Below, piece by piece: positions 1 through 44,691 of a stretch of 44,691 bases of DNA. How positions within the stretch are numbered: the first letter of the stretch is position 1; every line of letters starts with the position of its first letter. The DNA is from Verrucomicrobiaceae bacterium (GTDB taxonomy: Bacteria; Verrucomicrobiota; Verrucomicrobiia; Verrucomicrobiales; Akkermansiaceae), in contig JAIYDT010000002.1 of the NCBI GenBank assembly GCA_027487355.1, positions 1 through 44,691 of the forward strand, written 5' to 3'. A program made the position numbers and the translations under genes. The notes beneath the pieces were generated by a model that did not search any database, was not told where the DNA came from, and worked only from the letters and a program-made list of their open reading frames with translations.

Positions 1-11
1 GCAGAGGCAAT

Positions 12-120
12 ATGGAGCGGCGGAATCCATCCGCCGTGTCCATGGAATGCCAATGCGTGGTGCCAAGACGCATTTCATTGGCGGGTCATGGGCTTCAGCG
101 GACGGAGTCCGCTGCTCCAT
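12..120. repeat. Inverted pair of REP-like hairpins (BIME-like)
   Basis: Copy 1 (12-36) ATGGAGCGGCGGAATCCATCCGCCG; copy 2 (96-120, reverse complement) ATGGAGCAGCGGACTCCGTCCGCTG. 21/25 identical, each with a 7-bp stem; one stem pair changes from G-C to A-T. Confidence 0.65.
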
Positions 121-194
121 AGGAAAAACTCCAGGATTGGGTGCCAAGGCGCTCCTCATCAGCCGGACATGCCATCGGGCCCCTCCCTTTGGAC

Positions 195-632
195 TCATTC
201 CGTCTGTGCTTCTGAATCCAGATTCCTCCGACATTGCCACTCCCTGAACTCGACTTCGATCCGTTCATCCACCAGATACTGACGATCCGGATTGTCCGCG
301 ATGAAGGCCGAAAACTGAGGATGACCACGAACCTCCTCGGCTGTCCTGACCGGATATCCAAGGTCGGCCGCACTCTCCGCCGACCTGAATCCTTGAAGCA
401 CTTCATTGATGGCCACTCCATCAATCTCGACGATCTCGATCTCGCTCGATGGGCACCAGGCCACTTCACCCGTCTTCGTGGCGACAGCAACCATCCCGAG
501 TCGCCCGCTCTGGTAGCTGGGAATCAGATCTCCGAGAATACGGCCCGGTCTAGCGGATTCAAACGCGCCGTAGCCCGTCCCAACGACGATGACGTGAATG
601 CCGGATGACTTCAGTTTTGCGACGATTGCCAT
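195..632 (-). CDS. Hypothetical protein
   Basis: 145 aa ORF, no family recognised. Confidence 0.5.
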   Translation of the reverse strand: MAIVAKLKSSGIHVIVVGTGYGAFESARPGRILGDLIPSYQSGRLGMVAVATKTGEVAWCPSSEIEIVEIDGVAINEVLQGFRSAESAADLGYPVRTAEEVRGHPQFSAFIADNPDRQYLVDERIEVEFREWQCRRNLDSEAQTE

Positions 633-709
633 GGAGTTTATCTGGGGATGAGAGCTGGCGAACCGCCACGTGGACTGCCACGCCGGAACGGTTTGAAGGT
701 GGCCGCCGG

Positions 710-1270
710 TCAGTTCTTCAAGAGGTCTGCAGCAGGTTGCCCGGGCACGTCTTGAGCTGCTTTTGGCTTACTGGGTGAGATCACGAACAGATAGGCAACC
801 AACAAAAGAAAGAGAAACGCAACTGCCATTCCCGTCAACTTGGCGCGCCATTGATCACGCCAGATTTGAATGAGGAGTGCCAAGGTCGCCAAGCCATAGG
901 CAGCCGAACAGCTAACGACTCCGAAGACCACCGTTCCGAGTGCGTCACTGAGCCGTGCCATGCCATCCTTCGTGCCTGCGAATTGAGTCCATGCCCAGAA
1001 GGCTCCAGTCACGAACGGACCGATCAGCACGGACATCCAGAGAAGCACGGAAACCAAGGTCATCCAGCCACCCCCTTTCGGGTAGGACCTCTTCCAAACC
1101 CTTCGTCTTAAAACCACCAGCCATGGCAGGAGGCTGACGATCACCACTCCAAGGCCGACACCGAACAGCGCCGACTCGGAACGCCCGGTCTTGAGACAGG
1201 CAAGACCCAGGAGCCCAAAGAACAAGCTCGAACCCAACACGGTCCGATGTGGCCATGTTGGGTCATGCAT
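710..1270 (-). CDS. Hypothetical multi-pass membrane protein
   Basis: ORF start trimmed to internal ATG (MHDPTWPHRTVLG...); several hydrophobic segments; longer ORF start overlaps the upstream gene. Confidence 0.6.
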   Translation of the reverse strand: MHDPTWPHRTVLGSSLFFGLLGLACLKTGRSESALFGVGLGVVIVSLLPWLVVLRRRVWKRSYPKGGGWMTLVSVLLWMSVLIGPFVTGAFWAWTQFAGTKDGMARLSDALGTVVFGVVSCSAAYGLATLALLIQIWRDQWRAKLTGMAVAFLFLLLVAYLFVISPSKPKAAQDVPGQPAADLLKN

Positions 1271-1317
1271 TCGATTCGTGACAGTTTGATGCCCTACCGG
1301 TGCCTTCTCGCTCGAAC

Positions 1318-1809
1318 TCAACCCGATTGTTGGTTCTTCACGCGCTTCATTGCCATGGCGCGAACCACATCGAGCAGGATGAACGGCACGATTGCGAGAA
1401 CGAACGGAGCAAGGATGTTCGCCCACAGGGGAGGCAGCCAGTTGTCTGCCGCCCAACCCGCCCCCACACACACGAAGCCGATCCAGATCGTGTAGAAAAA
1501 TGCAAAGGCATAGGTCCGCAAGACTTGAGCCCAGTTGATCGGCAGCTTTTCGAGGACGACATAGGATGCCGAATGTCCGAAGAATGTCAGTTTGTCGGAT
1601 TTGGTGTTTCGAATGACCCTGTAGGACGAGAGAGGGATGAGAGGAATGAAAATCACGGCAAACCATTTGGTCGTAACCGTGCTTCCGTCCCTTCTCGGAG
1701 ATCCAGCCCCGTAAAAGCGAGTGCCGATTCCATTGATTGATGCGGCCATGGGTGGTTTCTTGACCCAGAGTCTAGACACTGCAAAGCGGCACGGGAAGCC
1801 CGGATTCAA
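1318..1809 (-). CDS. Hypothetical membrane protein
   Basis: 163 aa, TTKWFAVIFIPLIPLSSYRVIRN then two hydrophobic segments; real start likely the internal MAASINGIG. Confidence 0.6.
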   Translation of the reverse strand: MNPGFPCRFAVSRLWVKKPPMAASINGIGTRFYGAGSPRRDGSTVTTKWFAVIFIPLIPLSSYRVIRNTKSDKLTFFGHSASYVVLEKLPINWAQVLRTYAFAFFYTIWIGFVCVGAGWAADNWLPPLWANILAPFVLAIVPFILLDVVRAMAMKRVKNQQSG

Positions 1810-1853
1810 ATTGGGACGTTGCTCGAAGCGAGTGGCCAGGGAGCAGGAATCCC

Positions 1854-1956
1854 CGTGGCTGGATGCGTCCCGCTCCAGTCCGTCTCCGGCGCATCCTGCT
1901 CCGCGTCTTCCTCGCAGAGAGTGGCCAGTGATCAGGAGCCAGTGGCCAGGAAGAGG
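1854..1956. repeat. Direct repeat, copy 1 (~103 bp)
   Basis: CGTGGCTGGATGCGTCCCGCTCCAGTCCGT...AGTGGCCAGGAAGAGG, recurs at 2095-2197. Confidence 0.85.
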
Positions 1957-2094
1957 CGGAGGATCGAGGATCAGGAACCTCTCCCATTCAAAAATCCGAA
2001 ATCCTCAATCGTCAATCCATCCCGAGAGACTCCGCCCATTGCATTGACGATTGATGACTGACGATTGTCGATTTTTGAATGAAACACCGAATTG

Positions 2095-2197
2095 CGTGGC
2101 TGGATGCGTCCCGCTCCAGTCCGTCCCCGGCGCGTCCCGCTCCGGGTCTTCCTCGAAGAGAGTGGTCAGTGATCAGGAGCAAGTGGCCAGGAAGAGG
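2095..2197. repeat. Direct repeat, copy 2 (~103 bp)
   Basis: Near-identical to 1854-1956 at a constant offset of 241 bp. Confidence 0.85.
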
Positions 2198-2359
2198 AGT
2201 TAGAGCAAAGAGCTGAGGCCTCTTCTGTTTCGAATTTCGGATTTCGAGTTTCGAATTTCTCCCCACCTTTCGGTCCAGGTTCAGAACATAGGTAACGGGT
2301 CAGGTTCAATACATGGGTAACACTCTGGCAGAGTGGGCGCGACGAAAGGAGCGCCCGCC

Positions 2360-3541
2360 ATGCCATGGAAAGAGACCCGAAAAATGGACCAAAGAACCGA
2401 ATTCGCATTGAGATCGATGAAGACGACAAACTTCCGGGAATTGTGCCAGGAGTATGGGATCAGCGCCAAAACCGGCTACAAGTGGAAGCAGCGCTTCTTG
2501 GAACGCGGCTTGGGAGGCATGGAGGAGGAGAGCCGGAGGCCGCGTGGTCATCCATCGGAGCTTTCCGAGGAGGTAGTGTGTGAGATTGTCCGGCTCAAGA
2601 CGGCGCATCAGCACTGGGGGCCGCGCAAGATCCGTGACTTGTACGGACGGAAACACTGCGGGGAGATCCCCAGCGAGAGCAGCTTCAAGCGGGTCTTGGA
2701 AAGGGCGGGACTGACCGTGGCGCGCAAGCGTCGGAGTCGGGAAACGGGCGGGCGCCTTGCCTTGGGCCGGAAAGCTCAAGCCGCCAACGAGATCTGGACG
2801 GTGGATTTCAAGGGCTGGTGGAAGGACCGTGAAGGTTTGCGGGTGGAGCCGCTGACAGTGCGCGATGAACACAGCCGGATGCTGTTGGAGATGCGGTTGC
2901 TGGAAGATTCGCGCACCTAAAGCGTGAGGAGTTGCTTTGAACGGCTCTTCGAGCGGCATGGCCTGCCCGGAGCGATCCGCAGCGGCAACGGGCCGCCGTT
3001 TGCCAGCAGCCAGGGCTTGTTAGGGCTGAGCCGGTTGTCGGAGTGGTGGCTGGCGCTGGGGGTTGGCCTGGAAAGGAGCCGCCCCGGATGCCCGCAGGAC
3101 AACGGCGCGCACGAGCGGATGCATCTGGATATCCGCCGCGAGTTGCAAGGCGGCAGGATCGGGCGAGACCAGTCAGCCTTCGATCTGTGGCGCGACGAAT
3201 ACAACCATGAGCGCCCGCACGAAGCCCTGGGAATGAAGCGACCGGCGGAGGTCTATGAGAACTCCACGCGGATCTGGGGTGGGACGCCCGATGACATCGA
3301 CTACGGGGACATGATGACCCGGCGGGTGCATCGAAACGGCTGGATCCACTTCGAGGGGGAAAGAATCGGGCTGTCCGTGGCGCTGGGCGGATGGTCGGTG
3401 GGCCTGAGCCCGCGCCCGGAAGACCTGATTGAAGTGTGGTTCGCCGAGCTGCTCGTTGGCCACCTCGACCCGGAAACCTCGAGCTTCAGCGCGGCCCGGC
3501 CGGGCCGCGCTGAAGCTGGCCAAACCGAAACAAAAGTGTAA
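2360..3541 (+). pseudogene. IS481-family transposase with in-frame TAA
   Basis: 2333-2920 and 2924-3541 lie in the same frame separated by TAA (2918-2920); HTH plus integrase core (EIWTVDFKGWW, PQDNGAHERMH); second catalytic Asp replaced in IRSGNGPPF. Confidence 0.85.
3482..3517. repeat. 36-bp perfect palindrome
   Basis: AGCTTCAGCGCGGCCCGG/CCGGGCCGCGCTGAAGCT. Confidence 0.9.
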
Positions 3542-3644
3542 CCCTAACCCCAACCGGTGTTACCGATGTTCTGAACCAAAAGTGTTACCGATGTTCTGAC
3601 TGCGCCTTTCTCCCCTCACTTCGAAGTTCAATGTCCGACGTTCG

Positions 3645-4208
3645 ATGTTCATTACCGCTCTCCAATTCCTCTCCGGTCCCCTCATCCTCCGACCCCTGAC
3701 ACCGGAAGACACCCCCGCGCTGCTGGCCTTCTTCGATTCCCATGACGAGGAAACCATTCGCATGCGCTATGGGCACTACCGGAACGAGATGACCGTCGAT
3801 GCCGCGAAACGCCTGACTTCGGTCGATCAATCACGCGACCCCGCCCTTGCCCTCTTCACCACCGGCAGACATCCGGAAATCCGCGCCATCGGTCGCTACT
3901 ATCTGGACGAATCCGGCACCTCAGGCGAGGCCGCCTTCGTGGTTCATGAGAAAGCCCGCCGCAACGGACTTGCCGGGTTTCTGTTAGGCGAACTCGCAGT
4001 CCTCGCCCATGAACGCGGACTGAAGGAACTCTGGGGCACCGTCCTGCCCGACAACCACGGCATGGCCGCGCTTTTCCTAGCCGCGGGTGGCACCGAGACC
4101 ACCTCGCCGATCGACGAGGAAAAGGTCTTCCACCTCCCTCTCGACCGACTCCTGCGCTGGCGGAAGCATTTTCTAACAGCCAAGAAAATCCACCCCGTCG
4201 CGCCATGA
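3645..4208 (+). CDS. GNAT family N-acetyltransferase
   Basis: GPLILRPLTPEDTPALLAFFDS...VVHEKARRNGLAGFLLGELAVLAHERGLKELWGTVLPDNHGMAALFLAAG. Confidence 0.85.
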   Translation: MFITALQFLSGPLILRPLTPEDTPALLAFFDSHDEETIRMRYGHYRNEMTVDAAKRLTSVDQSRDPALALFTTGRHPEIRAIGRYYLDESGTSGEAAFVVHEKARRNGLAGFLLGELAVLAHERGLKELWGTVLPDNHGMAALFLAAGGTETTSPIDEEKVFHLPLDRLLRWRKHFLTAKKIHPVAP

Positions 4209-5146
4209 GTTCAGACCACATCGGCGTGCACTACGATGCCGCCTACGAACGCCACGACACCGGCCCCGGTCACCCCGAATCCGCCCATCGTTACCAAGTC
4301 CTGCGCGCCGCCCTCGAGACCCTGCCGCCGGAAATCCTCCGCCTAGCCGGGCGCAGGGCCCTTGTCAGGGAAATCCTCCTCGCCCACGATCACGACTACC
4401 ACAATCTGGTCTATCACGACGTCGAGTCCTTTCGCGACACCCTCCGCACCGGCGATACCCACATTTGCATCGAAAGCTACGACGTCGCCCTTGAGGCCAC
4501 CGGCGCCGTGCTGAATACGGTGGATGCAGTACTTTCCGGCGAGGTCATCCGCGCCTTCTGCGCCGTCCGCCCGCCCGGCCACCACGCCACGGCCACCCGA
4601 GGCATGGGCTTCTGCATCTTCAACCACGTCGCTATCGCCGCCCGCTACCTCCAGTCAAAACACGGCGTCCAGCGCATCGCCATCGTCGACTGGGACGTCC
4701 ATCACGGCAATGGCACCCAGGACATCTTCTTCGAGGATCCGGACGTGCTCTACATCTCCACCCACGAGCAGGGCATCTACCCCTACTCCGGCTGCACCAC
4801 CGAGCGCGGCCACGGAAAAGGCGAGGGCACCACCCTCAACATTCCGCTCGTCGGCGGCTCCGATGGCTCTGTCGTCCTGAAGGCCTGGGACGGCCAAATC
4901 ACTCCCGCCCTCGACGCCTTCAAGCCCGAATTTCTCCTCATCTCCTGCGGCTTCGACGCCCGCCGCGACGATCCCGTCGGCGGACTCGAATGGACCGATG
5001 AAACCTTCGCCTCCCTAACAGAACGCGCCGTTGCCGCAGCCGTCAAGCACTGCCGGGGCCGCCTCGTCTCGGTTCTCGAAGGCGGCTACAACCCCGAAGG
5101 CATCGCCGCCGCCGCGCTTGCCCATGTCAGGTCGCTCGTTTCCTGA
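4205..5146 (+). CDS. Histone deacetylase / acetylpolyamine amidohydrolase family protein
   Basis: RPPGHHAT, DWDVHHGNGTQ, STHEQGIYPYSG, GFDARRDDPVGGL, LEGGYN motifs; overlaps previous CDS by 4 nt. Confidence 0.92.
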   Translation: MSSDHIGVHYDAAYERHDTGPGHPESAHRYQVLRAALETLPPEILRLAGRRALVREILLAHDHDYHNLVYHDVESFRDTLRTGDTHICIESYDVALEATGAVLNTVDAVLSGEVIRAFCAVRPPGHHATATRGMGFCIFNHVAIAARYLQSKHGVQRIAIVDWDVHHGNGTQDIFFEDPDVLYISTHEQGIYPYSGCTTERGHGKGEGTTLNIPLVGGSDGSVVLKAWDGQITPALDAFKPEFLLISCGFDARRDDPVGGLEWTDETFASLTERAVAAAVKHCRGRLVSVLEGGYNPEGIAAAALAHVRSLVS

Positions 5147-5155
5147 GGACGTCTT

Positions 5156-6670
5156 TCAGCGTTTGACCGGCAAGGCCACCGGAACGGCCGCCGGGGTCGG
5201 AAGCGTGGGCAGGTTCCTGGTCGCGTCCGCCGCGATCGCCGCCCGGTAGTTGGCATAGGCACGGAAGAGTTCGGCCTGGGCATCCACTTCCAGCACCCGC
5301 GCATCGAACGAGGCCTGCTCGCGGATCTGAAGGGCCAGAAGATCGGTGGCTCCCTGTTTCAGCCGCTCATTCTCGGCCTCCTCCAACAGTCCTGCCAACT
5401 CGACGTTCTTTCGAGTCATTTCCAGTGCCTCGTGGGCGGCCACAAGGGCGCTGAAACTGTCGCGCACATCAGCCGTGATCCGATCCCGTGCGAACTGCCG
5501 ATCATTCTCCAGACGCGACAGGGTCGCATCCGCCACTTCCATCCGCCCCTTCGCCTCGTTCCGTTCCAGTGGCACCTTCAGCTCCACCTTGGCTTCGACC
5601 TCGCTGCGCTCCAGATCCTTGGGGCGGCCGTCGCCATAGAACTGGCCGGCTTCGATGCCCACATCCAGATTGGGAAGGAGGTTGTTCTTTGCCAACCGCC
5701 GGTCGATTTCCGTGCGCTTCACCAGTAGGTCGATGCGACGCAGCTCGGGCCGCATGTTCAGCGCCCGCGCCAAATCGGCTGGCACCTGGGCATCGTGAAC
5801 CTTCGGCAATGTGCCGAATGTGGAGGGCACCCGGGCGCGGTCCACCAGCACCGGCATCGCCTTGTCGCGGGTCCGGAGAAACAGTGAAAGCTCGATCGTC
5901 GCCGCCTCGAAGCGCCGCTTTGCCTGCACCACGGCGATTTGACGACTGACCATCAAGCGCTGGTTGTCGATCCGGATGATCGGCGCGCTGGCCCCGTTCT
6001 TGACCTGTTCGGCAATGGCTCCGTCGCGGTCATTGGCGATGCGAAGCAACTCCTCAGTGAGGGAGAGCCTTTGGCCACTGGCAGTCCACTGGTAATAACT
6101 GACCGTGGCCGTACGGATGAAATCCAGATACTGCCTGAGAATGATCGGATCCGCCAACTCCTGATCGATCTGCGCCTGCCAGAGGGCGGCACGCCTGCGG
6201 TCGATCGTGCCATCCCGCAGCAGCGGAATCCTGAATCCCAGAACCCCTTCGCCGTCGACGCTGGTACGATCCTTGTTGTAGTTCGGCAGGAAACCGCTGC
6301 TCAGCCGGTAGCCCCCATAGACGCTGCCGCCCCAGAAGGGCAGCGGCTGCTCGAGGAGGGCATACCCGGTGTTGCCATCATAGTAGCCCGCCAGGTTGAA
6401 GGAGCCGCCGACATTCAGGTTGAGATCGAAGGCACCCGCCGCCTGCCGGACGCGGCCATTCGCGATGTCCTGCTCGATCAGGGCCGCCAGATACGGCGGA
6501 TACTGGCTCTGGACCGAACTCAGCACCTCGGACAAGCTCAGTGACTGGACCTTGGCCACCGGCTTCGGCGCGGCGGACGCCGGGAAAGCTGCCAAGGCCA
6601 CGCAAGCCGCAAGCAACCAGCCCCAGCGACACGCTGGACCAGTTAGGGAAAAGATCGGCAGCCGTTTCAT
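5156..6670 (-). CDS. TolC family outer membrane efflux/secretion protein
   Basis: Signal peptide, long coiled-coil/OEP-like repeats, adjacent to HlyD and ABC genes. Confidence 0.85.
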   Translation of the reverse strand: MKRLPIFSLTGPACRWGWLLAACVALAAFPASAAPKPVAKVQSLSLSEVLSSVQSQYPPYLAALIEQDIANGRVRQAAGAFDLNLNVGGSFNLAGYYDGNTGYALLEQPLPFWGGSVYGGYRLSSGFLPNYNKDRTSVDGEGVLGFRIPLLRDGTIDRRRAALWQAQIDQELADPIILRQYLDFIRTATVSYYQWTASGQRLSLTEELLRIANDRDGAIAEQVKNGASAPIIRIDNQRLMVSRQIAVVQAKRRFEAATIELSLFLRTRDKAMPVLVDRARVPSTFGTLPKVHDAQVPADLARALNMRPELRRIDLLVKRTEIDRRLAKNNLLPNLDVGIEAGQFYGDGRPKDLERSEVEAKVELKVPLERNEAKGRMEVADATLSRLENDRQFARDRITADVRDSFSALVAAHEALEMTRKNVELAGLLEEAENERLKQGATDLLALQIREQASFDARVLEVDAQAELFRAYANYRAAIAADATRNLPTLPTPAAVPVALPVKR

Positions 6671-7956
6671 TTCTTGGAGGGGTCAAGTTTCGCATCCTCA
6701 TCCGGCTGCATCGGCGGGAAGCCGTTGATCTGTCGCCACAATTCAAACCAAAGCGGAACCTGCTTGAGCATGATCCAGCCATTCGCGCGGGCTCCCTGCC
6801 GCAGCCAATGATCCCGGTCCGGCCATTCCACGGTCACCGGTCCATCGCCACGATCCACCACGTCCGGTGCCGGCCCAACCACCACGCGGAACTTGCCCTT
6901 GCCGTTGTCCGCCGGGTCCACGAACACGACCTCGCCGCCGAAGGTTCCGACCGCCAACTGCGGCCAACCGATCATCTGCACCGCAGGCCAGCCCTCGAAG
7001 GCCAACCGCACCGGACTGCCCGGTGTAGCGACCCCGTTGACCACCTTCCGCGACTGGATCAGCGGCATGTCATTTCCATCGACGAGGATCTCCACAAAGC
7101 GGCTGTCGGTTTCCGGAATGATGACACAGATCGGCGATCCCGGCCGGAGATAGGTCCCATCCGTCACCGGCACCTGGAGCACAATGCCATCGCGTGGAGC
7201 CTCCACGACCTGGCGTTCGTTCTGGCTGATCTGGATTCCGATCATTGCCAGATCACGTTCGGCGGCTGCCACTTCGCCGAGGGCCGTCCCCTTCGAGGCC
7301 TCGGTGGAGGCGATCGACGCGTCGAAGTCATTGCGGGTCCGCTCCAGGTTCGCTTCTGAGGATTTCAACTCCGCCTCGGTAGAATCCCTGGAAAGCGTGG
7401 CCAGCTCCAGGTTGCGCTGCGATTCCAGCTTCTTCTCATGCAGGTCACGGGTCCGCCTGAAGTTCAACTGGGCGGTCTCGGCCGAGATCTTGGCGGCCAC
7501 CACCCGCTGCTCCGCCCCCGCGATCGCCTGGTTCTTTGCGAGCTGCTGCTGCGCCACCTGGGACGCCAGGGACTCCACACGGCCCATTGCGAAATCCCGA
7601 CGACTTGAAATCGCGGTCTGCTGGGCGCGCAGGTTGATCATGAGGTTCGGATCGTTGTCCTGGATCTCGATGATTAGGTCGCCCTTCTTCACACGCTGGC
7701 CTTCCATCACGTTGAGTCGCTTCACCCGTCCTGAAACCTGGGCCTCGACGTTGATCCGGCGGTCCAATGGGTCAAAGGCGATCACCCGTCCGGTTCCCGA
7801 GACGAACTGACGCCAGGGCAGCACCAGCACGGCAATGATCAACCCGATGAAGCCGATCAGCAGCAGGCGGCTGAACAGGCGGGTGAACTTCGCGGAGCCC
7901 GCGAGCCCCATGGCGGGGAGGGTCGGGACGACAGTCGTCGGTTCCTGGGATTTCAT
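6667..7956 (-). CDS. HlyD family periplasmic adaptor
   Basis: Single N-terminal TM, biotinyl-lipoyl-like INVEAQVSGRVKRLNVMEGQRVKKGDLIIEIQDNDP, coiled coil, barrel-sandwich return EAPRDGIVLQVPVTDGTYLRPGSPI. Confidence 0.9.
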   Translation of the reverse strand: MKSQEPTTVVPTLPAMGLAGSAKFTRLFSRLLLIGFIGLIIAVLVLPWRQFVSGTGRVIAFDPLDRRINVEAQVSGRVKRLNVMEGQRVKKGDLIIEIQDNDPNLMINLRAQQTAISSRRDFAMGRVESLASQVAQQQLAKNQAIAGAEQRVVAAKISAETAQLNFRRTRDLHEKKLESQRNLELATLSRDSTEAELKSSEANLERTRNDFDASIASTEASKGTALGEVAAAERDLAMIGIQISQNERQVVEAPRDGIVLQVPVTDGTYLRPGSPICVIIPETDSRFVEILVDGNDMPLIQSRKVVNGVATPGSPVRLAFEGWPAVQMIGWPQLAVGTFGGEVVFVDPADNGKGKFRVVVGPAPDVVDRGDGPVTVEWPDRDHWLRQGARANGWIMLKQVPLWFELWRQINGFPPMQPDEDAKLDPSKK

Positions 7957-10124
7957 GACGATGGATTGAGGCGTTCTTTCTCCGATTCGGACGAGGTTCC
8001 GTCATTCAGATGACACGGGGCAAGCTGGATGATCTGGTCACAGACCCGGGTGACATCATGATCGCGGGTGGCGAGAATGACCGTCCAGGGGCGGCAGGGA
8101 TCGAGGATGGCGGTTTGAAGCAGGCTGAAGGACTCCGGATCGAGGCTGTCGAAAAGCTCATCGATCATCAGCAGCCTGGGGTTCTGAACGATCGCCCTCG
8201 CCAGCAGGAGCCGGGTCCTCTGGTTGCCACTCAACGGCGCGCCGCCGACGGTGAGGTGCTGGTTCATGCCTTCGGGACGCCGCAGCAGAACGTCCAGCAG
8301 CCCGACCTTATCCAAAGCGTCTCGAATCTCGTCCAGCCCCACGTCGTCGCGCCCCATGCGCAGGTTGTCCACCACGGTGCCATCGACGATGTCATCCCGC
8401 CGCAGCAGCATCACCCGCTCGCGCAGGGACTCGAGATGCCAGCTCCTGAGGTCGAGCCCGTCCACGCTCACGTGACCCGCCGTGGGAGTGCGGAGGCCGA
8501 AGAGGATGTCGAGTAGGGAACTCGCTCCGGAGCCATGCGGTCCGACGATGGCGACTCGGCTGCTGGGAAGAATGACGAACGACTTGTCCTCGAAAAGGGG
8601 CTCATGATAGCCGAAGGATACGCCACTCGCGCGGATTTCGGCACCCTCAGCGGAGATGACTCCCTTTTCTCCACCCGCCCGCTCAGTTTCGAGATCGAAG
8701 ATATGCCCCAGCTTGTCCATGGCCGCCATGGCGTCATACCAGGCTTCGAGCTTTTTCCCCATCTTGGCCATGGCTGCCACGATGCTGCTCATGATCAACT
8801 CGGATGCCACCAACTGACCAAGAGTGATCTGCTGGCTCACCACCAGCCAGCCCCCGAGCACCAGGAGGATCGCCGCCGCCGCCACGGAAAGGATCAGCAG
8901 GGCCACGATCTGGCGCATCACCACCCTGAAATGGGCCGCGCGACACCGGACATACTTTGAGGCGAAATGGTCGGACCGCTCGGAGGCCAGCTTGTAGCCA
9001 CCCGGCCCCTTGAACGCGAAGGGAAAGGCCGCCACCTGCTCGAACCAGTTCACCAGATCATACTTCACCCGGGACTCAGCGATGCTGGTGGAGACGGCCC
9101 CTTTTCCCAACAGCCAGAGGCACAGGACGATCAAGGCCAGGAGCACCACCACGAACAACAACATCAGCGGATGATACAGCGCCAGCAGCAGCATCCCGAT
9201 CAGGCTGCCAAAGATCAGGTTGATGCCATCCAGCAACAACATCGACGTGCTCTTCTGGGCCGTCACCACATCAAAAAAGCGGTTCACCAACTCTGGCGCG
9301 TGGACTCCCTCCAAGGCATCCGCCCGCACCCGTGGCAGACGGTAGGCCAGATCCGAGGCGGTACGCACGAAGATGCGACGCTGGATGATATCGGAAAGAT
9401 AATACTGGAATCCACTGACAAGCGCCTGCAGACCCAGAGCTCCAAAAAGGGCAATGGCCAGCACGATGATGGCCTGGACGTAGGGCTGCGATTGGCCGCC
9501 GAAGGCCAGGTTGCTGACCACCGAATCCACCGCCAGCGGAGCCGCCAGATAAAGCACGCCCGACATCACGGAGAAGATCAACAGGGTCACGATCTCCTGG
9601 CGCTCCCCCTTGAGAAGACGCATGAATCGACGGGTGGGTGAAACGGAGTCATGATCCCCATGGCCGTGCCCATGACCCGCATCGCCGGGTATGCTCGCGC
9701 TGGCCGCGATCGAAAGAGGCTGGGCCAGCCCGGCTTCCACCATCTCGTCAGGTCCATTGAGGCCCAATAAATCCACCAGCTCCCGCCGGCTCAGACTGAC
9801 CCGATGAGTTGGATGGTCGCCGTCTGTCACCCTGACCTTGAACCAGCCCGCATAGGTCACCACCACCCAGCGCGACTCCCGCGCACACCACAGGGCCAGC
9901 GGCATGTCCTCGCGTGCGTGCCACAGCGCTTCGGAAAGCTTCTGGCGGATCGGCGTCACCCGGAACCCCGCATCGGGAGCCACCGAGACCAACTGGGCCA
10001 GGGGCTCGTCGTTCGATTGCGCCCTCTGATGCAGAATCGCCCCCAATCGCTCCGGATCGGCTCGTCCTCCGGTGATGGCGACAAGTTGAACCAACGTGGG
10101 GATGGTGATGGCAGTGGGAATCAT
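7953..10124 (-). CDS. Type I secretion-like ABC transporter (C39-like domain + permease + NBD) with degenerate Walker A
   Basis: N-terminal C39-like region without an evident catalytic Cys, TM domain, NBD with IVGPHGSGASSLLD (K->A), signature LSGNQ, Walker B LLMIDELFDSLDPE. Confidence 0.88.
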   Translation of the reverse strand: MIPTAITIPTLVQLVAITGGRADPERLGAILHQRAQSNDEPLAQLVSVAPDAGFRVTPIRQKLSEALWHAREDMPLALWCARESRWVVVTYAGWFKVRVTDGDHPTHRVSLSRRELVDLLGLNGPDEMVEAGLAQPLSIAASASIPGDAGHGHGHGDHDSVSPTRRFMRLLKGERQEIVTLLIFSVMSGVLYLAAPLAVDSVVSNLAFGGQSQPYVQAIIVLAIALFGALGLQALVSGFQYYLSDIIQRRIFVRTASDLAYRLPRVRADALEGVHAPELVNRFFDVVTAQKSTSMLLLDGINLIFGSLIGMLLLALYHPLMLLFVVVLLALIVLCLWLLGKGAVSTSIAESRVKYDLVNWFEQVAAFPFAFKGPGGYKLASERSDHFASKYVRCRAAHFRVVMRQIVALLILSVAAAAILLVLGGWLVVSQQITLGQLVASELIMSSIVAAMAKMGKKLEAWYDAMAAMDKLGHIFDLETERAGGEKGVISAEGAEIRASGVSFGYHEPLFEDKSFVILPSSRVAIVGPHGSGASSLLDILFGLRTPTAGHVSVDGLDLRSWHLESLRERVMLLRRDDIVDGTVVDNLRMGRDDVGLDEIRDALDKVGLLDVLLRRPEGMNQHLTVGGAPLSGNQRTRLLLARAIVQNPRLLMIDELFDSLDPESFSLLQTAILDPCRPWTVILATRDHDVTRVCDQIIQLAPCHLNDGTSSESEKERLNPSS

Positions 10125-10314
10125 CAGCTGTCGGGTGATTTCGTCTGGCAGTCTCTAGAGCGCCGATCCTGTTTCTTCCAATTCAAGAAATTGGATCAAA
10201 GGGATTGGAGATGCTGCCCGGGGGCGACGGACGCAGCTATCATGCCCGCAGATCCAACTTTGACAATTTCAATGTTTGGAAGCTATACTTCGAGAAAGTC
10301 AAATTGCCATCCAG

Positions 10315-11307
10315 ATGAACGAGCCCTTTCTGAACTACCACCACCTGCGCCTTTTCTGGGAAGTTGCACGCGCTGGAAGCCTCCGCGCCGCGGCCGCTCG
10401 GATGCATCTTTCGCAACCGACCATCAGCACCCAGGTCAAGGCGCTTGAGCAGTCGCTTGACGAGCAGCTTTTCGACCGCAGCGGACGGGGCCTGAAACTG
10501 ACGCCACAAGGCAAGGTCATCATGGACTACGCCTCGGAGATCTTCTCCCTCGGCTCCGAAATGCTGCGCTCCCTGCAGGGCGGCGGCGGTGGCGACCGTC
10601 CGATGCGCCTCAATGTCGGCATCACCGATTCCCTTCCCAAGCTTCTCGCCTGGCGCCTGATCCGTCCCGCCATCCAGGCCATTCCCAACCTCCACCTCTG
10701 CTGCGTGGAAGGACATGCCCAGGAACTCCTCGGCTCCCTCGCCGGTGGCAGACTCGACCTCGTACTGTCCGATGAAGCCGCACCCTCCACGCTCCCCGTG
10801 AAGGCCTTCAACCACCTGCTGGGCACCACTCCGGTGGTGTTCTGCGCCGAGCCCACCCTTGCGAAGTCCCTGGAGGGAAACTTCCCTGCCTCACTCCGTG
10901 GTGCCCCGATGCTTCTGCCGTCCGGACGCACCGCATGGAGACATGAAATCGACCGCTGGTTCGACGCCCGCGGCACGCGCCCGCACGTCGTCGCCGAATT
11001 TGACGATGCCGCCCTGATGAAGATCGCCGCTTCCGATGGTCTCGGCATCGCGCCGATCGCCGCATCCATGGTGGACGAGGCGATCACTCGGTATTCGCTG
11101 CGACCGGTGGGCGCTCCAGTGAAATGCGGATTTCCCTGCTATCTGATCACCTTGCAAGGCGTGATGCGCCACCCCGCCCTGGCAGCGATCACGATGCATG
11201 CCAAGGAGACATTCGACGCTGGCACACCTCCCACCGGAAACCGCTCGAAAAAAGTCCGGGCCAGCAGTGCTGGGAAGAAGTCCTCAAGCGCCAGCCGAAA
11301 GGCCTAG
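10315..11307 (+). CDS. LysR-type regulator, NhaR-like
   Basis: NYHHLRLFWEVARAGSLRAAAARMHLSQPTISTQVKALEQSL HTH followed by substrate-binding domain; ATG at 10315 preferred over TTG at 10276. Confidence 0.88.
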   Translation: MNEPFLNYHHLRLFWEVARAGSLRAAAARMHLSQPTISTQVKALEQSLDEQLFDRSGRGLKLTPQGKVIMDYASEIFSLGSEMLRSLQGGGGGDRPMRLNVGITDSLPKLLAWRLIRPAIQAIPNLHLCCVEGHAQELLGSLAGGRLDLVLSDEAAPSTLPVKAFNHLLGTTPVVFCAEPTLAKSLEGNFPASLRGAPMLLPSGRTAWRHEIDRWFDARGTRPHVVAEFDDAALMKIAASDGLGIAPIAASMVDEAITRYSLRPVGAPVKCGFPCYLITLQGVMRHPALAAITMHAKETFDAGTPPTGNRSKKVRASSAGKKSSSASRKA

Positions 11308-11690
11308 CGGACCACTGTCTCTCCGCCTCGCTCGCTCCAGCGATAGACCGCATCGCCACCGCGCTCGGCTCTTACCTCCCACATGAACCAGCCGAGGCTG
11401 TCGTTCCAGAACAGGTCATAAAAAACCAGCCGCCGGACTGTGGCACCCCCGTTCACAACCGGGTGGATCGCTGCCACCCGGCGGACATGCTTCGTCTCAA
11501 AACCATCCTGGTTCTTCGTCGAACCATCCACCACGAAGGCGATCTCCACCCGCTCCGGCATCTGATTGGTCCTCTGGCAGATCAGTTTCACCGCCACCCT
11601 CGGATCGAGGTCATTGACAGGTTCACCGGCAAACACGGCAGTCGTCATCAGCACGACCGCCCCAATCAATGAGCGCAGGATCTTTTCCAT
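11304..11690 (-). CDS. Secreted hypothetical protein
   Basis: 128 aa with signal peptide (ILRSLIGAVVLMTTAVFA); start within 30 nt of a plausible promoter region. Confidence 0.65.
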   Translation of the reverse strand: MEKILRSLIGAVVLMTTAVFAGEPVNDLDPRVAVKLICQRTNQMPERVEIAFVVDGSTKNQDGFETKHVRRVAAIHPVVNGGATVRRLVFYDLFWNDSLGWFMWEVRAERGGDAVYRWSERGGETVVR

Positions 11691-12029
11691 CCCAAGTGGA
11701 CGGGAAGGACCGGGTGGGTATTCGAAGTGTTTTTGAAAAGAATTGGGTATTGGGGATCGGTGGAGGTTGGACCTTGGCCCTTCCCGTCCAAAGGGCGGGG
11801 GTGCGGCGGCTTTCTGCCGACCCGGTTTGTTGGAATGCCAGCCCTCTCCGAAGCCTGGTAAAGTCCCTCAGAACGGAACGACTTGCAGATCGGCCGATGT
11901 CGGAGCAATGACCTGCAACCCTTTGCCCATCAGTGGCTTTCTTAATAGTTTGTCAGTTTGTCATAGCATTTGTTTCTGATCGAAGGCTATCTCCGGCGTG
12001 ATCTGGAAGTCTAAAAGGCCAATCCGGAG

Positions 12030-12106
12030 AAGGGCTTTGCAAGCCCTTTGCAGAGGACCCGCCACCCGATTCGCCGGGCTTCTGCAAAAGGGGAAGGATT
12101 CCCCTT
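12030..12106. other. Structured non-coding stretch with two short hairpins
   Basis: AAGGGCTT-TGC-AAGCCCTT (12030-12048) and AAGGGGAA-GGA-TTCCCCTT (12088-12106); TTTGCAGA/TCTGCAAA could pair around the first loop. Confidence 0.45.
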
Positions 12107-12318
12107 CTCCATATCAAGAAGCCTTCGCGCTCCCGTCACTGAGCCTCCTTCAGGCGCTGGCGGCTCAGGCAGTTTGGCGGTCCGGTTCTCATGATCCCAA
12201 AGACTGAGTTCCAGCTTGGCTTACCAGCATGAGGGAGTTAGAACCCACGGTATGACCAAGGTCTTCAACCTCCGTACTTCCGGGTTGCCTTTGCACCTGA
12301 TCACCAACCGGTCACTGA

Positions 12319-13657
<1,339 letters not shown>

Positions 13658-13661
13658 CGGT

Positions 13662-15029
13662 TCAGCCGAAAATCCTCAGCAGCTTCTTGAGTTTCTCCAG
13701 CGACATCTTCGGCGGCGGATAGCGGAAGTCGGGATCGAAGGCCAGCGAGCGACGCATGACGACGCGCTCATGCGTGAAGCAATCGAAGCTCGCCTTGCCA
13801 TGATAGCGCCCCATGCCGCTGTCCCCCACCCCGCCGAACGGCAGGTCGTCGCCGGTGATGTGGACCACCGTGTCATTGAAGCAGACGCCACCGGATCGGG
13901 TTTCCTCGACGATCTTCCTCTTCACGGTTTCATCGTTCGAAAACCCATACACCGCCAGAGGAGTCGGACGCGTGCGGATTTCCGAGAGCACCGTGTCGAG
14001 GGAATCGAAGGCGATCACCGGCAGCACCGGTCCGAAGATCTCCTCCTGCATCGCCGGGGCCTGCAGGGAGACGTCTCTTAGAACCGTCGGCTCGATCCAC
14101 AGGGTGGCCGCATCGTGTCCGCCGCCTGAGGCGATCCGGCCATCGCCGAGAAATTTCACCACCCGTTCGAAGTGCCGTTGGCTGATCAGATGCCCGCTGC
14201 CCGGAGGAAAGAACTCCCGCGAGATCCGGCCGACCGCTTCGACGAAGGCATCGTGGATCGAACGCTCCACCCACACGTGATCGGGAGCCACACAGGTCTG
14301 CCCGGCGTTCATGAACTTGCCCCAGGCGATGCGTCGCGCCGCCGTTTCGATCGACTTCGGATCGTGCAGCCCGCAGACGATCGCCGGGCATTTCCCGCCG
14401 AGTTCGAGCGTCACCGGTGTGAGATGTTTCGCCGCAGCGGTCATCACGGAGCGACCGACCGAGGTGCTGCCGGTGAAGAAAATGTGATCGAACTTTTCCG
14501 CAAGCAGGGCCTCAGAGACTTCCCTCTCCCCCTCGACCACCGCGATGAAGTCCTCGGGAAAGGTCTCGCGGATCAGCTTGGCGATGATGGCGGTCGTGTG
14601 AGGGGAAAGCTCGGAGGGCTTAAGTATTGCGCAGTTGCCCCCGGCGATCGCGCCGACGAGCGGCGAGAACAAGAGCTGAAACGGGTAGTTCCAGGGCCCG
14701 AGGATCAGCACCACCCCGCAGGCTTCGCGCCCGACCTGGGCCTTTCCCGGCCAGGCCATAGCCGGGACCTTCGCCCGTCGCGGCTTCATCCACTTGGCCA
14801 GATGCTTCCGAGCGTGGCGGATTTCACCGAGCACCAGGCCGATCTCCGCCGTCCAGGCATCGATCGAAGGCTTGCCGAGATCCTCGTGCAGGGCTGTTAG
14901 AATCGCCGACTCATGAGCCTCGATGGCGCTGGCCAGCCGATCCAGCGCCTGCCGACGGAACTCCAGCGAACGGGTTTTCCCGCTCGCGAAACAGCGCCTC
15001 TGGCCTTCAATCAACGCTTCGTAGTCCAT
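13662..15029 (-). CDS. Aldehyde dehydrogenase (candidate carotenoid-aldehyde dehydrogenase)
   Basis: GPWNYPFQLLFSPLVGAIAGGN, TLELGGKCPAIV, NAGQTCVAPD, EEIFGPVLPV, PFGGVGDSGMGRYHG; ATG at 15029 (complement) gives a standard N-terminus. Confidence 0.92.
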   Translation of the reverse strand: MDYEALIEGQRRCFASGKTRSLEFRRQALDRLASAIEAHESAILTALHEDLGKPSIDAWTAEIGLVLGEIRHARKHLAKWMKPRRAKVPAMAWPGKAQVGREACGVVLILGPWNYPFQLLFSPLVGAIAGGNCAILKPSELSPHTTAIIAKLIRETFPEDFIAVVEGEREVSEALLAEKFDHIFFTGSTSVGRSVMTAAAKHLTPVTLELGGKCPAIVCGLHDPKSIETAARRIAWGKFMNAGQTCVAPDHVWVERSIHDAFVEAVGRISREFFPPGSGHLISQRHFERVVKFLGDGRIASGGGHDAATLWIEPTVLRDVSLQAPAMQEEIFGPVLPVIAFDSLDTVLSEIRTRPTPLAVYGFSNDETVKRKIVEETRSGGVCFNDTVVHITGDDLPFGGVGDSGMGRYHGKASFDCFTHERVVMRRSLAFDPDFRYPPPKMSLEKLKKLLRIFG

Positions 15030-15135
15030 CCTGACCTCCACTGCATCGCGGCGGAAACCCCGCCCGTCAAGGATTCGACACTTTCCGGAATCCGCTGCTG
15101 GAAAAGCTGGCGAGGCCGGACATAGTGAGCCGTCA

Positions 15136-16623
15136 ATGCCCGCCGCCCAGAAATCAGTCATCGTCATCGGAGCCGGACTCGGGGGACTTTCCGCCGCCAT
15201 CTCGCTCGCCCAGGAAGGTTACTCGGTCACCATCCACGAGAAGAACGACAAGATCGGCGGCAAGCTCAACGTCCTCAAGGAACAGGGCTACACCTTCGAC
15301 CTCGGGCCCTCGATCCTGACCCTGCCTGCGATCTTCGAGCGGCTGTTCGAGCGCTCCGGGAAGAAGATGAGCGACTACTTCACGATCCGCCCGCTGCGCC
15401 CGCACTGGCGGAACTTTTTCCAGGATGGCAAGGTGGTCGATCTCGATCCCGATCCGGCCGTCATGGCCGCCGAGGCCCGGAAGGTCGGCGAGGATCCAGC
15501 GAACGTGGAGCGCTTCCTGAAATACTCCGCCGACCTCTACGACCTGGTGAGCGAAGGTTACTTCGAGCAGGGGCTGGATACCTCGAGGGAGTTTGGAAAC
15601 TTCTACGGGCCCTGGAAGTTTCCAAAGTTCGATCTCTTCCGCACCATGCACGGCGGGGTTGCGCGCTTCCTGAAGACCCGGCACATGCGGGACATCTTCG
15701 ACTACTTCATCAAGTATGTCGGCTCGTCCGCCTACCGTGCGCCGGCCTTCATGAACTGCATGTCCACCATCCAGTTCCGCTACGATCTCTGGTATGTCGA
15801 GGGCGGGCTCTACAACATCGCACTTGGCCTGAAGCGGCTCATCGAGGAGCTCGGCATCACCGTCCACCTCAACAGCGAGATCAAGGAAATCCGCAAGGAG
15901 GGCGAAACGGTCACCGGCATCGTGACGGCGGATGGAGCTTTCCACGCGGCTGACATCCTTGTTTCCAATGTCGAGGTCATCCCGGCGTATGAAAAGCTGT
16001 TAGGCGAGGACAAGTCCTTCATGAAGTCGCTCGACCGCTACGAACCCGCCTGTTCCGGGCTGGTCCTCGATCTCGGGCTCGACATCCAGTATCCGCAGCT
16101 GGCGCATCACAACTTCTTCTTCTCGGAGCATCAGAAGGAACATTTCAAGACGGTGTTCCAAAAGCACCAGTTGCCGCAGGACCCGACGATCTATCTCGTC
16201 GCCGCCTCGAAGACCGATCCCACCGTGGCCCCGGCCGGATGCGACTGCCTGAAGATCCTGCCGCACATTCCCTACATCGATGACAAGCATCCGCTGACCC
16301 GCGAGGACTACCTGGTCTTCAAGGACCGGATCATCGACAAGCTGGAGCGCATGGGTCTCACCGACCTTCGGAAACACATCGTCTATGAACATGTCTGGAC
16401 GCCGCTCGACATTCGGGAACGCTATAACTCCAACAAGGGCTCGATCTACGGCGTGGTCTCCGACCGCTTCAAGAACCTTGCCTTCAAGGCTCCGAAGCAG
16501 AGCACCAAGTATCCGAACCTGTTCTTCGTCGGCGGCTCGGTGAATCCAGGAGGCGGCATGCCGATGGTGATTCTCTGCGGCCAGAATGTGTGCAAGAAGA
16601 TCGTTGCATGGGACCGGAAGTAG
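15136..16623 (+). CDS. crtP: CrtP-like carotenoid oxygenase/desaturase (phytoene desaturase superfamily)
   Basis: IVIGAGLGGLSAAISLAQEGYSVTIHEKNDKIGGK; colinear CrtP-like stretches LAHHNFFFSE, DPTIYLVAASKTDPTVAP, LPHIPYIDD, LERMGLTDLRKHIVYEHVWTP, FVGGSVNPGGGMPMV. Confidence 0.88.
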   Translation: MPAAQKSVIVIGAGLGGLSAAISLAQEGYSVTIHEKNDKIGGKLNVLKEQGYTFDLGPSILTLPAIFERLFERSGKKMSDYFTIRPLRPHWRNFFQDGKVVDLDPDPAVMAAEARKVGEDPANVERFLKYSADLYDLVSEGYFEQGLDTSREFGNFYGPWKFPKFDLFRTMHGGVARFLKTRHMRDIFDYFIKYVGSSAYRAPAFMNCMSTIQFRYDLWYVEGGLYNIALGLKRLIEELGITVHLNSEIKEIRKEGETVTGIVTADGAFHAADILVSNVEVIPAYEKLLGEDKSFMKSLDRYEPACSGLVLDLGLDIQYPQLAHHNFFFSEHQKEHFKTVFQKHQLPQDPTIYLVAASKTDPTVAPAGCDCLKILPHIPYIDDKHPLTREDYLVFKDRIIDKLERMGLTDLRKHIVYEHVWTPLDIRERYNSNKGSIYGVVSDRFKNLAFKAPKQSTKYPNLFFVGGSVNPGGGMPMVILCGQNVCKKIVAWDRK

Positions 16624-17654
16624 CCATTCCCCTGGTCGCCGCAGCCTCCTGGCTCGCGGGCTGGGGGCTATTGGCAAAGATCCGGAGCGGTCGGAGGAGT
16701 TTTGAAACGTCGGGAAGCTCCACCCGCTCCCTCTCCATCCTGATCCCGGCCAGAAACGAGGCACACAATCTTCCGAAGCTGCTGGAGTCGATCCGGAGCC
16801 AACCATTTCGGCCACTCGAGGTGATCGTGATCGACGATGGCTCGACCGATGCCACGGCGGAAATCGGGGCCTCGCTCGGAGCCACCGTTCTTCCCTCCAA
16901 GCTCCTGCCCGAAGGCTGGCGGGGAAAGCCCTGGGCCTGCCAGCAGGGAGCGCAAACGGCCAGGGGTGAGCTGCTGATGTTTCTCGATGCCGACACCTGG
17001 CTGGAAGCCGATGGACTGGGAAAGATCCTCCGAGGCTATCAGGACGGTGCGCTGTCCGTGGCGCCCTTTCATGCGATTGAAAGACCCTACGAGCAACTCA
17101 GCGCGATGTTCAATCTCACCATGATCGCCGGCACGGTGCCGCACGGTCTGTTAGGCCAGATGTTGCTGGTCGATCGTGAAAGCTATCAACTCGCGGGCGG
17201 CCACGAGTCAGTGAAAGGCAAGGTGCTAGAAAACTTCCGGCTGGCGGAGCATTTCCGCAAGCTCGGCATCCCGGTGCGGAGCGTGATCGGCAAGGGGCTC
17301 CTGTCATTTCGCATGTATCCCGGCGGGCTTGCGGAGCTGATTGAAGGCTGGACCAAGGGCTTCGCCTCTGGAGCGGGCCAGACGCCACGATCCACCATGG
17401 TGCGGATCAGCATCTGGATGAGCGGACTTTTCGTTGCCATGGCCGCATGGCCGCTGACCCCGGCCGCGCCCTGGATCCATCTCGTGTTGGGCCTTCAACT
17501 TGGATTCCTGCTGCGTCAGGTCGGGCGATTTTCCTGGCTCACGGCGCTGCTTTACCCGCTGCCGCTGATGTTTTATCTCATCGTCCTGATGCGCTCCGCT
17601 CTCAAATCAGGGAAAGAGGTCACGTGGAAAGGACGGACCATCCATGGTGATTGA
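16608..17654 (+). CDS. crtQ: CrtQ-like carotenoid glycosyltransferase
   Basis: GT2 fold LSILIPARNEAHNLPKLLESI, VIVIDDGSTDATAE, MFLDADTWL; CrtQ-like SFRMYPGGLAELIEGWTKGFASGAG and C-terminal EVTWKGR. Confidence 0.85.
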   Translation: MGPEVAIPLVAAASWLAGWGLLAKIRSGRRSFETSGSSTRSLSILIPARNEAHNLPKLLESIRSQPFRPLEVIVIDDGSTDATAEIGASLGATVLPSKLLPEGWRGKPWACQQGAQTARGELLMFLDADTWLEADGLGKILRGYQDGALSVAPFHAIERPYEQLSAMFNLTMIAGTVPHGLLGQMLLVDRESYQLAGGHESVKGKVLENFRLAEHFRKLGIPVRSVIGKGLLSFRMYPGGLAELIEGWTKGFASGAGQTPRSTMVRISIWMSGLFVAMAAWPLTPAAPWIHLVLGLQLGFLLRQVGRFSWLTALLYPLPLMFYLIVLMRSALKSGKEVTWKGRTIHGD

Positions 17655-18111
17655 ACTGCCCATCGGGTGGATGATCGCCCTCAACGTCGTCAGTTGGCCG
17701 CTCATCCAGCTCGGCCTCGCGTGGATCTTCACGCGTCTGCCGGTTTCCTGTTTCACGCTGCGGCGCGGCTGGAGTTGGGAAGTGGACGGTCGTTTCTACG
17801 AGAACACCCTTCGCATCAAGCGCTGGAAGGACCACCTCCCGGATGGGTCCGCCTGGTTCGGCGGCGGCTTTGCCAAAGCCAACCTCACCAGCCGGGATCG
17901 AGCCTACCTCGAACGCTTCATTCGCGAGACCTGGCGTGGAGAACTCTGCCACTGGATCGCCATTGGCTTCTCTCCGTTGTTCTTCCTCTGGAACCCGTGG
18001 TGGGCGGATCTCGTGATGGTCGGCTACGCCTTGGGAGCCAACCTGCCCTGCATCCTCGCGCAACGCTACAACCGCGTCAGGATCCACCGCCTGCTGGCGA
18101 GGTTTACTTGA
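17644..18111 (+). CDS. crtO: CrtO-like glycosyl-carotenoid acyltransferase
   Basis: ENTLRIKRWKDHLPDG, IRETWRGELCHWIAI, YALGANLPCILAQRYNRVRIHRLL. Confidence 0.85.
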   Translation: MVIELPIGWMIALNVVSWPLIQLGLAWIFTRLPVSCFTLRRGWSWEVDGRFYENTLRIKRWKDHLPDGSAWFGGGFAKANLTSRDRAYLERFIRETWRGELCHWIAIGFSPLFFLWNPWWADLVMVGYALGANLPCILAQRYNRVRIHRLLARFT

Positions 18112-18841
18112 ACAACGGGAATGTCGCGCCCGGCTTGAAGTAATCCGGCGGTTCGATCGAGAACGACCGCTCCGGCCCGACCTGGTAGTCACTGTAAACG
18201 ATCGGCACCACCGTCACGCACAGCACTTGCTCATCGTCCTCGGTTACCTTCGTGACGTGCAGCACCGCCGCACAGTTTGGAACCTTGGAAACATACAGCA
18301 TGTCACCGGGCTTATACCATGAGAAGGCCGCAGGATCGACAGTTGGGTAGAGGTACTCGATGATGACCGGGTAAGGAGCCGCATCCGTGAACTCATCGGG
18401 CTTCACCAGGGCTCGCGCGCGCACCGCGAAGCCGGGCTGGAAGAAATCCTTTTCCCCCATTGGCCTGACCGCCTCGACCCGGTAGTTGCCCTCGATGTAG
18501 GTCAGCAGCAGCGGCCGCTCGAAGTTCACCAGGTAGTTCCGCAGCAGGGCTTCGTTAAGGCGCTTCCGGCCATCGCCATCGAAGCCGAAAAACTTCCGGT
18601 AAAGCTCCTTGGGCCCGAGCGACGTCGCACTTGGAGCCTCCAGCATGTTGTAGCGCTTCAATTCAGGCAGGCGCTTCAACTTGCGCATGATCTCATAGTT
18701 CCGCGGATTCTCCGGGTGGCGGAACACATGAAGGCAGATCACCCAACTGAAGACGGCGAAGCAGATCGCGAGGCCATTGGCCAGCAGCCACCAGAAATAC
18801 GCCGGGCGGCTCGGGGCCGGTTCTTCAACATTGCGGGGCAC
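18104..18841 (-). CDS. Hypothetical membrane-anchored protein
   Basis: 245 aa with one N-terminal TM segment. Confidence 0.65.
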   Translation of the reverse strand: MPRNVEEPAPSRPAYFWWLLANGLAICFAVFSWVICLHVFRHPENPRNYEIMRKLKRLPELKRYNMLEAPSATSLGPKELYRKFFGFDGDGRKRLNEALLRNYLVNFERPLLLTYIEGNYRVEAVRPMGEKDFFQPGFAVRARALVKPDEFTDAAPYPVIIEYLYPTVDPAAFSWYKPGDMLYVSKVPNCAAVLHVTKVTEDDEQVLCVTVVPIVYSDYQVGPERSFSIEPPDYFKPGATFPLFK

Positions 18842-18846
18842 GGCGG

Positions 18847-19227
18847 TCAGACAGATCCACAGGCTTCACCGTCGGCCACGGCGTTGGCAGCAGGCGGATC
18901 ATCCGCCGTTTCAAAGGAGGTCCCGCACCCACAGGAGCGGGCGGCGTGGGGATTGTGGATCTTGAAACCCGCGTCGGAAAGTGCGTCGGAGTAGTCGATC
19001 TCGCAACCGCTCAGGCGTTCCACGCTGTCGCCTGCCACGATGACCCTGGCTCCGAAGGACTCGACCGTCACATCCCCAGCCTCGGGCTCGGCCACCGCCA
19101 TTTCGTACTGCCAGCCGGCACAGCCTCCCCGCCGGACGGCCAGACGCAGCCCGGAGGACTCGGATGCCCCCTTGTTCGCAAGCAGCGACCGCAATTCGAC
19201 AGCGGCTTTCTCGGTCAGCGTGATCAT
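18847..19227 (-). CDS. A-type iron-sulfur carrier (IscA/HesB/ErpA family)
   Basis: MITLTEKAAVELRSLL, GGCAGWQYEMAVAEP, C-terminal CGCG motif. Confidence 0.93.
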   Translation of the reverse strand: MITLTEKAAVELRSLLANKGASESSGLRLAVRRGGCAGWQYEMAVAEPEAGDVTVESFGARVIVAGDSVERLSGCEIDYSDALSDAGFKIHNPHAARSCGCGTSFETADDPPAANAVADGEACGSV

Positions 19228-19385
19228 GACGCAGCAGTGATACGAGGGCCCGCGTGAGGTGCCAGCGGAAAGTTTCGCCACCTGCCAAAGTCGTACCCGG
19301 AACACGGATCGCCGTCGGCTGTTCCGCGCCTACGAGGAGGCGGAAAGCCGGCTCGAACCCATGGCTGCCAGGTTCGACAGCGGGT

Positions 19386-20219
19386 TCACCGACGCCTTCC
19401 AGCAAGCAGCCCGTAACGTGGGCTGAACAGGTAGGCGGCCACAAACAGGATCCCCAACAGGATCACGATCGCCGGCCCCGGTGCGATGCCGATCGTCGAG
19501 GACAACACGACGGCCAGGGCCGAGCCCAGCGAGCCAATAAGGCCTCCGCCCCAGAACAGAGCGGAGGTTTTGTCCGTTAGAAGGGAAACGGTGGCGGCCG
19601 GAGCAACCAGCAGTCCGACGGAGAGCACGCAACCGACGGCCTGGAGCGAGGAGACCAGGGACAGCACCAGCAGCCCGAAAAGGAGATACTGGATGAACCT
19701 GACCGGCACTCCCTGGGCGGCGGCGACGTTTGGTTCGAAGAGGGTCAGCAGGATCGGTCGCATCAGCAGGCTGGTGGAGATCAGGACGATGGCCCCGGTT
19801 GCATACGAAATGAGCAGGTCGCCGTTGCCAACGGCCACGATGTTTCCAAACAGCCAGTCCTCGAGCTGCTGGCGGGTCTTGAGCATCGGCAACACGGCCA
19901 CACCAACCGCGAAGGCCGCCGTATAAAGCACGGCCAGCGCGGTGCCCTGTTCGACGCGATGACCTCGCGAAACTGCCACGGATCCCAGGCCAACGATCAG
20001 CGCTGCGAACAGGGCGCCGGCAAATGCGTTCCATTGGGTCAGCGCACCGGTGGCGAGGATGGCCAAGGCGATGCCGGGCAGCATTGTGTGGGAAAGCGCG
20101 CTGACGGAGAGGGCGCTACGTCTCAGCACCACGAAGCCACTGAAGAAGCCGTTGGCGAAGCCGATGAAGGCCGCTGCCGCGAGGGCTCGCTGGTAGAAGG
20201 GATTGGAGAGGAGTTCCAC
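19386..20219 (-). CDS. ABC-3 type metal (Zn/Mn) transporter permease
   Basis: Multi-TM, ZnuB/MntB-like; downstream of matching ATPase on the same strand. Confidence 0.88.
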   Translation of the reverse strand: MELLSNPFYQRALAAAAFIGFANGFFSGFVVLRRSALSVSALSHTMLPGIALAILATGALTQWNAFAGALFAALIVGLGSVAVSRGHRVEQGTALAVLYTAAFAVGVAVLPMLKTRQQLEDWLFGNIVAVGNGDLLISYATGAIVLISTSLLMRPILLTLFEPNVAAAQGVPVRFIQYLLFGLLVLSLVSSLQAVGCVLSVGLLVAPAATVSLLTDKTSALFWGGGLIGSLGSALAVVLSSTIGIAPGPAIVILLGILFVAAYLFSPRYGLLAGRRR

Positions 20220-20230
20220 GGGGAAAGGTG

Positions 20231-20995
20231 TTAGACGCTGGCCTTTTCGGCATCGAAGACCTCGTGAATCAAGGTCGGCGTGAGGACTTCATCGACCGGG
20301 CCGAAGCCGCGTTGGCCGGTTTTCAAAACCAGCACCTCATCGAACAGACGCGAGGTCGAATCGAGGTCGTGATGCGAGGCGATCACAAGCCGGCCCTCGT
20401 GCGAAAGCTTTCCGAGGAGATCCGCCAACATCCGCGATGCCTGGCGGTCGAGACCGGTGAAAGGCTCGTCCAAAAGCAGCACGTGAGCCTCCTGAGCCAG
20501 CGCGCGTGCGAGGAAGGCCCTTTGCTGCTGCCCCCCGGAAAGCTCGCGGATCTGGCGTTGCTGGAGGTCGAGAAGCCCCAGCGACTCAAGGGCAAGATCG
20601 ACCGCCTGCTCGTCCGCAGCCGAGAAGGTCCGCCACCAGCCGGTTTGGGGGTAGCGCCCCATTTCCACCAAACCTCTGACGGTGATGGGAAAGGCCCAGT
20701 CCACCTCCTCCCGCTGCGGCAGGTAGGCAAACTCGCGCGACCACTTGCGCACGGTCGTGCCACGCCAGCGGATCATTCCGGAGGTGCGGGGCACGAGGCC
20801 GGCGATGGCTTTCAACAAGGTGCTCTTTCCCGCCCCGTTCGGACCGACCAGCGCCACGCGATTGCCGCAGGAAGTGGCCAGCGAGACGCGATCCAGGGCC
20901 AGCACGCGTCGGTAGTGCACGGTCAGCGAGTCGATCACCAGTTCGTGGTGATGCTCGTGATGCGCGCAACAATCGTGATGAAGAGGATCGCTCAT
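20231..20995 (-). CDS. Metal ABC transporter ATP-binding protein
   Basis: Walker A GPNGAGKSTLL, LSGGQQQRAFLARALAQ, Walker B VLLLDEPFTGLD; His-rich N-terminus HHDCCAHHEHHHE. Confidence 0.93.
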   Translation of the reverse strand: MSDPLHHDCCAHHEHHHELVIDSLTVHYRRVLALDRVSLATSCGNRVALVGPNGAGKSTLLKAIAGLVPRTSGMIRWRGTTVRKWSREFAYLPQREEVDWAFPITVRGLVEMGRYPQTGWWRTFSAADEQAVDLALESLGLLDLQQRQIRELSGGQQQRAFLARALAQEAHVLLLDEPFTGLDRQASRMLADLLGKLSHEGRLVIASHHDLDSTSRLFDEVLVLKTGQRGFGPVDEVLTPTLIHEVFDAEKASV

Positions 20996-21426
20996 TCGGT
21001 TGGCAGTTCCCACACATCGTCAATCGTTCCCGGTGCTTCGAAGTAATGCGTGATCGTCGGCTTTCCTGCGGGCTCGAGGGCCAGCTTCGCGAAGGTGGAT
21101 CCCTCACGGGAGGTTTCCTTCCATTTCACGGCCACAAACACCACCGGGTCTTCCGCATCCAGATCAACCATTCCCGCAAAAGGTCCGCCGGAGTTCTCTT
21201 GGCGGAAGAGCACACGCCCCCCGCGTCCCTTCAGCTCCACAAACTCCGCCTCGGCGGAAAGTTTCAGGCCGAATCCGCATCGCTCCCGCTCCACGGACGC
21301 CTTCAGCACGTCTGTTTTTTCCGATGGAGAAACGGCGGAAGCCCGCGCCAGATGCAGGATCCCCCAGCCTGCCAACAGCAAGCCGACTCCAAGCATCAGG
21401 GTTCTGAAAAAAGGCGAGCCACGCAC
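20992..21426 (-). CDS. Hypothetical protein with N-terminal TM, coupled to metal ABC genes
   Basis: 144 aa, overlaps the ATPase start by 4 nt. Confidence 0.65.
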   Translation of the reverse strand: MRGSPFFRTLMLGVGLLLAGWGILHLARASAVSPSEKTDVLKASVERERCGFGLKLSAEAEFVELKGRGGRVLFRQENSGGPFAGMVDLDAEDPVVFVAVKWKETSREGSTFAKLALEPAGKPTITHYFEAPGTIDDVWELPTE

Positions 21427-21489
21427 GCGCGCAACTTGGTGGCGCTAGGCCGTTTTTGCAAGAAAAGTGCGATAATGTGGCCAGTTCTT

Positions 21490-22167
21490 TCACTTCGTCC
21501 ACCAAGTCGAAAGGCGTGGCTCAGTCGTCTTCGGCAAAGTGAAGCAGCCTTCGGAATAGTGCGAAGTGTCGTTGAAAAGCGTCAACCGGGCTCGCACCGG
21601 CCCCTTGAAATCAACCACGTTGAGCGCCGCCGGATCCTGATCGAGATTGTCGCGGTAGCGCCGTGGATCGAATCCCAGCAGCGTACTCAGCAGCAAGCGG
21701 ATCGTCGCCTTGTGGGACACCACGATCACCGCCTCGCCGTCATGATGCCTGACAATGTCGAGCAGCGCCGGAAGCGCCCGGGCCGTCACTTCCAGTCCGC
21801 TTTCCCCGCCCACAGGAGCAAAGCTGTAGGGATCCTCGTCCCAGGCCGCCGCCTCTTCGGGAAACTGCTGCTCCACCTCATGCCGGGTCATCTTTTCCCA
21901 GTGCCCATGCGATATCTCCCGCAGTCCATCGCGGGCTCTCACCTCCAATCCGTGCGGCCCAGCCAGGATCCCCGCCGTGTCCATGGTCCGGCCCAGCGGA
22001 GACGCATAGACTGCCGCCACCGGCACGCTGGCCAGACGCGTTGACAACCTTTCCACTTGCGCCCTGCCTTCATCCGAAAGCGCCACATCCGTCGCTCCGG
22101 CGAAACGGTCCTCGGCGGTCAGCATCGTCGCCCCGTGCCGGATCAGGAAAATTCGTGTCAGTGCCAT
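21490..22167 (-). CDS. Histidine phosphatase family protein
   Basis: FLIRHGATMLTAEDRFAG, SPLGRTMDTA, GESGLEV, VVSHKATIRLLL. Confidence 0.9.
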   Translation of the reverse strand: MALTRIFLIRHGATMLTAEDRFAGATDVALSDEGRAQVERLSTRLASVPVAAVYASPLGRTMDTAGILAGPHGLEVRARDGLREISHGHWEKMTRHEVEQQFPEEAAAWDEDPYSFAPVGGESGLEVTARALPALLDIVRHHDGEAVIVVSHKATIRLLLSTLLGFDPRRYRDNLDQDPAALNVVDFKGPVRARLTLFNDTSHYSEGCFTLPKTTEPRLSTWWTK

Positions 22168-22252
22168 CGGAGGAAGATTGAAGTTCCAAAGGCCAAGTGC
22201 CAAGTTCCAACAGAATCCCTCTTCCATTCGTCATTCGTCATTCCCACGCTCC

Positions 22253-23260
22253 ATGGCCATTCCGCGAATCCTCCATCAGACCTGGAAAACCTACGAGGTG
22301 CCCGAGGAATGGTGGGACTGCGTGAACAGTTGGAAACGCCACCATCCGGATTGGGAATACCGACTCTGGACCGATGACGAGAGCGAGGCATTCGTCGCCC
22401 GCCATTACCCGGACTTCCTCGAAACCTTCCAGAACTACCCCTACAACATCCAGCGCGCCGACGCCATCCGCTACCTGGTCCTCCACCAGCTTGGCGGGGT
22501 CTATGCCGACCTCGATTACGAGTGTCTTCAACCGCTCGATCCGCTGCTGCCGGGACACTCGGCCATCATCGGTCTCGAGCCCGAGGCCCATGCCGCCTCT
22601 TCCAAGGTGGACCACAGGCTGTGCAACGCCCTCATGGCCTCAGAGCCCGGCCATCCGTTCATGGCCGCCGTGATCCGGCACCTGCAGAACGCCACCCTCG
22701 GCACTGTCGCTGACTACGACATCCTCGCCACCACCGGACCGCTGATGCTGTGTGAGGTCCACGCCTCCTACCCCAGGAAGGATCTCACTCTCTTGCCCTC
22801 GAAAGTTCTCTGCCCCTTCAACTCGGACCGAGAGCGCCTGGCCCTTCATCGCGGACGCTCCAAGCAGGCCACTCATCTCAAGAACCAACTCATCGAACAA
22901 GGCTCCTACGCCCTCCATTATTGGAGCAACGGCTGGGTCGATGACCAACTCGGCCCGCTCGACAATCCGATGCCCCATGAAATCGAGGGCTTTGTGTTTT
23001 TCGAGCGCCGCGATTCTCCCGGAAACGACATCGGTTACGGCGGCCGCAACATTCCCATCACCGCCCAGATCTGCCTCGATAATCCCCGGGCCATCGCGTT
23101 CAACACCGATGGCAATCTGAAAGAAATCGTGGTGCCACGCCTGCTTTGGAGAACCATGAAAAAAGGCGAGGGCAATGAGGGCCTCTACATCCGCAAGGAC
23201 TTCCTCAATGCGAAGGGCAAGGCCCCGTGGTTTCGGAAGATCGTGAAGAGCGCCTCGTAA
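22253..23260 (+). CDS. Glycosyltransferase with DXD motif (Gly_transf_sug / OCH1-like)
   Basis: IPRILHQTWKTYEVPEEW, RADAIRYLVLHQLGGVYADLDYECLQPLD. Confidence 0.88.
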   Translation: MAIPRILHQTWKTYEVPEEWWDCVNSWKRHHPDWEYRLWTDDESEAFVARHYPDFLETFQNYPYNIQRADAIRYLVLHQLGGVYADLDYECLQPLDPLLPGHSAIIGLEPEAHAASSKVDHRLCNALMASEPGHPFMAAVIRHLQNATLGTVADYDILATTGPLMLCEVHASYPRKDLTLLPSKVLCPFNSDRERLALHRGRSKQATHLKNQLIEQGSYALHYWSNGWVDDQLGPLDNPMPHEIEGFVFFERRDSPGNDIGYGGRNIPITAQICLDNPRAIAFNTDGNLKEIVVPRLLWRTMKKGEGNEGLYIRKDFLNAKGKAPWFRKIVKSAS

Positions 23261-23280
23261 TTCGTTGGCGGAAATCTCAA

Positions 23281-23357
23281 TTAACTCTTAACTCTTAACT
23301 CTTAACTCTTAACTCTTGAATCTTGAATCTTGAATCTTGAATCTTGAATCTTAACTC
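23281..23357. repeat. Two-block heptamer tandem repeat
   Basis: (TTAACTC)5 (TTGAATC)5 (TTAACTC)1, 77 bp, no errors. Confidence 0.97.
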
Positions 23358-23856
23358 CCCCATTCTTCACGTCGTCTGTGGTCCTCCCGCTGCGGGAAAA
23401 ACCACCCATGCCCGCAGCCTTGCCGCGCGGCTCGGAGCGGTGCTTCTGGACAGTGACATGGTCGCGGAAAAACTGGTCCGCGCCGGATTGATCCTGGCCG
23501 GCCTGGATCCGAACGACCGTGATTCGCCCAGTTACAAGGCAGCCTATCGGGACACCGTTTACGAAACGCTCTACGACCTCGCCGCTGCCAATTTGCCCCA
23601 AGTTCCAGTCGTGATCGCCGGCCCCTTCACCCGCGAATGTGGTGAGCAGGATTGGCCGGAGATTCTTGAGAAACGGCTCGGAGCGAAACCGGAAATCCAC
23701 TTTGTCTGGTGCCCGCCGGAAAAGCGTCGGCAAAGGATGATCGCCCGAGGCGAGGAGCGCGACCTCCCCAAGATCGCTGACTGGGAGGACTACGTCACTC
23801 TATGCCGCGAGGAGCCACCGGTGTTTCCCCACCATCTTGTAGTCGGCGGCAACTGA
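23344..23856 (+). CDS. P-loop kinase-like AAA protein
   Basis: VVCGPPAAGKTTHARSLA Walker A; no in-frame ATG near the N-terminus; TTG start falls inside the heptamer array. Confidence 0.75.
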   Translation: MNLNSPILHVVCGPPAAGKTTHARSLAARLGAVLLDSDMVAEKLVRAGLILAGLDPNDRDSPSYKAAYRDTVYETLYDLAAANLPQVPVVIAGPFTRECGEQDWPEILEKRLGAKPEIHFVWCPPEKRRQRMIARGEERDLPKIADWEDYVTLCREEPPVFPHHLVVGGN

Positions 23857-23930
23857 GCCAGGCAGACGATCTACACCGCGACCATTCATCGGCAGGAACC
23901 GTAACCGAGGGTCACCTTCCAGCGTGAGTC

Positions 23931-25187
23931 TCAATCCAAGCCGTCGCGCGCGCCCCAGAATTCCTTCATTTTCTGTTCCATGACTGCTTCGATGTAGGCC
24001 CTTGCCATCGCTTGCTCGATCACGGCCTTGGCCGTTTCGCCGGTCTTGTTGGTCGCCTTGAGTTCGGGATCACCGGCATGGCCGAAGATTTCCCACATCA
24101 GGCGCTTCTTTGATTCCTCTATTTCGGAAAGCGACTTCCCAAGTTCGTCACGCACCTGAGCCCGGATCGCTGGTTCGGCGAGGTAAAGCTCGAAGGCGGC
24201 CTCATCCCCCTCCTTGTTTCCGTCCTTCTCCGTCCATTGTTTCCGTAGGGAATCCTTCGTCGCGCCGAGAATCTTTTTCCAGGTATCGCCCGTCGCCAGC
24301 GAGTTCCCAACTTCGGCGGTGTAGGGCCTCGCGAACCCTCGCAAGGCCGGCCGCTGCTCCTTCAGAACGGACTCCAGTTTCTCCAGGTCCGCATCTCCGG
24401 TCTCCACTGCATCCACCACTGCCTGGAAAACCTTCAACCGAAAGGCTCTGGTGTAGACGCCGGCATCGGCTTGTTTCGCTCCTTCCGTGCTCCATCCTTT
24501 GGAAATCCCGGTGATCGCTTCCTTGCCGGGATCGATCTGGAACTGGCGCAGTTCCAGCACCCGGACTTCTCCGCTGTCCGAGGTGATGGACTGTCGACTC
24601 ATCAGGCCGGTCTCCCGGCTGATGGTCAGAAGCCCCCACTTGGCGGTTTCGAACGTGACCGACTTGTCGTCGGACGCCTTCACCGCAGCCCCCTTGACAT
24701 CGGATTTCCACGTCGGCTCGTTCCTGGGTCGGATGCCGATGGTTGGCAGAATCCCATCCTTGGTGATCCACATGGAGGCCACGAATTGCCGACCACCCTC
24801 CTCTTCCTTTTTCGTCGGATTCGTCAGACACTTCGACGCCAGTCCCGCTAGACTATTGAGCTCGGTCGCCACCCCTTTGACGCGACTGATGCCCCCTCCT
24901 GAATCGGTGTATAGTTCATCCTCCACGGTATTCCAAAGCTTCGCTTCCATCGCATTCCCATCCTTGGTCACCGTCATGTGAAGCGCGGAAAGCCCGGATC
25001 CCTTGTCCATCCCAAGGGTGACGTCCAGGCTCTTTCCCGGACCTTCCGAATGGTAAATGGCCGTAAAACCGAGATGTCCGGCGTAAGTGGAGGAAAGCTC
25101 CTCCACCCATTGTTCCGGAGTGACCGGAGCCGCCAATCCACGTGCAGTCAGCAAGCAAAGGACCAACAAAGTTTTCAGGGATGTCAT
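23931..25187 (-). CDS. Secreted hypothetical protein
   Basis: 418 aa, signal peptide LKTLLVLCLLTARGLAA. Confidence 0.7.
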   Translation of the reverse strand: MTSLKTLLVLCLLTARGLAAPVTPEQWVEELSSTYAGHLGFTAIYHSEGPGKSLDVTLGMDKGSGLSALHMTVTKDGNAMEAKLWNTVEDELYTDSGGGISRVKGVATELNSLAGLASKCLTNPTKKEEEGGRQFVASMWITKDGILPTIGIRPRNEPTWKSDVKGAAVKASDDKSVTFETAKWGLLTISRETGLMSRQSITSDSGEVRVLELRQFQIDPGKEAITGISKGWSTEGAKQADAGVYTRAFRLKVFQAVVDAVETGDADLEKLESVLKEQRPALRGFARPYTAEVGNSLATGDTWKKILGATKDSLRKQWTEKDGNKEGDEAAFELYLAEPAIRAQVRDELGKSLSEIEESKKRLMWEIFGHAGDPELKATNKTGETAKAVIEQAMARAYIEAVMEQKMKEFWGARDGLD

Positions 25188-25228
25188 TGACTGAAGTTCT
25201 TAAGTTCGAGGCCGCTCAGCCACAACGA

Positions 25229-25263
25229 AAAAGCCGCCCGCGCACGAGGCACGGACGGCTTTC
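25229..25263 (-). terminator. Rho-independent terminator after rplQ
   Basis: Minus strand AAAGCCGTCCGTGCCTCGTGCGCGGGCGGCTTTTT: GC stem then T-run. Confidence 0.75.
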
Positions 25264-25288
25264 GAATCCTTGAATCAGGCGGTGAACC

Positions 25289-25702
25289 TTACTCGGCAGC
25301 GGCTTCAGCGGCAGCCGGTTCGGCAGCGGCTTCAGTGGCGGCGACCGGCGCGTCAACCCACTCGATGTAGGCCATCGGGGCGGCGTCGCTGGTGCGGACT
25401 CCGAGCTTGGTGATCCGGCAGTAGCCACCCTGGCGGGCGGCGGAGGCTGGAGCCACTTCTTCGAACAGCTTCTTGACCGTGTCCTTCTGGCGAAGGAACG
25501 CGACGGCGAGACGGCGGGCGTGAAGATCGCCGCGCTTGCCGAGGGTGATCAGCTTTTCAGCCACCGGACGGAGGGCTTTCGCCTTGCCGAGGGTGGTCTT
25601 GATGCGGCCGTGCTCGATCAGGCTGCACGCGAGGTTCGCGAGGAGGGCGCGGCGGTGCGAGGCCGTGCGCTTGAGCTTGGTGGTGTTGCGTCGATGTCTC
25701 AT
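25289..25702 (-). CDS. rplQ: 50S ribosomal protein L17
   Basis: [54 protein letters not shown]; Ala/Glu-rich C-terminal tail. Confidence 0.97.
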
Positions 25703-25726
25703 CGGGTGCTTCCTTTTCTATTTAAA

Positions 25727-26809
25727 TCAGTCGTCGAGGTTCTGGGCGATCAAATCGGCAAGACCGACCGGTGCCTCTTCCTCCACACCGAGGCGTGGGG
25801 CGCGAGAGCCGGCGGACGGGCCGGTGAGGAGGGATGGGTCGAAGGACATGCCGAGCCCGAGGCCGAGTTCGACGAGCTTGTCCTTGATTTCGTTGAGCGA
25901 CTTCTTGCCGAAGTTGCGATACTTGAGCATTTCCGCCTCGGTCTTCATGGCCAGCTGGCCGACGGAGGTGATGTTGGCGTTGTTCAAGCAGTTGGCGGCA
26001 CGGACCGAGAGTTCGATCTCGTTGACGCTCATGTTGAGAAGCTTCTTCAGCGCGGCGTTTTCCTCGCTGGACTCCATCGGAGCTTCTTCGAAGTCGACGG
26101 CGTTCTCGTCATAGTTGACGAAGACGTCGAGGTGGTGGCGAAGGATGGCGGAGGCCTGAAGCAGGGCATCCTGCGGGGTGAGGCGACCGTCGGTCCAGAT
26201 GTCGAGCACCAGCTTGTCGTAATCGGTCATCTGACCCACACGGGTGGTGTCAACGGCATACTTGACGCGGGTGACGGGCGAGAAGATCGAGTCGATGGCG
26301 ATGACGCCGATCGGCTGGTCCTTGCGCTTGTTTTCGTCGCCGGTGGAGAAACCACGGCCGACGCGGACTTCGAATTCGCAGTCAAACTTCACCTTCTTGT
26401 CGAGGTGGCAGATGACCTGGTCCTTGTTGACGACCTCGAAGACGTTGTCCTCCTGGATGTCACCGGCGGTGACGACGCCTTCCTTCTCGATCTTGATCGA
26501 GAGGATGCGGGAATCCTTGTCGTGATGGATGAATTTGACCTTCTTGAGGTTCAGGATGATGTCGGTGACATCTTCCACGACACCCGGGAGGCTGGAAAAC
26601 TCATGCTGCACGCCCGCGATGCGGACGGAAGTGATCGATGCGCCTTCCAGGGAGGAAAGGAGCACGCGGCGGAGGGAGTTCCCGAGGGTGTGCCCGTAGC
26701 CGCGCTCGAAAGGCTCGGCGCTGAACTGGGCGTAAGTGTCGGTGGCGGTGTCCTCGTTGCGAACGAGGCGGTTGGGGATCTCGAAACGAGACAGTTTGAC
26801 GGCTGACAT
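25727..26809 (-). CDS. rpoA: DNA-directed RNA polymerase subunit alpha
   Basis: FERGYGHTLGNSLRRVLLSSLEGASI and C-terminal alpha-CTD VRAANCLNNANITSVGQLAMKTEAEMLKYRNFGKKSLNEIKDKL. Confidence 0.98.
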   Translation of the reverse strand: MSAVKLSRFEIPNRLVRNEDTATDTYAQFSAEPFERGYGHTLGNSLRRVLLSSLEGASITSVRIAGVQHEFSSLPGVVEDVTDIILNLKKVKFIHHDKDSRILSIKIEKEGVVTAGDIQEDNVFEVVNKDQVICHLDKKVKFDCEFEVRVGRGFSTGDENKRKDQPIGVIAIDSIFSPVTRVKYAVDTTRVGQMTDYDKLVLDIWTDGRLTPQDALLQASAILRHHLDVFVNYDENAVDFEEAPMESSEENAALKKLLNMSVNEIELSVRAANCLNNANITSVGQLAMKTEAEMLKYRNFGKKSLNEIKDKLVELGLGLGMSFDPSLLTGPSAGSRAPRLGVEEEAPVGLADLIAQNLDD

Positions 26810-26833
26810 GATGCGGATGGGTTGCCGGGTTGC

Positions 26834-26874
26834 CCCCTGGCGAGCACGATGGGTTCAAGGAACCAATCCAGGGG
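26834..26874 (-). promoter_or_regulatory. Possible structured 5' leader of rpoA-rplQ
   Basis: Outer pairing CCCCTGG/CCAGGGG with inner GGTTC-CTT-GAACC, about 25 nt upstream of the rpoA start. Confidence 0.4.
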
Positions 26875-27058
26875 ACCGACGGCGGTTGCTATGGCTCGCG
26901 CGGGCGGCGAATAAACGGAATGCCCTCCGGCTTGCAAAGGCTTTTTTCCGTGATTCGGACGTTCTTTTGGCAAAATGCCCCCTGTTTCACGAAAAAGGGT
27001 TGGCGTTCTCGAAAAACACGGGGCAGTTTAGGGGGTGAAAACTCTCGCCCCCATATCG

Positions 27059-27319
27059 ATGAGGTCCAAGCGCAATTTAACCCGGTTCACCTACGAGCAC
27101 ACCGCCTTCCAGGGATGGAGACTCTGTCTCAGCCGAGGCGGCACCACCTTCACCAAGTACTTTTCCGACAAGCACTATGGCGGTGGAAAGAAATCCCTGG
27201 ATGCGGCGGAATCGGCACTCAGCGATCTCAAGGACCTGCTGGACTCATCGAAAAGGGTTCAGGGAAAATTGACACCCACTGCCGTCCGCAAGGCGGAGAA
27301 GCTCCTGCTCGAGCGCTGA
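27059..27319 (+). CDS. Small basic protein, AP2-domain-like
   Basis: FQGWRLCLSRGGTTFTKYFSDKHYGGGKKSLDAAESAL resembles bacterial AP2-like DNA-binding segments. Confidence 0.5.
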   Translation: MRSKRNLTRFTYEHTAFQGWRLCLSRGGTTFTKYFSDKHYGGGKKSLDAAESALSDLKDLLDSSKRVQGKLTPTAVRKAEKLLLER

Positions 27320-27370
27320 GTCCTCCGGATCGGCATTGCATGTGGGTGAAATCCGGCTTTGTTCGGCATC

Positions 27371-28789
27371 ATGCCCGCCGCCACAGCCACCGTGATCCAT
27401 TGGTTCCGACGCGACCTGAGAATCACCGATAACCTGGCCCTGTCTGCTGCGTCCAAGAGCGGATTTCCTGTCATTCCTGTCTACATTCTGAGCCAGTGGA
27501 AGGAGTCGCACCACTGGACAGGCCCAAAGCGCCAGCATTTTCTCTGTGGCTGCCTCGCCTCGCTTGCAGGCAATCTCACCACCATTGGCGGCCGCATGGT
27601 GATTCGCCAGGGAGACGCGATTGAGGAACTCCTTCGTCTGGTCAAGGAGACCCATGCCAAGGCCATCTATTTCAACACCGATCCCGATCCGTTCGGAAAA
27701 GAGACTGAACGCCGACTCCAGTCGGCCTGTGAGGAGATCGGGATCGAGTGTCACGGTTTCGCGGACGCCACCCTCCACGGCCCCGATGAAATCCTGACCC
27801 AGGGTGGGCTCCCCTACCGGGTTTATACGCCCTACTCCAGAAATTGGCTGGCCCAGCCCAAAGCCACGCCCGTTTCAAAACCGGAAAACCTGCGCACGCC
27901 CGAAACTCCAAGCTCGCTTCCCCTGCCCACCCTCTTGACCTGGCAGATCGAGCCGCCCGAAGGCGAGCTCCTTGAGCCAGGAGAAAAGGCGGCCTGCCAG
28001 CGAATGAAGCAGGCGATCGCCAATCGGATCGGCCGGTATGGAGTTCTGCGCGATCTCCCCGCCGAGGAGGCCACCTCACGCCTCTCCCAGGATCTGCGCT
28101 TCGGACTGATTTCGATCCGAACCCTCTACGCGAAAGTCATGGCGGCCATGTCCAGCGCCTCCAGCCAAGAGCGAGGTGGGATCGAAATCTTCATCAAGGA
28201 ACTCGCCTGGCGGGAGTTCTACTTCGCCATCCTCCACCACTTTCCAAACGTTCTGGACGAGGAATTCAACGCCGACTGGCGCGGTCTTCCGTGGGATGAG
28301 CCGGATGAGAGATTCGACGCATGGAAACAGGGAAGGACCGGCTTTCCCATCATCGACGCCGGCATGCGCCAGCTCCTCGCCACCGGCTTCATGCACAACC
28401 GCGTCCGCATGATCACTGCCATGTTCCTGACCAAGGACCTCCACATCGACTGGCGACATGGCGAGTCCTTTTTCATGCAGCACCTGCTGGATGGTGAAAT
28501 CGCCTCCAACAACGGCGGGTGGCAATGGTCGGCCGGCACCGGAGCGGACGCGGCTCCCTATTTCCGCATTCAGAACCCCTGGTCCCAGAGCGCCCGTTAC
28601 GACCCACAGGGCATCTACATCAAGCGCTGGGTTCCGGAACTGGCCGCAGTGCCCGCCGCGCGTTTGATGGAAGCACCCAAGGACGGACGCCCCTTGGTTC
28701 CGGGCTATCCACTGCCGATCGTCGATCACGCCAGCGAACGCGCACGAACGCTCGAGATGTTCAAGAAGCACCGCGAGCAGGCGTCCTGA
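27371..28789 (+). CDS. phrB: Deoxyribodipyrimidine photolyase (FAD/photolyase family)
   Basis: VIHWFRRDLRITDNLAL, ELAWREFYFAILHHFP, GFPIIDAGMRQLLATGFMHNRVRMITAMFLTKDLHIDWRHGESFFMQHLLDGEIASNNGGWQWSAGTGADAAPYFRIQNP. Confidence 0.97.
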   Translation: MPAATATVIHWFRRDLRITDNLALSAASKSGFPVIPVYILSQWKESHHWTGPKRQHFLCGCLASLAGNLTTIGGRMVIRQGDAIEELLRLVKETHAKAIYFNTDPDPFGKETERRLQSACEEIGIECHGFADATLHGPDEILTQGGLPYRVYTPYSRNWLAQPKATPVSKPENLRTPETPSSLPLPTLLTWQIEPPEGELLEPGEKAACQRMKQAIANRIGRYGVLRDLPAEEATSRLSQDLRFGLISIRTLYAKVMAAMSSASSQERGGIEIFIKELAWREFYFAILHHFPNVLDEEFNADWRGLPWDEPDERFDAWKQGRTGFPIIDAGMRQLLATGFMHNRVRMITAMFLTKDLHIDWRHGESFFMQHLLDGEIASNNGGWQWSAGTGADAAPYFRIQNPWSQSARYDPQGIYIKRWVPELAAVPAARLMEAPKDGRPLVPGYPLPIVDHASERARTLEMFKKHREQAS

Positions 28790-28790
28790 A

Positions 28791-29789
28791 TCAGTGCGCG
28801 GCGTTCTTGATCAGTTGCTCCCCGAGAACCTTCAAATCCTCGACCGGAATCGCGAAGCTCTGTGCTCGGTCGGCTCGTGCGATGTTCATGCCGATGCAGC
28901 GGCCCTCAAGATCGAGAAGCGGGCCTCCGACGGACTCCTCATTTCCGAGGATATCATGCTGGATGATTCTGGGAAATCCGGTGCGGCGCTGGGAAAACCT
29001 GCCGCTCATCTGATCATTGCGTGATTCCGCGACGAAGAGTTCCCCTTTGGCGGCAAGTCGCACATCGAAGACCTGCTCTTTCCCGGCCCGCTTGATGCTG
29101 ACCTTCACCAAGGTCCCTGCCTTTTTGTCCTTCAGGAACTCAGACATCTGCTCGATCTTGGAGACCTTCTTGCCATCCAGGGCCGTGATCTGATCGCCCT
29201 TCTGAAGCCCCGCTTCCTGCGCGCCGCTTTTTTCGTTCACGGCCTCGATCTCAAGTCCCTTGGAATCCTTTTTCAAAATGACCCCGAGGGCCGCTCCACC
29301 CGAGGCCGGAATCTCGCGGGTCTTGGCACTGATGATGCCAACCAAGGCACGACGTCTCGTGGTGCTTGACGCGCCATTCGCCACCACCCAGGTGCCCTGG
29401 GGCAGATCGGCACTTGGCGCATAGGAAACGGGAAGCAGCCCCTGGGCATCGGCCTTGATCAGGGCCACATCCCAGGTCGGATCCGTAGCCACCACCTTGG
29501 CGTTGTCATACTTCGTCTCGTTCACGATCACCGAAAGCGAGCTGATCTTCTGAACCTCGCTGGCCTTGGTCAGGATGTAGCCGTCGGCAGAGATCACGAC
29601 GCCGTAACAGAGGTCCTTGCGCCCCTCCCGTATCACCGCGCTGGAACGCTGCAGGACGGCGCGTTGGTCCTCGAAGATCGAGACCACGGCATCACCGTTC
29701 TTGCGAAGGTCGCCTTCCAGGCTCTGCACACCGTAGCTGGCGGTCGTGAGGACAAGTGCCAGCAGAATGGGGGAAAATCTAGCGTTCAC
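28791..29789 (-). CDS. HtrA-like trypsin/PDZ protein, predicted catalytically inactive
   Basis: TKASEV in place of TAAHV (His lost), DVALIK kept, EESVGGPLLD in place of GDSGGPL (Ser lost); PDZ-like region located before the serine-strand motif. Confidence 0.82.
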   Translation of the reverse strand: MNARFSPILLALVLTTASYGVQSLEGDLRKNGDAVVSIFEDQRAVLQRSSAVIREGRKDLCYGVVISADGYILTKASEVQKISSLSVIVNETKYDNAKVVATDPTWDVALIKADAQGLLPVSYAPSADLPQGTWVVANGASSTTRRRALVGIISAKTREIPASGGAALGVILKKDSKGLEIEAVNEKSGAQEAGLQKGDQITALDGKKVSKIEQMSEFLKDKKAGTLVKVSIKRAGKEQVFDVRLAAKGELFVAESRNDQMSGRFSQRRTGFPRIIQHDILGNEESVGGPLLDLEGRCIGMNIARADRAQSFAIPVEDLKVLGEQLIKNAAH

Positions 29790-30759
29790 CGAGTTTCATT
29801 TCGAGGGTTTCGAGCTTGCCCTTCTTGAGCAGTTCAAGGGCCATCTTGTCTCCAGGAGCCATTTCTTTGAGCATGTTCTGGAGATCTTCGCGTGATTGGA
29901 GCACCTTGCCGTTCAGCTTGAGGAGCACGTCCCCCTCCTTGAGGCCGGCTTTTTCGGCCGGGCTTTCACGGCCCACCTTCGTCACCTTCAGGCCACCTTC
30001 AGGACGAGGCTCGGTGGCCAGTCCGAGGAAACCCTTGCCCGTCTCAGGCTTCTTTGCAAATGGACCGTCACCGACAAACTCACCCCGCGTCATCTCGTCC
30101 CAATGAGTCAGGAACTCATGCATCGGCACATGCATGTTCTGCGCCAGCACCTCACCCACCCGCGAGTGGATTCCGATCAAACGGCCCTCGAGATCGAAGA
30201 GAGGACCACCCGAGTCGCCACCAATCAGGGTGCAGTCCGATTGGATCGTCGTTTCCGCCATGCGAACCAGCCTGCCAAGCCTGACCACCGACCCGCGCTC
30301 CTTGTCAAAGCCACCGGAGTGCCCGAGCGAGAACACCCAATCACCCAGCTTCGTGCTGCTCTCACGATCCATCACCACGAACGGATAGGTCCCCTTTTCC
30401 AGAATCCTCACCATCGCGCAGTCGGTGGTGGACACGAGGCCCATCGACTCCGCCTTCAGCCGCTTGCCATCCTCCAGGATCACCGTCAGCTCCTTGCCCA
30501 CCCCTCCGGCAACGTGCGCAGCCGTGAGCACCAGTCCCTCGGCTGACACGATCACCCCACTGCCGCTGCCTTCGCCAATGTCGATGCAGACGGTGGCTTC
30601 CCTCGCCTTTGGCAGCACTGAGGTCAGCGTCTTCTGGATGGCCTCCAGGTCCTTGCGGTTCTCGGGTGCCTTCTTGTCGTTGAAGTAAGGCCGGTCGGGT
30701 GCGGCCAGCGCCATGACAGGCAGAACGGCCAGAAGGAGGATTGGGTGAAGGTTCGACAT
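29779..30759 (-). CDS. HtrA/DegP-like serine protease with PDZ
   Basis: LVLTAAHVAGG, TDCAMVRI, GGDSGGPLFDLEGRLIGIHS; PDZ at C-terminus. Confidence 0.9.
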   Translation of the reverse strand: MSNLHPILLLAVLPVMALAAPDRPYFNDKKAPENRKDLEAIQKTLTSVLPKAREATVCIDIGEGSGSGVIVSAEGLVLTAAHVAGGVGKELTVILEDGKRLKAESMGLVSTTDCAMVRILEKGTYPFVVMDRESSTKLGDWVFSLGHSGGFDKERGSVVRLGRLVRMAETTIQSDCTLIGGDSGGPLFDLEGRLIGIHSRVGEVLAQNMHVPMHEFLTHWDEMTRGEFVGDGPFAKKPETGKGFLGLATEPRPEGGLKVTKVGRESPAEKAGLKEGDVLLKLNGKVLQSREDLQNMLKEMAPGDKMALELLKKGKLETLEMKLGER

Positions 30760-30862
30760 CTCGGGGTCGGAATGGGGCACCTTACCTCCCTGTTCCGCAT
30801 CCCGCAACCCTGCGGATCAGATCATTCGAAGAAGGCTGCCTCGATGAAAGCGCCTCAGAGTA

Positions 30863-31483
30863 TCATGCTCGCCTGCGAAAGATCGCCAACCACTCCCGCC
30901 CCAGCCGTCCCGGGTATCCGGTCTCAGGCACCCAGCCTTCAACAAACTCAAACCAAGGCTCCAACCCTTTAAGGATCTCTTCCTTCGTGGCCCCAAACGG
31001 AGGCCCCTGCCCTTCCTCACCCGGTTCATTTGGCGTCAAGAAAAAAACTCCGCACAACCACCCTGCGGGCCTGACCAGCGCCCCCGCCGCCTCAGCATAC
31101 CTGGGACGGTCCGCTGGATCGATCGCGCAGAAGCAAGTATGCTCCCACCATCCTGAAACGCCCTGCTCCGGCCACCAACTGCGATCGAACAAATCCGCGT
31201 GCCGATAGACCTCACCTCCGGCTTTCTCGAAACGGTCCGCCGCCTCCACCGCCGCAGCCGATAGGTCCAGCCCGATCACCGGCACTCCCATGCGCGCAAT
31301 TTCCCGCACGTCATGGCCGAATCCGCAGCCCGGCACCAACACTGGTCCCCCACCCCAGACCGGCTCCGCCTTCCAGCGGGACATCAGCTCGATCAGCGGT
31401 GGAGCCGCCTCCCCCTTCTCCCAAGGCGTGTCTCCCTGCCGGTAGCGCGCTTCCCAATCGGTCATCCCCATTTCTCGCGCCAC
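30863..31483 (-). CDS. TPMT-like SAM-dependent methyltransferase
   Basis: WEARYRQGDTPWEKGEAAPPLIEL, VLVPGCGFGHDVREIARMGVPVIGLDLS. Confidence 0.88.
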   Translation of the reverse strand: MAREMGMTDWEARYRQGDTPWEKGEAAPPLIELMSRWKAEPVWGGGPVLVPGCGFGHDVREIARMGVPVIGLDLSAAAVEAADRFEKAGGEVYRHADLFDRSWWPEQGVSGWWEHTCFCAIDPADRPRYAEAAGALVRPAGWLCGVFFLTPNEPGEEGQGPPFGATKEEILKGLEPWFEFVEGWVPETGYPGRLGREWLAIFRRRA

Positions 31484-31502
31484 GACTCCCGCGAGTCAAT
31501 CG

Positions 31503-32522
31503 TCAGGAACGACTCAGGTCATCCGGCACCTGATCGCGCTGCTGGGCGGGCGAGACCGAGGCATTCGCGAAGGAAATCACCGCCCCAATCCCCGCGCCAT
31601 GATCCCCACCCAAACGCGGCTCGACCTCGACCTCAGGAAAGCGATTTCGGACCCTCTGACGCAGCCACACGTTCATCGAAAACGCCACCACGATCCCCCC
31701 AAAAAAAACCATTCCCGGCATCCACCAACCCGGCGGAATCATCTTGTTCAGGCGCTCGGAAGCCGTTGGAACCATCGGTTTCGCCTCCGGCTCCTCATTT
31801 GTCGAGAGGATGCCCGCAGGAATCGCGGCCCCAGAAAGCAAACGCTCCACCCAGTAGAGCCGGATCGACATCTGCACGGAAAATGCCTCCAGTTGGTCCA
31901 CCGCATCGGCCTTCTCCATCGACTTGATGACCGAACTCTGCAGTACACGTTTCTGCTCCAGACCCGACACCGTATCGGTCAACGACGGGCTCAGATACAA
32001 TACCGACCGCTGGGGCGCCCCGAGAAAGTAGCAAACCACCGCCGCCTGGCGCCCGGTGGAATAGAGCCGCTCCGTGAGTTCCTCTACCCGCACCTCGCCC
32101 GGGATCTCCTGGTCCATGCCGAAGACATAAACAATGAGTTCAATCGATGAATCCGTCGCATGTTGATCCAGAAGCGCCAGACGATCCCGATATTGCTGGG
32201 ACGACAACAGCTTCTGCGGATCGATCAGCAGGGACTTAGGACGCTCGTTGAAATAATCGCTCAGGAATGCCTCCGGAACCTGTGGGGGAGGAGTTGGATC
32301 GACCGCCAATTCCCCGGCAGTAGGCCTCGGAAGCGGTTCCTGCTTTTCCGCTGGTGGCTCTCCCGCTGGAACTTCATCGGTCAGCAGCAAGCTGCCCGGA
32401 ATCCATCTCCCCGACTTCACTGCCGCTCGGTCGGCCTCCTCCCAAGCCGGCAGCGCAGACTCAACTGTCGAGGCCCTCAACGAGGAAACTACAACGTAGG
32501 CGATCAAAAGGCCGCGCTTCAT
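31503..32522 (-). CDS. Secreted/membrane hypothetical protein
   Basis: 339 aa, signal peptide, C-terminal TM (WWMPGMVFFGGIVVAFSMNVWL); 4-nt overlap with next gene. Confidence 0.65.
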   Translation of the reverse strand: MKRGLLIAYVVVSSLRASTVESALPAWEEADRAAVKSGRWIPGSLLLTDEVPAGEPPAEKQEPLPRPTAGELAVDPTPPPQVPEAFLSDYFNERPKSLLIDPQKLLSSQQYRDRLALLDQHATDSSIELIVYVFGMDQEIPGEVRVEELTERLYSTGRQAAVVCYFLGAPQRSVLYLSPSLTDTVSGLEQKRVLQSSVIKSMEKADAVDQLEAFSVQMSIRLYWVERLLSGAAIPAGILSTNEEPEAKPMVPTASERLNKMIPPGWWMPGMVFFGGIVVAFSMNVWLRQRVRNRFPEVEVEPRLGGDHGAGIGAVISFANASVSPAQQRDQVPDDLSRS

Positions 32523-33181
32523 GGAGTCTCCTCCCCATTCCCCGGTACGCCGGAATTTTCAGTCCTGCGGCCACCCCGGATCTTCTGGGCCTGCTCATCG
32601 ATCTTTGCGGGCCTTGAGACCTTTCGTTCGAAACGCGCAGGATCACGACGCGCCTGCCGACACCGCTTCTTCAGAATGATCCTCAACTGCTCGATTGCCT
32701 TCACAAGCCCTTCGGCATGACGCCCCTCCAACCAATAGGCATGGGCACGGGCCAGGCATTGAAAAGTGTCCTCCTCATCCAAAAGGGCGTCCAGCGCGTA
32801 GCCGAACGAAATCCCCGCCGACTTCGCATCGGCGTCCATCACCAGCAGGATCGCCGAACGATTGCCCCGATCCGATGGCACATCCTCAAACTTCGCCCGA
32901 TTCAGAAACCAGAAGCCGAACTGCCGTAGATTGGCCATTCCGCCGAACGATCCCGTGTGCACCGCCACGAACAACTGCGGGAACTGTCGATTGAACCGCT
33001 GCATCGCGGACTGCAACCGCCCCTGTTCGTCACGGCGCATCAAGCCCGCCGTGTCCGATAGGGTTCTCAAATGAAGATCCTCAGCACCATAGACCTTGTC
33101 AGCATCCGCCATCGTGAATCCACAATGCGGACAACCATCGGCCGCCCGGTGGATTTTCTGCACGCATCTGGGACACTTCAT
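32519..33181 (-). CDS. Zinc-ribbon plus TPM-like domain protein
   Basis: CPRCVQKIHRAADGCPHCGF zinc ribbon followed by QFPQLFVAVHTG...SAILLVMDADAKSAGISFGYALDALLDEE. Confidence 0.6.
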   Translation of the reverse strand: MKCPRCVQKIHRAADGCPHCGFTMADADKVYGAEDLHLRTLSDTAGLMRRDEQGRLQSAMQRFNRQFPQLFVAVHTGSFGGMANLRQFGFWFLNRAKFEDVPSDRGNRSAILLVMDADAKSAGISFGYALDALLDEEDTFQCLARAHAYWLEGRHAEGLVKAIEQLRIILKKRCRQARRDPARFERKVSRPAKIDEQAQKIRGGRRTENSGVPGNGEETP

Positions 33182-33367
33182 GGAAACAAACCTACGTCGG
33201 GAAGGCTACGGATGCGCTGAAATTTCGTCAAAGTCAAACAACCAGTCGTGACCTGGGATGTCCTGCTTCCTGCCACCCAAAAGGGTCAATCACCTGAATC
33301 ATATCCGGATGCCGGGCAATTGGATGAAACAGGCGTTGCGATTGGCAGCCTTCCATGGCTTCAAGAA

Positions 33368-33643
33368 TCATCCGCCGAGATCCTGCTGCAAGTCCCGCAA
33401 GCTGAACATCGGCTCGATCACGCCTCTCATCCGACGACCGCCGCTCTGTCGGCTCTTTCCAAACCGGTCCTTCACCTTCGCGAAGACTTCCTCCAGAAAC
33501 GCCTTGCTGCCGATGACCGCTCCGTCTGTGAAATACCTCGCCCGGTGTCGCAGATACTCCTCCACCGGCACACGGCCCTTCGCGGCGATGACCTGCTGGA
33601 TCTGCTCCGGCTTTGCCCCGCGTTTCACCACGCGTTTCACCAC
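33368..33643 (-). pseudogene. C-terminal remnant of a REP-associated (RAYT/Y1-type) transposase
   Basis: VEEYLRHRARYFTDGAVIGSKAFLEEVFAKVKDRFG; catalytic HUH/Tyr N-terminal domain absent. Confidence 0.6.
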
Positions 33644-33900
33644 GCACTCAATAGTTTGTCAGAGCATTTATTGGCGCATCGATACAGGCATGGACACGCT
33701 AACGATGATTGGCCCAACCAACCTGATTTTCTCTCCAGACACTGGTAGCAGCACAACAATCCACATCATCCCCATGACCGAGAGAAATCGCCAAATTTTC
33801 CTGAACCAAATCTGGCGGGTTTGACGTCGATCCAAATGGACGTTCTGCGCATCTGATTCCATGTGCTGTAGGCAAGACGATCTGTTCATTTCTGATCACA

Positions 33901-33937
33901 AAAAAGCCGCAGCGGATCTCTCCACTGCGGCTTCTTG
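33901..33937 (-). terminator. Rho-independent terminator after eno
   Basis: Minus strand GAAGCCGCAGTGGAGAGATCCGCTGCGGCTTTTTTG. Confidence 0.85.
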
Positions 33938-33959
33938 AAATGGTCGATGATCCTTGGGA

Positions 33960-35341
<1,382 letters not shown>

Positions 35342-37180
35342 TTACGGATTGTAGGGCTTGATGGAGATGACCTTGAGGGTCTGCTTGCCGTCGGTGACGG
35401 GGTCGTGGGCCTCGACGGTTTCGCCGACCTTGCGGCCGAAGAAAGCGGCGCCGAGTTCCGAGAGATAAGAAAGGTGGTTCTTTTCCGGATCGGAATCCCA
35501 GGCTCCAAGGAGGTTGTAAACCGTTTCCTCGCCCTTGTCGTTGGCGACCGTAAGGATGGTGCCGATGTTGGCGAAGGAGGCGTCCGCGCCCTTGAAGTCG
35601 GTGCCCCGGGCGCGGTTCACTTCCTTCTGCAGTTCGGTCTTGCGGTTGTTGAGATACTTCTGGTGGTCCTTGGCGGACTTATACTCGAAGTTCTCACGAA
35701 GGTCGCCATGCTCGCGCGCCACCGAGATCTCGCGGGTGTTCTGAGGGATGCGATTGCGGATGATGTCGTCCAGCTCGGTCTTCTTGCGTTCGAGGCTTTC
35801 CCAAGAAACAAGGAGGTCTTCCTCGCGCTTCGAGGACTCGCCTGAGACGAGTTCGCCTGTCTCGGGCTTGGCCTTGATGACGCGGGCCATCAGGGACTTT
35901 TTCTCAAGCTCACCGAAGACCGCGCACTCAAGCATGCGGCGTGCGAAGTTGCGGGCCTCGTTGACGTCCATGATGCTGACCAGATCGCTGAGCAGCTTCT
36001 TATCCTCGGTGAGGAGGGTCTGGAGGCGCGATGTCTTGCGGGGACCGTCGGCAAGGTGGTCGTTTTCGAGAAGGTTGAGGATCGAGGCGCCGACCTCCGG
36101 GCTGAAGACGTCCTGCGAAGCGCTGGAACGCTCACGGCAGATCCAGATCAGCGCGTCCGGGCCCAGGGCACGGCGGGCGATGGCAGAACGGAGGTGAACG
36201 GACAGGGCAGGAAGCTCATTGCGCTCGACCAGAAGGCGGGCGATTTCCGTGACACCACGCGCACCGACGCGGTCAAAGACCTGCACGATGCGCTCGACCC
36301 AGCCGTCACCGAAGGCAGCCGGGAAAGCTTCGTAAATGGTGCGCTGGCGGATCGAGGGAAGCTGTCCGATTTCATCCGCAAGGCGCTGGGCCTCCACGGT
36401 CTGGAGCATGTCGGAAATCCGCACGGCGGTGGGATCGAGTTCGAGGGCCTTGGAGTTTCCGATCACCTCATCGCGGGCGGCAAGGAGTTGGAGAGACTGG
36501 CCAAGCTGGACACGGGCGGACTTGCGGACGCCTTCGTCGATGTCGCTAACGAGTTTCTTGAGGGCGTCGAGATCGGCGTCGAAGGCGCGAATGTCGGCCG
36601 CGATGGACTCGAGCGCCTTGATCATGCCCTTCAGGTCGCGGGCAGCTTCGAAATCGGCCACCATCGCCTGGGCGGGGGTGCGGTCGCCATCACGAAGCAT
36701 CAGGGCCTCGGTGCGCTTCTGCGGGACGACCACCCGGCGGCTTTCGCGCAGGGCCTTTTTGGCATTGTCCCACCACTTGCGGAAGTCGTCAGCGGAGATC
36801 ACCGCGCCCGAAAGTTCCTTTTCGAGTGCGTCACCGGTCATTGATCCGCCGTGGCTTTCAAGGAGGTGAACGACCAGCTCGACGGGATCCTTTTTCGCAA
36901 GGGCGCGGAGCTCTTCGAGCTGCTCGACCTTCTTTGCGCGGAAATCGTCCGCCGGGATCCACTCGGTCTTTTGAATCGCGAATTGCAGTTCCATCGTCTG
37001 GGCGGCGGACCGCTCGAAATCGATGGTTACCTTTTTGCTGGGAAGATCCCAATCGATCACCTTACCAGCGCCCCAGGATTTGTGAAGACAGAAACTTCCG
37101 GGAGAAAGTTGGGTCAATCGCTCACCTACCGGCTTGGGAATGCGTCCAGCTTCAACCAAACGTGCCACATCAGAATGCAT
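35342..37180 (-). CDS. Very long GreA/GreB-family transcript cleavage factor
   Basis: C-terminal Gre module with coiled coil ISVAREHGDLRENFEYKSAKDHQKYLNNRKTELQ and TDGKQTLKVISIKPYNP; ~450-residue N-terminal extension. Confidence 0.88.
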   Translation of the reverse strand: MHSDVARLVEAGRIPKPVGERLTQLSPGSFCLHKSWGAGKVIDWDLPSKKVTIDFERSAAQTMELQFAIQKTEWIPADDFRAKKVEQLEELRALAKKDPVELVVHLLESHGGSMTGDALEKELSGAVISADDFRKWWDNAKKALRESRRVVVPQKRTEALMLRDGDRTPAQAMVADFEAARDLKGMIKALESIAADIRAFDADLDALKKLVSDIDEGVRKSARVQLGQSLQLLAARDEVIGNSKALELDPTAVRISDMLQTVEAQRLADEIGQLPSIRQRTIYEAFPAAFGDGWVERIVQVFDRVGARGVTEIARLLVERNELPALSVHLRSAIARRALGPDALIWICRERSSASQDVFSPEVGASILNLLENDHLADGPRKTSRLQTLLTEDKKLLSDLVSIMDVNEARNFARRMLECAVFGELEKKSLMARVIKAKPETGELVSGESSKREEDLLVSWESLERKKTELDDIIRNRIPQNTREISVAREHGDLRENFEYKSAKDHQKYLNNRKTELQKEVNRARGTDFKGADASFANIGTILTVANDKGEETVYNLLGAWDSDPEKNHLSYLSELGAAFFGRKVGETVEAHDPVTDGKQTLKVISIKPYNP

Positions 37181-37272
37181 GACGCAAAAGATGGGAAGCA
37201 GCCGGACAAAACGCAAGGCATTCCAAGGTTAAATGCCTTTTGCGCCCGAATCCGCAGCGTTTCCGCCTGAAA

Positions 37273-38049
37273 TCAACGGACTTCGGATGGAACCGGAACG
37301 ACGCGCGGCCGGGGTGGGCGGACGCTTTCGATCTTTCCTTCGAGGACGTTGTCGAGCTGCTTGCGGACGACGCAGACCTTCCGGCGCCAGGCCTCAGGAA
37401 CGGCGGTGGTGTCTCCGTTCGCAGGCAAGTTGCCGTTGAAAATCAGGGCTTCCGCTGCGTCACGGATTTCCAGTTCATATCCGCCACCGTCGGGATTGCG
37501 CTTCAGCAGGACCTTGCCGGCATCCGTGACGAGGCTGGCGGTGCGGTTCTCGGGATTGGTCGAATACCAACGTGGCCCTTCGCCTGGGATCAGGGCGGCG
37601 CTGAGCTCAGGCCCCAAGCCAAGCGGACGGTTCAGAGGGGCCGAACCGAGGGTCATCTCAACCTCCAAGGCGCGACCGCTGCGAAACACCGCGAGTTTCA
37701 CCACTTCGCCGGGCTTTTTCAGTCGGAGCAGGGTGGCGAGCTGAGCCTCGTTGACGAGGAGTTGATCGCCAAACTTCCAGACGACGTCGAGCGGCTGGAG
37801 GCCACAGGATTCCGCCGGGCCTTTGGCATCGACGGTCTGGATCACGAATCCAATGCCCGTCGGCAATTCCGGAAGATGGGCGCGGGTGGCCTCATCGGGC
37901 TTTGCAACCCGGCAACCGAGCCAAGGAGGTCCCTCCACCAGCTTCTTCGGCTGGACCAGCGGCGGGTCTGCCGATGGTGCGACCTGATCGGCCTGCAAAC
38001 CCTGAAGCAGCAGGACGGAAAGGGCGATGTAGGGAAACACTTTCATCAT
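37273..38049 (-). CDS. Secreted PDZ-domain protein
   Basis: Signal peptide, GIGFVIQTVDAKGPAESCGLQPLDVVWKFGDQLLVNEAQLATLLRLKKPGEVVKLAVFR. Confidence 0.75.
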   Translation of the reverse strand: MMKVFPYIALSVLLLQGLQADQVAPSADPPLVQPKKLVEGPPWLGCRVAKPDEATRAHLPELPTGIGFVIQTVDAKGPAESCGLQPLDVVWKFGDQLLVNEAQLATLLRLKKPGEVVKLAVFRSGRALEVEMTLGSAPLNRPLGLGPELSAALIPGEGPRWYSTNPENRTASLVTDAGKVLLKRNPDGGGYELEIRDAAEALIFNGNLPANGDTTAVPEAWRRKVCVVRKQLDNVLEGKIESVRPPRPRVVPVPSEVR

Positions 38050-38516
38050 CAGAAGTCACTGACGGGCATGAGCAGGATCTCATCCCTGGGTTCCGAAATC
38101 TTGACCGTGTAGCCGGTCTCCTCATCGCGGACCACATCTTCGCTGACCATCCGCAGCCGGACGGCCTGCATCGCGGAGCCGTCGGGATCGGCGACCCAGC
38201 CCTCGTCGGACATGGATTCCACCCGCTCGGATTTTTCCACCAGGAAGGCCCCCAGCGAGGCCACGTCCGACCGAACCTGGGGCGAGGAAACGATTTCCGC
38301 ACCGCTCTTGAGAAGGCCAGGAAGGGTCACCATGGCGGCAATTGCAGCCGCGATGCCGACGCCGATCACGGGTCGTTTCCAATCCCGGACCCGGACGATT
38401 TTCGACTCCGCAGCGAGCCCATCGAGCATGTCCTCAATGGAACGCTGGCCGGACGAGCTCATCGCGGTCGGCATCAGACGGGCGAGAGCGGCTTCGATGG
38501 GATCAGGCGCTTGCAT
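38049..38516 (-). CDS. Putative anti-sigma-like single-TM protein
   Basis: 155 aa, cytoplasmic N-terminus then VIGVGIAAAIAAMVTLPGLL; overlaps the sigma factor gene. Confidence 0.55.
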   Translation of the reverse strand: MQAPDPIEAALARLMPTAMSSSGQRSIEDMLDGLAAESKIVRVRDWKRPVIGVGIAAAIAAMVTLPGLLKSGAEIVSSPQVRSDVASLGAFLVEKSERVESMSDEGWVADPDGSAMQAVRLRMVSEDVVRDEETGYTVKISEPRDEILLMPVSDF

Positions 38517-39033
38517 GGCGGTTTTCCTTCAGGCGACGGAGTTCGTGAGAAAGTTGGTCGAGAGCGTAGCGATAGCGGGACGCTGCGGTGTTGGGGGAAA
38601 TCGCGAGGGTTTCCGAGATCTGAGCAAACGTCAGGCCACCCCAGGTCTTCATCACGACGACCTCACGCAGCTTCGGGCTGAGTTTTTCGACAGCCTCGCG
38701 AAGGAAGACGGCTTCTTCATCGTCCTCCATGACCGGATCAAGCCAGACGTCTTGGAAGTCATTGAGGTAAATCACTGAGCCCTCGCGGTTGCGGCGGCGG
38801 GTTTCGGAGCGGTGGTGGTTGAGACCACAGAAGCGGATGGTGGAAAAGGCCAGCGGGAGGTCGGGAGGCGTCGCGCCCTTGTCGGCCTGGTAGTGCCAAA
38901 GGCGGAGGATGGCTTCCTGCACCAGATCCTCAGCGTCCTGCTTGCACTGGCTCCAGCCACGCGCGAACAAAAGCAGCCGCGGACCGTTCTCGGTCAGCCA
39001 CTGTTTCCATTCGATTGCCAACGATTGCGCCAT
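38503..39033 (-). CDS. ECF-like RNA polymerase sigma factor
   Basis: WSQCKQDAEDLVQEAILRLW and KLREVVVMKTWGGLTFAQISETLAISPNTAASRYRYALDQLSHEL. Confidence 0.9.
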   Translation of the reverse strand: MAQSLAIEWKQWLTENGPRLLLFARGWSQCKQDAEDLVQEAILRLWHYQADKGATPPDLPLAFSTIRFCGLNHHRSETRRRNREGSVIYLNDFQDVWLDPVMEDDEEAVFLREAVEKLSPKLREVVVMKTWGGLTFAQISETLAISPNTAASRYRYALDQLSHELRRLKENRHASA

Positions 39034-39137
39034 TCATGGGAAAAATGCCTTCAGAAGGTCCGTTTGTCTGTAAAATCTTCCGAAATACTGCTTCCATCCC
39101 GTCTGGAAGAAGAATCAGGACCTCGACCTGAGAGACG

Positions 39138-39803
39138 ATGATCGATATCCCCAAAGCCCCGAATCCCTACCGACTTCGGCTTGTACCTGGCGGCGCAGGA
39201 CGGCCCGGGTTTGAACTGAGCGTGGCTGGGTTCAAATCCGTTTTGTCCAGGATCATCAACGCCCTCCTGGCCTGTGTGGCCGCCTTCGTCGCTTAGATCG
39301 TCGGGACTCAGTTTTCACCGGGATTCCATGAAGATCTGCTATGGACGGCCATTCACTGGGGTGCGTTCTCACTCCTCATGTTCTTGCCCCTTCTGGCCAC
39401 CTTCGCGGGATTGAAAGGACTGCTGGCTCGCAAGACACTGCTCCTGCTCCCGGATCTCAGCGGTTTCGAATCCGTTTTCCGCCTGGGAGGCGTCACGATT
39501 TCCCGGCGCACATGGTCTCTTGGCGATTTTGACCACGTTCGGTTCCGATTCGTTTACGGTGGATACAAATCTGGAACCGGTCACGCAGTTTCCCTCGTGG
39601 GTCCGGGCCAATTGCTGGAATTCACCTCTTCACGCAGTCGCGCCGAGTCCGTTTCCTTCGCGCTGGGTCTGGGAGAGCTGACCGGCCTTCCGGTAAAGGG
39701 GATTCCCGAGGAGCCATCCAACCGCCCGGCGCTCAAGCCGGTTCCAATCATCCGAACTTTCGGGGAGTTGAAAGCCGGCGGGATTTGCGAAGATCAGAGC
39801 TGA
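39138..39803 (+). pseudogene. Hypothetical membrane protein interrupted by in-frame TAG
   Basis: ATG at 39138 opens the same frame as 39378-39803; a single TAG at 39294-39296 (ALLACVAAFVA*IVGTQFSPGFHEDLLW) is the only stop. Confidence 0.65.
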
Positions 39804-39821
39804 CAGTATGATCCATGGCGG

Positions 39822-42800
39822 GTGCATTTTTCTGGTCCGCAGCCGTGTCTGATTGGTATTCGACTCTGCGTGGCAGGATTCGTGGAAAAACCGTTGATCG
39901 TGGATGGATTCGAGTCCCCCGAGTCGTGGATGCCCGTGGCGTCAGGGCTGGCGGAACTGAAGCTGGACAGCCCGGAGTCCCCACGAGGCCGCTCTTTGCG
40001 GATGAGCTTCGATTTCAACGGCGGAGGCGGCTTCGTGGTGGCGCGAAAGGAAATCCGAATTCCGCTTTCCGAGACCTGGGAGTTCCGATTCCGCCTGCGG
40101 GGCGAGGTGCCGCCCAATCGCTTCGAGTTCAAGATCGTCGATCCCTCCGGCACCAATGTCTGGCGCTGGAGCGAGGAACCGCTGGTGGTTTCCGATGACT
40201 GGCGCGAAGTGGTGATCCCCAGCAGCCGGATGCCCTTCGCCTGGGGACCGGCCGGCGGCGGGGTCCCTTCCGAGATCGGCGTGATCGAGTTCGCCATCGC
40301 CGCCGGCGAAGGCGGCGCGGGGACCCTGAGCATCGAGGATTTCCAATGGGTGGACACGGGTCCGCTGGTGGCCGTTTCCTGCGAGGCATCCTCCGGAAAG
40401 GCCGAATCACTGCTTGCCGGGGACGGCTGGAGCAGCGATGCCAGCGATGAAGCCCCATGGGTCGAGCTGGACTTCGGCCGCCCCCGCGAGCTCGGCGGCC
40501 TGATCCTCCACTGGCAGCCCGAGGGCGCACGGGATTTGAAAATCGAGGCTCTGCACGGCAGCGAATGGCGGGAGATTCTGGAATTGCACCGGGTCCTAGG
40601 CACCCGCACCGCCGTGCCCTTGCAAGGTCCCGCCACCCAGCGTGTCCGCCTCACCTTTCTGCCCGGAGCCGCCCTCGGGAGCATCGAATGGAAAGGACCC
40701 GAATTCTCGCGCTCTGACGACGAATTCCTCCACGCCATCGCCACCTCTTCCGAGCCCGGTGCCTTTCCAAAATACTGGCTGCGACGCCAGACCCTGCTCA
40801 CCCCGATCGGCTCGCCCGACGGTGGCCCCCAGTCCATGATGAACGAGGAAGGCCTCGTGGAAATCGATGCCGCCAGCCCGTCGATCGAGCCCTTCCTCCA
40901 TGACGGCGAGCGACTCTGGACCTGGCAAGACGCCACCCTCCACCAATCGCTCGAAGACGGTTGGATGCCCCTCCCCCGTTCGCACTGGTCCTGCGGGGAG
41001 CTTTCCCTCGAAGTCGCCGCCGAACCCGCAGAAGGCGGCACCCTTGTGCGCTACACGATTGGGAACTCCTCCAGCCAGCCCCGATCCATCCAGCTCCACC
41101 TCGCGATCCGTCCCTTCCAGGCGACTCCGCCCTGGCAGCACCACGGCCGCCTCGGCGGAAAGAGCGCCATTTCCAGCATCGAGTTCGAAGGCCCGGTCTG
41201 CCTGCTGGACGGCACCCGCCGGATCATCCCGATGAGCCCACCGGATCGAACCGCCGCCCAGCCTTTCGCCTCCGGTCCGCTCGTCGAAAACCTCCGCAGC
41301 GGCCACCCGCCCTCCGCCCAGAAGGCAGTGGACCCCCTCGGTCTCGCCGAGGCGGTCTTCACCTTCCAGATCGATCTCCCAGCCGGAGCATCTGAGGAAC
41401 GGTCCGTCTTCCTCCCCTTCGATCACGCCTCCCGAGCCCCCGACCAGCCGGTGTTGAAATCCGTGAAACGGCAGTGGAACGAAGCCCTCGCCCAAACCCG
41501 CTTCGACGTCCCACCCGACTGGGAAGACGCCGCCCAAGCCTGGAAAACCGCCGCCGCCCACATCCTCGTCAACCGCCACCGCGCGGCCATCCACCCCGGA
41601 CCGCGACGCTACACACGCGCCTGGATTCGCGATGGCGTCGTCATGGGTGCCGCTCTGGCCCGCTCCGGCAGCGTCGGTCCGTATGTCGATTTCATGCGCT
41701 GGTATGAACCCTTCCTTCGCAACGACGGCTTCGTTCCCTGCTGCGTCGATGAAAAGGGGCCTGACTGGCTCGTCGAGTATGACAGCCAGGGCCAATGGCT
41801 CTACGGCATCGCCGAGTGCCACCGCTTCGGCGCAGGCGATTCCTTCGCAAACGACCTCTGGCCGTCCGCCCTGCGCTGCATCCACCACACCCGCGAGCTG
41901 CTTGAAAGCCGCCCGGCGGAAAGCGAGGATCTCCCTGACAAGCGCGCCTTTCGCGGCCTTCTGCCTGAATCCGCCAGCCACGAGGGCTATCTCGCCCATC
42001 CCGTCCATTCCTACTGGGACGACTTCTGGGCCATCCGCGGACTGATCGACATCCAGCGGCTCGCCCACCATCTCGCCCGACCGGAAAGCGAGCAGTCGAT
42101 GATCCGGGAAATGGCTTCCACGCTGATCGCCGCCGTCCGTGAATCCCTCCGCCTCACCATGGAACTACGGGAGATCCCGTACATCCCCGGCTCGGTCGAG
42201 TGGGCGGACTTCGATCCCGCCGCCACCGCCGTGGCGATGATGATCCTCGACGGCCTCGAGGTCCTTCCCGCCGAGGGATTGCAGGACACCTTCGACCGCT
42301 ACCTGAAAGGCTTTCGCGACCGCATCCGCGGCGCCATGCCCTGGAACAACTACTCCGCCTACGAAATGCGGATCGTTTCCGCCCTCACCCGCCTCGGACG
42401 TCGGGCCGATGCCATCGAGCTGCTCACTTTCCTCCTTCAGGACCGCCGACCCGCCGTCTGGAACCAGTGGCCGGAAATCACCTGGAAGGACCCGCAGAGC
42501 CCCGGCCACTTCGGCGACCTGCCGCACACCTGGATCGGCGCGGAATACGTGCTGGGCTTCGCCGGACTCTTCGCCCACGAGCGCGCAGCCGATGACACCC
42601 TCGTCCTGGCCGCCGGCATGCCGCTGGAATGGTTCGCCAATGGCCGCACCAACGGCGTGAGCCAGTTCTCCACCTACTATGGCCCCGTGACCTTCTCACT
42701 GAAACTCAGCGGCGGGAAATGGCACCTCGATCTCACCCGCCCCCCAGCCTCACCCGGCGGCGGAATCGAAGTCCGGCTGCCCCATGTTTCCGGAGTCTCC

Positions 42801-42860
42801 CTGCTTCATCACGATGGGAACGATCTGCCGATCGACCCGCTGGGAATCGTCAGGCTCTGA
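39822..42860 (+). CDS. Large F5/8-type-C-like / six-hairpin glycosidase-like protein
   Basis: 1012 aa; N-terminal beta-sandwich-like regions with EAPWVELDFGRPRELGGLILHW, C-terminal (alpha/alpha)6-like region RRYTRAWIRDGVVMGAALARSG. Confidence 0.65.
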   Translation: MHFSGPQPCLIGIRLCVAGFVEKPLIVDGFESPESWMPVASGLAELKLDSPESPRGRSLRMSFDFNGGGGFVVARKEIRIPLSETWEFRFRLRGEVPPNRFEFKIVDPSGTNVWRWSEEPLVVSDDWREVVIPSSRMPFAWGPAGGGVPSEIGVIEFAIAAGEGGAGTLSIEDFQWVDTGPLVAVSCEASSGKAESLLAGDGWSSDASDEAPWVELDFGRPRELGGLILHWQPEGARDLKIEALHGSEWREILELHRVLGTRTAVPLQGPATQRVRLTFLPGAALGSIEWKGPEFSRSDDEFLHAIATSSEPGAFPKYWLRRQTLLTPIGSPDGGPQSMMNEEGLVEIDAASPSIEPFLHDGERLWTWQDATLHQSLEDGWMPLPRSHWSCGELSLEVAAEPAEGGTLVRYTIGNSSSQPRSIQLHLAIRPFQATPPWQHHGRLGGKSAISSIEFEGPVCLLDGTRRIIPMSPPDRTAAQPFASGPLVENLRSGHPPSAQKAVDPLGLAEAVFTFQIDLPAGASEERSVFLPFDHASRAPDQPVLKSVKRQWNEALAQTRFDVPPDWEDAAQAWKTAAAHILVNRHRAAIHPGPRRYTRAWIRDGVVMGAALARSGSVGPYVDFMRWYEPFLRNDGFVPCCVDEKGPDWLVEYDSQGQWLYGIAECHRFGAGDSFANDLWPSALRCIHHTRELLESRPAESEDLPDKRAFRGLLPESASHEGYLAHPVHSYWDDFWAIRGLIDIQRLAHHLARPESEQSMIREMASTLIAAVRESLRLTMELREIPYIPGSVEWADFDPAATAVAMMILDGLEVLPAEGLQDTFDRYLKGFRDRIRGAMPWNNYSAYEMRIVSALTRLGRRADAIELLTFLLQDRRPAVWNQWPEITWKDPQSPGHFGDLPHTWIGAEYVLGFAGLFAHERAADDTLVLAAGMPLEWFANGRTNGVSQFSTYYGPVTFSLKLSGGKWHLDLTRPPASPGGGIEVRLPHVSGVSLLHHDGNDLPIDPLGIVRL

Positions 42861-44573
42861 AGGCTCGATCGGCTCCTCCTTCACCGCCCGGATCTGAGGG
42901 ACATAACTCCACGTGCCGTCCATCTCGATCGTCAGCAGCGCATCAAAAAGCTCACTGGCCTCGCTGTTGCCGCCGAGGATCAGACTGCCCTGCCCCATTT
43001 TCCGAAACGCCGTCAGCACATCCTCGAGTTCGGGGCTTTTCAAGGTCGTTCCAGGACGGTCGATAACGATGAAATCCGGATTCGCCGCGATCGCCCGGAC
43101 GCAGGAAAACAACTGCTGCTCCGCCAGTGAAAGCACCTCGTTCCAGTCGCGGATCGTGTCCACCCCGCCAACCCTCGCCACCACCTCATCCAGCTTGAGC
43201 AGGCGCAGCGCCTGACGGGTCCGCAGATCATTCACGCGGAAGTCACCGCCCTCCACCCTCATGATCTGCCGCAGCGTGCCGGTGGGAAGATAAGGGCGCT
43301 CCGGCAGCAACATCAGACGCCCTTCCTCCGGCAGCACCAGCGTGCCGGATCCACGGTCACAGTCGCCCGCGATCAGGTGGAAAAGCGCCCGCTGCGCCAC
43401 CGCATTGGTCCCACAAACCAGAACGTTCGCCCGCTCCGGGATCGCCAGATCCAGATCCCTGACAAGTGGCAGCCCCGTTTCGATCGCCAACAGCTCGACT
43501 GACTCGAAGCTAAGCCGCCGCGCTTCAATGCGCACCGCGATCGGCATCTCCGGTCGGTCGATGGCCCGCTCGATCGACCCCGCCAGCTCACTCAACCGCG
43601 CGATCACCGCCGCGAAGGCTGAGATCGACTGGAACTGCGTCACAATCAGCGAAAACGCCCCGAGCAAGATCGCAAAGGCTCCCGCCGACTGCGTGATCAC
43701 GCCGAACTCCACCTTGTGGCTGAAAAACAGGGGAGCCACGATCAGCGCCGGGATGATCTGGATCATCAGGTTGTAGCCGGTCGTGAAAAAGGACAGGTTC
43801 CGGTTCACCGCGATCAGCCGCCGCATGTTCGAGGCCCAGTCCCCGATCCGCTGTGAGAGCCTGCGGCTGAAAAGCGGCTCGTTGTGCGTCAGCGCCACCG
43901 CATCCGCATGCTCGCGCACGTGCACCAGCTCCGAGCGGAAATTTGCCTCCCGGTCGGACTGCCGGAAATTCAGCCCGATCAGCGGCCGCCCCAGCCGGAT
44001 CGCCAGGGCCGAGCCCCCGGCCGCATAGATCACCGCCACCACGAACAACGTCTGACTGATCGACCACAGCACCCCGGAAAACGCGATCACCGTGAACGTT
44101 CCATTCAACAGCAGCAGGGCAAAGCTCAGCGATGTCGTCGTGAACGCACGCACATCCTCCGCGATCCGCTGGTCCGGATTCGCCACGCTTTCCGTGTCCG
44201 CATGCCGCCGCAGGCAATGCTTCAGGTAGGCCTCCGTCAGTTGCCGCGTCAGCGACTCCCGCCACAGCAGACCCAGCCGCTCCTCACAGAAGCGGAAAAA
44301 CACCGCCGCCGCCGTCGAGCACGCAAACATCACGATGTAGAGGATCGCCTGCTGGGCGAAGACACTCGGATTCCGACGCTCGATCGCCGACATGAAATCC
44401 CGGCCCACGTAGCTGGTCATCACGTTCAAGGCATTGATCACCAGCATCAAGAGCACCAGCAGGATCGCCAGCCGGCGGCCCTTCCCCCCCTCGTCCGACT
44501 GGAGAAACCCCTGCACCACCTGGGCAAGCCTCTTCCGCGTCAAACGGTCGAAGGAGACAGTGCCGGTAGCCAT
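42750..44573 (-). CDS. SbmA/YddA-like ABC half-transporter with degenerate NBD
   Basis: N-terminal TM domain with LNVMTSYVGRDFMSAIERRN and NPDQRIAEDVRAF; NBD keeps LPERPYLPTGTLRQ and DWNEVLSLAEQQLF but lacks Walker A and the H-loop. Confidence 0.82.
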   Translation of the reverse strand: MATGTVSFDRLTRKRLAQVVQGFLQSDEGGKGRRLAILLVLLMLVINALNVMTSYVGRDFMSAIERRNPSVFAQQAILYIVMFACSTAAAVFFRFCEERLGLLWRESLTRQLTEAYLKHCLRRHADTESVANPDQRIAEDVRAFTTTSLSFALLLLNGTFTVIAFSGVLWSISQTLFVVAVIYAAGGSALAIRLGRPLIGLNFRQSDREANFRSELVHVREHADAVALTHNEPLFSRRLSQRIGDWASNMRRLIAVNRNLSFFTTGYNLMIQIIPALIVAPLFFSHKVEFGVITQSAGAFAILLGAFSLIVTQFQSISAFAAVIARLSELAGSIERAIDRPEMPIAVRIEARRLSFESVELLAIETGLPLVRDLDLAIPERANVLVCGTNAVAQRALFHLIAGDCDRGSGTLVLPEEGRLMLLPERPYLPTGTLRQIMRVEGGDFRVNDLRTRQALRLLKLDEVVARVGGVDTIRDWNEVLSLAEQQLFSCVRAIAANPDFIVIDRPGTTLKSPELEDVLTAFRKMGQGSLILGGNSEASELFDALLTIEMDGTWSYVPQIRAVKEEPIEPSEPDDSQRVDRQIVPIVMKQGDSGNMGQPDFDSAAG

Positions 44574-44663
44574 GAGGGAAACAGCCATAGCGCCCCACAA
44601 ACCTTGATGCAAAGCCAATTGGCCTAACATGTTTAAGATTCCCTGATCAACGGCTGGAGGCCC

Positions 44664-44691
44664 CAAATCAAAAATCCAAAATCAACAATCC
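44664..44691. repeat. Short-unit AT-rich intergenic repeat at window edge
   Basis: CAAATCAAAAATCCAAAATCAACAATCC; runs off the window. Confidence 0.5.

Follow-up and report, generated by a model that had tools for sequence, protein, structure and literature searches.

The locus described here raises the question of what a half ABC transporter is for once its nucleotide-binding domain (NBD) has lost the residues of an active ATPase. The gene lies at 42750-44588 on the minus strand of the window, the entire 44,691-nucleotide contig of a draft genome (89% complete) of a Verrucomicrobiaceae bacterium, and encodes 612 amino acids from an ATG start at 44588 to the stop at 42750-42752. A TTG at 44666 provides a second open start (42750-44666, minus strand), and every sequence string on which the original prediction of an SbmA/YddA-like transporter with an open frame was built was recovered in the frame beginning at 44588 or 44666. 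The closest named relatives, at 96 and 90% protein identity, are Verrucomicrobiaceae metagenome assemblies. Pfam matches were obtained to PF06472 (E=9.6e-36) and PF05992 (E=8.6e-17). As in the ATP-driven YddA/BclA/Rv1819c type, an N-terminal ABC_membrane_2 transmembrane domain (TMD; residues 15-345, 43554-44546, minus strand, placed by Pfam and alignment) is fused to an NBD of the same family (residues 370-565, 42894-43481, minus strand, placed by alignment and AlphaFold2). The nearest PDB relative by sequence was Rv1819c (6tqe, E=1e-38), and a Foldseek search with the model returned ABCD transporters and Rv1819c on top (Rv1819c at rank 3). The AlphaFold2 single-chain model had low confidence over the TMD, while the NBD was modeled with good confidence (pLDDT mostly 75-89). 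A promoter and terminator scan found nothing.

Elsewhere on the contig, a likely type I secretion cluster (5156-10124, minus strand) combines genes for an outer membrane efflux protein and an HlyD-like adaptor with one for an ABC protein of 723 aa, whose match to a membrane domain is weak. An ECF sigma factor gene followed by overlapping frames for an unassigned 155-aa protein and a PDZ-domain protein (37273-39033, minus strand) forms an apparent sigma/regulator operon. The ORF at 35342-37216 (minus strand) encodes a 624-aa protein whose GreA/GreB transcription factor domain is confined to residues 470-620, with no Pfam match in the first 450 residues.

Alignment of the NBD with 22 canonical paralogues revealed that the Walker A lysine, Q-loop glutamine, Walker B glutamate and H-loop histidine found in the ATP-driven type are all missing. 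The Walker A remnant reads GTNAVAQR instead of GxxGxGKS (43389-43412, all motifs on the minus strand), with the lysine replaced by Gln399 (43392-43394), the serine by Arg400 and two glycines also gone. The replacements predicted for the Q-loop (Glu430, 43299-43301), the catalytic glutamate of Walker B (Arg511, 43056-43058) and the H-loop (Gly540, 42969-42971) were confirmed. The statement that nearly all ATPase motifs had been lost was slightly too broad in two respects, since the Walker B aspartate is retained (Asp510; motif end at 43056-43061) and the signature is near intact. SLAEQ (43116-43130) stands where canonical proteins have SLGEQ, and the longer string LSLAEQQ is only a mild change from the LSLGEQQ of canonical family paralogues and of the 96% relative (L002). 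The window-clade NBD therefore almost certainly no longer hydrolyzes ATP, to judge from these motifs. In this it differs from the half-transporter Rv1819c (mycobacterial BacA), which scores best among solved structures across both domains and is ATP-driven (PMC10960864).

This degenerate state is not peculiar to the window gene but characterizes a whole clade of orthologues. Among 54 aligned full or near-full orthologues all were degenerate, each lacking the Walker B glutamate and/or the Q-loop glutamine. These two residues were retained in one of the 54 each and the H-loop histidine in none, while the Walker A lysine was kept in 38 and lost in 16, the signature serine was kept in 48 and the Walker B aspartate in 53. 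The replacement residues were nearly fixed, most clearly the glutamate at the Q-loop (50/54). Where Walker A lysine, Walker B aspartate and signature are retained, ATP binding without hydrolysis is possible. One canonical-type protein (L055, 4910-6622) lacks only the H-loop histidine (Asn) and one signature glutamine (Arg); it branches beside the degenerate clade with weak support and perhaps represents an early step of decay.

Sequencing error or chance as the source of the altered motifs was excluded by their presence in independent assemblies and by the dN/dS values. The degenerate state recurs in orthologues with 96, 90 and 72% identity, and the decay of the frame in close relatives that would have marked a plain pseudogene was not observed, as the frames were open at all three levels of identity and in nearly all relatives across four families of the order. 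The recommended alignment and dN/dS comparison of orthologues gave values for near pairs of 0.03-0.17 in the NBD and 0.02-0.14 in the TMD, so that the two domains are similar in magnitude, with the NBD slightly higher than canonical NBDs (0.035-0.08). Higher values were obtained for a more distant pair (window-L005; 0.26 for the TMD and 0.23 for the NBD). Within the window sub-clade constraint was clear in both domains but somewhat looser in the NBD (0.13-0.16) than in the TMD (0.04-0.08). The degenerate NBD is, on these sequence comparisons, maintained by selection and not decaying, which bears out the suggestion of a preserved pseudo-ATPase.

Trees built on the TMD alone united all degenerate proteins with a set of NBD-less proteins in one clade (support 100/98 and 100/99 in two trees), although long branches meet in the tree, mainly among the outgroups. 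The NBD-less proteins were nested within the pseudo-NBD clade through a series of starred forks, and an AU test rejected the pseudo-NBD proteins as a clade excluding them (p=4e-5). NBD-less descendants thus apparently arose once from the pseudo-NBD state, which is itself, as read from its distribution, long-lived and stable, being common to four families of the Verrucomicrobiales. Beyond the order, one member was found on a Rhizobium plasmid (L143) and an NBD-less one (L139) in a different class of the phylum; in the rest of the phylum sample no clade member was recognized and the few other matches were weak. The plasmid copy (L143, 4857-6662, Rhizobium sp. CB3171) is the sole proteobacterial member found; its NBD is even more degraded, and its upstream neighbors on the same strand are genes for a glycogen phosphorylase and an acetate kinase-like protein. 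An NBD-less protein of Gloeothece citriformis (L146) was left out of the counts, since the transposase gene directly behind it raises the possibility of an ABC protein truncated by an IS.

The original prediction had suggested that the window protein may be at an intermediate stage toward SbmA-type transporters that work without any NBD. The intermediate character is supported by the NBD-less proteins descending from this state, but the direction is not. SbmA/BacA lies beyond a 100/99 branch separating it from the window clade, and an AU test rejected placing the NBD-less proteins beside SbmA (p=8e-13). The window protein and SbmA are related in their TMD (PF05992 match), and the NBD-less members of the clade look SbmA-like in build. 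The window protein differs from SbmA/BacA (the SLiPT class) in its retained pseudo-NBD, in its position on another branch and in the alignment, where the N-terminal TM0 region of SbmA has no counterpart.

What the pseudo-NBD may still do is indicated by the region it would contact. The second cytoplasmic loop of the window protein (residues 228-242, 43863-43907, minus strand), which we take to contain the coupling helix because type IV ABC folds generally have it there, was delimited for a comparison of conservation. Mean pairwise identity in this region was 0.88 among canonical proteins, 0.55 among the sister pseudo-NBD proteins and 0.28 among the NBD-less proteins, with mean TMD identity at 0.72 in the NBD-less versus 0.75 in the sister pseudo-NBD proteins. 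The loop stays conserved alongside a pseudo-NBD and decays only where the NBD has been lost, a pattern that would be expected if the pseudo-NBD still docks on the TMD there.

A comparison of the genes surrounding the transporter at 47 loci brought out a recurrent large enzyme of three related kinds, namely a 1,2-beta-oligoglucan phosphorylase (SOGP; PDB 5h3z match, E=4e-179), a cyclic-glucan-synthase-like GH94 protein and the type found in the window. The window enzyme (39822-42860, plus strand, 1012 aa) is convergent with the transporter gene, and the two overlap tail to tail by 111 bp (42750-42860), a length identical in two relatives (L002 and L003). Pfam and AlphaFold2 assign it a CBM32/F5-8C-like domain (PF00754) and a GH94-type fold, a beta-sandwich with an (alpha/alpha)6 enzyme fold (residues 290-1012, pTM 0.85). 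The likeness to GH94 is by fold only (TM about 0.6, 11% identity), and neither single-sequence nor profile searches of Pfam and PDB gave a sequence-level identity beyond the CBM32-like domain. The protein looks cytosolic and may belong to an undescribed family of glycoside hydrolases or phosphorylases. At one locus (L110) a window-type enzyme and GH94 are joined in one frame. No signal peptide was evident by eye in any of the three kinds.

SOGP genes lie on the same strand 3' of the transporter, at a distance of no more than about 50 bases in the cases with an assignable start, while the other two kinds are convergent with it, mostly with few bases between the stops. An enzyme of these kinds (window type included) was present at 28 of 48 transporter loci, counting one partial locus (L115), versus one of 25 canonical loci (Fisher p=3e-6, a value inflated by the shared ancestry that such co-occurrence statistics ignore). 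The sole exception among the canonical loci is L047 (856-3951), with a window-type enzyme nearby that has 41% identity to the copy of L002. SOGP adjoins NBD-less transporters (L039, L040, L043, L045, L049, L056, L113 and L139) as well as pseudo-NBD transporters (L104, L105 and L126). This shared partner indicates that the role survives loss of the NBD, which would be dispensable for it.

The association extended to whole genomes. Among 387 genomes of the order, 56 encoded a pseudo-NBD or NBD-less transporter by a hand tally that excluded fragments. SOGP was present in about 32 of these versus 2 of the 331 others, again a contrast whose significance common descent would inflate. Of the 24 transporter genomes without SOGP, 21 encoded a GH94 protein with the sandwich domain of the synthase type, the frame usually measuring about 1100-1330 aa, and in the window genome a SOGP-like gene is cut by a contig end. 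By our count about 54 of 56 carried either SOGP or a cyclic-glucan-synthase-like GH94, which is very rare in transporter-free controls. Among 16 such controls, 12 lacked the synthase-type sandwich domain, and in the other four it was confined to frames as long as a full synthase (2347-2970 aa). The contrast between genomes with and without the transporter also holds inside the window's own genus.

Our preferred reading, which we hold to be probable though far from secure, is an ATP-independent homodimeric glycan transporter that has kept its pseudo-NBD and works inward, with cytosolic phosphorylases pulling transport. It would be an ancient, selectively maintained half-transporter of the YddA/BclA/Rv1819c type acting as a homodimer without ATP hydrolysis and cycling by alternating access. 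The motif loss, the purifying selection, the age of the state, the nesting of the NBD-less proteins and the tight linkage to the enzymes come from the sequences compared; the homodimer, the lack of hydrolysis, the substrate, the inward direction and the energy source are what we infer from them. The pseudo-NBD would fold and dock on the TMD through the coupling helix as a structural or regulatory scaffold. Glycan oligosaccharides would enter the cytoplasm through the transporter, where phosphorylase-fold enzymes would consume them, phosphorolysis drawing transport downhill. Because the neighboring genes encode carbohydrate enzymes, the substrates would be glycans rather than peptides, with oligosaccharides of beta-1,2-glucan or something similar as the likeliest candidates, and for the family the linked SOGP or related GH94 enzyme is what a beta-1,2-glucan utilization locus would contain. 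A comparable arrangement exists in Listeria, where SOGP lies beside a transporter whose proposed role is the uptake of beta-1,2-glucan (PMC3960220). The Listeria cluster has a putative ABC-type system, unlike the loci described here, at which the adjoining transporter is a pseudo-ATPase or NBD-less.

Instead of being pulled by phosphorolysis, transport could be secondary active, coupled to protons or other ions through residues outside the glutamate ladder of SbmA, which we regard as a serious but rather unlikely alternative. SbmA itself is a proton-driven example of the fold, as stated in a 2026 study (PMC13316013), and residue 220 is acidic in every pseudo-NBD protein and in most of the NBD-less ones, Gly, Ser or Lys in canonical proteins and Glu in SbmA. 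The ladder of SbmA (E193, E203, E269, E276, E287 and E378) is represented in the window protein only at E193 and E276, positions also shared by canonical paralogues, while E203, E269, E287 and E378 are replaced by Leu, Asn, Arg and Ala. With four of the six glutamates missing, coupling of the SbmA type is not indicated, and the SbmA route suggested at the outset is supported neither here nor by the tree.

It appears unlikely that the NBDs act as an ATP-binding switch, binding the nucleotide without hydrolyzing it and thereby gating or regulating a passive or ion-coupled transporter. The frequent retention of the Walker A lysine (38/54), Walker B aspartate (53/54) and signature serine (48/54) would suit such a switch, but the window protein lacks the Walker A lysine, serine and two glycines, the lysine is lost in 16 of the 54 orthologues, and the NBD-less relatives retain the same enzyme partner.

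Export or release of a glucan made in the cytosol, rather than import, seems still less probable. Phosphorylases are reversible and can run in the synthetic direction, so the presence of the enzyme alone leaves the direction of transport unfixed, and the ABC transporter Cgt exports cyclic glucans in Brucella (PMC11842490). Against export, the transporter is missing from two genomes (G098 and G155) that encode a protein as large as a full-length synthase, and the absence of a synthase domain from transporter genomes would favor import. The domain in question, PF10091, is that of GH144 and also gives matches within full-length synthases. It occurred in none of the 23 transporter genomes searched for it but in 3 of 17 controls, two of them inside a synthase-sized frame. 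As a candidate for the missing glucanase that would generate the oligosaccharides, a GH144-type protein was accordingly discarded.

Pairing with a canonical half-transporter, in which impaired sites would remain usable as in asymmetric ABC exporters, is improbable. Many transporters are known in which one site is degenerate (PMC7756269), and some genomes do encode a canonical paralogue, including two with the 72% orthologues (G131 and G082). In TAP, TM287/288, TmrAB and MRP1 the Walker B glutamate and often the H-loop histidine are altered in an NBD as in the window protein, but these transporters keep a second active site, while many genomes of the window clade have no canonical partner of the family. 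The degenerate protein was the only PF06472 protein in a dozen genomes that are 92-99% complete (G013, G045, G069, G076, G125, G129, G135, G139, G141, G172, G188 and G192), for which such a heterodimer was rejected, and the window genome, though only 89% complete, likewise yielded no other. A decaying pseudogene, finally, is scarcely credible despite the motif loss and one frameshifted TMD/NBD pair among the relatives (L037), given open frames in four families, dN/dS well below 1 and fixed new residues such as the Q-loop glutamate.

SbmA has been proposed to derive from a YddA-like transporter whose TMD and NBD became separated, a step on which the 2026 study could only speculate (PMC13316013), and a survey of SbmA/BacA and BclA names four phyla that do not include Verrucomicrobiota (PMC12003926). 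The passages searched in the two papers mention neither Verrucomicrobiota nor degenerate NBDs, and a search of the open-access literature for Verrucomicrobia together with SbmA and ABC transporters found nothing. The clade described here is a separate lineage in which canonical, pseudo-ATPase and NBD-less proteins are extant and partner enzymes are shared; since all three forms survive, the order of events can be read, with the hydrolysis motifs lost first and the NBD and coupling helix later. We tentatively suggest that it could represent a second, independent passage from an ABC transporter to an ATP-independent one, with the pseudo-ATPase stage still widespread. Hydrolysis would have been lost while the NBD persisted as a docked scaffold, phosphorolysis taking over the energetic role of ATP, and NBD and coupling helix would then have disappeared in one sub-lineage with the partner enzyme unchanged. 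If the link to glycans is true, these bacteria would take up glycans without spending fuel and combine this route with energy-conserving phosphorolysis.
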